64,000 nucleotides of DNA, taken from Artemia franciscana. Taxonomy: Eukaryota > Arthropoda > Branchiopoda > Anostraca > Artemiidae. A model generated the notes under the pieces. That model saw nothing but the letters and a program-made list of their open reading frames with translations, made no database searches and was not told the DNA's origin. Location of the stretch: NCBI RefSeq assembly GCF_032884065.1, contig NC_088871.1, positions 47,007,172-47,071,171 on the forward strand, in the 5' to 3' direction. Within the stretch, counting starts at the first letter, position 1, and every line of letters starts with the position of its first letter. Shown in pieces: positions 1 to 64,000 of the stretch. The position numbers and the translations under genes were made by a program.

Positions 1-196
1 CTTGGGGGTAAATCATCAGACACTTCCGGTGTCCCCCCAGATTTCTCTAAGTACTAGTACTAACTGGTTCGACTCTGGCTGAGCTTACACGGTCTCACCA
101 TTGATCCCGTTCTGAAACAAATAACCAGCGACACCAGGACTCGAACCCCTAATCTCAGGATTTCAAGTCCGGAGCGCTAACAGCTAGGCTGGGATA
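1..196 (-). mobile_element. tRNA-derived SINE, copy 1, cut by the window edge
   Basis: Read on the minus strand, this stretch has a tRNA-like head with a B-box-like GGTTCGAGTCC (near 136-146) and an A-box-like region near 175-190. A conserved body follows, containing the TCGACTCTGGCTGAGCTTA block (near 69-88) and the CCCCAGATTTCTC block (near 37-48). The same head-plus-body order occurs at 16,119-16,406, 52,643-52,985 and 60,624-60,963. Its 3' end is missing because the window starts inside it. It is more diverged than the other copies. A tRNA origin is inferred from the box motifs; I cannot name the SINE family. Confidence 0.7.
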
Positions 197-2530
197 TATG
201 CAAGTAAAGCAAAATTACATAAAAAAAAACAATTAAGAAAAAACCATAAGAACCTTGATAAATCAAGGATGGACCAGGATAAAGACCTCACATCCCCTTG
301 TGAGTAACTCCCTGGGCTGGAAAGTCTGGCTGTTTGACAAGTCACGTTGTTTTTATAACAGCGTATGAATTTGGGCTGTATTGCAAATGGTTCGTACCAT
401 AGCAAAACCTAACAAGACATTCTACCTAAGTGTTTTTTTCTTGGAGTAGATATTGCATATACTGGTCTAATTTTTCTTTTTATTCCTTCTTACTACAAAT
501 GTTTCCCTTTTTTGAGTCGTTATCGTTTAGATTCTTTCTGTCTTAATACTGAGGTCGTCTTGCTGTATATAAGCAAAAAAATTTTTTCATTGTTCTTCAA
601 TAAAATTTTATTTTTTTTGTACTGTTGATAGACCCGTTGTTTATTCAGTTTCTTTTCTTTGTTTTTAAGTTTAAACTTAGAAAAGCAATATTGAAGAAAA
701 ATGCCCAGCAACAGGTGAATTTTACAAAGTGGGGTAAATATTGGCCGCCCACCCCTTCCACTAAGGAAAACGTTAGGATTTCAAACCACTCTAAATGACT
801 GAAATAGCGTCTCTTGATCCCTCTTATTTATTATTTTTATTCCTGGGCAACAATGCTCGTAATTCACTATTTTAAATAGCAATATGTCACAAAATTTTCA
901 CACAACACTAATTGTCCAGAATAATAAACAATAAAATACATCCTTCTTTAGCTAGAGACACATAATCATAAAGGAGCATGGAATACGATACTTCCAAGAC
1001 AGGAAATAAATTTCAACTGAAGCTGATTGTGTTGAAAAACGATAGCGTTGATACTTTGAAAAATCAAATGTATCAACACAATAACGTACGCGGTAAATGG
1101 GGCCACGGCGACAAGCTCTCGCCTGCTCGTAGTTTTGCAAGAATTGCACAATCTTCTCAATTTTCATGTAATTATCCTTACGATTACTCAAAGCAATCCC
1201 CACCCCTCTGCGTGTATCAATTAATAAATTCTGAGCTGTCTTTAAAACAAATAAATATCAGTTGAAGTTGAAAGTAACACAAACGATAGTAAATTTTGAC
1301 CTCCATCCCTTCTTAGTCGATAATATTTCAAAAACTATTTGGTTTCATGATTTTGTGAAAAGGGAAAATATGATTATGGTTTTTGGATCCTTCAGCCATT
1401 TAACCGATGGTGAACAACAACTGATATGTTTTGGAGGGGTCTTTTTATTGTTTATTTTATTTTTCATATTATTCTTACAGCTTTATTAAGCAGAATAAAT
1501 GTGGCAAATAGAACTTCACTCTAGGAAAGAAAAATTCATCTTATCCTGGAAACCAATGTATTCAGCTGGTAGTCTGTAGCAATGGCAAAACAAGGAAAGC
1601 ATGTACACAGAGGGCCTTTGACCCCTTATCCCCCAAATCTTAAAATTATTAATAAAATCAAACAGATTAGAAACTACCGGGTGAGAAAAAATGGAAAAAA
1701 ACGTAACATATATGCTTTGTCCCCCCTAAAATCTTTATTGGGCCGATCAATATGTCTTTTATATTATTGCTTCCCTCCTCCCAAAAAAAAATAACAACAT
1801 ATTCCTGCTCTCTTGTGAGCGTCTAGAAAGCAACCGACTGATCTAATTTCCACTAACCAGGGAAACTGTTCAGCAAACCTATCTACAGCTTCTACGTCAA
1901 GTAAGATCACCAAATATTTCAACCATAATTAACCTATAATTTTCAGTGTTTCTGAAATGGTTTTCCTATTGACGCAATATCCCCCCCCCATCCGAAATAA
2001 ATTCCCCTTTGCGTACATGCAAAGGATGTCCCGTACACATAGGCCACAAAATTTTACCAAGTTAACATTTTGATGTCAAATTTTTGGACTTTAAACTGAA
2101 TGAATTCCACGGGTGTTCGATCGCAAATATCTTATCCGGTCCTGCTCCTCTAAAAACAAGATAAAAAAGTGATAGGCCTATTTTTGGTGCAAGGCATGCG
2201 CCGATTTAGAACTGAAAGCAATGGTACATGCAAAATACAGCACGCTAGAAACCCACCCCACATGCCATTTTAGGCTACAAACTTGTTTTCTTTCGGTCAA
2301 ACTAGGAACAGCAACAAGCGGAAGTTCAAACTTTTCGACATCGAAAAAAAAGTGCAAAAAGTTGGCGAATCATATGAAAAGCATAGTCACTTTCAAGTAC
2401 TGTTCTAAGAATCCTTAGATTTCCAAGGGAGGAAAGAGGAGGGACACAGACCTGGCAATTACCTTCCTGTGAAAGAGTCAAGCATAGCCTATTGTTGTTG
2501 CCCACGATTCTGTCTCTCCCAAAGCTCATT
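197..2530. other. No recognised gene; AT-rich intergenic sequence
   Basis: I see only short open frames with no family resemblance, scattered homopolymer runs such as the C run near 1,981, and no domain motif on either strand. The frame at 978-1265 is 95 codons long but its composition is ordinary for this AT-rich background. I see no splice-bounded exon. Confidence 0.5.
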
Positions 2531-2741
2531 ACATCAGTGGGATCAATTCAAAAAAATTGGGGAGGGGGGTAAAATGTATCTTTCGAAATCTTGGGGGGTG
2601 GAAATTTGTCATTTAGTCAGTGAAAATACCAAAAAGGTATTTTCTATAAAAATATCAGAAATGATTTTTTTTTAAATCCAGGGGTTGGGGCAAAACAAAT
2701 CAAAGGACCATATGCCCCCGCTCCACAGTTGACACCACTGC
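2531..2741. repeat. MITE-like element, family B (ends CAGTGGNRTCAA)
   Basis: The left end reads CAGTGGGATCAATTC and the right end reads CAGTTGACACCACTG, so the termini are imperfect inverted repeats about 210 bp apart. The interior is G-rich then T-rich with no coding potential. A second copy with the same ends lies at 36,462-36,647, and a lone right-end-like AATGACACCACTGGGGG occurs near 11,568. This fits a short non-autonomous DNA transposon. No target duplication was established. Confidence 0.5.
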
Positions 2742-3301
2742 ATTGCATGTTCTGGGTTCAATCCTCTGGTACATACGAAACAGGGAATTGTTCACCCCTT
2801 TTCTATTGTATTATGAGTGCTTCCATCACAGTCCTCCACTACCGTCTTCTATACGAAAGGTCTGTTTCACAAGCTTTTACCAATTATTCAAACTAAATAA
2901 ATCCCACGTGTGTTTCATCATCACGTATTTTAAAATACCAGCGCTTGACATCGTTATCTTGAATATAGTTTAACCTTGAAAACAGAATTAGGCTAAGCTT
3001 CTATATTTACAGTAAAAAAAAACGTATTCGAGCAATTACATATTAGAAATCTAAATACAAGTGTAAATATACATATGGATTAAAAAAAAAGATAGTGGGA
3101 AAATTTATTTTTGAGAAAAAAGGAAAATCGAATTTTATTGCACCTCTGTGTTTAGATCGGATTAAAGCACTACATATACCATCTTCATTAAATTCTTTTA
3201 GGGAGGGGAGGGGGTATTTGAGGGTATTGGAAGAAGTAATGCGGGGAATCATAACTCAGAGGGACAGGATGAGAGTTTAATGCAACTAATATGCATCTGT
3301 A

Positions 3302-3671
3302 AGGACGGTCTAGAGTCCTTTAAGAGGATTAGATGTCTTAAACATGTGAGCTTCAACGTCGACTGATTGTCTCAAAGACCAAGGGTCTATTAGCACATTC
3401 TCATAGGGACTACTTATCATCGAAACCTATTGAGAATTTGTGATTTGATTATGAAACTTGATAGAAAAGACAATAGAATTGTGTCGACAAGAATTCCAAT
3501 CAAAGCGGATTGAACCACAGAAAACTTGATGAGCTTTCAAATTTATCAAATGACATTTCTTTTAAAACATAAAATCGCGAAGAAAAGAAGAAAACGAGGA
3601 CAATAAACAACCAGTATAAAAGTGTTAAAATTATGTAAATATTTCGGTCAAGAACTCCTCTAGACCGTCAA
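3302..3671. repeat. Possible short inverted-repeat element
   Basis: GACGGTCTAGAG (3304-3315) is matched by CTCTAGACCGTC (3658-3669) in inverted orientation, giving 12-bp perfect ends about 340 bp apart. The interior is non-coding. This could be a MITE or coincidence; no second copy is seen in the window. Confidence 0.3.
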
Positions 3672-3760
3672 TCAGTGCAGAATAAAACTAAGAAAAATAT
3701 AAAAAAACCAAACCTTAAAACAAAACACAAAACTAAAATAGGATGACCCTTTCTTAGTAA

Positions 3761-4231
3761 TAATATGAAAAAAAACTTCGTTTTCTTAAAGAGTTAAAGA
3801 GGCTGCGTCCCAAAGTCGAACCTTAAAACGTACAGGAATTAGAAGAGGCAGTTGGGGGGCTGCCGCCCCCCCAAACCCCCAGCTTTTAAAGACTCTTTTG
3901 TACAGGTTTTTTGTTTTTTTTGCTAACCCCCCGCTCTTGGCTTCGGAAAGGCCCTTTTTTAATTAACAAAAAATTGAAATGAATGAATAATGGAATAACT
4001 TCGAAAAATGTTAAACACAAGAGGACAGGAGAATCATTGCGCCGAAACTAGTAAATAGTAACAATGAAGTCCCCCCACAAAAAAAACCTGTACAAAAGAG
4101 TCTTTAAAAGCTGGGGGTTTGGGGGGCGGCAGCCCCCCAACTGCCTCTTCTAATTCCTGTACGTTTTAAGGTTCGACTTTGGGACGCAGCCTCTTTAACT
4201 CTTTAAGAAAACGAAGTTTTTTTCATATTAT
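3761..4231. repeat. Foldback element with about 150-bp near-perfect arms
   Basis: The left arm (3761-3911) and right arm (4079-4231) are almost exact reverse complements, including the GGCTGCGTCCCAAAGTCGAA block, the homopolymer-flanked C/G run and the GACTCTTTTGTACAGG end. The spacer of about 167 bp is AT-rich and non-coding. Such long arms with a short unique centre fit a foldback or MITE-type element, and the single strand would form a strong hairpin. Pieces of the arm recur in the tandem units just to the right. Confidence 0.75.
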
Positions 4232-4600
4232 TTCTGTACGTTTTTCTACAATCCATGGTGGATGTAATTTAATAATTCCTGTACTCCTCGTACAGGAATT
4301 AGGAGAGGAACTTGGGTGGCTGCCCCCCCCCCCGCTTTTAAATCATTGTATAAAATAGAAAAAAATTAGGACTATAAGAAGACTATTAGGAGAGGCAAAC
4401 CCCCCGCTTTTAAAGACTCTTTTGTACAGGTTTAATTTTTTTTCATATTAATTCTGTACGTTTTTCTACAATCCATGGTGGATGTAATTTAATAATTCCT
4501 GTACTCCTCGTACAGAAGTACTCCTCGTACAGGAATTAGGAGAGGAACCCCCCCCTCCCCCCCGCTTTTAAATCATTGTATAAAATAGAAAAAAAAACAG
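4218..4600. repeat. Two tandem copies of a unit with a TACGAGGAGTACAGG palindrome
   Basis: Unit 1 (about 4218-4370) and unit 2 (about 4438-4597) share TTTCATATTA, CTGTACGTTTTTCTACAATC, ATGGTGGATGTAATTT and CCTGTACTCCTCGTACAGGA. The last is a short palindrome, and unit 2 has an extra partial copy of it. A further CTTTTAAAGACTCTTTTGTA piece links the array to the foldback arms at 3761-4231. This looks like nested duplication of one foldback family. Confidence 0.65.
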
Positions 4601-4711
4601 ATAGAATGACCGAAATGTTTCTTTTGCTCATAAGAAGCTAATATTCTGTTATCTCTCAAATGATAAGCTGTCCAGGTGTTATCAAAATTTTTTTGATGTT
4701 GTGAAAAAAAA

Positions 4712-4786
4712 CCGCCCGTAAGGGACTTGAACCCTTGACCCGAGGATTAAAAGTCTCACGCTCTACCAACTGAGCTAATAACTTGC
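4712..4786 (-). pseudogene. tRNA-Lys(UUU)-like pseudogene
   Basis: The minus strand shows TAGCTCAGTTGGTAGAGC (D arm), the anticodon loop CTTTTAA with anticodon UUU, a T arm GGGTTCAAGTCCC and a T run straight after the 3' end that could end Pol III transcription. The 3' acceptor strand ACGGGCG has no complementary 5' strand; the bases before TAGCTC read AAGTTAT. The anticodon stem also has mismatches. It is therefore a tRNA pseudogene or the head of a tRNA-derived repeat, not a working gene. Confidence 0.6.
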
Positions 4787-4871
4787 GTGTGAATATAACT
4801 TCTCAATAACTTTTAAAAATTTCAAATTAACATGGGCTCTTATGGAGAGAAATCCGTTAATTAAATAGCTA

Positions 4872-5330
4872 ATGCGTGGTTTCTGGAAAACAGGGAAGGA
4901 GTGATCGGATCGAGCTGAAATTTCGCGGATAAGCTCCTGGGCCGTAGGGGACCTTAACTTGTGAATTTCAGCCCGATCGGACAACGTTAAAGGGGGGGGG
5001 GGGGTTGGAGGGTCGAAACTTTCGGGGGGTTAAGATTTTCCTACGAAACTTTCCAGGAAAATTACTCGGAGAATTCCGCATCGAATGAGTCTTCGTACAC
5101 CCAGATCCGATGTCGGATGTGACCTGTAGGCGTCTAGGAAAAAAAAAGTAAATGAATTTTAAGTGGCTATGCGTGGTTTCTGGAAAACAGGGAAGGAGCT
5201 ATCGGATCAAGCTGAAATTTCGCGGATAAGCACCTGGGCCCTAGCGGACCTTAACTTGTGAATTTCAGCCCGATCGGACAACGTTAAAGGGGGGCTGGGG
5301 TTGACGGGTCGAAACTTTCGGCCAGATTTT
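4872..5330. repeat. Direct duplication, two 160-bp copies 297 bp apart
   Basis: The block at 4872-5037 is repeated at 5169-5330. Both copies contain ATGCGTGGTTTCTGGAAAAC, CTGAAATTTCGCGGATAAGC, TTCAGCCCGATCGGACAACG and GGTCGAAACTTTCGG, with a few percent divergence and a G run of different length. The spacer 5038-5168 is unique. The origin is unknown. The open frames seen here follow from the repeat being free of stops and do not resemble a known protein. Confidence 0.75.
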
Positions 5331-7419
5331 CCCCATGAAGGAAAAGTTGGAGGGGGATGAAATTTTGCAGGTTTCTTAGTTGGAGCTCGGGCTACGAAAT
5401 GCATCCCTCCCCATCCCTCTGCGACCACTGGAACCGAAGATCGCTTAACATTGTCGTGTGTCGCCTCTTTATAGAGGCACGAGTGTGCCTCCTTGACGAT
5501 GAAACGGTAACTCTTTGTTACCCTTTTTTGAGGGATCCAGTGGAAGAAAAAATGGGATATTTCTTGATCAGATACCCGCATATTGTGTCCTCCAAATAAT
5601 ACAGAATATTGGTCAGAAATTTTAGATACTCCAGTTGCCACTGCCCCTCGATTCTTTGGATATTCGCCCGATTCCCTCTGTTAAGGTTTGTTATTAGATG
5701 CATTTTGCCATAGACCTACTAGATTTCAGATCCTTCATGATTCATTAAGGAAAAAGAAGAGAGAATGGGAGGCACGTAGCGTTCAACGAAGAAAACGTGA
5801 TTTCTAATCTCATTTTAGCTCAGCCCGTGTTCCGAAATATCTTTTCGTCGGCGATTGAGATAGCGAGTGTCTTAATTGCTGAATAATAGCAGAATTTATG
5901 TTTCCCTCTAATTTGGATGCACAATGACGTGTTGCACCGTGCCATAACATGATTAGAAGCGTGTCGCTGGAGTGGTTTCCGAAATAGCATTGACGTTATT
6001 AACAAGATATTAAGGCCTAGTGGAAGTCGCATTTTACTCCCTAGTCAATTTTTTTTCAGGGGTGGCAACTCGGTCAAAGACGAAGTTATCAGTTTTCTTC
6101 GTCGCTTCAACTAAACAAACATGAGAAGGTTGAACTTAAGGGGTTTCTCACTCAAAATTACGATTAGGCGCAGGTTATCCTTAGCAATTCTTCTTGTAAT
6201 TATTTATACAATACTATTTTCTTATATATATTTATTAACCAGCAGTTTGGTGTCTGCACCCTAATTACTCTCCAGGCTCTGTTTAAACCGGTTACAACTA
6301 ACTAATACTTCACTGAATCACTCAAGAACAATCCAAGTGGTTAGTCCCTTGGTCTAATTTATGCATTCTCACGCGCTCCGATTACAGCTGCATCTAGTCT
6401 TTTGAGTGGAATTGTTGACTTCGGGACACAAATATGTTAACTATTTGAAAGGACTGCAGCCAGCAAGTATATATTATAGAAATAAATTTCTAATTGTTGA
6501 ATAGAATATTCTTTGCTCTATTTTTTGATACCCCACAACAACAGTGTCAAGTGTAGCAATCTAGAATGCAAACCCGAAACGGGTTTTATAATTATTTTGA
6601 ATTATAAAAAAAAATAATTGTCGGCTTTAAAATTTGATAAGATCAAAATTTTCACCAGATTTTTTTTTATGTTTGTTAAAATAAAAACCGCCGAAATCAC
6701 TAATTCAGAAACGTCAGGTAAGCTCCAAATGTTTAACATGGGAGGTATAGGAAGATTCCTTGAGAGCCCGTTCTGCCTTAAAATGGCATGTTAAAACGGA
6801 GTTTACAAAACTGATTGAAACCTATGCAGCGTATCCCTTTTGACATTGAAGAAAGCTTCAAACAGAAAATATTTATTTATAAGAGATGTAGCTTAAATAT
6901 TGAAAATAAAATGCAATCGGGATAACTTAAAGACAGTTAAAAAAAAGGTGATGATTTAGATTCAATGTTATTTTATTTGATAAATGGTCTCTTTTATACG
7001 TCAGACCATTACTGGAAGATTTCCCTTGGTATTGTTTATTGTTTCTCATTGGAATGTAAATACAAATTATCTTTTTACCCTTCGATATTATGATATTCAT
7101 TTTAGCAGTTATCTCTGTATTCGCTACCGCACTATTAACAATTTATTGTCTCTTATTCAGAAGTTTTTCTGGCGAAATTATGAAACCTGAGACCAACAAA
7201 AATTGTTGCTTCGCAACCTGGCCAACATCTATCTATAAAACTAGAGCCAATAAACCAACTGGTAGTATTTGCCTATGCAAATATTATTAGTTATTACAAG
7301 GATCATAAAAAACTAGTCCTATACTGAAAACAAAAAATTCATCCATAATTAACAAGAAAGTTTATTTTTATTTCATAGAAAATCAAGGGGAAGGCGGGTT
7401 GATTGGTTAACCCCCCCCC
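5331..7419. other. No recognised gene
   Basis: The G/C-richer part 5331-5660 looks like the continuation of the repeat to the left. The remainder is AT-rich with short frames only. I see no domain motif, no splice-bounded exon and no RNA gene. Confidence 0.45.
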
Positions 7420-7538
7420 CCCCCCGGAATGTTTGCTCGACATGTAAAACATAATAAAATGCATATAAATACATTTTGATGCGTTTCTTAAAGTTTTCTT
7501 GTACACCCACCCCGAACAAAAATCCTGGACACAGCCCT
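7420..7538. repeat. MITE-like element, family A, partial copy
   Basis: The copy holds the family A features: a C run, GTTTGCTCGACATG, a central AAATGCATATAAATACATTT, then CCGAACAAAAATCCTGGACA at the right end. The left terminus is degraded. The family is defined by better copies at 9,085-9,254 and 32,501-32,685, which have inverted ends resembling GGTCGTATCCAGGA. Confidence 0.5.
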
Positions 7539-7599
7539 ACAAAAGCGCATAATGCTTCTAGTATAAACATCAAATTTATGTTTATTTGTGTCTTCGGCA

Positions 7600-7762
7600 A
7601 GGACATATCCAGGATTTTGCTTGAGGGGAGGCTTAAAAAAAAAGATAAGTGATTATCAAGGTTTCTGTGTGAAAAAATTTATTTACATCTATTTTTGTTA
7701 CTTTTATAAGAGTCAAACAAAAATTTGGGTGGGGGGTCAAACCAGGGTTTTACATATATATG
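7600..7762. repeat. MITE-like element, family A, second copy
   Basis: This begins AGGACATATCCAGGATTTTG and ends in a G run followed by GTCAAACCAGGGTTTT, in the orientation opposite to the copy just to its left. The middle has the conserved TCTATTTTTGTTACTTTTAT piece. The two neighbouring copies thus form an inverted pair with a 60-bp spacer. Confidence 0.5.
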
Positions 7763-7937
7763 TTGCATAGACTTCAAAGCAATCATATATGTTCATTTCA
7801 ATTTGGGACTTCGCTCTTTACTACCATCAGAACAACTATGTCTTTTTAAAATTATTTTTACTCGTTTTTAATATTAATGGAATATTAATAAAACGCTCTA
7901 CTGCTTAACTTTCAATTTTAGAGCTTTAGCTACTTTT

Positions 7938-8275
7938 CAGATACACGTAAGCCCTTTCGCCAGCCTGGATGCACGTATTATCTTTTGATTTAGTTCAACA
8001 TTCATTTCAACATGCCCCGAAAGTTTCAACTTGATACCCTTAGCCGTTGCGGAAGTATTGCAAATACACTATTTTGACAATATGGATATACATAGTGTCG
8101 TTTGGTTTAATTCAACATCTGAAAGTTTAAATTTAAAACCCCAGCCTTTCCCGAAATATCGCAGATACACCCTTTTGACAACCTTGATGTGCATAACATA
8201 TTTTGATTTAGTTCAATATCCCACTGACTATTCCCTGAAAGATTCACCTTAATACCCTTAGCCTTTTGAGAAACA
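7938..8275. repeat. Diverged tandem repeat, about 100-120 bp unit
   Basis: Three degenerate units start near 7938, 8059 and 8161. Shared pieces are CAGATACAC, TTTTGACAA.ATGGAT, TTTTGATTTAGTTCAA, TGAAAGTTT and TACCCTTAGCC. The units have drifted with small indels, so the array is old. The open frame across it is not coding-like. Confidence 0.55.
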
Positions 8276-8419
8276 CAGGATCACATATGCCCTCCTTCCC
8301 AATTATCAAATTTCTCCAATCTGTATATAAAAAAAAAATCAGCGACTTGCGTAATATGCAGCATGTGCCCCAGGATTTGGCGGTCAGGTTATCCCGGATG
8401 CGTAGTTGTGAGACCTTTC

Positions 8420-8640
8420 GATTATTGTGAACAAAACGACTGTCTTAAAATTTTGATTGGATGCCTTTGGGGGTGAGGGATAGCTAAAAAGGGCTTGAAG
8501 GGGGAGGGGCTGGTTGCCCTGTAGTCATTTTTGACCTTCAAAAAGGGCATTGTAACTTTCAGATCCCAATCGAAAGAGCTTCCCCCGAGGTCTCTGCGAC
8601 CACTCCTTCCATATGAGGTGGCCTTGAGAACGATAAAAAA
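8420..8640. repeat. Dispersed repeat, family C, single copy
   Basis: This matches the family repeated at 56,030-57,065, 62,260-62,400 and 63,000-63,180: ATTTTGATTGGATGCCTTTG, a G-rich stretch, GGTTGCCCTG, AAAAAGGGCATTG, CAATCGAAAGAGC and TCTCTGCGACCAC in that order. It is non-coding. The class is unknown. Confidence 0.55.
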
Positions 8641-9084
8641 AAAAATTAAAGCCACTTCGTTCAATCAAACTTTTAACTAGCTTCACGTGTGTAGGTCAAA
8701 TCTCGTTATCAATAGTTCACGTACTTCCCGTGATCTGAATCGGCTGAAATTTTACTTATGCATAGATCCCAACGACAACATGCAAACCAAATATAATCAT
8801 TGAATGCTAATGAATTAGTATAGACTTATATACAAAAATAAATTAACTCTGATTTACCCGTTTATAATTAATGCTTTTGCTGATACTTCATCTATTTAGG
8901 TTAAATCTTGTAATAAATATTTCATCCACTTCCTTGGTCCGAGCAAGCTTAATCTTTGCATAATCATACCATGATATTACACTGTATTTCACGAATATAA
9001 AAATAAAACAAAAAATACACTTCTAAATTAATTTACTAATTTTGACTTGCAAAAGCTTACTACACAAAAATGGGTCGGCTCTGA

Positions 9085-9254
9085 TCAAGGCCGTAGTCAG
9101 GATTTTTATTCGGAGGGGGGGGAGGTCAAAAAAACTTTAAAAGACGCATCAAAAATTTGTTTAAATTCATTTTTGTCACGTTTTTACGAGTCGGACGAAA
9201 AATATCAGAGGGGGGGTTAAAACCAAGTCCCCCCCTGCCTGAACACGACCTTTA
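9085..9254. repeat. MITE-like element, family A, third copy
   Basis: This runs from AAGGCCGTAGTCAGGATTTT to GCCTGAACACGACCTT, with imperfect inverted ends about 170 bp apart. It also has the two G/C homopolymer runs and the central TTCATTTTTGTCACGTTTTT that mark the family. It encodes nothing and is consistent with a non-autonomous DNA transposon. Confidence 0.6.
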
Positions 9255-12052
9255 TATTCGTCTTAAGGATTTAATGTCGCAAAAATCTTTCGAACGTGTC
9301 AAAAGGTCATTAAACGTGTCATGACCATCCTCACTTTCATTATTAATCTTATAAAGTTTTAATTTTTCCAGGTAGCAGGAATAGTGCAATTTTTGATACT
9401 TATTGGTGTATATGGTTATAAAGCTTTTTTTTAATTAGTATTTCTTGATGCTAGAAAATCGTATTGGGTGAAACCTCATTCAAGATTATCTTTGTTATGT
9501 TGACAACAAACCAAGTATTGTATTCTTCTTTCAGGTATTTCTCCAATTATTAAGTGTTCAGGATTCTAGCGGTTTTTTTTTCTACTTATCAGTTATGTAA
9601 TAAAAGATGAAAATGTACTACTTTAGAAAAAAAAATTATGAAAACTACCACAAGGAATTATGGAAAGGGGGCTGCCCAGAACACAGTATATTATATACGT
9701 AACCTAACCTAGGTACCTCTTTTGTTGCTCAACCCTAAAAAAAACTTATTCAGGAATATTATTTACTGAGTGAGACACCCCTGTTTGCCTAGCAAGCCAA
9801 AGGGATTACATCGACTAGTTTTTGTCTTATGAGCGCGTCACAAATTCTCGAGTGTTCATTACATAACCGATAACTATAATTTTTTACCTTGAACATTGCC
9901 TTCCCAAAATTCAAACCCCGTACCCCCCTGGACATGACCTTCCTTAAGAGAAGCTTTCTATCTATTTGTGCTAAAGGCTCCATACTGGCTCGTGCGCAGG
10001 ATTTATTTTTTCGGAAAGGGGAACAATAACAGGAAAATTCGGCGGTGGGGGGATAATAAATTTGGTAAATACCAACTCTGTACATGTGACGCAGACAGAT
10101 CGGATTAAACTTCTTGAGTGGGGTCGCTATAAAACATAGGCCAAGTACCATAAATTGATTATTGTTATTATTATTTGCTGAGAAATAATTGTCGTCCTAA
10201 GCAAAAAAAATTCGTTTGCGAATGGGGTAACTTATCGGAAGGTTTTTTAAAAGAGAATGAAAAAAATTTAAAACACAATACGGGTACGATCCTGGATAGA
10301 GCATACAATTTATAGCAAAAAATAACATTTATCTTTATATTTTAAACTAAAACCAACATGGGGAGGAATTAAGAAGGGAAAGCAAATTCATCAAAAACAA
10401 GAGAGCTAATGCGACAAGCTTGATAAAGCTCCCGTATTTTGGTATTAATAAATAAATAATAAATAAAAAAGTTTGTTAGGAGATTTTTCAAACATCTTTC
10501 AATTTTCGAAAGGCCCGAGTTTACAAACCAATCCTGTTTACATATCATTATGCTTAATATACATTACAAGCTGTCTATCACAAAATTACAAAAAATAACT
10601 ATGATTTTAGTCAATCTTAACAATCAAGGTGATAGGCATTTCAAAAATTTTTCCCATCTTAGACCTATGCAGTTTCAAAACCTACTATTTTTTTTTTTTT
10701 TTTAACAAAAACACGGTTGGTACTAAAACATAGCGATAGGCAACGCTATCGTATAGAGGATTAGTAAAATAATAAAATAAGAACTTGCATTTTCCAAAGT
10801 CCAGTATCCTTTTATAGGCTGTTGTAAGAAGAGGTCCTTCACATACGCCAGGTGAGCACCAAGTGAGTCTTTATACTGAGAATCAAAGATTTTCTTCTTT
10901 ATGAGAGCATTTAGGATTCGAGAGCTGGCTCCGTGACGTAACAACTGCTTAGTTCTACCGGCAAAAGATTAAAAAGCCTGCAACTAAAAAAAAGATTAAA
11001 ACCGAGACGTTTACAATTTTTTCTAAGGAGGATGAGGGGGTTAGTAAAAACAAAAAAAAATCAAACATTTGCAATCCACCACTTCTCATAAATTTCAAGA
11101 AGGATTTAACCACTCCCTGGGGGGGGGGGGGTATTAACTGCAACAGACTGGGTTTTTATGTATGTTACACAATGAAAACGAATATCGCATAAAATTTTCA
11201 TGTTTTCAAGGCGAAGGATTCTAAAGCCTTCACCCTCAAACCCCTCCGTAACTAGCATGACATGAAGTAACTTCTGTTCAAGCTTGGCCTGGGAAAAGTC
11301 AAATAAAACCAGAAACGAAACCGCATGCAAAAAAATGATTTCCTCTTAAGGAGAGGGCTGGAAACCAGCTTGTAAAGACATTTACTTTATGGGAGAGGAG
11401 GACTCAGTACCGTGAATTCCAAGAAATTAGGAAGGCCGAAATTTATTGTTCAAAATCAAAGGGGGGCAATTTTTCTAATTCAAAGAATACCAAAAAAGGG
11501 CAGTTTTAAAAAACTAGAGGGAAGCATAAAATATTATGTGACAAATCACCTTGCCTCTTTCGTCCAAATGACACCACTGGGGGAGGATGTGTACAAAAAC
11601 AAAATGAGACAAACTTGTGAAAAATACAGAAAGCTAGAGGGGAAAGTTTTAAAAATCTGGAGTTTTTAGTCAGGCCGGTACGTTTTGACCCCCCCCCCCA
11701 GTATATTACTTGAAAATATGATTAATTATCTAATATCAAGGATATAACATGTTGAGTTCAATCCACAACAGTTGGGTCTTGCCTTCATTTTTTCCACTTT
11801 TTTAAAATTGGTGTTTTAAAATCTTTTTTGAAATTAGTGATAAGAAACGAGAAAAAATTCAAATTACCCCACCCCCTAGATCTTAAAAATACATTTTAAT
11901 TTCCCTCCTTTATTTTTATGAATTGACACCTCTCTCTGCAGAATCGATAGATATTCCCTTTTTTCTTACAAGCTATAAGCACCAAAGTCATCAAATGAAA
12001 AAAGAATTTCCCACCTGGCTCCATTTCAGGTCTATCCATAACTAACATTGGC
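9255..12052. other. No recognised gene; scattered repeat pieces
   Basis: The 120-codon minus-strand frame at 9789-10151 overlaps repeat-like sequence. A piece near 9,814-9,862 resembles 10,886-10,934. A homopolymer T run lies at 10,689-10,703 and a G run near 11,120. At 11,400-11,600 there is a MITE-like stretch with a family B type end. I see no protein domain. Confidence 0.45.
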
Positions 12053-12505
12053 AATGGGTCTTATAGCCACCACACCCGAGAAGTAAAGTTAGATTAATCC
12101 TAATGAAACAATTCTCACTTCATAATGTGCAGAATAATCGTAGCTAACACATTTTGCATGCAGATAAATTATAGTTTCCCCCCCTAATATGTAAATATAT
12201 TGCCCAAAATATATATTTTCAGCTATTCCCACAATGCGTCTCCCTCGTTTCAACCCAAGTACCTGTAAGTTGAATCAACCGTGACTAAACAAAAACTGAA
12301 AGACAAGTTACGGGTGGGACAATGCGTTGGAAATATATAATTTGGGCTATATATTTAGACATTAGGGGAGTTGGGGTGAAGTAGTGTGGGTTTGTATGCA
12401 AAATGTTTTAGCTACAATTATTCTGCATATTATGAAGTAAGAATTGTTTCACTAGGATTAACCAAACTTCACTTCTTAGGTGTGGTTGCTATAAGACACA
12501 AGTAC
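12053..12505. repeat. Inverted repeat, arms about 115 bp
   Basis: The block 12,053-12,165 is the reverse complement, with moderate divergence, of 12,390-12,505. Shared pieces include ACTTCATAATGTGCAGAATA, GAAACAATTCTCACTTCATA, TTAATCCTAATGAAACAATT and ACACATTTTGCATGCA. The loop of about 225 bp is AT-rich. It appears to be a foldback element. Confidence 0.65.
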
Positions 12506-12510
12506 CCAAC

Positions 12511-13086
12511 CAAACGATTGTACCGCCCGAATTGGATGCAGCGTATAGTCAAGTATTTCAATTTTCAACATTCAATAGGGTGATAAAACCGTTTGCTACT
12601 GAGTAAATATAGGCTAGTGACATTATGCCAAAATTAAGTTAGGAAAGAGATGTTTTTCAAATTAGAAGAAACTAAATTAAACTCAAAATTTTCAGCCCCG
12701 ATCCCCTCCAATACGTTTTATCATACTAGCTTAAAGTGCCATTGTCATCAACATGAAAAGTTTTTATTTCTGACTGGCTCCATCTCAGTTCTATTCATGC
12801 CTAAAATTTCTCCTTGTTACTGTACTGAATTGAGAAGAGGAACAAGCAGAAATTTATCCTGTTTACACACACACAAAAAAAAAAAAAAAAACTAAACGAT
12901 TGTGCACCCCAAATCGGATGCAGCATACAGTCAAATATTTAAACAATCAATAGGGTGGTAAAACTGTTTGCTATTAAGTAAATATAGGCTACTGAGAATA
13001 TTTCAGAATTGATTTAGGAAAGGGATGGTTTTCAAATTAGAGGAAATTAAGTTCAAAATTTTCAGCCTCAGTATCCTCCAATATCT
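12511..13086. repeat. Direct duplication of a 200-bp block
   Basis: The block 12,511-12,715 recurs at 12,891-13,086. Shared pieces are AAACGATTGT, GGATGCAGC, CAATAGGGTG, GTAAATATAGGCTA, TTTTCAAATTAGA and AAAATTTTCAGCC. The spacer includes an (A)n run with (CA)n at 12,868-12,890. Together with the inverted repeat on its left it forms one rearranged repeat cluster. Confidence 0.65.
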
Positions 13087-14708
13087 TTAACAGCTGCGGG
13101 CGTACTTACATTGTTATAAATTAAAGATATTATAAAACATGAGCTTAAATGTTCAAGAAAGGGCAACTGAGATAAAAATCACTTAAATTCCTTGAATGGA
13201 AGGAGCCTTTAAGCAGCAACACATTTTGATTGCTTCCCTTCATACCCCTTCCCTCTCACTAAAAATTACCTTACCTATGCCTCTTTGAATGCTTTATTAG
13301 CTTTCAAATATTTATAACATTTCGTTATTCAGTTTTATGAACACGACCACGCCATAGAACTCTTAGATTTTGGACACGAAAATATTTCAACTATATTTTG
13401 TTTACTATCCACAAGATTGAAACTTCAGTTTAAAATAACTTGTCCGTCGTGTCAAGTCAAACCGTAGCACGTTACTAAACAAGTGCTAATTTACAACTAA
13501 CAGATCATTAGTTATGTGTATGCTAATTAATATCCACAGCTATTGCAATAGCGTAAACGAAACGAAGGGCGATGTCTCGAATGGTTTTTTTTCGACCCTC
13601 ACTAGATAGAATGGTTGGTCATAGAAAGTTGGAAAAGTGCTGATTCGATCGCTATTTTCAAGTTCACGACCCCTTTTTAATGGCCAAAACTGGTCAAAGA
13701 ACAATCAAACGCCTTTTCGTGCCCCCTATACCCCAAATAGAACCAAATATAAATTTCAAGATGGCTGTTTTAATTAGATTGATGAAAGCTAAAAAAATAA
13801 CCAATGGGGGCAAAATTAGCCGTGCACCGACGAGAAAAGGTTTAGCCTCCAACGATTTTGGAGCCTAAATCTGAGCTATAGGAATTGGTCTCCCCAAAAT
13901 TCATGAACGTAGACAAGTAGCTCCTCTCTCGATTTGTGATCGTTCAGGGATCGTTCAGGGATTAAACAATAGTTACAAATCAAAATTTGATACGTTTTTA
14001 ACACATGATATTTAAGTATTTTTGAGATAATTAATTAAAAATATTGGAATGAAATTACAATATGAGTATCCAAACGTTGAACGCGCTATATGGCCTATAC
14101 TTTACGAAATGGTATAAATTCATTTCAGGTAGTTTTCAAGGATTTCTTGTTTGTTTATTATAAGGGAAATACAAATGTGAAAAAAGTAAATATATATTAC
14201 ATAAATAATGCTAGAATTTCACCAAACCCAGCATTTAAGTCACTAATTATGTTTGAAGCGAAAGCTGCAACCTCGTAAAGAGTAGACCCCTGCCAATAGT
14301 AGGCAGAAGTTTTTAAAAGACGTTTTGAAAAAAAACAGTCTACTAATAAAAAATTGCCATTTGTTGGTGATTTAAGAGTGCTAAGCACTAATCCCCTGTT
14401 GAAAATTCACCCGGGAGCCCCCCCAAAAGAATCAGTGGAAATCTCCCCTTACATAAAAACCCCCTCGAGTAAAATACTCCCTTAAAATTCCCCCACAGAA
14501 AATTTACTCCTCGAATCTTCCTTCCAAAAATTCTCCGGATGGTCCCCCCTCCCTACGATTAATTTCCCTCACACGAAATGCCGATGAAAATTGCGAAAAT
14601 GGACAGAACTCCTTATTCCAAATAAGCAAGCAGTAGTTTAAGTTTTTTCTTGGTATCAGTTTTTTTTCTTTTTACAATTATTTTCGTCAGTGCTGAATTT
14701 CACACCTA
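13087..14708. other. No recognised gene
   Basis: Short frames only. The stretch 14,395-14,580 is C-rich with many CCCC blocks and resembles the C-rich stretch at 62,760-62,950, suggesting a dispersed repeat fragment. A TTCAGGGATCGTTCAGGGAT micro-duplication sits near 13,942. Nothing coding was recognised. Confidence 0.45.
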
Positions 14709-15545
14709 TAATAATAATAATAATTTATTTGTAACCCACTGTACAAGTTTAAGATAGCGGAGTATGAAAGAAAAAGAATTAAAGAAAATACAACAAAGTA
14801 AAGAAAATGTAGATTCTCCAGCGAACACAAAGTTTCAGTAGCTCCGTAACGATCTACAAGGCGTCAGTTTCGAACAGATCTGGGTAGGTACAAAAGGAAT
14901 TTACAATAACGAATATAATTAACCCCATTTGCTTAAGATCAATCTTTGTAAAAATAGGATACAATCCAGATGCAGACAAAACGGCATGGTCGCAAAAACT
15001 AGAATATAGCTTAGCCAGTCCACGTCTACTAAAACGACCACGATTTGCAGCAATTTTTGCATAACCAATTCTTAACTTATCTCTAGTATCAATTAAAAAC
15101 TTCCTCCGGGTGCTAGCAAGTGAATCGCAAACACCCACTTCAACATATTCACTCTAGATATAACAGAATTTCCGCAATTTAGTGAGTTGACACAATCCTT
15201 ATTACTAAAGATAAATATTCGCACTTGGTAATATTTAAAGAAAGGCCAATATCTTTGAACAATGATCCAGCCAGGCGGACATTACGCTCAAGTGCGCTCT
15301 TAGAGCAGCTAATTAAAAGGAGGTATGCTAAGTAATGCTAAGTAAGCTAAGTAAGAAATATCACTATACCCAAAAAAACAACTTGATTGGATCTTAGTCA
15401 GGACACTTGCAATACAAGCATTAAAAATATAAGATGAAAGGACGCCTCCTTGCCTGACCCCGCATTTAACTGGTATATTCCCGAATATAAGGCCATTAGA
15501 TTTCAGTCTCATATACGAATTAGAATACCAAAAACATAGCACAGA
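14709..15545 (-). pseudogene. LINE reverse-transcriptase remnant
   Basis: On the minus strand near 15,500-15,380 the frame reads LKSNGLIFGNIPVKCGVRQG and then GVLSSYIFNACIASVLTKI. The GxxQGxxLS signature is motif B of non-LTR reverse transcriptases. A downstream frame (15,138-14,854) reads like the C-terminal part of the same ORF, with STRRKFLIDTRDKLRIGYAK. Stops and frame changes separate the parts. The element appears to end at a TTA-repeat tail at 14,711-14,724, the position expected for the 3' end of a LINE with a microsatellite tail. The clade is not assigned. Confidence 0.7.
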
Positions 15546-16980
15546 TATGATTGAACATGTTAATACCAAGCTGATGCATTGACAGAAAAGCTGGTACTCG
15601 CCTGTCTGTGACAAAACTTGACAAATATTCCTCTTCTGTAAATATTTGCCGAATATATGGTATAATGCGGGGTCCCTCATATCCCGAAAATATGTTCTTG
15701 GGCGTGATAGTATTATGAAGAGCAATTTGGATTACTCCAGAAAAATCATAGATTGTAACAGTCTTACTTGGATTGCTTGTCATCTAGTCATCTACTACAG
15801 GGAAATAAAATTTTTTGAAAGGCCCAAGGATAGATATGTTCAACAGTGCCAATGAGAATTATATGCTGGGAACGACAACATCACAATACCAGTGTCCCTT
15901 CAAAAGTATAACACGTCAACTGAGAGATGAGAATCATCGTTGTCTAGTAATACCAGACATAAATTAAATTTTGATGACTGGACATACTTTGGGAAAGTGT
16001 TTCATGAACTTGTATAAAAAAAACTCATGTGATCGCCCTATTTTACTTGATGTAACAAAACACTCAGGTGGCTTATTTGCAATAAAGTACTCCTTAAAAG
16101 ACAACCTGGGAAATATAGGTAAGTTAAAGGTAAAGGATACGGCATTAGACTTTACAGTCCGTACCGGTGGTGCTGATCTCCGTTTCTTGGCTCTTCAGCC
16201 AGGAAGTGCAATGGGGGGTTGGGGGCCAGCCATCCTGTGCTTTCGCACACCCTTCTTGTTTACCTTCCCCAGATTTCTCCAGGTACCCATTTAGAGCTGG
16301 GTCGACTCTGGCTAAGCTTACAGAGTCACGCCACTGACCCCCGTCCCAAACTGAAGAATTGGGTACACTGGGATTCGAACCCGCGTCCTCTCAGACAAGG
16401 GATGGGAAATATAGATATCGACGGAACGCTGTTTTTGATTGCATTTACGACCATTGCCGCAGTAATTACCTTAATTCGCACTTCAGAGCAATAAGGTCCA
16501 ATGGGTCTGTGTTGAATCCATTTCAAGTAATTTTCTGGTCCGTCTTAACTGATCTGGCCTTTCCAACTTGGTGCCCCCCTTTCTCGGCTACAATTTTAAT
16601 TGATCTTTAGAAAGTCTGGACACCTGTCTTTCAGCATTCCAAATATCCTTAAACTTGTATTGATCGATATCACATTTTAAGAGGTCAATAAACATCAAAA
16701 TTTGACATTTGAAGTTTATAGGTCGGCTGAGGTTAGCTGCCTCAGCTTCGCTAACGGAAAAACGATAGTGTCTCTTTATGAACGAAGTGAACCATTCTAC
16801 TGTGGCTAAATTGTGTTTGATCCAGGTGTTGGAACCTGGTACTTTTGAACGGTTAGCCGTAGCCAGCTTATATGCTAGTACTTTAATGTTATGACGAGTC
16901 AGCCAATAATATATTCTCGAATATTGAGTGGGTCACTGCCACGAGCATTCATATTAGTAATACTCAGATTTTGTTGTGGC
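15546..16980 (-). pseudogene. Decayed pogo/jerky-type transposase gene
   Basis: On the minus strand, decayed frames follow the order of pogo-family (jerky-like) transposases. Near 16,900-16,700 a CENP-B-type helix-turn-helix region reads LATVEWFTSFIKRHYRFSVS and then EAEAANLSRPINF. Near 16,575-16,400 comes VAEKGGHQVGKA and then ITAAMVVNAIKNSVPSISIF. Beyond the inserted SINE, LSFKEYFIANKPPECF and LLDNDDSHLSVDVLYF carry the second catalytic-region Asp. The C-terminal part (15,783-15,560) reads VTIYDFSGVIQ, then TPKNIFSGY and EEEYLSSFVTDRRVP. The expected first acidic motif (NxDETG) is degraded to NAERQV. Multiple stops and frameshifts make it inactive. Confidence 0.75.
16119..16406 (-). mobile_element. 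tRNA-derived SINE, copy 2, inserted in the transposase remnant
   Basis: This is the same SINE body as the copy at 60,624-60,963, in reverse orientation, with the B box GGGATTCGAACCCGCG near 16,371. The A-box end is missing; the copy stops at the equivalent of GGATCCCTTGTC. It lies exactly where the pogo-like reading breaks after SISIFP and resumes with LSFKEYF, so it inserted into that element and is younger than it. Confidence 0.8.
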
Positions 16981-17529
16981 GAGTGGCGGAACTTGATTAT
17001 TCTGATTGGACTGAAAAAAATAATACAAGTGTTACCAATATGAATGAAACACTGTTAAAATGAGAAACCCGACTTAAATTATTTTTTTGTTTCTAGCATA
17101 ACAGTACCCGTAACTAGTCAGTCAGTAGGGGCCAATATGGTTTTCACTAACCTGTCTTATATGCCAAATTCATCTTTCGTTGGTCTTTGGCGACTGGCAC
17201 TTCCTTGCCATTAAAAACGTCTTGCCTTGAAAACCCACCGTCACTACTGTGAAAGCTTAGCAATGCTACGGCACCATAATCGGCAACTTAATTTACAGAC
17301 GCAGAAAATTTAAAAGTTAAAAATCATTCCGAAGTCTCGTATGCTAAAATTGACTTCTACTTTTGCCTTTATCTTATTTATTTCTGAGTAGGTCCTATGC
17401 AATATGTAACTTTGACGGTAGGGATAAATATAGGCTATCTGGAAGGAGGTTTAGCCTGATTGGAAGTTATTTTGTGGGATCCCCTCTACATAATAAGTAA
17501 ATCTTTATTATATATATGCAGCAGGGTTT
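16981..17529. other. No recognised gene
   Basis: This is probably the 5' flank of the pogo-like remnant plus unassigned AT-rich sequence. I saw no clear terminal inverted repeat for the transposase remnant here. Confidence 0.4.
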
Positions 17530-18151
17530 TTGGGTAAAATTCTAGTTTAGTGACTTCTTGCTATTTTGGAAAGGGGTTAGCTTAGGAAAATGAAACTTTT
17601 GGGGATGGGTCTACAGGCTAAAGTATAACCTGGGAAGGTAGTTTAAAGTACCCACCTCCACTCCTTCCTCTAGAGGGCCCTGAAATTCACCTACATGACA
17701 GGTCTATACCTATTGAAATTTTGACAAAACAACATTTTTCCTTAATTTTCAGTTGCCTTTTCTCTGCCTTTAGTTCTAAAAATGCATTTCTTGTTATTTA
17801 AATAGAATTCTGAGCCATATCAGTGTTTTTTTTTTCAAAATTTAGAAAATGTATTTGCATATCTAAAATCTTATAAATTGGGATTGAGCAAAGTTTTAAA
17901 GCTGAAAACAGTTTTGTTGTACTTCATTCAAGCAGAAGATGTATTTTGCAAGATTTTATTTTTATAGCACACATATTTTTAAAGGTCATCAAAGGTCAGG
18001 ACCCTCTAGAGGGAGAGAGAGTAGAGGTAGGTACTTCAAAATACCTTCCCAGGACATACTTTAACCTGTTAGCCCATCCCTGAAAGTTCCATTTTCCTAA
18101 CCTAACCCCTTTCCAAGATAGCAAGAAGTCACTGAACTAGAATTTTACCAG
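17530..18151. repeat. Foldback element with about 155-bp arms
   Basis: The left arm 17,530-17,682 and right arm 17,995-18,151 are reverse complements at high identity. The left arm contains GTAAAATTCTAGTTTAGTGA, CTTCTTGCTATTTTGGAAAG, GGGATGGGTCTACAGGCTAA and CCTCTAGAGGG; the right arm carries their complements. The centre of about 310 bp is AT-rich and non-coding. This is a foldback or MITE-like element. Confidence 0.75.
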
Positions 18152-18789
18152 GTTTTAAATATTGGTTCTCATTGTTGCTTGTCTTCTATTTGAGGCTGTT
18201 GCCCCAGTGAAGCAAGAGGTTGATTTAAATCATCCTCCACTTCTTGCATTTTCATGTAACCTTTAGCATAGTTGTTTGTGTCTCCAATATTTTTTCCAAG
18301 AGATCCATTGAGTTACTAGAGATCCCATAATTTAAAGAATGCAAGGTATTCTTTAACAGATTTATCAGGGTCTAAAAAGTATCCTGCATTTTGAAGCTGA
18401 AAACATTACAACTATTAATGGTATAATCAATCAACCAACCATTCAATCAATCAATTTTTCAATCATTACTTACATTGAATGAAGCTAAAGCAAAACATGA
18501 TTTCAAGTTTTGTATTTGTTTATGGAACTTTTCAGAGAATGAATGATGGGTGATTTTATTTCAAAATGGTGGAGGTGGAAATACAATTTGACCCAGCAAA
18601 AAGCAACCTCAGAATAAAGTAACTTTTTTTGGCTGGATAATTGAGAACTCCACAGTGAATACATACAGTGTTGAAGGGTCCCAATGACTTGTAATTAAAA
18701 CTCATGTAGTTTACAGTATATTTGTAGATTTTTACTGGAATTTGCACTGCAATTTGTTGACATTGGAGCTTGTGATGCTATTGTTCTTC
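18152..18789. other. No recognised gene
   Basis: AT-rich sequence with a short TCAATCAA-type simple repeat near 18,425-18,465. Nothing coding was recognised. Confidence 0.4.
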
Positions 18790-19215
18790 TAATGTAATAT
18801 TTCTTTCTTCTTTACTCTTATTTTTGACTTGTTCCAATTTTTGCTGTCACTTGTCTTCTAACACCACAGTTCTTTGTTCTTCACTTTCAATTTTGAAATG
18901 CTCTGTCTGATTCCCAGTGTTGCTTGTATTCCTTACTGTATATTTTTTTTTTGTTCTCACTAGTGTATATCTTCCAACCACATATTTCTTTGCTCTTTAT
19001 TTTTTATCTGTTCTAATCCTCATTTTGCATGTCTTGTAGCAACACATTTTTCTGTTCTTTACTTTTGTTTTTGAGTCATTGTAATTCTAGCTGTCACTTA
19101 TCTCTTATCTGCATATTGATTTGTTCTTCAATTTTGTGTTTGACTTGTTATAATTGTCATTATCACAACTGTTACATGTACCCATTTCTTTGTTCTTTGT
19201 TTCCAGTTATCATTG
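18790..19215. repeat. Diverged minisatellite, about 68-80 bp unit
   Basis: About six degenerate units are visible, each with a TTCTTTGTTCTTTACTTT-like start, a TTTTTGACTTGTTCTAATT-like middle and a TGTCACTTGTCTTCTAACCA-like end. Starts fall near 18,800, 18,868, 18,990, 19,050, 19,120 and 19,188. The pyrimidine-rich bias gives stop-poor frames that should not be read as genes. Confidence 0.6.
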
Positions 19216-20649
<1,434 letters not shown>

Positions 20650-22440
20650 TGGACTGGATCTATAATTCCAAAACTTATTTAGGTATCTTTTATTATTGTC
20701 AGCAAGCTTGGACTTAAAACTCGTATAAAGCTACGAACTAATATTTTATGGTCTATTTTAAGCCTTAGCAATCTTCTAATAGTTGTCTTCCTTTCTTTTT
20801 TCAACAAAATTAAACTGGTTAATAAAAATAAAAAGAGCTAGTAAATTATGAAAATAGTTAAATAACAGGGAACAGAAACTATTGGGCAAGTTTATTAATT
20901 CGTTTTTGGCAGTGTAGGTTACAAATTTTTAAAGGAATTTAGTAGAAAATAGGCTACACAAATCGAATTTTAAAAACTAATAAAATAAGCTTCACACAAT
21001 GAGTTTTGGGGGTGGGGGTTACCAGCCTCCAAGTGTAATTTGCACTTGCCAGATAAGGTTGTGTAGATATCTTTCTGGTTGAGGTCATCCTGTAGAATGG
21101 CTTCATCATATTAAAGTGGGATCCCAGTTCAACCTCCATTTAGCTTCCTTCTAATCTTTATCTATACATGCCTTGAAAAGGTTGAGGATTTTGACTGGAT
21201 AGTAGATTCATAGAGTGTATTCCAGGGGGGAGGGAAGTGCAGACTATGAAAAAAGTCGTGTTTTTCTCTCCTCTGATACCAGAGGAGTATTATAGTTTAA
21301 ATAATCTAAGTCATTCTTTATATACTGTTTCTTAAAAGTTAGAGATAAGCATAGTAGCCCTCTGCTGGACATTCTAAGGTTTTGTTGTCAATTTTATGTT
21401 GGGGTGAAGCTGGACTTATGCTAAAGTTGAGATGGGGATGGTAAAAAGCTTTGTAAAGCTTCAGTGCCACAGACAGTTTTCTTGCCACAAAACGTTGCTT
21501 GATAAGCCCAAGGGCGCAGTTAGCTTTGGAACCCTGTCTGCGGAATCTAAGTTCCTGTCAACTAATACCCCAAAGTCTTTCTATTCATCAACTACTTCTG
21601 GCTAGATGTCCCCAATATAGTAAGTACTATGAGGATTTTTGTGGCCTAAGGGTGAAATTGTATCTAAAGTACTGAATTGTAAGACCAATGCAGTATACCA
21701 TGTTGATACTTTGTTGATGTGCATCAGAATATTGCATCTTCACCTGTGGCAGCAGGTCCCATGAGCCGCCAGTTGTCAGAAGTCATTAATACAGATGTTG
21801 AATAGATTGGCCCAAGAATGATTCCTTTTGGAATGCCACTGATTGAAGGTGTATAGGGAGAGATAATTATTTCTGTCACTGTTGCCATAAATATTTGGCA
21901 CCTTCTTGCTAAAACTGCCCCAATTCAATTAGTCACTTTATCAGTTACCTGGTATGCTTTTAGTTCATCAAGGTGGTAGAAATGGTCCATTTTAACAAAA
22001 GCTGTACCATAATCAAGCAAAGGTAATGTGAGCTGGTTTATTGTTGCCACGTGATTATAGAACAAGATAAGACTAGTATCAATAAGTCTACCTCTATGGA
22101 AGCCCTCCTGGATGTTGCTAATTACTTACCTATATTTCATCTAGGTGATTTGTGAGGGCAGTATTAATAATGGTCTTTGTTACTTCGCATCTGAGACAGG
22201 TTATATAAATGTCAGGTATCTTCTTCATGTTTTTCGTCATCCTTTTGTCCATCCTTAAGGATGGGAGAAACATTGGCTTTCTCCAGTCGTCAGGCAAAGA
22301 TTTTTTGGACAGGGACCATGAGGTGATAGACTTGTAGGGTAGTTTCCTTAAGGAGTCGAGGGTTAATAGTGTTAGTACCTGCAGCTTTATTGGGGTACAT
22401 TTCCCAATTTTTTAGTAGACCAACATTGACCTACATTGAA
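20650..22440 (-). pseudogene. CR1/Jockey-like LINE reverse-transcriptase remnant
   Basis: The minus strand carries a broken RT. Near 22,260 it reads PILKDGQKDDEK, the PIFKKGD-type motif before RT. Near 22,010-21,960 comes DYGTAFVKMDHFYHLDE, corresponding to motif A. Near 21,850-21,810 comes SGIPKGIILGPIYST, motif B. Near 21,560 comes KDFGVLVDRNLD and then, across a frame change, ALGLIKQRFVARKL and LKLYKAFYHPHLNF, the usual segment after the catalytic core. Stops and indels occur throughout. The placement in the CR1/L2/Jockey range is an inference from motif style. No intact catalytic YxDD was found. Confidence 0.7.
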
Positions 22441-23205
22441 ACATTTATTTTAAGAAGACTAAGTCAATAAGGCTAGAATAAGTGAAGATGAAAAGGTGAC
22501 GCTGGGTAACGAAAAGATTAATCAGATGGACAGTTTCACTTACCTTGGGAGTATTATTAATGAAGATGGTGGGAGCAGTGAAGATGTTAAAAGTAGAATA
22601 GCCAAGGCTTAGGGTGATTTTTCACAGTAAAAAAATTGGAAGAATAGCAAGATAAGTCTGCAAACCAAGATCAGAATATTGGAAGTTACAGTGATGACAG
22701 TGGTCAAATATGGTTCTGAAACATGGCCACTTCAAAAAGTGAATGAAGGTTTGCTAGATATTTTTCAGAGAAACTGCCTACAAATTGTTCTGGGCACCTG
22801 ACTGACGTATTTCAAACAATAGATTGTACAACAAGTTTGGTTCAACCCTGTTTTCTATGGCTACATTGAGAGAAAGGTGGAGACAGCAAGGGCACGTTTT
22901 GCCAATGAAAGATGACAGATTGCCAAAGATTATCCTTTTCGGCCAACCGCCTAGGGCTAAAGGGAATGCAGGTCGTCTACAATTGGGGTGGGAGTATGTC
23001 GTGAAGAAAGATTTGAAGGAAATTGGAACTTCATAGGAGGGTGTAAAGAGGGAGGCTCTGGATGAATTGGGATGGAGGGCAAGCATGCATAGCTGTGTTG
23101 ACCTCAGGCGGCTTGGTGCTGCAGTGAGTTGTTGGTGGGTAGTAGTTTAGAACTATTTTTAATGTTGTAACAAAATGGAGATTAAAATTAAATAAATTAT
23201 TTTTT
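22441..23205 (+). pseudogene. RTE-like LINE, 3' end of ORF and tail
   Basis: Plus-strand frames read INQMDSFTYLGSIINEDGG, VMTVVKYGSETW, LPMKDDRLPKIILFGQPPRA, LQLGWEYVVKKDLKEIGTS and RRLGAAVSCWW. This is the C-terminal region typical of RTE-type or craniofacial-protein-like retroelement ORFs (the DSFxYLGS motif, then the GHVLRMKDDRLPK-type block). Several stops and frameshifts are present. The 3' end is A/T-rich after TGTAACAAAATGGAG. Other pieces of the family lie at 23,380-23,680 and 26,810-27,110. Confidence 0.7.
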
Positions 23206-23379
23206 GGAAAATGCTTATGTTTGAATTAAGTTTTATCTACATAAAGCAAAAAGCTTCCAAAAAGTGGCTGGTTGTCGACTAGCCCAATATGACTGGCAAT
23301 AGGTTAGGTCGGCTTGTGCCCTATGGGTCCCTCCCCTATATTTGTAAAGACGGCTTTTGGGGGTATTTCCATTGAACAA

Positions 23380-23680
23380 GATCTTTGGGTATTTTCATTG
23401 ATAAATTTTGTGAGGAACTACTCATTGAAGCATCAAGCTGGCTGAGGCCAATAGAGCTGTGGACGCCCCTCTTCCACCCTAGTCTGTTTAGAATATCGCT
23501 CTTTACTTCCTTCCATGAAGTCCTTGTTTTCTTTTAAATCCTTTATTGTGTCTTTCCAATCCTATTTAAGGACATAATGTTTTTTGTTTGGCCCTAGCTG
23601 GATTGCCAAAAAGCACAATTTGTGGCAAACTAATATCCTTCATCTGTAAAATGCAACCTAAATGTATCATCTTTTTGTTA
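23380..23680 (-). pseudogene. Small RTE-like LINE 3' fragment
   Basis: The reverse complement matches the end of the 22,441-23,205 element in order: a region like GATGAAGGATATTAGTTTGC, then GGCAATCCAGCTAGGGCCAA, then TTCATGGAAGGAAGTAAAGA. It is too short and damaged to code. Confidence 0.5.
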
Positions 23681-24515
23681 ATTATAACCCTATAAACAAA
23701 TGTTTTTGCGTATAAACATATTATAGCCCAAAAACATATTTTTTGCGTGTGGATTGTAATGTTGCAGTCACTGGTCAGTTAGGTTGTACTGTCACATTAC
23801 AGGTTTAATATAAATAGTGCATGATTGAAATTGCCTATGTTTGGTTCATTTCAAATCCAAAGAAGTAATATATTTGTGCTCAGGAACTTTTTTACCTTCT
23901 CTGAGATTGTTTCTTTAAAGGTTGGAGAATATGTTGGAATTAGTGGATTTGAGATAAAAATTGAATTATATTTATGCTAAAATGTTTGAAAATGTATTCT
24001 AAAATAGTTTTTTGGCATAGGCCAGACAGAAATTAGTTGAAATGCAGTTTAAAGCAGGCTCAACACTGGCTGTATCTCCCCATGAAAAAATTATTTCAGA
24101 ATCTTATGAAATAAACGATGTCAAATTAAAAAATCGTAAATTAGTTAAGCAAAAGTGTTTTTTTTTTCAAAATTCATTACAAAAGTTCCGTTGAATTTCA
24201 TTGGGTAAAAATATGTATATGTTGAAGCATCTCTTAAGTATTTTTACTTATTTGTTTTGACAGCTTGCATGAAAAGCGTAAACTCAAGAGAACTTCAAAT
24301 ACCTTTGTGCTTTTTTACTATCTTATGCAGTCTATATTTTGCTATATTTATTTAATTTTTGGACCAATGTTATTCCTTTTATTTTTGCATGTTTTTTTGT
24401 CTTTGCTTGACATAAGAAGCGAATTAAAACTGCTGGAGCTTATGATGGGCTTCTTGAAATAAATGTTATCTTATGACTAGATTACAAGCAAGCTTTAATA
24501 TAAGTAAAAACCTAT
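23681..24515 (+). other. MON1 5' flank and probable intron
   Basis: Because MON1 coding begins just inside an exon, a 5' untranslated exon must lie somewhere upstream. I cannot locate its donor or a promoter with confidence. The sequence is AT-rich and shows no domain-bearing frame. Confidence 0.35.
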
Positions 24516-24531
24516 TTACCTTTTATTTCAG
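24516..24531 (+). promoter_or_regulatory. 3' splice site before the MON1 start codon
   Basis: A pyrimidine-rich tract TTTACCTTTTATTTCAG ends in AG at 24,530-24,531, and ATG follows two bases later. This is a good metazoan acceptor and implies a non-coding first exon upstream. It also argues that the MON1 copy is a normal spliced gene and not a processed retrocopy, because an intron acceptor would not survive retroposition at this point. Confidence 0.65.
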
Positions 24532-24533
24532 CA

Positions 24534-25931
24534 ATGGATATTCCTGTCATTGAGGAAGCCACAGGCTCAGAACCTCTTGAAGAAGGTGGAGACCAACCAC
24601 TTGAACCACTAAGTTTGACTGAAGCAGATGACGTTGTCAAAGACACTATTGAACAACAACTAGCTGATACTTCTATCAGCTATCAAGACAGCTCACTCCC
24701 TGTTAGCTGGAAAAATGCCAAAAAGCATGTTTTTGTTTTAAGTGAAGCGGGGAAGCCAATTTATTCTCGGAATGGGGAGGAAGAGGCCCTTGTTACATTA
24801 TTTGCTGTCATGCAGGCAATTTTCTCCGTTGTTGAAGATGAAGGAGATTCTGTACAATCTTTCAAAGCAGGAAGCTGCTTAATCGTCTTTCGAAAGCAGG
24901 GACCTTTAATATTTGTTGCTGTTTCAAAAGGTGCTGAAAGTGAAGCACTATTAGCAACCCACCTGCATTATGTATACAATCAGATACTAACAGTACTTAC
25001 TTCAAACCATTTGGCTAAAATATTTAATGAAAGGCGTAATTACGATTTAAGACGACTGCTTTCAGGCTCTGAAAGACTAATCAACAGCTTATTGAATTAT
25101 ATTGAAAGTGATGCATCAGTTTTATTAAATTCGATTGTCTATTTAACTATGCCTAGTTCTGAAAGGGACACTGTTTCTAATGCTATATCCAGTACATTCC
25201 ACAAAACAAAAACGGTTGTTTTTGCTATTCTTATGGTTAATAATCGATTGGTAACTATTGTTAGGATGAATAAATATCTCCTCAAAGTGACAGATTTGCA
25301 TCTAATTTTAAATTTGATCAATTCAACAGAGAGTTTCAAGGCTGCTGAGTCATGGACCCCAATTTGCCTCCCTGATTTTGACTGCTCTGGATTCCTGCAT
25401 CTTTATGTGTCGTATTTAAAAGAAGGCTTTCCTATTTGTTTAGCTTTGATAACAACTGATCGAGATTCATTTTATAAACTTTCAGACGGCAAGTGTAGAA
25501 TTGTCGAAAAACTTGAGAAAAATAATATGATAGAAAATATTATGAAGCATTATTCTGAACCTCCTAACTTTCTGAAAGGGGTCGACTCTTCTGATGTAAT
25601 TCACTTTGTTTACAAAAATCAGAGTCTTTCACAAGCTATTATTTCAGAATATGGTTTATCTTACAGAACTGAAGAGGACAAGCAAGAAATTTTGAATAAC
25701 TATATAAGTATATATCATAATATAACAACGACCTCTAGACATCATAAACTTTTGCTGAAAGGAGATAATAAGGAAATAACAGTTGGATGGAGGACACAGT
25801 CTTTTGAATTGCTTGCTACTTTTATTCCGTTATCTACCAAAGCTCAGGTTGTCTGTGCTATTAATAACTTATTGAAGTGGATTAAGAAAGAGGAAGATAA
25901 AGTTTTTCAGTTACAAGCTCCCTCATTTTAA
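24534..25931 (+). CDS. MON1: MON1, vacuolar fusion protein (Rab7 exchange-factor subunit)
   Basis: The 465-residue frame begins at ATG 24,534 and ends at TAA before 25,932. An acidic N-terminus (residues 1-60) is followed by the hallmark block KHVFVLSEAGKPIYSR (64-79), the start of the first longin domain. Two further longin-like regions fill the middle and C-terminal half, and the end carries FELLATFIPLSTKAQVV and LLKWIKKEED, typical of MON1. In animals and yeast, MON1 pairs with CCZ1 to load Rab7 with GTP on endosomes during the Rab5-to-Rab7 switch. Animal MON1 proteins are usually somewhat longer, with a longer acidic N-terminus, so this copy is compact but has the complete domain set. The whole coding region sits in one exon, which is unusual for an animal MON1. 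No frameshift or internal stop is present. Codon use is AT-rich like its surroundings. Confidence 0.93.
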   Translation: MDIPVIEEATGSEPLEEGGDQPLEPLSLTEADDVVKDTIEQQLADTSISYQDSSLPVSWKNAKKHVFVLSEAGKPIYSRNGEEEALVTLFAVMQAIFSVVEDEGDSVQSFKAGSCLIVFRKQGPLIFVAVSKGAESEALLATHLHYVYNQILTVLTSNHLAKIFNERRNYDLRRLLSGSERLINSLLNYIESDASVLLNSIVYLTMPSSERDTVSNAISSTFHKTKTVVFAILMVNNRLVTIVRMNKYLLKVTDLHLILNLINSTESFKAAESWTPICLPDFDCSGFLHLYVSYLKEGFPICLALITTDRDSFYKLSDGKCRIVEKLEKNNMIENIMKHYSEPPNFLKGVDSSDVIHFVYKNQSLSQAIISEYGLSYRTEEDKQEILNNYISIYHNITTTSRHHKLLLKGDNKEITVGWRTQSFELLATFIPLSTKAQVVCAINNLLKWIKKEEDKVFQLQAPSF

Positions 25932-26016
25932 AACGGTTTCCGATTTCAGTGACTATATAAGTTGATATCAAATAATCATTTATAAATTTGTAAAATCAGT
26001 AGATTATTCTTCCCTG

Positions 26017-26028
26017 AATAAAAATAAA
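26017..26028 (+). terminator. MON1 polyadenylation signals
   Basis: Two overlapping-style AATAAA hexamers occur at 26,017-26,022 and 26,023-26,028, about 90 bases after the stop codon, followed by a T-rich stretch. They place the likely mRNA end near 26,040-26,060. Confidence 0.6.
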
Positions 26029-26131
26029 ATTTATTCTTTACTTGGATGCATAAAAAATATATACAATTAGAAGTAAGTAATTGTTTATTTTAATATCAAT
26101 TAATAACAATAAACTTAACATAAATACATCC

Positions 26132-26157
26132 CCTCCAAATGCCACGGCATTTGGAGG
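26132..26157. repeat. Perfect 12-bp hairpin
   Basis: CCTCCAAATGCC (26,132-26,143) and GGCATTTGGAGG (26,146-26,157) are perfect complements around a 2-nt spacer. It lies about 105 bases past the MON1 poly(A) signals, so it is probably outside the mRNA. Its role is unknown. Confidence 0.6.
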
Positions 26158-26284
26158 AGGGATAACCAAATAAATCCATAAAAAATAATAATAATAATTA
26201 ACACTAACCTCAAAAGGGGTTGTTAAACTTCAGACAGCTTTGTAGGGTCAATAAGAGTTGTGAAAAATCGAAGGACAGGTATTA

Positions 26285-26651
26285 TTTCGGAGCACCCTTG
26301 TCTTAAGAAAATTAGCATACTTTTGGACCCTAGTCTTGTATATTAGTCTTATTTTCCTCACACTTTCAGCCCTTGGGTGCGGTAATTTGAAAGGTGTTAC
26401 GTGACATTTTTTGTTAACCTAGATTTATAGCCCACCTCATCAAGCCTATCACGCTTTATAGAAGTGATCATTGCTTCAAAGCACCCTTGCCTCTAGAAAA
26501 AATGCACATTTTTGGATCCAAGTCTGGCCAATTAGCATTACTTGCCTCACTCTCTCGGCCCTTGTAAGCAGCATTTCTACAGGCGTTCCGTGACATTTTT
26601 GTTAACCTTAGATTTATAGCCCATCTCCTCATACTTGTCATACTATATAGA
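26285..26651. repeat. Direct duplication of a 185-bp block
   Basis: The block near 26,285-26,465 recurs at 26,474-26,651 with moderate divergence. Both share AGCACCCTTG, TTTTTGGAYCC.AGTCT, CCTCACWCT, CGGCCCTT, GTTNCGTGACATTTTT, GTTAACCT and AGATTTATAGCCCA. It is non-coding and is probably a decayed retroelement untranslated region, judging by the RTE-like fragment that follows. Confidence 0.6.
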
Positions 26652-26747
26652 ATTTATCCAGATTCTATTCTTGTAAATCCTTTACCTGTCAAGATCCATA
26701 GTGATTTCCATTTGTTTGGTCTTATACTTTAAGCTTTGCTTAGGTTT

Positions 26748-26805
26748 TTAAACTTAACGTGGTCGTTGATGCTACTGCTAGCATAAACAACCACGTTAAG
26801 TTTAA
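26748..26805. repeat. Perfect 16-bp inverted repeat
   Basis: TTAAACTTAACGTGGT (26,748-26,763) pairs exactly with ACCACGTTAAGTTTAA (26,790-26,805) around a 26-nt loop that itself contains GCTAGC. It borders the LINE fragment on its right, so it may mark an insertion or rearrangement boundary. Confidence 0.6.
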
Positions 26806-26809
26806 GAAC

Positions 26810-27110
26810 TTAAAAAAAAAGTTTAAAAGTGAGGTGGCACCAAGCCACCTGAGGCCAGCACAGCTACGCACGCTCCTCCTCACACACTCCCAAGAAGTTC
26901 AAGTTTCCTTTAGATCGTTTCTTACAACCCTTTCCACCGTTTAGGGATGAACTGCTTTTTATTTCGCCCTTGATGGATTGGCGAAAAAGATGATCCTTGG
27001 CAATCTGTCATCCTTCAACTGCGAAATGCGTCCTAGCCATCTCAATCTATCTTGCACTGCAGCCCTAGAAATCAGGATAGAACCACATTTTTGTACAGCT
27101 TACTGTTTGA
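26810..27110 (-). pseudogene. RTE-like LINE 3' fragment
   Basis: Read on the minus strand, this corresponds piece by piece to the C-terminal end of the element at 22,441-23,205: GATTGCCAAGGATCATCTTT, CAATCCATCAAGGGCGAAAT and GGCCTCAGGTGGCTTGGTGC at the end. Its frames are broken. Confidence 0.6.
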
Positions 27111-29233
27111 CAAACGATCAATCAAGCGGATGTCCAAAACTATCCGTAGACAATTCCTTTGAAAAACATCAAGCAAATCCTCCCTCGTTTTCCGAAGCGC
27201 CCGTTAAAACCATACTTGACCACTTTGCTCAATCTAGCTTATATTCTAATCATGGCTCGCACACTTATTTTCCTATTCTTCGAAACTCGATGTACATTTT
27301 CAGTTTTTTAGTCTTATGCATTGTGGATGACATTACAGCTTTGGAATTACTGCAGATCACTTGTATTTGACGTTTTTTAAATTATTTAGTTAAACACTAT
27401 ATTGACACGATATAAGCACTTTTTTTATTATTAAATATGGTGAAAGCTGAGTTTTAAAAGTTGGTATATCCTTTTCAGGTTTTACTACCTGTAAACAGGA
27501 TCGTCAAGAAGATAAATATGCCGATATACCTCCCGATCATGTTTTCTTCTTTAATCCTCAAAGTTAACTCTTGTTCCAGAAAGTTTTTTAATCTCAAGTC
27601 AATGAAATAAGTGGTTGAAAATTTGGGGATAAATATTCTTGGTGTACCAAACATCCCTTCCGCAACGACCAAAAATCAGGATTAAGAAGAATTTAGAAAC
27701 TCTTGGAACTATAAAAGTAACCATAGTGGTCTGACCCAGGGTAGAAGCAGAAGCAGCAATTCGCAGAGTTTGCTTTAGCTGCAAAGGCACAGCTCCAATT
27801 CCTTTCCTTTAATCCTAAAGGTTCACTTAAATTCTAGATTCGTGGATCGTGGTCTGCTGTAAAACTGTTGCATGATGCTAAATAAAGCCTTTGAAAAATA
27901 AAATCCTATTATGAGAGGGGGCAGATTTTTTTTCATATGTAGAGAGCTGTGGTGTTTTTTGCAGGAATGAATTTGGCAGGTATTGAGTCTTGAAAGAGAG
28001 GTATGTAGTCAGACATTACAATTGTTTCAAATATAAGCTCGAGGTTTTTAGACCCTCAGAGTCCTAATTTTAAGGGGAGGGGTTCGAAACGCTAAAAAAC
28101 GTTGCTCTGTTGATATTTACTGCATTACTATTTTAGGTTACAATTGTCCAATTACAGTCCATACTAATACTACTGAAAACTCCCAAAAGGGAGTCTTGAT
28201 AGCGACAAATGCGTCAAACGAACCCGCTTTCATTGTTGATACCAAATTTATGGATGTTCATTAATTTTAAATATATCCATCAAAATTTATTAGGATTAGC
28301 AAATTCGCCTAATTTTAGAAAAAGGAGGAATCACATTTGGTTTTGTTTCCTCTAGGAATTTTTCTATCAAATTTTGCCTGTTTCAAAACTTACAAGCAGA
28401 AGTCTCGATGTCTGAAAAATTCCGTGTTTTATGCAAACCACTATCTCAATGCTGTGATGCCAATGTTTCTGGACAGTCATTTCTACAGGACAAATGTTGA
28501 GGTGACATGGCAACATTAGTATGTCAAATAAAAAGTAATAGAGTCGGAGATCATTTAATTTCACTGACTCCAGGTCCTTAAATTCTGACTCTTAAAGCCC
28601 CCCCCCCAACGATTCTACTCCTTTAGCAGTTTATTAGGACCGACTTTGACTATGCGGTTCCGCTTACAACTTCCCTGAGTGATTTGGTGTCAAGTAAAAT
28701 CGTAATATTTTCTACTTCATAACACGTTATCTTCTGAATTTTGTTAACCATCTACAAGGGTCAGTGTTGCCAGCACTGTGAGACACTCAGCCAAGCTGAA
28801 TTCTCTTGCTAATTTTAACGCTATTCAAATCACAGTAAATTTTGAAGTTATGATCGTAGCTTCAAGGGTTTAGCAAACATATCGACAAAATTGCCATAGT
28901 TATTCTTTCCTTGGCTATACAAAAGTAAAGCAAACAGTAGGCTAAACTCGGGAAATTATCACTATGGTTTTGAAGTTAAAGAAATTTAGCTTAACTTCTG
29001 GTTAATGGCAAATTTTTATAGAATAAATACTTCTATACATACACTTTACTTCATTATTGATTTCCTAGGTGAAATCGATCAAGTGCCGTGTCAGCAAAAA
29101 CAAATATCCGGTCTCCAAGTTGAACTTTTTCTGAAAAAGCCATTTCTTATGAGCCTAATTTGCATTCTTTGATTTGTTGTTTTTAATTATTCCTTTTTGA
29201 GCAAATAAACCCTTTTTTTAAAATAAATTTCCT
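27111..29233. other. No recognised gene
   Basis: Short frames only. The minus-strand frame at 27,599-27,790 and the plus-strand frame at 28,337-28,519 have no family resemblance that I can see. C and G runs near 28,600 are typical of the MITE pieces elsewhere. Confidence 0.4.
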
Positions 29234-29454
29234 TCAATAGTTTGCTTCTTCCAAACTTCTTCTGGAATTTCTTGCTTCTTCCGAACTTTTTCTGGTAGAT
29301 CCGGTCTTCACCGGCCTTTTTAGGCGTAAAAGGCTAATTGGGCGCATTAGAAGTGGCCTTTTACGGTCCAGTTCGGCGATCCGAGATCTGTTTTCACTGA
29401 CGTGGTCATTAACCAATTTTGCCCGAAAAAGACAAAGAAGACAGGGCTTATATA
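29234..29454 (-). other. TATA-box plus short Arg-rich frame, possible promoter and first exon
   Basis: On the minus strand a TATATAAG box (plus-strand 29,446-29,454) is followed about 35-40 bases downstream by an open frame that runs to a stop at 29,234. It reads NDHVSENRSRIAELDRKR and ends RKSSEEARNSRRSLEEANY. The local GC content is higher than its surroundings. The last part shows an internal near-repeat (SSEEARN / SLEEAN). I do not recognise a family; it could be the start of a mobile-element gene or a real first exon. Evidence is limited to the arrangement. Confidence 0.3.
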
Positions 29455-32400
29455 CGCTCGAATTGCAATTTGGTAGCTAGGTTTTACGCCACCCGTTCCC
29501 ATGCAGACGAATTTTGCGACCGCTTCTGTTTGGGATCAGTGTTGACAAATTGTCAGCCAGCTAAATTTAGTCTGAAACGAATATAAGCTTTCTGTTCGAA
29601 GGGCCAACCATTAAGTTAGCAACCGATAGAATTCATTATTGTAAATATTTCTTAGGCAGGTATTCACATGAGTTTCGTAATTACCGAAATTTTTTCTAGG
29701 AAGATACAAAATAATTTCACTTTAAATCGCGTATGCCAGCCGGAGTTTCGGTTGCGACGTCGCTTAATCGTTTGACATAATTTGACGTCTTTGTCAGAAC
29801 TTAACTTTATAGTGTGTTGATAAACTATGTCAACTCTGTTCAATTATGTGTTAATTCCAGTCCGGTAATTATGCCTAGATGTGTGCAAACGGCGAGTGTG
29901 ATACCACATGTACTTTAAGTTGTGTTTTCTTTATAGTCTAGGCTTCGTCAACTTCTTTTTGTGGATTTTACGTCAAAGGCGCTATCATAATTTGTTTGTG
30001 TCATACCCCGACCATGGCTCATGCCTGAGCCATGGAATAGTCATACCTATTGAAAAAACACGATATTGTATCTGTATATTATGTATGTGTTGTATTGAAT
30101 ATATTATTGGCGCTTTAGTCATGCGTAATTTTGGTTTTATTCAAAACTTTGATTGTAACATAGCCCAGGGAAGTTCTTTTAATATTTCCTTTGCAAGTGC
30201 ATTTTGGCAGTTTTTTTTCGAAATTTAAATGATGTCCGCCAATATATTATGTTCTTTTCTGGAACTCCTGTAAATTTATTAGCTAACTCTTATTCTGTAA
30301 AAATATTTCTTGTCTTTAGTAGTTTCTATTCGCTTTGTGTGCTGGTATTCTCCTTGTTTTAAGTTTTGACTTCGTTCTTTAACATTTATTGATTTTTTAT
30401 TTATTTAAAAGTAAAAGGAACTAGCTTTGTGGTCTCTTCTACAGTTGTAATAATAAAAAAGAATTAAAATCTCTTGTTGTTTAGTATTTTGACATGAAAA
30501 CAATTAATTACAATTTGACTTCTGGAGCATGCTCAAACTCTTTGAATTTCAAAATACTGATGATTCTTATCCAGCCTACCTTAGAAACTACCCATAGCAT
30601 GCACTTGGTGATAGCAATGCTGTTTCAAAATTTTCATTAACTCTGACTACAAAAAAAGGGAAAAAGCAGGGTATATCTTGACTAAAGGATAAAATAAAAC
30701 TAGTCCAGCCAAGTAAGTAGCTTTGAAGATAAAGTTCCTGAAGTCGCAACTATCTATCATAGTATCATAGCAACTATCATAGTCTATCAACAACTATCTT
30801 TCAACTATCTATCTATAGTACGCGTAAAACAGTCTCGTATACACGGACGGGACTTCAGGTTCAGCCAAATCCCCCCCCCCATAAAGCACCTATTTTTTGT
30901 CATTCTTTTAAGTGTATACCCCTCTTCCAGGCAAACTAAACTTTTGCGTATGTGCCTACTTTTAATACTTGACTAAATGAGAAGTTAACTCCTAACAATA
31001 GAAAAATTCTGAACAATATTCTAAACCAAATGGATTTAGCGTATTATAGTTTTAAAAGGTAATGAAGTGGTAATTACATTTTATTTCCATTTTCTAATGA
31101 AGCTGTCCCTCAGACTTTCTTACGGGTGCTTGAGATAAGGCACAGGCTCTTCAGCCTAACTTGGCACAAACAATATGCTGTCGCTGAATTCTGCCACTCT
31201 TTCCCGTCTTCTGTTTGGGGGCGAATGATACCCAACCATGCTTTGTCCCATTTGAGTCAGTGCTTTCAAAATGCACTTTAAGACTCGAGGTGTTTTTTCA
31301 TTGTGGAATGCCATGATTTATTTTGACTTCCTTGCTATTTCTTCCTCTAGGAAGACGGCTTAAACTCGAGACACTGCTGGGTAAGATGCTCGCTCGGGCA
31401 CCCCATGGTGTGCCCAAATCATCTGAGTTTTCTGCTCTTGAGTACAGAGGATAATGAAAGCTTCTGATTGGAAATCTGCATTTGCATTGTTTATTTTTTG
31501 GCTAAGTTTTAGGCGCCAAATCTAACATCTAGATGCTTCCGGTCGAAGACCTGGAGTGATCGTTCTGCTATTTGATTAGAGACTTGATCCCATCCCATCA
31601 CTGAAGGTTCGATCTTCTCACGGAGACGAATAGTCGATTTAGACAAGAGAGGGAGGTCAAAGTGGTCAGATTGTCCCGTATGTATCTTACATAGCCAGGT
31701 ATTTTATAGAGAGTGGCCCATAGTCTGTATGTTCAGTTGACCTCTTAAACGTAACTAACCTCGGTTGATATTTACATCAAGATTAAATGATCTTCCGAGG
31801 ATCGCATCTCAATTTATTCGCTCTTCGATAAAATGTGGCATAAACTAAAAAAAAACAAATTAAAAGGTTTATTCTTAAGACGCTTTTTAGGATTGCCACC
31901 AATTCAAAAAAAATGCCAAGTGGGGGGGGGAGTATTTTATCTAAATTAAGCTACAAAAAAGGTATCCTTCAAAATAGGGGATTTTTTTTTTATTGAAGAT
32001 GGTAAAGAAGACACTTTCCGATATCTAGAGGGGATAATTGCTGCCCCTCTGTATAAGCCCATAGAAAGACTCAAATTTCTAACCAGCAGACGCGGACAAA
32101 CCTTAATGACCGGTTATGTCAGGAGATCAAAATTCAGCCTTATTTTACTACTTTTATACCACAGTGGCAAAATAGTACTCAAATACCAAAAATATGCTGA
32201 ACAATGAGCTATGCTGGATAAAAATCAGAAGCAAATTAGACAGAAATAAAACAGAATGGTTGCTGTACATTCGGTTCAGTTTCACTAGGGCTTTACGAAT
32301 TATTTACTTCTGTTTCCAACGGAATTGAAATAGCGAAACTGGGTCTAAGGATCATGATCCAAAACTATAGGGACCCAGGAATATACAGTATACTTGTCTA

Positions 32401-32500
32401 TAAGCGTCATCTATGTTTTTGCCCATTCTTTATGAAATAAAGTAACCTTGTCTGACGTTAAATTACACCACATCTTCAAACTAATAAGTGCGTCGACATC
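29455..32500. other. No recognised gene
   Basis: The frame at 29,908-30,228 (106 codons) is hydrophobic with no known motif. The stretch 31,100-31,650 is less AT-rich, and on the minus strand gives interrupted coding-like readings such as MIWAHHGVPERASYPAVS and LKALTQMGQSMVGYHSPP, perhaps a decayed retroelement or cellular gene; I cannot assign it. A simple CTATCAAC-type repeat sits at 30,750-30,810. Confidence 0.35.
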
Positions 32501-32685
32501 AGACCGTATCCAGAGGGGTTAAGGCGTTTGACCCCCCCCCAATGTTTGTCCGATTCGTAAAAACGTAACGAAAATGAATATAAACAAATTTCTGATGAAT
32601 TTTTAAGTTCCCCCCCCCCAAAAAAAAACAACATTTTGTACACCCCATTCCCCTACCTCCCGAAAAAAGTCCTGGATACGACCCT
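32501..32685. repeat. MITE-like element, family A, best copy
   Basis: The left end AGACCGTATCCAGAGGGG and the right end AGTCCTGGATACGACCCT are inverted relative to each other and bound a 185-bp element. Inside are a C run, GTTTGTCCGATTCGTAAAAA, AATGAATATAAACAAATTT, a second C run with an A run, and CATTTTGTACACCCC. It is non-coding. This copy defines the family whose other members are at 7,420, 7,600, 9,085 and 37,727. Confidence 0.7.
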
Positions 32686-33180
32686 ATGTTTACATTTGGT
32701 GATTTCTGGGACCGGAAACAAAAGTTAAACATAATACTTAATTTATTACTGTTAACTGCACAAAACATAAAAACACACGACAAGATAAAAGCAACTAAAG
32801 GATGCTTTACTAGTAAATGCTACATTTCAAAACTAAAAATATTCTACACCATGACAACTTATTGCTTAGTTAAAAAAGGAAGCCCCATTATATCCTACAC
32901 ACACAAAGGTAAATTGTATAAGATAAAAAAAGAACACAGCAATTTATTAATGATAACATTGAACAGCGTTAACACAGTAGCCTTAAGGAAAACCAACAGT
33001 CATATTTATCTGACTTTGCGGCGAGTGTGTTTTCAAATAGAAAACATTTTTAGTATGTTAAATAAAACGGGCAAAAGTAACAAAATGGTGGGTGACGAAG
33101 AGATAGGGAGTATGCAAAAGACATGTCAGCATGCAGCAACGAGATCCCTCCTCTCTGAAAAAGTGTCCAAAGGAAACTAG
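32686..33180 (+). CDS. Uncertain 164-codon open frame
   Basis: This is the longest open frame between MON1 and the Penelope region. Its first codons lie inside the end of the MITE at 32,501-32,685. The product is basic (Lys-rich) with no motif, signal or repeat I recognise. AT-rich DNA can give a frame of this length by chance, so I consider a real gene unlikely but not excluded. Confidence 0.15.
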   Translation: MFTFGDFWDRKQKLNIILNLLLLTAQNIKTHDKIKATKGCFTSKCYISKLKIFYTMTTYCLVKKGSPIISYTHKGKLYKIKKEHSNLLMITLNSVNTVALRKTNSHIYLTLRRVCFQIENIFSMLNKTGKSNKMVGDEEIGSMQKTCQHAATRSLLSEKVSKGN

Positions 33181-34103
33181 CATTGAGCTCTAAGAGCCTC
33201 ATTTGAGACGCTATAATCCCCCCACCTCTTCTTCCAGGAGAACCGGTGTCCTCTAAGGCCATAGAATATTATCGTTCGAAACCAAAATTTTATCATATTT
33301 GATCTAAAGCCAATATTCTGGCTCTGTTTTTAGTTTTTGTCTTGTACTGAAATATTCATCTCAGATTATACTAATCAATACAATGAAGATTTTACCTCTA
33401 ATGAGATCATTTAACATGTTCCTCTAAAAAATATAACGGAATCGAAAAATTTCCACGCCATGAAAATTCCCCTTGATCGGTAATTTAATGTTATGAAGTT
33501 CCGTATATTATTGCTAGGGGATGTGATTGGAATCCCCCTCCCACTCTTCAGGCTCTATTGTTGTAAAAGTGTTTCCTAAATATCACAGAAAATCTAGTAT
33601 TTTTGATTATAGTTTTTTGAAAAATTGCAAGTTTAGAATGCTTATTTGAGTATTTGTTATGACTTTAATAGCATTTTTTCCCTCTTTTTATCGACATGTT
33701 CAAAAAAAGTGACAACCCCTCCCCCAGGGCTCCCCCCTTCCAGAATGAATTTCTGGGACACACTCCTGGTTGTTAGTAATATTTTTCCAATTTCACTTAT
33801 CTCCATCATTTCGTTTGTATAAAAAGATTAAAGAGCCCAGAATCTCGAGGTGTTAGGTTGACACTACGTTGCGCAGAAATTCGTAGTCTGAGGCAGGTAC
33901 TAGTATTTGTGAGTATACAGGAGATTGTTCCAGGTATATTATCACCACAAGATCTCTGCAAACGAAGTAAACTTCACTTAAAATTTTTTCACACTAGATT
34001 TTTCAAAATCTATTTTTTTCAAACTTCAAATGAAGTTTTTTCAAACTAGATTTTTTCAAAATCTAGTTTTGAATGGCACTTTTTTGAATACTACAAGATC
34101 CCT

Positions 34104-34183
<80 letters not shown>

Positions 34184-36124
34184 TACATATAATTTCACTT
34201 CAGATTTTTCAGATCATGGTTGCAGTCTTATATTCTTATAATGGCTCCTAATTCGACTGTTTTGCTGAAATGAATAGAGCATTAAAAACCAGTTTCGGAG
34301 TTTACATTTTAGGAAATATATACGAGCTTGACATTTTTGGCTAAGAAAAGCCAAGTAAAACAGAAAATAATAATAATAAGAATCCAATATGTGTTATTAT
34401 ATAGTTGTTCCAATATGCATATTGCCTAATCCAAGATTGTGCTAACATTTCTTTTTAACTAGAAGTTAAGCATAGAATTTGACTCGGAAGACGAGTTTTG
34501 TGATCTGATAAATTTTGGCAACTGTTTCAATAAGGCTTTTATACAGTATGTCTTACTCAGAGAAGTGATCACGATATAATGGATCATTAAATTGGTCTTC
34601 TCGAGTTAAACTGTACATTCAACTCACAATTTTATAAATTCAAGTTAGCACAGTTGAATATTTCATAATAATCTAAGCACTGCCAGGGACGGCGATTTGG
34701 GAAGGGGGACATTTTGATTAAAGAATCGACAAAATCCTTGCCCCCTCTCCTATACTGTGGTGAATTGGCGCTACTGAACGCAACTCTGACTTTCAATACT
34801 TACCAAAATTTCAAACGAGATTCTCTTTTTCATATACTTGTTTATTATAACACAACTTGAGCGTTTTGCACTCCCCCATAACGCAGAGTCCTGTCTCCAA
34901 AGAATAGCATTGGGTAGAAAATAAGGAAAACAAATTACTTCATCTTTATCAGAATTTTGCTATTTAGAGTGCTTAAATATAAAAGCCCTCTATTTAGAGG
35001 GCTTAATATATAAATTTGCTGTTCCAATGTTTATAACTGTATGTTAATGTTAACGCAAAGGACTCATTTTTATGAAAAGAAAAAAATGGATTTAGGGCTT
35101 TTTAATGTCATAAAATGTACTTTTTAAACTGACTAGGGAAACACCGCAAAAAGTACCTTCTTAAGATACAGAATCTTTAAAATTCTTGTCCAGTAACGGA
35201 AATCTGATAAGAGGGGAACTCAAGTCGGTTGCTGAGATAGGTCTACTTCGGCTTTCAATAGGGTCGAAAAAACACCTTCGCAAAAAGGGTAAAATAGGGG
35301 TATAGGACTGTAACAACGAGCAAAGGTTGCTACTTTAATGCCTCCCATTGTGGGGATATTAATTCTAATTGTGAATAATCTTTTTTAAGTTTTTGTAATC
35401 GGAAATGACCTCAAACAGGAGTTAATGCTAATATAATTAATACAACTCATTATTGTGTCGGATTCAGGACTTTCTAATGACACAAGAAGTGATAACAATT
35501 AATTCGGAAGGGCTTCAAAAGTATAAAAACAAAACTACAACAAAAAAAATAAATAAAAAACGCTTGAATTAATTGAACTTTTAGGGCAGTGTGCTAGGAT
35601 CTGCTTTTAAATAAATCAAAAACCATCATATAGTACAATTATACAATAATAACAAAAAGCGTTGTGATAATTATTATTTAGGATACTAAGTTATTTATAT
35701 TGTTTTGATTATTACCAATAAAGTGGTTTTCCTACCAGCTTAAAATGCACAAAAATAAGACTAAAAGAAGAAGAAAAAAGACACGATAGATATCAAACTC
35801 TTTTATCATTCTCTATTTGCTGTAGTTGTTTTGAAAAATTATCTAGTTGCGGAATGAAAGTCATTTTTTTTTCTAAATTCCATTAACTGCTCTAAGCACC
35901 GTTCCAATGCATGTCAAGGAATACTTTCATGCCAAAACGTGTATGTCTGCCTACCTACTTGCTTAGACACAGAAATCTAGCCAGTTATACATGTCAAGAC
36001 CACTATTAAACACATATAGTAGATATGTTTGTATGTATATGTATGTAGTTTATATGTTTGTATGTAGAGTAGAGAAGACTGCCACCTTCTGCCAACAAAC
36101 CTTTTTGGGGCTTTCTTAGCAGGT
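33181..36124. other. No recognised gene; palindromes and (TA)n tract
   Basis: A near-perfect hairpin TCAAACTAGATTTT/CAAAATCTAGTTTTGA lies at 34,041-34,072, and a related sequence just before it (33,990-34,020) is partly the same repeat. A (TA)n tract runs 34,106-34,179. A perfect 10-bp hairpin AAGCCCTCTA/TAGAGGGCTT sits at 34,983-35,004. Nothing coding was recognised. Confidence 0.6.
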
Positions 36125-36390
36125 GCTGCAGTGTTTTTTGTAAAAATTTTAAAATAAAAATTATCTTATTTTTTAATTAAATTATTTTTTTTTATTGTAA
36201 TAAAAAATTTGATTTAATTTAAATTATTTTAAATAATTTTTTAATTTAATTAAAAGCTAAAAAATAAAATTTAGCTTATTTTTTAATTAGATTATTTTTT
36301 AATTTTAATTTAAAATTTAATTTAATTTTAATTATTTGAATTGATTTTTTTAATTTTAATTAAAATTAAAAAAATTTTATCTTATCTTAG
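36125..36390. repeat. AT-only low-complexity tract
   Basis: About 265 bases are almost entirely A and T, arranged as diverged TTTTTTAATTAAATTA and AATTTTAATTTAAAATT units that are partly self-complementary. It is likely a decayed simple repeat. Confidence 0.7.
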
Positions 36391-36461
36391 TGGTAAAAAA
36401 GCTTCCTGATAGGTAGGATTATGAAATTTTAGACACAGAGTTCTAGACTCTAGAACTGGTA

Positions 36462-36647
36462 GTGGCGTCAACTGGGGGAAGAATACGTACCCTTCAGATC
36501 CCCGCTGATTTTGAAAATACCTTTTTTGGGGGTGATTTCATAAAAAAAAAGCATTTTTGGTGTTTTCATTGAAACAAATGCCCCCCCCTCCGATTTTGAA
36601 AATACGTTTTGCCTCCTAAATTTTCGCGAATTGGCACCACCGGAAGT
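36462..36647. repeat. MITE-like element, family B, second copy
   Basis: The ends AGTGGCGTCAACTGGGGG and AATTGGCACCACCGG are imperfect inverted repeats, matching the ends at 2,531-2,741. The interior has GATTTTGAAAATACCTTTTT twice. It is non-coding. Confidence 0.55.
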
Positions 36648-36672
36648 GGATGGTTAGCCGTAATTGTTGCAG

Positions 36673-36833
36673 CCAAGCACTGTTTCACATGTGAGCACGA
36701 CGTACCTGGATACAGATGTATGGTTAAAAACGTGCCTAGGTATCAAAGGCCAACTAGACAAGCATATGAACACCGCTTAAAAATTGCTATGAAAAGAAAA
36801 CAAACCGGCCCGCCAGACCCTCCCTTGCTATAA
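36673..36833 (+). CDS. Candidate terminal exon of an unidentified gene
   Basis: An AG at 36,671-36,672 (GTAATTGTTGCAG) precedes an open stretch that reads KHCFTCEHDVPGYRCMVKN, then RYQRPTRQAYEHRLKIAMKR, and ends PPDPPLL before TAA at 36,831-36,833. Its composition is richer in GC and in Cys, Arg and Pro than random frames here. The upstream tract is a weak splice acceptor. I do not recognise the protein, and no partner exon was found, so this is only a candidate. Confidence 0.2.
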
Positions 36834-37726
36834 ACAAACCGGTCTCATGGCCTTCCAATCATACAAATACTATATACTTGCACAAATTTTGTTTCAAAAC
36901 GATGTAACACCAAAAAACAGTAGCTGAAGCTCTTAACCATCAGTAAAATACAGAAACAAAATTATAATAAATCACACTAGGAACATAATGTGGAACCATT
37001 ACCAGATTCAGTACCTGTACAACCAGTAGGCAACTACGTTTTTCTCTTATTTTTTCACTAAATTAAAAAAAGAACAAAAAACCTTTTTCTTAAAAATTTC
37101 AACTTAAAATGTTTTCCTTTTCCTTAAAAAATTCTAATACATAGTGAGGCACATACGAATTTCTTCCAGGAGGGTTATATCTCAAAACAACTAAATGATA
37201 TAAAAATGTAAGAAATAATAGGGATAGAAAAAGACCCTCTCCCCCAAGCTCATTGCCTATGTGCTTAGCATAGGGCACAAGATCAACAAATAAAGCCTTT
37301 TTCAAAGGGGTCTTTAAGAATAGTGACACAGCTTCTAATTACAATTAATCAATGCAGTTTTAAATTATGATCATTAACACCAAGCCATAAGCTAAATCAA
37401 AGTAGTTGTGCGCAACTCAGAAAGAGAGAAAATAAAAATTAACTCAAATCTTAAATTAACCAAAAACTTAAATTAATTGAATGGCATTCAACCTATTGCT
37501 TAATTTTCAAGGATCCCTCAAAAATTTAATCTGTATTTAATATCCAAAAATAGGTATATACAAGTCAGTTAATTATCCTGCGTTTCTGTTGGCTGCAAAA
37601 TTGCCTCTTCAGTATATAAAGTACTCAAGAATGCATTTTGGACCTAGAATTAACTATGAAAATTACTATTTGCTTGAGAATGTTAATATTTTACTTCGCT
37701 TCTTTATAGTACGTTACAACAAGACC
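36834..37726. other. No recognised gene
   Basis: AT-rich sequence with short frames only. Confidence 0.4.
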
Positions 37727-37847
37727 AAGGCCGGAGCCAGAGGGAGGGTTAAAATATGCGTCCAACGTAACAAAAATGCATATAAATACATTTTGACGTT
37801 TTTTTGTGACCCCCCCCCCTCCGAACAAAAATCTTGGATACGCTCTT
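37727..37847. repeat. MITE-like element, family A, short copy
   Basis: The left end AAGGCCGGAGCCAGAGGGAG and right end AATCTTGGATACGCTCTT resemble the family ends. The interior retains CAACGTAACAAAAATGCATA and the C run but is internally shortened to about 120 bp. Confidence 0.55.
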
Positions 37848-39169
37848 AAGCCAGACCCCAGCCTTCGCAGTATTTGCCAATCAATCGGTACATCTTAGCC
37901 CTCCTCTATTCTATCCCTTGGGGTACTTCTGCCGCAGATTTCAATAGAAGCTGCATAAGTGAAATTTTAATAAAGAAAGGTAAAAAAATTGCCTGACTTT
38001 TGACATTTCATTTGTTCCAGGCATGTCAGACGAAAAATTACCAAGATAGAAATCTGCACCACGCAATGAATTGAAAATCAAGTTTTTCTGATGAGTCTGT
38101 AGGTCCTTCAACTGACCGGGCCAAAGGCCAATTAAAGCATATCCATAGATCAAGTAGTGGAAAGATCTTTCTTTTTAGAGAATACCTGAATAGTATACAT
38201 TATAAGACCCTGAAAAGTATACATTTACACATTTGTAGGCTGAAACTTGTCGATAAAGAGACTGGGACCCTGGACTGCCCCTAAACCCTGGGACCGACTT
38301 TCATGTAGTTCAAGCAGGTTCAGAGAATCGCAAAGGGGGACAATAAGATTTCCAGCTAACATTTTATAGTTATCAAGCTCTACACCTAATGCAACCAAAA
38401 TGAATAAAAATAAAACTTATCTCTGATCCGGCTATAACAAAATTTAAGCAAGATACGTGAACTGCAACAGAGGACAAAATACAAAAAATTTCGAAATTGG
38501 AATTGCTATTTTTCTATTGCATATTCTATTCTGCTCCGAGAGATATTCTGTTCTACCCTTGAGCTATTCATGACGTATAATACAATCTACTCGATTGATC
38601 AAAAACAAAATCTAGTTGACTACCAAGAAGGTCGTACTCAAAGAGAGAGGAGGTTTCCAGATTTAAAAGACACACCTCTTTCCAAAGAATCCACATCCAG
38701 GCAAATTTCTGATTTCTAATAATATAATCTTCAAGATAAAACATCCTAAGATAACGCCTAAACCGTGAGATAAACTGATCCGTTGTTTTATAGCTTGATT
38801 TTGAGGTTTTAGGTCAGTCTAAGGTTTTATAAACTCAGTTTTGTTGACTGATGATTCAGTTGAACTGTTGCCCAGTATCAGATGTTTCGCCTTAGTGAAC
38901 TGGTTCGTTCAACTAAATTAAAGATCACGCCAGAGAGCTAGGCAATCAGTTACAAAGGTACTGTGAATACTAAACAATTTTCTATTTTATCTATGACATC
39001 AAATTAATACCTAGTTAAACTTTGTATAATTTTTTTTCCGTCTGCAGCTAAATTCTCAAATAATAAGCCTAAGCACTGGATACTAACTAAATCCAAACCA
39101 TTTCATTTGTCAGGTGAATCACACTAACAGAATCACTAAATTAATCATTAATGAAATCACACTGCTCAT
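37848..39169. other. No recognised gene
   Basis: No coding or repeat signature was recognised. This sequence lies downstream of the Mad stop codon and part of it could belong to that gene's 3' flank. Confidence 0.4.
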
Positions 39170-40580
39170 CAGTAAATAAAAATAGTCCAGCGTCGTTCCT
39201 GGCTGGGAGGGGGTGGGGCAGAGTGGTACTGGGTTCTATTTCACCAAAATGTGAAAAATTATATTAAGTCTATATAATTTTATATAGCGTGAGACATCCA
39301 GCTAGAAATTTTACAATGAGCTCTGATCAATTGCTTTTTTTTCTTTTCAAGAAGTGCCAAGAAACTAATTTCAGCTCGTAATTTTCTAATTTTGCAGTAG
39401 GCATGAGGGCACAGGGGGCATGAGGAAGGAGGTTTCCTTCGAGCAGTTTTAAAAAAGGTCTTCCGGAAGCAACTGAAATCACATGTTCATCAGTTATTAA
39501 CCAACCCAGATAACTTAATTACTCATTAATTACTCATAATGAGACTTCTGAATGCTTACTATTAAATTTTTAAATAGGGGATACTCAGGGATGTTAAATA
39601 GGGATACTCCGGGCTCTACAAAGGGGAGAGAGATACAGGCGGGGGGGGGGAGGGGATCTGAGTTTCATCCTCTTGAAATATGAAATATACATGAGTCATA
39701 TATAGTTGTCACTTACATAATATTTAAAAAATCAATCAAGACATTTTACCACAGTAGGGCCCTGATGACTTGTTTTATCTCGAAATTCTCAAAATTAAAT
39801 ATCAAGTCATATTTTTCCTTTTTTTTAGGAAAGGAAGATTCTCTGTAAGAAAAAAAAAGTCACTCCGAAGCATTTGAAATAAAAAGTAAATCAGATTTAA
39901 GGACTCAAGAAATTTAAGGGGATTTAGGGAAAAAATTACTCAATCAAGGACCGTCCTTAACAGGACATCTTACCACAGAGTTCTGGTTTCATTTCAAGAT
40001 TACAGAATTGAATTTTACTCATAAGTTTCCACTTATTTCAAGTAAAAAAAGTTACGAGAAAGCCCTTTATCAGCCGTAAATAAAATCGCTTTATGCCTCT
40101 TAGTAAATAGGCATACCCAGGGCCATGCCCAAAAAGGTATTTTAACACAATTGAGCTCTGAAGACTTCATATTTGATTTTTTTTTTTTTTTAATGTCAAA
40201 AGTTAATTTTCAATTTTTTAGACTGCATGGGGGGAAGGCCCTGTGTATGGAAGAAAAAGTCACACGGAAGCATTTGAAAACACAAATCAATCAGTTATTT
40301 ACATACTCTGAGAATGATTAAATCAATAATAAGTAAAATCACTGAATGCTTATTTCCAAATAGGCATACACAAGGCTGCGCCAAGAGGGTGCCCAAAGAC
40401 ATTTACCACAGCGGAGTTCTAACGACTTTTTTTTAAATGCCAAAATAGAATTTTACGTCATAAATTTCTAATTTTTCAAAGCGCTGACTCATGGTACACA
40501 TGAAAAGAAAACGTCACTCGTAAGCATTTGAAATCACATAAAAATAACTTATTTAGACATTCGGAGAATCACTTAACTAA
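39170..40580. repeat. Diverged tandem array next to the Mad 3' end
   Basis: Degenerate copies recur with anchors such as GAAGCATTTGAAATCACA (near 39,465, 39,867, 40,266 and 40,528), AATCACTGAATGCTTA, AAATAGGCATAC, TTTACCACAG.GGAGTTCT and AATTTTACGTCATAAATTTC. Spacing is about 400, 400 and 260 bp. The array ends about 30 bp from the Mad stop codon, so on the minus strand it forms the start of the 3' untranslated region or its immediate flank. Confidence 0.6.
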
Positions 40581-40609
40581 TAATCTATGACATCATTTAG
40601 AGCTTTAAT

Positions 40610-41399
<790 letters not shown>

Positions 41400-42010
41400 G
41401 TTGCCTCTTCAAGAAAAAATGGATGATCAGGATTTTTCGAATATATGCTGGGCCATAGCTGAATCATACTTGTCATTTTTATTTTCAAATCTCAGGGTCT
41501 TATCAATTGAAATTTTGTTTTCACGCAATCGTTCCCCTAGTTGTTGATGGGTCCTACCAATGTAAATTTTCCCACAGGAACACGTTCATGGGCATCGCAT
41601 AAAATGTACATGGAAACTGCATCAAAATTAGATGAGATATTTTTTTTTCTGTTATACTTTAATTTTTCAGCTTGTCAACAAGATCTATGGAATTTTTTTA
41701 TATAAGATTTCTGTGTGGTTAGAAGAGGTTTAAAAATTGTGGATAAGAACTTTCCTACACTTGCAGCTGGGGAACTATAACACACAACGATAGGACGTAA
41801 CGGAGTATCCTTATGGATTTTAGGTAGACCACAAAATTTTGTGGCTGAACAGCCTTTGGGGTAGAATATTCAGCACATTTGAGGAGCGATTAGTCTATTG
41901 TCTTTTAAAACTTCTAATTCTTTTTTCAAGTGCTGTGTGTATTTATTTGTGGGATCAATTTTTATTTCTTTGTGTTTTTTATCCATGTCTTCCACAGGAG
42001 AAATTCTCCA
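41400..42010 (-). pseudogene. Canonical Penelope-like element, internally deleted
   Basis: Minus-strand readings follow the standard Penelope order. Upstream of RT comes DPTNKYTQHLKKELEVLKD and then NRLIAPQMC. Near 41,830-41,680 comes GLPKIHKDTPLRPIVVCYSS and then ASVGKFLSTIFKPLL, the RT1-RT2 motifs of Penelope reverse transcriptase. Near 41,584-41,440 comes CGKIYIGRTHQQLGERL and then FENKNDKYDSAMAQHIFE, a GIY-YIG endonuclease of the Penelope type. RT motifs 3-7, including the catalytic YxDD, are missing between them, so about 500 bp or more have been deleted. Frame changes show it is dead. The GIY-YIG lies after the RT, unlike the element at 44,313-48,400. Confidence 0.8.
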
Positions 42011-42377
42011 TGGGAACATTTTTTTGCGGGGCCAATTTTTCACAGAGAGGGGGAGGTAGAACCCGGGAAAAATTTTGAGGAGAACTCTGGCATGATCTGA
42101 ATTTTCTTTTAAATTGAAGTCTCTTCTTTAAATGAAAGCATACTAAAAATAAATTTTCAGGCGGAATCTTCTTGAAGAAATTTTCAGGGATTTTTTTTTT
42201 TTTTTTTTAACAGGAATGTAATTGTTTGGGATGGATATTTCTGCCTTGGGGAAGGGGGGGGGGGGTATTTACATGGGAGGAACTTTGCACGGAGGGATTA
42301 TTCGTGATAGGCTAGATTTTCCATTGATGGAGTGCCGGATTTTCTGGCATTATTTAAAAAATGACTAGAAAATAAAA

Positions 42378-42708
42378 ATAAATAAAATTTTCCAACTGAA
42401 AGTAAGGAGCAATATTAAAACTTAAACGAACAGAAATTACTATTTATATGATAGGGGCTGTCCCCTCCTCAATACATCACTCTTTACACTAAAGCTTGAC
42501 TCTTTGTCCCAATTCTTTAAGTAAGACTCCTGAAAGACAAGGGCGCTTAGTTAGAATAATAAGAAGTTTTTTTTAAGTACTAACAAACTTTAGCGCGAAG
42601 AGCGAGGTATCGAGAAGAGGCATCTCATATACAGAATAGTTTCTGTTCGTTTAAGTTTTAATGGTGCTCCGTACATTCAATTGAAAAAACTTGTTTTCTT
42701 TATTTAAT
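42378..42708. repeat. Long-hairpin module, family D, complete copy
   Basis: The left arm 42,378-42,500 and right arm 42,580-42,708 are reverse complements over about 125 bp: TCCAACTGAAAGTAAGGAGC and ATTAAAACTTAAACGAACAG on the left pair with CTGTTCGTTTAAGTTTTAAT and GCTCCGTACATTCAATTGAA on the right. The inner part CTCTTTACACTAAAG pairs with CTTTAGCGCGAAGAG with wobble and mismatches. The loop is about 80 bp. The same module occurs at 61,925-62,180 and 62,455-62,710, and half of it at 48,450-48,600. It is non-coding. Confidence 0.7.
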
Positions 42709-43485
42709 TTGATAAAGAATCGAAATCGGAAATCCTGTCACATCTGTGACTGGTATGTGATATCGGCGCGAGATAAATTTTGAGTATCGTTCTTTCACTA
42801 AAAAAAGAAAGAAAAAAAAAACATCCAAGAAATGAGAATATTCAACGACAATATCCAATAATCAAAGGAAATCACCTAATGTTATATATTTCAACTATCG
42901 TCATCTATCTAACTGTAAACAATATCGAAAATCCTTAATGATTTTAAATATACTAGAAATAAGTTGTGGGTGACATAAAGAAGGTACCTAGGTTTTGGGA
43001 AATTTTCAATAGACTGTGCTGCAGTTTGAAGCTGTTTTTTGGAGCCACTTTCTTTGGTTAAAGCAGAAATCTCACAATTATCCGTTTTATTGCCATCTAA
43101 TGCAAAGACAAATTAGTTCTGATAGAAAGCACTGTTTAAACTGACTAAGAGAGAAAAGAACCAAATGAAGTTGTAAATTGATGAAGGCGGATCAGAGAAA
43201 TTATTTATTGTAACGAATGATAAGGCTGTGACACAAGTAAGTTTCGATACCTTTACAGAAAGTCTGAATTTAAAGCTGGACTCAATCCTCCGATATCAGT
43301 CTGAACTTACAAGGAACTTGACTGTATGAACCCTGAGATTATGGGGCTGAAAACCCACTCTTCCTCCAACGAGAGTGAAATTTCATCTCTTGAGAAGGAT
43401 TGTATTCTTTAAAAGGTTCGGTGTGATGAGCTCGAAAAAAGTTACTAGTACTTTGAAGTTAAAGAAAGACAATTAAGTCATCAAT
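42709..43485. other. Mad intron, no recognised feature
   Basis: AT-rich non-coding sequence. Confidence 0.4.
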
Positions 43486-43660
43486 CATGATCTTGACGCA
43501 AACCATGATCATTAGAAATCGTAAACCATGATAGTTCGAAATCGTAAACGAGATTTTGGACGTAAACATGATCATTCGGAATCATAAACCAGATTTTGGA
43601 CGTAAACCATGATCATTCGAAATCGTAAACCAGAATTCCGACGCAAACCATGATCACCGT
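43486..43660. repeat. Short tandem repeat, about 40-bp unit
   Basis: About four units of the type TTTTGGACGTAAACCATGAT, CATTCGAAATCGTAAACCAG are present with small changes. The third and fourth units are nearly identical. It is non-coding. Confidence 0.7.
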
Positions 43661-43690
43661 CCAATTGTCCAAGTCAAAACACCAAGTCCA

Positions 43691-43933
43691 ATGTTGAAAA
43701 TCTTTTTGAAAACACTTGGCTTAGCGGTTGAGAGTGTTCATAAGACAAAATGTTACCGTCTTCCTGATAAACCCGTGAGCAGGATTACAAGACATGTCCT
43801 CATCTCATTGCGTAATGAACTTGAGATCCAAAGCCTTTTGAAATCTTTTTCTAAACTTAATAGAATCCGGAATACGTATCACAACAGACCAACCATCAGT
43901 GCTAAACAGCCTTCACCGCAGTCTCCTAATTAA
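43691..43933 (+). CDS. Short frame resembling a retroelement ORF1 fragment
   Basis: The 80-codon frame reads LGLAVESVHKTKCYRLPDKP, then ITRHVLISLRNELEIQSLLK and SFSKLNRIR. The pattern (a basic R.P block, then a short strand followed by a LL helix) recalls the RRM-like part of LINE ORF1 proteins, but similarity is too weak to assign. The frame ends at a stop at 43,931. It may be the 5' part of a LINE lost by later insertions. Confidence 0.25.
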   Translation: MLKIFLKTLGLAVESVHKTKCYRLPDKPVSRITRHVLISLRNELEIQSLLKSFSKLNRIRNTYHNRPTISAKQPSPQSPN

Positions 43934-44312
43934 AGGTAAAGAGGTAGGTGAAAGAGGTGATGCGTTAATGACTCGTGTTATACAAAGAGGTGCAAAATGT
44001 CTGGCTAGAGGTAAAAAAAGGACGCTTATCTCGACTGGCAGAAACATGAATAGTGTTTAAATATTATTTTTGAAACAAGTAGTGCGTTTTTTATGCAACT
44101 TTTCATATCGGTCTGACATCAGAATAAAGTACAGTGAGATATGGTCCGTCTATTGATGAGGAATGTCACGAGTGTTTTTGCTATGTTACAACTGAATTGG
44201 TCAAACAATTATATTTATGTATCTATAGATACATATATAGATAATATCTATATATGAATGTATACTTAATATGTAACATATGAATGTAAATATATGAATG
44301 TAATATATAAAT

Positions 44313-44686
44313 GGTAGGCACAACACTTGACTGGGTAGAGAATTTAAAGTGCCGAAACCCTATAGGCAAGTGTATTCTCCTGATGAGCCCTTGTGTTGGG
44401 TTGTTGCCTCTGAATTATTTGTCTTTACTGTTTTTATTGTTTGGTAAATGACGACTTATACTTATTGACGACATGACTGCCTGTCCATGGATTATTCTTT
44501 ATAGTTGATTGTGTATGGCTATTCTGTTTGACATATGTGATTGTATGGATGAGTAGGGTTAAGGCCTCATTCAAGTGCTGGTCTATATTAATCACTAATT
44601 TAAGAAAACAGTCTTCCTTTTCTCCTTTTGTCTCCTTTTTTCATGGGTTTGCGCTGTTGCATTGGTGATTTCTCTTTTCGTTATAT
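44313..44686 (+). repeat. Left direct repeat (pseudo-LTR) of the Naiad-type element
   Basis: This 374-bp repeat starts GGTAGGCACAACACTTGACT and ends TTTCTCTTTTCGTTATAT. It matches the right repeat at about 95 percent by eye, apart from short indels in a TCTGCATTATTTGTC-like simple stretch. Both copies contain CCGAAACCCTATAGGC or TCGAAACCCTATAGGC followed by TCCTGATGAGCCC. CTGATGA and GAAA are hammerhead-ribozyme core words, but I could not build a full stem II and GAAA in the right order. Confidence 0.85.
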
Positions 44687-44943
44687 TATTCCAGGTTGGA
44701 TCCAGTGCTGGTGGAGAATTTTTTTTTAGTTTTCTCCCCGACAGACCTTTACCCTGGTCCAGATTTTTAACCTAATATTGTTAATTATTGGTGAGATGGC
44801 ACTTATGCATGTTTCATGTTTTCATGAAACAACTTTTTTTTTCTTCATGTTTATGTATTTATTGACCTATTGACCTTGGCATGTTTTTTGGACTTTGATT
44901 GTTGGATTTTGATTTGATTTGGATTTATTTTCAAAAATTTTTA

Positions 44944-47697
44944 ATGCAACAAAATACATATATTAGCCTCGGAACTCGGAACGATTTTTTGAAAGTTGGT
45001 AAGTGTAAGAGTCGTTGTTTTCTTTGCCAAAATTATTTTATCCCACGGACTTCTGTTAAGAGTACATTGTATAATAAAAATTTTGCATGCAAGTTACGTG
45101 GTAATGTTAATTGTAAAACAACCGATGTAATTTACCTGTTAGAATGTAATAAATGCTGCCTACAATATGTGGGGGAAACAACTAATAATATATATAAAAG
45201 ATTTTCTGGACACAAGACAACAGTTAATAAAGAAAAAACTAATAACTATCTAGTTCAACATTGTAATAATGGTACGTGCTGCATATCAGATATAACTGTC
45301 ACAATTTTAGAAAATTTAGAGTTAGAACATTTAAATAAAGAAGAGAAGAATAATAGACTACGTAAACAGGAGGATTTCAAGATCCATACTCTTGGTGCAG
45401 CTTATCCTTTTGGGCTAAATGATCATGTAGCAAAATATGGTGACATGTCTCATGTTGTTGTTAAATGTATTGATGGTTTTATGGACCATCCTTCTTTTAA
45501 TTGTCCAACTAAACGTAAAAAACGATCGAGAGGACATAGGAAAAACAATAGAAAAAATGAATTAGATTTACAAATGCTTTCTATAGATCTATGCCAGCTA
45601 CTTGAATCTAGGGGTATGATTTCTGTAATAAAATGTCTAAATAATTTATCCAAGAGGAATTTAATCAAACTTTTCTGGATTGTTAAGAATAATACAACTC
45701 TTGAATATAATTTTAAAGTAATATGCGATACAATTTGCATTCTAACTAAAACGAAATTTATTTCAAAAAAGAAAAAGTTTGATAAGATTGGTAATAGGGA
45801 CAACAGATTATATTTACCTATTAATTTTACTTGTAAGCAGATTGAAGATATTAATTTACCGAAGATTTTAAATCAGCGGGATGTGAAACAGGCCCTTCCT
45901 AGTAATTTGAATTATAATGATAGTCCAGTTTTAACTTATAAATTTTCAAAAACTATTGGGCAAATGATTTTTAATTGTAATTTAATACTTAAAAGATTAG
46001 ATAGTGATATAAATTGGAAACCGGTTTGTAACTATAAGCAAATTGGCCCATTTGTAAATCCCACTTACAAACATGTTATAACAGGGGACTTGTCAATAAT
46101 AAAACAAGATGATCTTCAAATTATAATGAATAAAGGGGTTAATTTCCGTCTTTCTCATCATCTGAAACCACCGAGTGTTCTTGATAGCTTGGAAAATGAT
46201 TTTGATTTATTTATTGATAAGTGGTGTAAGAAAGATAATAAAAATAAAGAGAGTTTTCAAAGTTGGAAGAATTTAATTATTAGTAGAATATGAAATAAAA
46301 TATATTCTAACTTAAAAAATAGTAACACTAAATCATTATTTTATAATGCTAAGATAAAACAAGCAATTCCTAATATACAGAATGAATTTGTAATTGTGCC
46401 GGTGGATAAAGCTAATAATAATTTTGCCATAATTTGTCAGAAGCTGTATTGTGATATCTTAAAAAGGGAGTTATGCACAACTAATGTTTACGAAAAGGTA
46501 AATTTAGAGGATGAGAATTTAATCGAAAAGACTGAAGAAATACTTTTTAATATTAAAATAAATGACAATGATAAAAAGTTCCCTTTCCTATATTGGACTG
46601 TAAAATTTCATAAGAATCCCCCTAAACCACGGTTTATTGCTGGAGCAGCTAAATGTCCAACCCGCATTGCTGCTACTGACCTCTCTTTAATTTTAAAGGG
46701 AATTATAAATAAACTTAAAACCTATTGTTCTGGTATTAAAAATTTTCAAATTTTAATCCATATTGGAGTGTTAATAATTCACTGCAGGTGATAGATTCTT
46801 TAACAATGGTTTCAGCTAAAAGAATTGAGTCTTTTGATTTTGCGACAATGTATACTAATTTATCACTTAATGTTGTGTTAGATAATTTAAAAACGGTTAT
46901 CAAGAAATCTTTCCTCTTATCTAGTAAGAGGTTCTCAAAAATAGACACTTATAATAAAAAAGCTATATGGACAAATTGCTTTTAAGACTACAGTTAAATT
47001 GAGATGTTACAGCTTGGATATGATTTTTGATATATTAGAATTTGTTTTATATAATACTTATATAAGATTTAATGGTAATTTGTACAAGCAAAACGTGGGA
47101 ATTCCCATGGGGGGGGGGAATGCCAGCCCATTTATAGCTGACTTATTTTTAAGTCAACTAGAATATAATTATATGATGGATAAGAATAATCCCAATAATT
47201 TAAAACATGTTTTGTCAAATAATAAAAGATATTTAGATGATATTTTGGTCTTAAATTGTAAGGATTTCATTGATATTTCTAAAAATATATATCCATCAGA
47301 GCTTACTCTTGAACCTAGTCATGGCGCTGGTCTTGAAGATCATTTCTTAGATTTAAATATTAATATTTCTGATAATAATAAATTAAGTTTTAAAATGTAT
47401 AATAAAACGGATGATTTCGATTTTGAAGTGATTAATTTCCCATTCCTTGAAAGTAATATACACTCAAATATCACATATTCGGCGTTTTTTTCACAGTTGC
47501 TTCGATATGCAAGGATTTGTAGTAATTATATTGATTTTAAAGATAGATGGAAAATCTTAAGCCAAAAATTGATATTAAGAGGTTTTTCTGTAAATAAATT
47601 AACTTGGCAATTTAAAAAATTCAGTTTTCATTATAACGAACTTTTAAATAAATACCAAAAGAATTATCTGGAAATACTTAGGGAAATTTTTCATTAA
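44944..47697 (+). pseudogene. Naiad-type polyprotein: GIY-YIG endonuclease plus reverse transcriptase
   Basis: The first ATG in frame is at 44,944. Residues near the start hold a Cys cluster (GKCKSRCFLCQNYF), then the GIY-YIG core DVIYLLECNKC and LQYVGETTNNIYKRFSGH (about 45,124-45,213), and the LGAAYPFGLND block typical of this group. The RT follows: PVDKANNNFAIIC (about 46,399), FPFLYWTVKFHKNPPKPRF (RT1-2), SFDFATMYTNL (motif A, near 46,830), GIPMGGGNASPF (motif B) and the catalytic RYLDDILVL (47,227-47,253), then LEPSHGAGLEDHFLDLNI. The lesions are few: TGA at 46,291-46,293, a one-base frame change near 46,745, a stop at 46,983-46,985 and a change back to the first frame before 47,000. Catalytic Asp residues are intact. 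This points to recent activity followed by mild decay. Confidence 0.85.
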
Positions 47698-48019
47698 ATT
47701 TGTAGGTTCGCGAAAAGTTGATGCAACGCCATCTATTTTGTGAATTGTGTATCTAAATGAGCGGATTTTTCAAAAATAGCCACATGGTACTGATGAAATA
47801 TGTAATTATTTTAGTTCATTCAGGCTTTTCGCAAAGAGTTAATATTTGTGATTTGGTAAAATTTATCACACTTAGATTACCTACTGCTGCTAAACAGAGG
47901 AATGTATTAACAGGGTGAGCTTGTTTTAATGTTACTTGGTTGTTCTACATTTGTTAGTTTTTTTATAGGAATATATTTTGGGGGTGATACCTGACACGGG
48001 GATACCATAGGTATTCTGT

Positions 48020-48400
48020 GGTAGGCACAACACTTGACTGGGTAGAGAATTTAAAGTGTCGAAACCCTATAGGCAAGTGTATTCTCCTGATGAGCCCTCG
48101 TGTTGGGTTGTTGCCTCTGAATTATTTGTCTGCCTGTTTATCTGCATTATTTGTCTTGCCTGTTTGTCTGCATTATTATATGACTGCCTGTCCATGGATT
48201 ATTCTTTATGGCTGATTGTGTATGGCTATGCTGTTTGACCTATGTGATTGTATGGATGAGTAGGGTTAAGGCCTCATTCAAGTGCTGGTCTATATTAATC
48301 ACTAATTTAGGAAAACAGTCTTCCTTTTCTCCTTCTGTCTCCTTTTCTTTTTTTTAATGTGTTTGTGCTGTTGCATTGGTGATTTCTCTTTTCGTTATAT
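48020..48400 (+). repeat. Right direct repeat (pseudo-LTR) of the Naiad-type element
   Basis: This 381-bp copy pairs with the left repeat, offset by 3,707 bp. Slight differences include a TCTGCATTATTTGTCTTGCC expansion near 48,128-48,175 and a CTTTTTTTTAATG stretch near 48,350. Its end abuts GATGGATACTTATCTAACTT, the first part of a short duplication seen again at 48,740. Confidence 0.85.
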
Positions 48401-48433
48401 GATGGATACTTATCTAACTTCCCTTTTGGTCTA

Positions 48434-48737
48434 TTTTCTTTTAAGTTCTATAAAAACTTTAGCATGAAGAGCAAGGTATTGAGGAGGGGTCAACCTCCCT
48501 CATTTATGTAATAATTTCTATTCTTAATTTTCAATGTTGCTCTTTACTTTCAGTTGAAAAAAAATTTTCTTTTTTTTAACTTAATTTCTGATCGTTTTTT
48601 AAATAATCTGATCGTTTCATGAAAAATTACTCATGGAGTTACACTGGTTTCATGAAAAATTACACTGGTTCAAAATCATCTTAACCAATGTAACGCTCAA
48701 GGATCTTTACCAGTGTAACGCTCCATTAACAGATGAA
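48434..48737. repeat. Insert flanked by a 36-bp duplication, with half a family D hairpin
   Basis: ATGGATACTTATCTAACTTC with CCTTTTRGTCTAT occurs on both sides (about 48,402-48,433 and 48,742-48,775). The interior holds the right half of the family D hairpin module (48,450-48,600) and a second inverted pair TGGAGTTACACTGGT / ACCAGTGTAACGCTCCA (48,634-48,650 and 48,709-48,725). The long flanking duplication suggests insertion into or repair at the LINE locus. Confidence 0.55.
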
Positions 48738-51490
48738 GGATATGATGGATACTTATCTAACTTCCCTTTTAGTCTATATTCAACGGTAGGCAAGTGTGGT
48801 AGAGTTTATGGAGGGGCTCTGAGGACAGCTTTCGCTAATTGCCGAGATTTACATGGTAGTTTGAATTTTATTACTTTGCTTTGGCATGATGACAAAATTA
48901 CCATTTTGGGTCTATGAAACTTTTCTTATAAATGATAATGAAAACCTTTTAAAGTGTATTGGTTATGATTTTTCTTACAGAAATAGAATAACACGATCAG
49001 GTGGAGGGCTAGGATTTTCTGTTCAAAATGGGATCCCATGGGTAACTAAGAAGGAATTGTCTAGTTTTAACAACGAAATGATTTTTTGAAAGTCTGTTGA
49101 TTGAGGTTATGGTAAATACAAAAAAAATACTTGTTCTGTAATATATCGGCCACCCTCTGCGTCAGTCCCGGAACTCTTGGACATATATGAACAGTTTTTA
49201 GATGAGATTGATGAAAATGGAGATAATTTCGTGTTTATGGAAGATTTTAATCTCGATATCCTGTCTTATGATAATATAAATTATGAGCTGCGTAATTGAT
49301 AAACCCGAGAGAAATCGCGTGGTTTTCTGTGTTTAAATTTTGCAGAATCGTTGTTTCCGTCATGTACAATTCCTACAGGAATATCAAAGCAAACTGCAAC
49401 GTTATTAGATAATATTTTTACTTCAATTAATCTTTTCCAAACACGAGTTCTTCTAAATGATGTGAGTGATCACTGTGTTATACTGCCTGATCTGTGCTTA
49501 AATTATCGCACTTAAAATGTGATGAATATTAGAAAGAGACAAATTAGTAAAGTTAATATTTTTAATCTTAAAAATAAGTTATCAGGAATGGATTGGACTT
49601 CTATTCTGGAATCAAAGTGCCCCAAAGAGGCTACAATGATGTTCCTCGAAAAATTTCAAAATGATGAAACGTGACAATTCTGAAGCGTTAGACGGTTTTT
49701 TCTTCTAACCCCATGAAAGTAGTTATGCCCGGTATTACAATTGTATTTACACATATAACAAATTTAATATTTCAGACTAGAGTTTTCCCACTCCTTTTAA
49801 GGTTTCAAAAGTTATTGCTCTACATAAAAGGGATGACCGTAATAATACGTCTAATTACCACCCAATTTTAATGCTGTCTGCGTTTTCTAAAATTGTAGAA
49901 AGAGCGTTGTATCATCGGATGTATAATTTTTCTTGAAAAGTAGAATTGTTTTCAAAGTTTCAATTTGGTTTTCGAAAGGGACATGGCACTGAGCATCCTA
50001 TGATTATTATTAACCAGTTTGTGAGTGATTGTCTTGACAAATTGCTGCAAGCCTGTTCCTGGACATTTGAAAAGTGTTCGACTCAATATCTCATTTGCTT
50101 TTATTTTCTAAGCTTAATAATTCGGGGGTTCGTGGGAAAGCATTGGACTTAGTAACATCTTATCTTTCTGAGAGAAAACAAGTTACTGTAATTACTAATT
50201 CTGCTTCTTCTTTCCTTCCACTGTCGTCATCGGTTGGTGTCCCTCAGGGTTCAATTATGAGCCCTCTTTTCTTTCTTATTTATATTAACGATCTGTGCTT
50301 TGCTACAGCCTCCTCTTCTCTGGATACACAGTTTGCTGATGATACAGCTGGTTCTGTGTATGGTAAATCTTTAAATGAGCTTCAAATAAATATTTCCCAT
50401 ACATACAGTCATATTTCGAAATGGATTGATGATAATAAGCTTTTGCTTAATAAGAAAAAACTAAACTTATTATTTATTGTAGAGGTGAGTGCAGGTTCCC
50501 AAAATTAACTAACATTTGCGTTATGCTTGAAGACAGTTTATCGTCTATTGAAACAGTGAGAAGTATTCGTTATTTAGGGGTGGCTATCGACGAGAATCTT
50601 CATGGAAGGGTCACATCAATGTTGTTCGTGCGTAAGCATCACGGGGCGTTGGTATAATAAACCGGTTAAAACATTTAATTCCTTACTCAGCACTTTGGTC
50701 ATTTTCTTTCATTTTAGTATAGTCTCATTTTGATTATGAGGGATTGGTTTACGTAAATACGTTTCAGTCTAATCCACTTCAAAAGATACAAAATAAGGAT
50801 CCTCGTGCCCTTAAGTTATTTCTATCGTCTCCTCCCCTTTTGCAAAATAGATCAATTAAAAAATCGTTATTTAATGTTGTGGATATTTCCCCGATGAGTC
50901 TTAGCGTTCAGCCTTCTATATTTTTCTTAAAATATTTTAGTTAAATTCGATCGTGGAGATCTACCTAAATATTTTTATTTAATGAACGTTATGTCTCAAA
51001 ATGTCCATTTCCACTCGATCTGGATCTCGTCTATTAATCCCTTTGCCAAAATATGTGAGGTCAAAATTTACAGTGCAGTATATGGTTCCTTTGATTTGGT
51101 CTGAATTTGTTGCATCTATAGATGTAAAATTGTCCTGCGATTAGATCTAGGCTCCGAACGAATTAACAACTTATTTTTTGTGTAGAATGGTGTCTTGTAT
51201 TTATTATTTTATGATTTTTTGGATATGAACTTTCTGCACTCCCTGCCCACTGTTAAGCCTGATAATTGGTATTATTAAGTTAGTATTGTCTCGAATGAAC
51301 GTGTGTTTGACAGTAGGTGGGAGTGACATGTCAAGCTTATTTCTTTAATAAGACAAAAAAGGCAAGAATAGTCGTGTTTACTTCAGTAGTATGATGTATT
51401 GTTTTTTTTTCCGTTGGTATACGAGCATGCTCCCCCCCCAACGGAAAAAATGTGTATTTTATTGCTATTGTAATAAAGAACATTGAACCT
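48738..51490 (+). pseudogene. CR1/Jockey-like LINE, endonuclease and RT, broken
   Basis: Plus-strand frames give an endonuclease (ILG.xETFLINDNENLLKC, then RNRITRSGGGLGFSVQNGI, then VIYRPPSASVPELLDIYEQF and NFVFMEDFNLDILSYD). They then give an RT: LFSKFQFGFRKGHGTEHPMI, VFDSISHLLLFSKLNNSGV, SSVGVPQGSIMSPLFFLIYI and DTQFADDTAGSVYGKS. GVPQGS and FADD are motifs B and C. A tail reading IETVRSIRYLGVAIDENL follows. More than ten stops or frame changes interrupt it. The 3' end is near TTGTAATAAAGAACATTGAA (51,467-51,486). The first Gly of the usual GDFN endonuclease motif is replaced (MEDFN), and the Mg-binding Asp is kept. Confidence 0.8.
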
Positions 51491-52642
51491 TGAAGCGTGA
51501 ACTTTCAATTATTTCATAGAACTAAAATTAATAATCAGAATAACGTTTCAGGGGAATGGGTGATTTAAAACAAGGAAAAGGATTTCACTTTCAGGACCAA
51601 ATCTTCCAGAAAAGGAGGCCCTTCAGGCCAATGTTAGGAAGTCTCCCCATTAGGATCAGCTATTAAGCTCACACCAGTACCCATTCACCTACGAAACTTC
51701 CGTTTTTATAAGTTTTCCCCTAAAATCTCTAATACTTTCAACATACTTCACATTTGTTACGTTTACTTTAAATTTATGCCCAATCTCTTCAAAATATTAA
51801 CCCTTCCAGGAATAAGTTCTTGTGCAAGCGCCATGACAGTTAAGGTCCATCCACAGATTAAGGTTTAAGGCCTAATGAAACAAGTAAGGGCAGATTCAGG
51901 TTTAAGACCTCTAAAACATATAATCCAAGTAGATTCTTGGACTTGATTACATATACAGCATATTGTGTAGACCATGTTTGTGACAGCAGATAAAATTAAA
52001 TATAGCTTTTGAACTTCGAGGCTATCCCTTTTTTGTTGTAGATATATGTCAGGGTCAGATCGAGATCGGAGAGCAAAATTATCCTACTCAAAAACGTATT
52101 CCAAGAACAGGGCGATCAATGGTTCAGAACACTCCTTAGTCTAACTAATAAAATTTTATCAGCTTAATTTTCGTTTGGCTGTTAATGATAATGAAAATAG
52201 ATAAGGAGGAGTAAAGTAATTTCGCTCTCAAGTAAAGTGCTGACGTGTCGATTGATGATAAAACTGAATTTTTGGTGGCTAAGCAAAGAGAGTGGTACAG
52301 AGTTTTCGATCTAGATCATTCTCATTAATGTGCTAAATTGGAGAGGATCTCTAGAATCTCCGTCTATCACGGAATAGGATAAAATCGCTCTTACGTCTCG
52401 AACTTTTTGTTTAGTTTCCGATTTTCTTTCCAGTGTAGGAATAATAATACCATAAGAAAATGACATACCCCACACAGTATCAAAGTAACCCCATTTGGGA
52501 GGCCCATAGTAATGGGTGATGAGACTTCCACGTTTTTTTCCGACTACTTTACATAGTAGGAATGATCGTATAAACTTGCGAGGGGGCTCATTCGATGAGA
52601 AATTGGAAGTTCTAGTGCCCCTTTTAAGAGTCGAAAGCCATC
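51491..52642. other. Mad intron, no recognised feature
   Basis: AT-rich non-coding sequence with short frames only. Confidence 0.4.
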
Positions 52643-52985
52643 AAAGGATACGGCACTAGATCCATAAGTCAAAAAGGATACGGCACTAGATCCATAAGTC
52701 AAAAACCGGCGGTGCTGATCTCTGTTTCGAGACCCTCCGGCCAGGAAGTGCAATGGGGGTTGGGGAACGGCCATCCTGTACTTTCGCACACCCTTCCTGA
52801 TTACCTTCCCCAGATTTCTCCAGGCACACATTTGGAGGTGGGTCGACTCTGGATGAGCTTACTGAGTCACGCCGCTAATCCTTCGTCCCAAACTAAATAA
52901 CTGGCCACACCAGGAACCCAACTCCAGCTCTTCGGACGAAGGATTCTAAATTTAGTACGCCAACCACTGGGCTAGGACAGCTAGA
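52643..52985 (-). mobile_element. tRNA-derived SINE, copy 3
   Basis: On the minus strand the A-box-like TAGCCCAGTGG (near 52,960-52,975) is followed by a degenerate B-box region, then the shared body (GCTCATCCAGAGTCGACCCA, GAAATCTGGGGAAGGTAATC, GTGCGAAAGTACAGGATGGC). Its 3' tail holds a 30-bp tandem duplication of GGATACGGCACTAGATCCAT plus AAGTCAAAAA (52,643-52,702). It lies within the last Mad intron. Confidence 0.75.
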
Positions 52986-53138
52986 AAAGCGATCAAAGGG
53001 AAAAAATAATAATTTTTGACAATAACTGCATTTTTGGCATCTTTTACGCATTTTCTTCTATCCCATAAGCAGAACTTACCTATTGGTAGACATTTTTTTA
53101 CCCATTAGTGGAACCATTTTACCCGTTAGCTGAACTTA

Positions 53139-55110
<1,972 letters not shown>

Positions 55111-56029
55111 TATATCTAGGTACACTCGTGCAAAAGCAAAGTATCCGTTTATTTCTCTTAACTAGAGTGGGAAATATACTGGAGACAGATCTTCGGCGAT
55201 TAAACATTTGAAGATAGAGATTAAAAAAACTGTTACCGCCACTTACAGTTTATTGTCTGATGACTTCATTAAAAAAAAATATAGCATTTCTAAGAAAATT
55301 AAATATCTGATTCAATTAATCTGCAGTAGGATTAGAGCTTAAATTTGTCTTTGGATGATAATTAATTTAAAAAGCTTTTTCTACAATACAAATTTTTCAA
55401 AGAAAAGTAAAGAGCTCCATTAAACCAAGAATGAGCAAAGATAAAGTCAAATAATCTTCTAAGCGTATAACTACTGCAAATCACTATCAATAAATAAATG
55501 AAACTCAAAACGAAGATAAATTACAATAAATAGCCGGAGTAAAACTCAAAACGAGAAAAAATTAGTATGAGTAGGACTGATAACCCTTATGCCTTCTCAA
55601 GACCAGAACACAGTATGTGCTTTACTGAAAAATACAAACAAACAAATGATCGTGGATTGCCAGTTAAATTGACATATACTGATATTTCTTCGTTAAGGTT
55701 TTGATACTTTTTCATATATGAAAGTAAGAAGGGTGAAAACATTTCAAGCGTATTTATTTTTGATCTTAAAAAGGCATCGAGGTTGTCAGCCCTACTCATA
55801 TTAATTTTTGACTCGCTTATTTATTGTACAAATTAAATAAACAAAATACGTTTAAAATGTTTTAACTTTTTTAACTTAAATAACTTAAATATTATTAAAA
55901 CTTTAAGGAATATATATCAGTATATGTATACTAAACTGACAATCCACAGCCATCTTTTTTTTAGTAAAGTGCAAATAAGAGTATGGTCTTGAGAAGGTAT
56001 GGGGGCTGTCAGACATAATCTCCATACCT
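55111..56029. other. Mad intron, no recognised feature
   Basis: AT-rich sequence. The minus-strand frame at 55,587-55,799 is not similar to any Smad segment. Confidence 0.4.
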
Positions 56030-56716
56030 TTCAACTATACTGAACAAAATAGCTATCTTAAAATTTTGATTAGATGTGTTTTGGGGATTGATGGGTGAGG
56101 GGGAGGGGGCTTGTTGCCCTTCAATCACTTTTGACTAACAAAAATGGCACTAGCCCATTCAATTTCCATTCGAATGAGTTTCTGCGGCAGCAAATGGCCG
56201 TCTCGAAATTTCTATCTGATGCATAAGGGTAAATACGAGGTTGGAGGGGTGGGGCTATCCACCCTCCGATCACCCTGGATCGTAAAAAGGCCACTAGAGC
56301 TTCTGATTACCATTCCAACGAGCCCCCTCCGAAGTTTATACGATCACCCTTTTCTATATATACGTTATATGCCCCCAGGGCATAACTTACCTCACCCTGA
56401 GGGCTGGGGGGGGGGTGACATCTTTAAAGATATAAGTTCCGGTTCTTTGAATAACGTTGAGCAAAATGGCTATCTCAAAATTTTCATTGGATGTGTTTGG
56501 GGAAATGGTGGACGAGGGAGGGGGGTTAGTTGCCCTCCAATCACTTTCGACTATTAAAAGGGCACTGACTCTTTCAATTTACAATCGAGTGAGCTGTTTT
56601 CAAAGTTTCTACGACAACGAATGGCCATCTCAAAATTTCTATCAGATGCATTTCGGTAAAATTCGAGGTGTGGTAGGGAAATCCAATGATCCCCCCTCGA
56701 AGTTTATAAGATCACC

Positions 56717-56785
<69 letters not shown>

Positions 56786-57065
56786 ATATGCACCCAGGCC
56801 ATAACATGCAACTCTTGTCCTGAGGGCTGTTGGGGGTTGTCATCCTCAAAGACATAATTTCCGGACCTTTCAATTACGTTGAACAAAATGTCTATCTCAA
56901 AATTTTGATTGAATGTGTTCGGGGAAATGGTGGGCGTGGGAGAGGGTTAGCTGCCCTCCAATAGCTCCCGATTATTAAAAGGAACACTAGCTCTTTCAAT
57001 TTCCAATCGAATGAGCCCTTTTCGAAGTTTCTACGACAACTCTTTCGATACGAAGTGTCCTGGTC
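56030..57065. repeat. Three tandem copies of dispersed repeat family C
   Basis: Copies begin near 56,041, 56,458 and 56,881 with CTGAACAAAATAGCTATCTT or similar, so the spacing is about 417 and 423 bp. Each has ATTTTGATTGGATGTGTTTG, a G-rich stretch, GTTGCCCTCCAATCACTTTC, AAAAGGGCACTAGC, TTTCAATTTCCATTCGAATG and CGAAGTTTCTACGACAAC. Copy two contains a (TA)n tract (56,719-56,781) exactly where copy one has a short TATATATACG, so the microsatellite grew inside the repeat. Confidence 0.75.
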
Positions 57066-57328
57066 TAAATAATAATAATAAAATAAATAAATAATACATT
57101 GTGCTCACATCGCTCTTTACTTAGGTAGCTCTGTTGCGCTGCCTATGATTAATGAGCGTCTTTTATTTTCAAGCAATATTTTGAATCAAAATCCAGTTTC
57201 CATTAAATAGACCTAGGTTACCCAGGGAAAATGATGGTGGGTGAAGTAGGCTAGCTGATTCTAAGCTAGCAGGCCTACTAAAGATAAAACTTCCGTTACC
57301 ATCCCCTGTACTGTGGACTATCTGACAA
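57066..57328. other. Mad intron, spacer between repeat family C and satellite B
   Basis: An AATAATAATAAAATAAATAA simple stretch begins near 57,070; otherwise no feature was recognised. Confidence 0.4.
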
Positions 57329-59548
57329 GACAAATATTGAGCCGTTTTGTGTCAGACCAATTACCCACTGCAGAAGAGTTTGTGAACCATGAGGAGCAGA
57401 ATCAGACTAAAGATTTAATTTGAAAGACAAATATTTAGCCGTTTTGTCAGACCAGTTACCCACTGCAGAAGAGTTTGTGAACCATGAGGAGCAGAATCAG
57501 ACTAAAAATTTAATTTGAACGACACATATTGAGCCGTTTTGCGTCAGACCAATTACCCACTGCAAAACAGTTTGTGAACCATGAGGAGCAGAATCAGACT
57601 AAAAATTTAATTTGAAAAACAAATATTGAGCCGTTTTGTGTCAGACCAATTACCCACTGCAGAAGAGTTTGTGAACCATGAGAAGCGGAATCAGACTAAA
57701 ATTTTATTTGAAAGACAAATATTTAGCCGTTTTGTGTCAGACCAATTACCCACTGCAAAATAGTTTGTGAACCATGAGGAGCAGAATCAGACTAAAAATT
57801 TAATTTGAAGACAAATATTGAGCCGTTTTGCGTCAGACCTATTACCCACTGCAGAAGAGTTTGTGAACCATGAGGAGTAGAATCAGACTAAAGATTTAAT
57901 TTGAAAGACAAATATTGAGCCGTTTTGCGTCAGACCAATTACCCACTGCAAAATAGTTTGTGAACCATGAGGAGCAGAATCAGACTAAAAATTTAATTTG
58001 AAAGACAAATATTGAGCCGTTTTGCTTCAGACCAATTACCCACTGCAGAAGAGTTTGTGAACCATGAGGAGCAGAATCAGACTAAAGATTTAATTTGAAA
58101 GACAAATATTGAGCCGTTTGCGTCAGACCAATTACCCACTGCAAAATAGTTTGTGAACCATGAGGAGCAGAATCAGACTAAAAATTTAATTTGAAAGACA
58201 AATATTGAGCCGTTTTGCGTCAGACCAATTACCCACTGCAAAATAGTTTGTGAACCATGAGGAGCAGAATCAGACTAAAAATTTAATTTGAAAGACAAAT
58301 ATTGAGCCGTTTTGCGTCAGACCAATTACCCACTGCAGAAGAGTTTGTGAACCATGAGAAGCGGAATCAGACTAAAAATATATTTGAAAGACAAATATTG
58401 AGCCGTTTTACGTTAGACCAATTACCGACTCCAGAATAGTTTGTGAACCATGAGGAGCAGAATCAGACTAAAAATTTAATTTGAAAGACAAATATTGAGC
58501 CGTTTTGCGTCAGACCAATTACCCACTGCAGAAGAGTTTGTGAACCATGAGAAGCGGAATCAGACTAAAATTTAATTTGAAAGACAAATATTGAGCCGTT
58601 TTGCTTCAGACCAATTACCCACTGCAGAAGAGTTTGTGAACCATGAGGAGCAGAATCAGACTAAAGATTTAATTTGAAAGACAAATATTGAGCCGTTTGC
58701 GTCAGACCAATTACCCACTGCAAAATAGTTTGTGAACCATGAGGAGCAGAATCAGACTAAAAATTTAATTTGAAAGACAAATATTGAGCCGTTTTGCGTC
58801 AGACCAATTACCCACTGCAAAATAGTTTGTGAACCATGAGGAGCAGAATCAGACTAAAAATTTAATTTGAAAGACAAATATTGAGCCGTTTTGCGTCAGA
58901 CCAATTACCCACTGCAGAAGAGTTTGTGAACCATGAGAAGCGGAATCAGACTAAAAATATATTTGAAAGACAAATATTGAGCCGTTTTGCGTTAGACCAA
59001 TTACCGACTCCAGAATAGTTTGTGAACCATGAGGAGCAGAATCAGACTAAAAATTTAATTTGAAAGACAAATATTGAGCCGTTTTGCGTCAGACCAATTA
59101 CCCACTGCAGAAGAGTTTGTGAACCATGAGAAGCGGAATCAGACTAAAAATTTAATTTGAAAGACAAATATTGAGCCGTTTTATGTCAGACCAATTACCC
59201 ACTGCAGAAGAGTTTGTGAACCATGAGGAGCCGAATCAGACTAAAGATTTAATTTGAAAGACAAATATTTAGCCGTTTTGTGTCTGACCAAGTACCCACT
59301 GCAGAAGAGTTTGTGAACCATGAGAAGCGGAATCAGACTAAAGATTTAATTTGAAAGACAAATATTTAGCCGTTTTGTGTCAGACCAATTACCCACTGCA
59401 GAAGAGTTTGTGAACCATGAGAAGCGGAATCAGACTAAAATTTTATTTGAAAGACAAATATTGAGCCATTTTGCGTCAGACCAATTACCGACTCCAGAAT
59501 AGTTTGTGAACCATGAGGAGCAGAATCAGACTAAAAATTCAATTTGAA
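57329..59548. repeat. Satellite B: about 23 copies of a 97-bp unit
   Basis: The unit is GACAAATATTGAGCCGTTTT, GCGTCAGACCAATTACCCAC, TGCAGAAGAGTTTGTGAACC, ATGAGGAGCAGAATCAGACT, AAAAATTTAATTTGAAA, which is 97 bp. Variants differ at a few fixed places: CAGAAGAG, CAAAATAG or CAGAATAG; GGAGCAG or GAAGCGG; TTGCGTC, TTGCTTC or TTGTGTC. The order of variants around 58,024-58,600 repeats at 58,603-59,180, so about six units form a higher-order repeat of 579 bp. It lies wholly in the Mad intron between 54,925 and 63,866. Confidence 0.92.
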
Positions 59549-60623
59549 TATTTAAGCTCATAATGCTGCGCAGGATTGATTGGAATAATTGTATAATATA
59601 ATATTTATTTCCAAAGAAAGAGAAATGAATTTCAAGAGAAAAAAAGAAAGAGATAGAAAAATTCCAGGACTTACCCAAATCTTGGTCCCGATAGCCCATC
59701 CTACCAACACATCTAAAACCCCTACTTTCATCCGAAAACAGCCACGTATTTCTTTTTTTTTTACGGGGAACTTGAAAGAAAATCAATTTCAATTTAACTA
59801 CACTTCAAAAATCATAAAATCAGAGACAAATTGTTTTAAGATCTCTACCCACATTCGCCAGCTTTTTTAAACATTCAGCAAAATTATTCCGAACATTTCT
59901 TTTCAAAAATCTCTCATAAAATCAAAAATTCCTGAGAAAAATGCACAAAGAGAAAATGGCTCAAAGAGGGACAAAAAGTGATTGATTCTTGCACTTGACA
60001 GTACCAAACCTAGAAATACGTATTTTTTTCGAAATGATTTTCACAAGAAAGAGCGAAATATAAGAGGAATAAATATTTTGGGGGTTTGAAGATTTACTTC
60101 CCTCCTTCTACGTATCCCCATATGGATTTGCATTTAAATAATTAGAAACAAAACCTACCAAAGAACTCACAGAGGTGCCCAAAAAGCCAAAATAAAAGGG
60201 CTGAAAACTCATTCCAGAAATAGGGTTTAAATTTTGAAATATACTAAATTTACAGAGGAAAAAGAAGTATATAGTAAGAAAGCAAGAATAACTGTAAAAG
60301 TCAAACGGTTACAAATAAATAAGTTGAAAATTTATTGTAGCTGGTTGAATTTTTACATATACCTTGGAAATAATATACCACTATTTTGGCAGCATACCGA
60401 CTTTACAACTCCATAGGAGAGGGGCTAGCACATTCACAATAATAAATGGACCCTCTTTTACTAGGGATTTCTTTTTTTTTACATTGCTAACCATATTATT
60501 TGGCTCAGAAGGACATAACGGTCTTTACACAAATCCAGAAAAGAAATATTCTCTGATCACACCCAAAACATTTCTTCGAAACGTTCTCGCCTTTTAAGTA
60601 GCGTTAACTAGGCATTGACAACT
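59549..60623. other. Mad intron, no recognised feature
   Basis: AT-rich non-coding sequence. Frames such as 59,589-59,870 are composition-driven. Confidence 0.4.
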
Positions 60624-60963
60624 TTCATCGAGCCGTCCTGGCCGAGTGGGTTGGTGCGCTGGATTCGGGATCCCTTGTCTGAGAGGACGCGGGTTCGAAT
60701 CCCATTGTACCCAATTCTTCAGTTTGGGACGGGGGTCAGTGGCATGACTCTGTAAGCTTAGCCAGAGTCGACCCAGCTCTAAATGGGTACCTGGAGAAAT
60801 CTGGGGAAGGTAAACAGGAAGGGTGTGCGAAAGCACAGGATGGCTGGCCCCCAACCCCCCATTGCACTTCCTGGCTGAAGGGCCAAGAAACGGTGATCAG
60901 CATCACCGGTACGGACTGTAAAGTCTAATGCCGTATCATTTACCTTTTTTTTTACCTTTACCT
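60624..60963 (+). mobile_element. tRNA-derived SINE, copy 4, full length with target duplication
   Basis: The head has an A box TGGCCGAGTGG (near 60,638-60,648) and a B box GGTTCGAATCC (near 60,691-60,701), fitting a tRNA of the long-variable-arm class. The body contains CTGTAAGCTTAGCCAGAGTC, GGTACCTGGAGAAATCTGGG and GAAAGCACAGGATGGCTGGC, and the tail is T-rich (TACCTTTTTTTTTACC). The 10-bp sequence ATTGACAACT occurs on both sides (60,614-60,623 and 60,964-60,973), a clear target-site duplication. It is the best preserved of four copies. Confidence 0.88.
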
Positions 60964-61924
60964 ATTGACAACTCTAGTATGGTATTTTACCTTTGAAGCT
61001 GAGCATCACCATATCGTGGATGGAGTGTTTTTTCATGAGCCATTTCAGTTTTTCGACAGAAGCCTCGCTGTTTATTTTAACACTCTTTTTAATACCAAGG
61101 AAAGTAAAAGCGAAACAATGTTTGAATTGGTGAAATGGGAACTTAAACAGCGGCGTATGTCTTAAACAATTAAGAAAAATTGTCAAACAATAAAGAGGAA
61201 GGGAGCTACGAGTAGGGGAACAAGTGGCACCCTGAGATTTACGCCAGGTGGTGAAGAGTGGGCAAACTCTTGGTAAAAAAAAAAATTTTGAACAAAAACC
61301 ACCAATTTACAAACACCATTATTCTAAATGAAAGGCCAAACGAAACTCTATTTAAATATTTTTTTTCACTGTCAGTCAGTTTTTTTTTTGTCTTGTTCCT
61401 TTTTATTTCATTCCAAGATCGTGTCCATCCAGTGTGGTCTTAGAACTTGTTTGAAGTACCTAGGACAATGAAAACGAAACTTGATCGTTTGAATTAGTAA
61501 AGTGAAAACTTACACGCAGGAATAGGCCTTAAATAATTAGATTAATTCGATTTTCAATGAGGAAAATTTCCATATGCAGTTAAGCAGTTTCCAGTAGTAG
61601 AAGGTGTTCGGTAGAGTGAAAAATCAGTGAAAATCAAGCTAACTTGGGCAGCTGTAGCATTTTAGGAATTGACCGTGGTGGCAACCCTGATACTAAGGAA
61701 GAAATATTCACAAATCAAATTGACCTATGAGCCTAATAGAGAGAGGAAATAATTTTTGCCGTATAACACCAATGAGGTGGAAAAAAGCAGCTTTCCTTTG
61801 AAGGTGTAGTTGTCTTTGCGAATTAACACACTTTTAATGTTTGAATTTTTATGGGCAAAAAGTGTTGTCAAATCTATATAATCAATTTCGCTTATTTATT
61901 TTCATGGTTCAACATGAAAGTACT
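60964..61924. other. Mad intron, no recognised feature
   Basis: The two overlapping frames at 60,965-61,186 face each other and neither resembles a known family. Otherwise AT-rich. Confidence 0.4.
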
Positions 61925-63193
61925 AACAAAAGTATGATATACTTCGTATATGAAAGGGGCTGCTTCCTCATCAACGCCCCGCTCTTTACGCTAAAGTTTG
62001 ACTCTGTCTCTCAACCCTTCTTTATAAAACAGTAAAAAACTTTAGCGTAAAGAGCGAGGCGTTTATGAGGAAGTAGCCCCTTTCATATACGAAGTAATTT
62101 ATGTTCGTTTTAAGTTTTAATGTCACTCCTTGCTTTCAGTTAAAAAACTTTTTTTTTATTTAATTTCTGAACGTTTTTGAATCAATGCATGTTTTGATCT
62201 TGGCTCTCCGCAGAGGAATAATTAAAACGAAATTTGCATATTTATCTTGTTTGGCTAAATGGCTTTCTCATAATTTTGATCGATTGATTTTGAGAAAAAA
62301 TGAGTTGTGGAGGAAGCCTAGTTGCCCTCCGATTTTCGGTTAATTAAAAAGGCACCTAGAACTATTAATTTTTTACGAATCTTTTTATTAGTAAAAGATA
62401 TACGTAACTTATAAATTGGCTTACGTAAAGAACTTTTATATTCTCATGTTTTTATTACATATATGAGGGGGTTCGCCCCCTCGTCAGTACCTCGCTTTTT
62501 ACACTAAAGCTTAAATTTTGTCCCAATTCATTAAGAATGACCCCTGAATCACAAAAGCCGTAGAATAAATAGTTGAAATTACTAAAAATATCTTACGTAA
62601 AGAGCGATGTAATAGGAGGAGGTGAGCCCCTCCTACTACCTAATCCCTCCAATAATTTCTGTTCGTTTTAAGTTTTAATGCTGCTCCTTACTTCCAGCTA
62701 AAAAAAAACTTTTTTATATTTATTTTTTCATTGTTTTATTTATAAGTAATGCTAGTAAATCCTGCACTCCCTTCATGGAAATTTTCTTCCCCCATGACAA
62801 ATTCCTCGATGGAAAGTTCCCCCAGCATATCCCCTTCTTCTCAGCCCCTTCCCCCAACCAAAAAATCCTCCTGAAAACGCCTGTACACTTCCCAATAACC
62901 ATTACTACATATAAGCACTGGTCAAAGTTTTTAACTTGTAGCCCCTCCCACGGGGACTGTGGGGAGTAAGTCGTCCCCAAAGACATAGTTATAAGGTTTT
63001 TCGACTACGTTGAATAAGATGGCTATCTCAGAATTTTGATCCGTTGACTTTGGGAAAATAATTAGCGTGGGAGGGAGCCTAGGTGCCCTCCAAGTTTTTT
63101 GGTTACTTAAAAAGGGCACTAGAACTTTTATTTCCGTTAGAATGAGCCCTCTCGCAACATTCAATGACAACTGGGTCGATACGGTCACCCCTG

Positions 63194-63253
<60 letters not shown>

Positions 63254-63590
63254 AACAACAACAACAACAAACAAATAAACACGCATCCGTGATCTGCCTT
63301 CTGGAAAAAAATACAAAATTCCACATTTTTGTAGATAGGAGCTTGAAACTTCTACAGTAGGGTTCTCTGATACGCTGAATCTGATGGTGTGATTTTCGTT
63401 AAGATTCTATGACTTTTATGGGGTGTTTCCGCCTATTTTCTAAAATACGCAAATTTTCTCAGGCTTGTAACTTTAACGAGTAACGAGTTTTAAACTTATA
63501 TATTTAAAATCGGCATTAAAACGCGATTCTTTTGATGTAGCGCTTGATCCGGGTCACTCCTTACTACAGTTCGTTACTACGAACTGTTTG
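61925..63590. repeat. Composite dispersed repeat with two family D hairpin modules
   Basis: Hairpin module one pairs 61,925-62,003 with 62,038-62,100 (CGCTCTTTACGCTAAAG with CTTTAGCGTAAAGAGCG). Module two pairs 62,461-62,515 with about 62,585-62,640 (TACCTCGCTTTTTACACTAA with ATCTTACGTAAAGAGCGATG). Family C-like pieces (ATTTTGATCGATTGATTTTG, GTTGCCCTCCGATTTT; later ATTTTGATCCGTTGACTTTG, GGTGCCCTCC) follow each module. The C-rich part 62,760-62,950 resembles 14,395-14,580. The right end has a short palindrome CAGTTCGTTACTACGAACTG (63,567-63,586). No long ORF is present, so it is probably a non-autonomous element or the ends of a larger one. Confidence 0.6.
63194..63290. repeat. Poly(A) tract followed by (CAA)n
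   Basis: About 59 A residues (63,194-63,252) are followed by CAACAACAACAACAACAA and ACAAATAAAC. It lies inside the composite repeat after GGTCACCCCTG and is likely a slippage product. The Lys- and Phe-rich frames on the two strands are artefacts. Confidence 0.85.
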
Positions 63591-63866
63591 AAAAAGAAAA
63601 ATCTTAGAAAATCTCGGTTTTCCGGTATGAATTGACCAAAGGTGGGCCCAGGGACAAAAAAGCTTTTGAATTTGATGTCCCTGCAACTTTTATTTTTAAC
63701 ATCTAAACTTTTAAATTTTGAACATATGAACGAATACTAAATTAATACCAAGATAATGGCAAAAAGTAGAACAAAGCATACTTCGTTCATTTTGCGCTGC
63801 CTTGTGTTGAAAAAGAGATGTGATCAGCCACTGTCTATGTCTGATAACAATTTTAACCTAACATAC

Positions 63867-63979
63867 CTGATAGGCAACAGGGTGAACATCTGGTCCATGA
63901 TTAGTCGTATCCATTGTGTCACGGGTATTGCTTTGTGAATTATCATCATGGGGGCTATAGGCAGGGGGAGGCGTCTCAG
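63867..63979 (-). CDS. Mad: Mad exon: linker with PPAY motif
   Basis: The acceptor AG (TTTTTGTTTTAG) lies at 63,980-63,981 and the donor GTATGT begins at 63,866. The 113-bp exon begins with two bases of a split codon (probably Pro) and reads ETPPPAYSPHDDNSQSNTRD, TMDTTNHGPDVHPVAYQ. It ends in phase 0, matching the next exon. PPPAY is the PY motif that WW-domain ubiquitin ligases such as Smurf bind in R-Smad linkers, and the MDT and PVAY positions match Smad1-type linkers. The linker is short. The preceding exons are outside the window. Confidence 0.9.
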
Positions 63980-64000
63980 CTAAAACAAAAAGTAATTTCA

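Follow-up and report, generated by a model that had tools for sequence, protein, structure and literature searches.

A dead copy of a Penelope-like retrotransposon with an N-terminal endonuclease (Naiad type) probably lies within a 64,000-nucleotide stretch of the Artemia franciscana genome (NC_088871.1, positions 47,007,172 to 47,071,171 of the forward strand; referred to as the window), and a young lineage of the same family is largely intact in the same genome. We attach this good confidence to the overall explanation, including the cycle proposed below. On sequence grounds, we also consider it moderately likely that the pseudo-LTR (pLTR) of this permuted-domain Penelope-like element (PLE) is a genomic home, in an animal retrotransposon, for the type-SGC hammerhead, and that the motif is intact in the most recently spread lineage.

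Structure of the element in the window

The features identified were as follows (positions of the window).
44220-44311, no strand assigned: tandem repeat bordering the element on the left, rich in TA without being a pure array of TA
44312-48403, + strand: whole PLE (pLTR, ORF, pLTR), inactive copy, delimited by the direct repeats; 92.5% nucleotide identity to the intact relative L001 over 44703-48355
44312-44689, + strand: left pLTR (repeat comparison; pLTR matches in the host genome)
44333-44400, + strand: hammerhead core in S-G-C order, left copy; predicted cleavage at 44337/44338; stem II with 2 of 3 pairs
44333-44343, + strand: site block of the left copy, GGGTA^GAGAAT (hammerhead descriptor)
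44353-44360, + strand: G block of the left copy, around CGAAACCC (hammerhead descriptor)
44374-44387, + strand: C block of the left copy, ATTCTC-CTGATGAG (hammerhead descriptor)
44944-47697, + strand: single ORF that starts with an ATG at 44944 and closes with a TAA whose last base is 47697; disrupted in the window copy by one TGA and two frame changes, whereas other copies have it intact
45127-45351, + strand: GIY-YIG endonuclease (EN) domain with C..C..H..H residues (Pfam PF01541; CCHH by eye)
46027-46035, + strand: CxC site of the linker; C-N-Y in the window copy, C-N-C in L001 and 29 of 30 fetched genomic copies
46294-47697, + strand: reverse transcriptase (RT), divided among several frames; its motifs are DKANNN, SFDFATMYTNL, GIPMG, YLDD (47230-47241), and FLDLNI
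48019-48403, + strand: right pLTR (repeat comparison); where it ends, the insertion has its 3' tail end
48040-48107, + strand: hammerhead core in S-G-C order, right copy; predicted cleavage at 48044/48045

The two long direct repeats recognized in the initial annotation were recovered at 44312-44689 and 48019-48403; they agree at 332 of 378 aligned bases, and their alignment has 7 further columns with gaps. The same annotation had placed a GIY-YIG domain upstream of an RT with intact core motifs, including YLDD, and this also held: PF01541 was matched at residues 77-151 of the 44899-46293 frame (Pfam; E = 1.1e-4), and the RT motifs were present, by eye, in frames up to 47697. A hammerhead core in each repeat, a common 3' end, and TA-microsatellite targets were additional to it. 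In the L001 protein, the PF01541 match was stronger (E = 1.8e-5). Pfam gave no RVT_1 match to the RT of the window copy or L001, PDB sequence searches gave no significant match, and the AlphaFold model of the single 919-aa sequence (pLDDT 32.7) was set aside. With regard to membership in PLEs, a PLE-type RT, a GIY-YIG domain in the same ORF, and pLTRs with (partial) tandem units were all found.

L001 (JAGXLU010000084.1; 3,724 bp), a contig titled Halanaerobiales MAG of isolate GSL_CB2_7, was the one relative among 14 pattern matches in a scan of GTDB contigs, and contained one frame of 921 codons with EN followed by RT. Compared with this sequence, the window copy had a TGA at 46291, the only in-frame stop among the aligned codons, and four indels: two of a single base, each shifting the frame, and two (9 and 3 bases) that keep it. 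The two frame changes originally described were, therefore, present, and the two stops were reduced to one. The dN/dS value between the window copy and L001 was 0.32 and identity was higher in the coding region (95.9%) than in the 3'UTR (85.2%), and this comparison indicated purifying selection on the ORF. Scans of IMG/VR for relatives of the element or the ribozyme yielded no relative.

Copies in the host genome

A search of the host genome (1.27 Gb) for intact copies, suggested at the outset, revealed dozens. All 50 scored matches to the 919-aa protein, the best 50 of 7295 first-look candidates, were 99-100% identical; 48 had no stop, and one carried a single TGA. ORFs of 918-919 aa were encoded by 29 of the 30 fetched loci, and the pairwise nucleotide identity among 22 ORFs of 919 aa was 98.9-100%; as judged from these near-identical ORFs, the family is young. 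In the protein (P0001), EN and the RT motifs corresponded to residues 62-137 and 486-803, respectively. A search with the pLTR gave 40 scored matches (the best 40 of 2017 first-look candidates), and since only the best candidates were scored in these searches, family copy numbers are lower bounds. Three pairs of places were 3.7-3.8 kb apart and head to tail, indicating a tandem arrangement, and upstream-unit sequence reached the limit of the reference or stretch in 28 of the 48 mapped copies. Two lineages were at hand, a young one (that of L001) and an older one (that of the window), which differed by 11% in the pLTR.

These copies bear on two other readings of the window. The broken frame might suggest two elements, a canonical or EN-less PLE and an unrelated GIY-YIG fragment upstream. 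A separate GIY-YIG element had also been envisaged in the initial annotation; however, EN and RT followed each other in one uninterrupted frame in L001 and in the 48 stop-free genomic matches, and this reading, of negligible probability, is refuted by the intact copies. In the other, the in-frame TGA encodes selenocysteine, since some Naiads are reportedly selenoprotein-coding and this TGA was the sole in-frame stop in the aligned codons of the window. On the other hand, L001 had arginine at this position, 48 of the 50 scored matches lacked an in-frame stop (one having a single TGA), and no SECIS was found among the Rfam matches; therefore, a selenoprotein appeared extremely improbable and was rejected for the window family.

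Domain order and clade assignment

The permuted domain order initially proposed was supported by a canonical PLE family in the same genome (L083 and L084), in which RVT_1 was found at residues 399-570 and GIY-YIG at residues 740-804. This family was obtained from a PF01541 family search, in which the best 150 of 1,778 candidates were scored and two of these 150 places were read. The RT of L001 was identical to the canonical RT at 71 of 284 columns (blastp; E = 2e-10), and EN was matched with E = 0.007, the two domains, which share one ORF in the window family, being in swapped order. Given this homology with the RT of a canonical PLE, in which the endonuclease follows the RT, the domain order is permuted. 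Canonical PLEs, i.e., L083/L084 and Poseidon of Anolis (PMC11167929), shared with the window element RT homology, GIY-YIG, pLTRs, tandem units, and a tail at a fixed site, and differed in that their endonuclease is C-terminal, whereas that of the window element is N-terminal. Permuted and canonical PLEs thus coexist in the host genome. The spacing between motifs A and B was 88 residues, compared with 67 in one canonical PLE; an insertion in the fingers would give such spacing.

A clade of N-terminal-EN+ PLEs was reportedly named Naiad by Craig et al. in 2021. Its members are said to have the order EN-linker-RT, a CCHH endonuclease, a CxC linker, a longer A-B spacing, an insertion-in-fingers domain in RT, pLTRs, tandems, an insertion bias toward microsatellites, and many copies in invertebrate/animal hosts; to our knowledge, the clade has been described as without canonical hammerheads. 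In the window family, EN was N-terminal to RT, the CCHH residues were recognized by eye, insertions were biased toward microsatellites (see below), and VCNCK, which we take to be the CxC of the Naiad clade, was found in the linker of 29 of the 30 fetched genomic copies. The family therefore resembles Naiad in the EN-linker-RT order, CCHH, CxC, pLTRs, tandems, microsatellite targets, and many copies in an invertebrate, and differs by a hammerhead core in non-circularly permuted order and by having no selenocysteine. It fits Naiad proper, a probable assignment based on the clade features listed above. A permuted PLE from a lineage outside Naiad, either Chlamys-like or from a separate permutation, was considered improbable, given the CxC linker in the intact copies and the CCHH endonuclease, which is not known from Chlamys.

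Insertion ends

The fetched loci and the window together contained 94 tail anchors, of which 52 were continued by the 5'UTR of a unit, the other 42 being insertion ends. All 42 anchor-bearing 3' ends left the element within a few bases of one position, which lies approximately 437 nt from the start of the unit and 260 nt upstream of the ATG; because the tail anchor sits just before this position, copies ending earlier fall outside the count. The right end of L040 was located elsewhere, without the anchor used in the count. A TA run of at least 16 followed 25 of the 42 insertion ends, compared with 0.52% of random window positions as a control. The window copy ended at the common site (48403) without a TA run there, and its left flank was TA-rich. 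The common 3' end resembles the tail of Poseidon from Anolis, which marks internal initiation by RT (PMC11167929), and may have the same meaning here.

Hammerhead core in the pLTRs

Each window pLTR contained, within 70 nt, GGGUA^GAGAAU, CGAAACCC, and AUUCUC-CUGAUGAG, in the 5' to 3' block order S, G, C (site, GAAA, CUGAUGA). Every part of a hammerhead core was present, and the core CUGANGA/GAAA/UH was accompanied by stems I (GAGAAU:AUUCUC) and III (GGGU:ACCC), together with stem II (GCC:GGC) in the young lineage. Stem I of 6, stem II of 3/3, and stem III of 4 or 5 pairs were retained in 61 of 63 young pLTRs. Stem II had 3/3 pairs in all 63; the young label uses letters that include part of stem II, and when copies are grouped by the best BLAST query instead, the young group again numbers 63, all sharing these stem II letters. 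Frequent variants among them were a change from A-U to G-U in stem I (16 copies) and a stem III longer by one pair (10 copies). In the older lineage, 23 of 30 copies had stem I of at least 6, stem III of 4, and stem II of 2/3 pairs, and the other 7 were worse. A possible fourth helix (CCAGUGU:AUGUUGG) of 7 bp was found in 62 young copies and of 5 bp in old copies, as much being found in 3.6% of shuffled segments; its position is that of a helix in the published type-SGC.

With the loose setting, the descriptor scan picked out the two pLTR sites and nothing else in the window; with the strict setting, L001 alone was matched. Shuffling the window 400 times and scanning both strands produced 13 SGC matches with the loose setting, of which 5 had a stem I of 6, and 2 with the strict one. 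In 295 kb of fetched loci, all 86 descriptor matches were SGC, these loci having been chosen for carrying the family and a few of them overlapping. Rfam had no hammerhead family match in the window or L001.

The likeness to a hammerhead may also be due to chance, the start of the pLTR being an ordinary nested hairpin (GGGU:GCCC, GAGAAU:AUUCUC, UGSC:GSCA) with another role or none; we regard this as rather unlikely, with an appreciable remaining weight. ViennaRNA folded the 99-100-nt region of three copies with -24.8 to -28.6 kcal/mol, figures that identify the nested hairpin as an alternative and not as the winner of an energy comparison because the pseudoknotted SGC fold cannot be represented by this program. 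UGCC:GGCA of the window lineage was kept in L001 as UGGC:GCCA via a one-base slip, and stem II of the SGC fold was imperfect in the older lineage. Furthermore, left ends were mapped in 20 of the 49 sequences tried (28 others extended as far as the reference or stretch allowed, and L077 had no match); none of these ends fell 5 nt or less from where cleavage is predicted, the nearest being at +31, and in the window copy and L007 the left end coincides with the first bases of the pLTR. However, shuffling the L001 pLTR 200,000 times gave all invariant positions and stems at the strict grade only once in the order published as SGC and 13 times when any of the six orders was allowed, and the looser grade of the window pLTR arose in SGC order 8 times in 200,000, although these figures overstate significance somewhat because the motif was noticed before testing. 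The near-complete retention of the SGC positions and stems in the 61 young copies also argues against the nested hairpin, as does the site, namely, the sense strand of a pLTR: the PLE of Anolis and others carry hammerheads, according to PMC11167929. The type-SGC hammerhead, held as moderately likely, is the reading adopted below.

Another helix (ACACUUG:CAAGUGU), which changes in step with L001, was set aside as part of the ribozyme because hammerhead geometry, by reasoning, bars its coexistence with stems I and III; it may be an alternative fold.

Comparison with published hammerheads

Type SGC was described by Eckert et al. (2023; PMC10085705) as a non-circular permutation that was validated in vitro, with 583 predictions; according to that paper, none of their RNAs, apart from a GCS candidate, was in the genome of a known organism. 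The core in the window agrees with that description in the S-G-C block order, the core CUGANGA/GAAA/UH, a possible helix linking stems I and II on their outer sides, the shortness of the linker from stem I to stem II (counted by hand as 4 nt, against a typical 3), and the extent 3' of the cleavage site (counted by hand as approximately 64 nt, against 64 and 66 nt in the published type). It differs in that it sits in an animal retrotransposon and its cleavage is predicted. In contrast to this order, the hammerhead of canonical PLEs has the classical order (published for Anolis in PMC11167929, and by eye for L083). In the open-access literature searched, PMC10085705 was the sole description of type-SGC hammerheads found, and no paper was found on a hammerhead in a Naiad/Penelope context or on Artemia with Penelope, apart from one shrimp-genome paper.

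Permuted-domain PLEs are, with reasonable likelihood, not simply devoid of the hammerhead of canonical PLEs and may have their own with rearranged blocks. If this is true, the view of N-terminal-endonuclease PLEs as lacking hammerheads needs to be qualified, and a type-SGC motif in the pLTR of a young animal retrotransposon would provide a host, strand, location, and testable role for hammerheads described in PMC10085705 without a known host organism.

Proposed cycle

Tandem units would be transcribed through the pLTRs, and the N-terminal GIY-YIG of the protein, as a putative endonuclease, would cut AT-rich DNA, often TA microsatellites. Reverse transcription may then start at a fixed internal site approximately 437 nt into the downstream pLTR, giving the common 3' end, and second-strand synthesis and 5' truncation would yield partial tandems. 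The putative type-SGC hammerhead at approximately +24 of each pLTR probably trims or separates tandem transcripts. Since cutting the downstream repeat at +24 would also take the start of reverse transcription off the template, cleavage would have to be incomplete or to act at a different step. The Poseidon ribozyme was not needed for insertion in vitro, according to PMC11167929. The occurrence of permuted and canonical PLEs together, with dozens of near-identical intact copies and common 3' ends, would make PLE integration directly testable.

Motif patterns for divergent Naiad families gave 0, 1 (L063), and 6 matches in the host genome; of the two examined among the six, L085 was a chance match and L086 belonged to the same family as the window element.

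Tail site and flanks of the permuted element

In full units of the permuted Penelope-like element (PLE), the sequence directly 3' of the tail site, the common 3' end of the family's insertions, reads TTATTCCAG|GTTGG (window 44684-44700), and, judged by eye, this may plausibly represent the 3' splice site of an intron in the 5'UTR. At L029 (1000-1510), a host-genome locus of the same family, two successive insertion ends were observed, each followed by a TA microsatellite.

A 42-bp direct repeat (48397-48438 and 48740-48781) lies directly to the right of the window element, and the approximately 300 bp enclosed by its copies partially matched other parts of the window (42347-42710 and 62033-62823). 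This arrangement is adjoined by a LINE fragment, whose RVT_1 domain lies at 50071-50508.

L001 (JAGXLU010000084.1), a contig resembling an animal retrotransposon, sits in a bacterial MAG of GTDB, probably as contamination.

Canonical PLEs in the host genome

Among the best 150 of 1,778 candidates in the PF01541 search, five GIY-YIG matches were spaced approximately 2.9 kb apart at G000:C17:23289952-23301756, and this spacing suggests canonical PLE units arrayed head-to-tail. Within this interval, the canonical element L083 carries CTGAAGACGGCCCTTGGACATAGGGCCGAAATATCTACAG immediately 5' of its ORF (region 500-900), which by eye resembles a hammerhead-like hairpin of classical order; Rfam called no hammerhead at this sequence, nor did the hammerhead descriptor scan match it.

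Other features of the window

24504-25931, unbroken frame of 475 codons in which each of the three MON1/FUZ/HPS1 longin domains is present
53383-54121, satellite array, 97-bp unit
57327-59548, satellite array, 97-bp unit

The 475-codon frame may be either a MON1-like gene without introns or a retrocopy. Although the two satellite arrays were equal in unit length, their consensus sequences differed.
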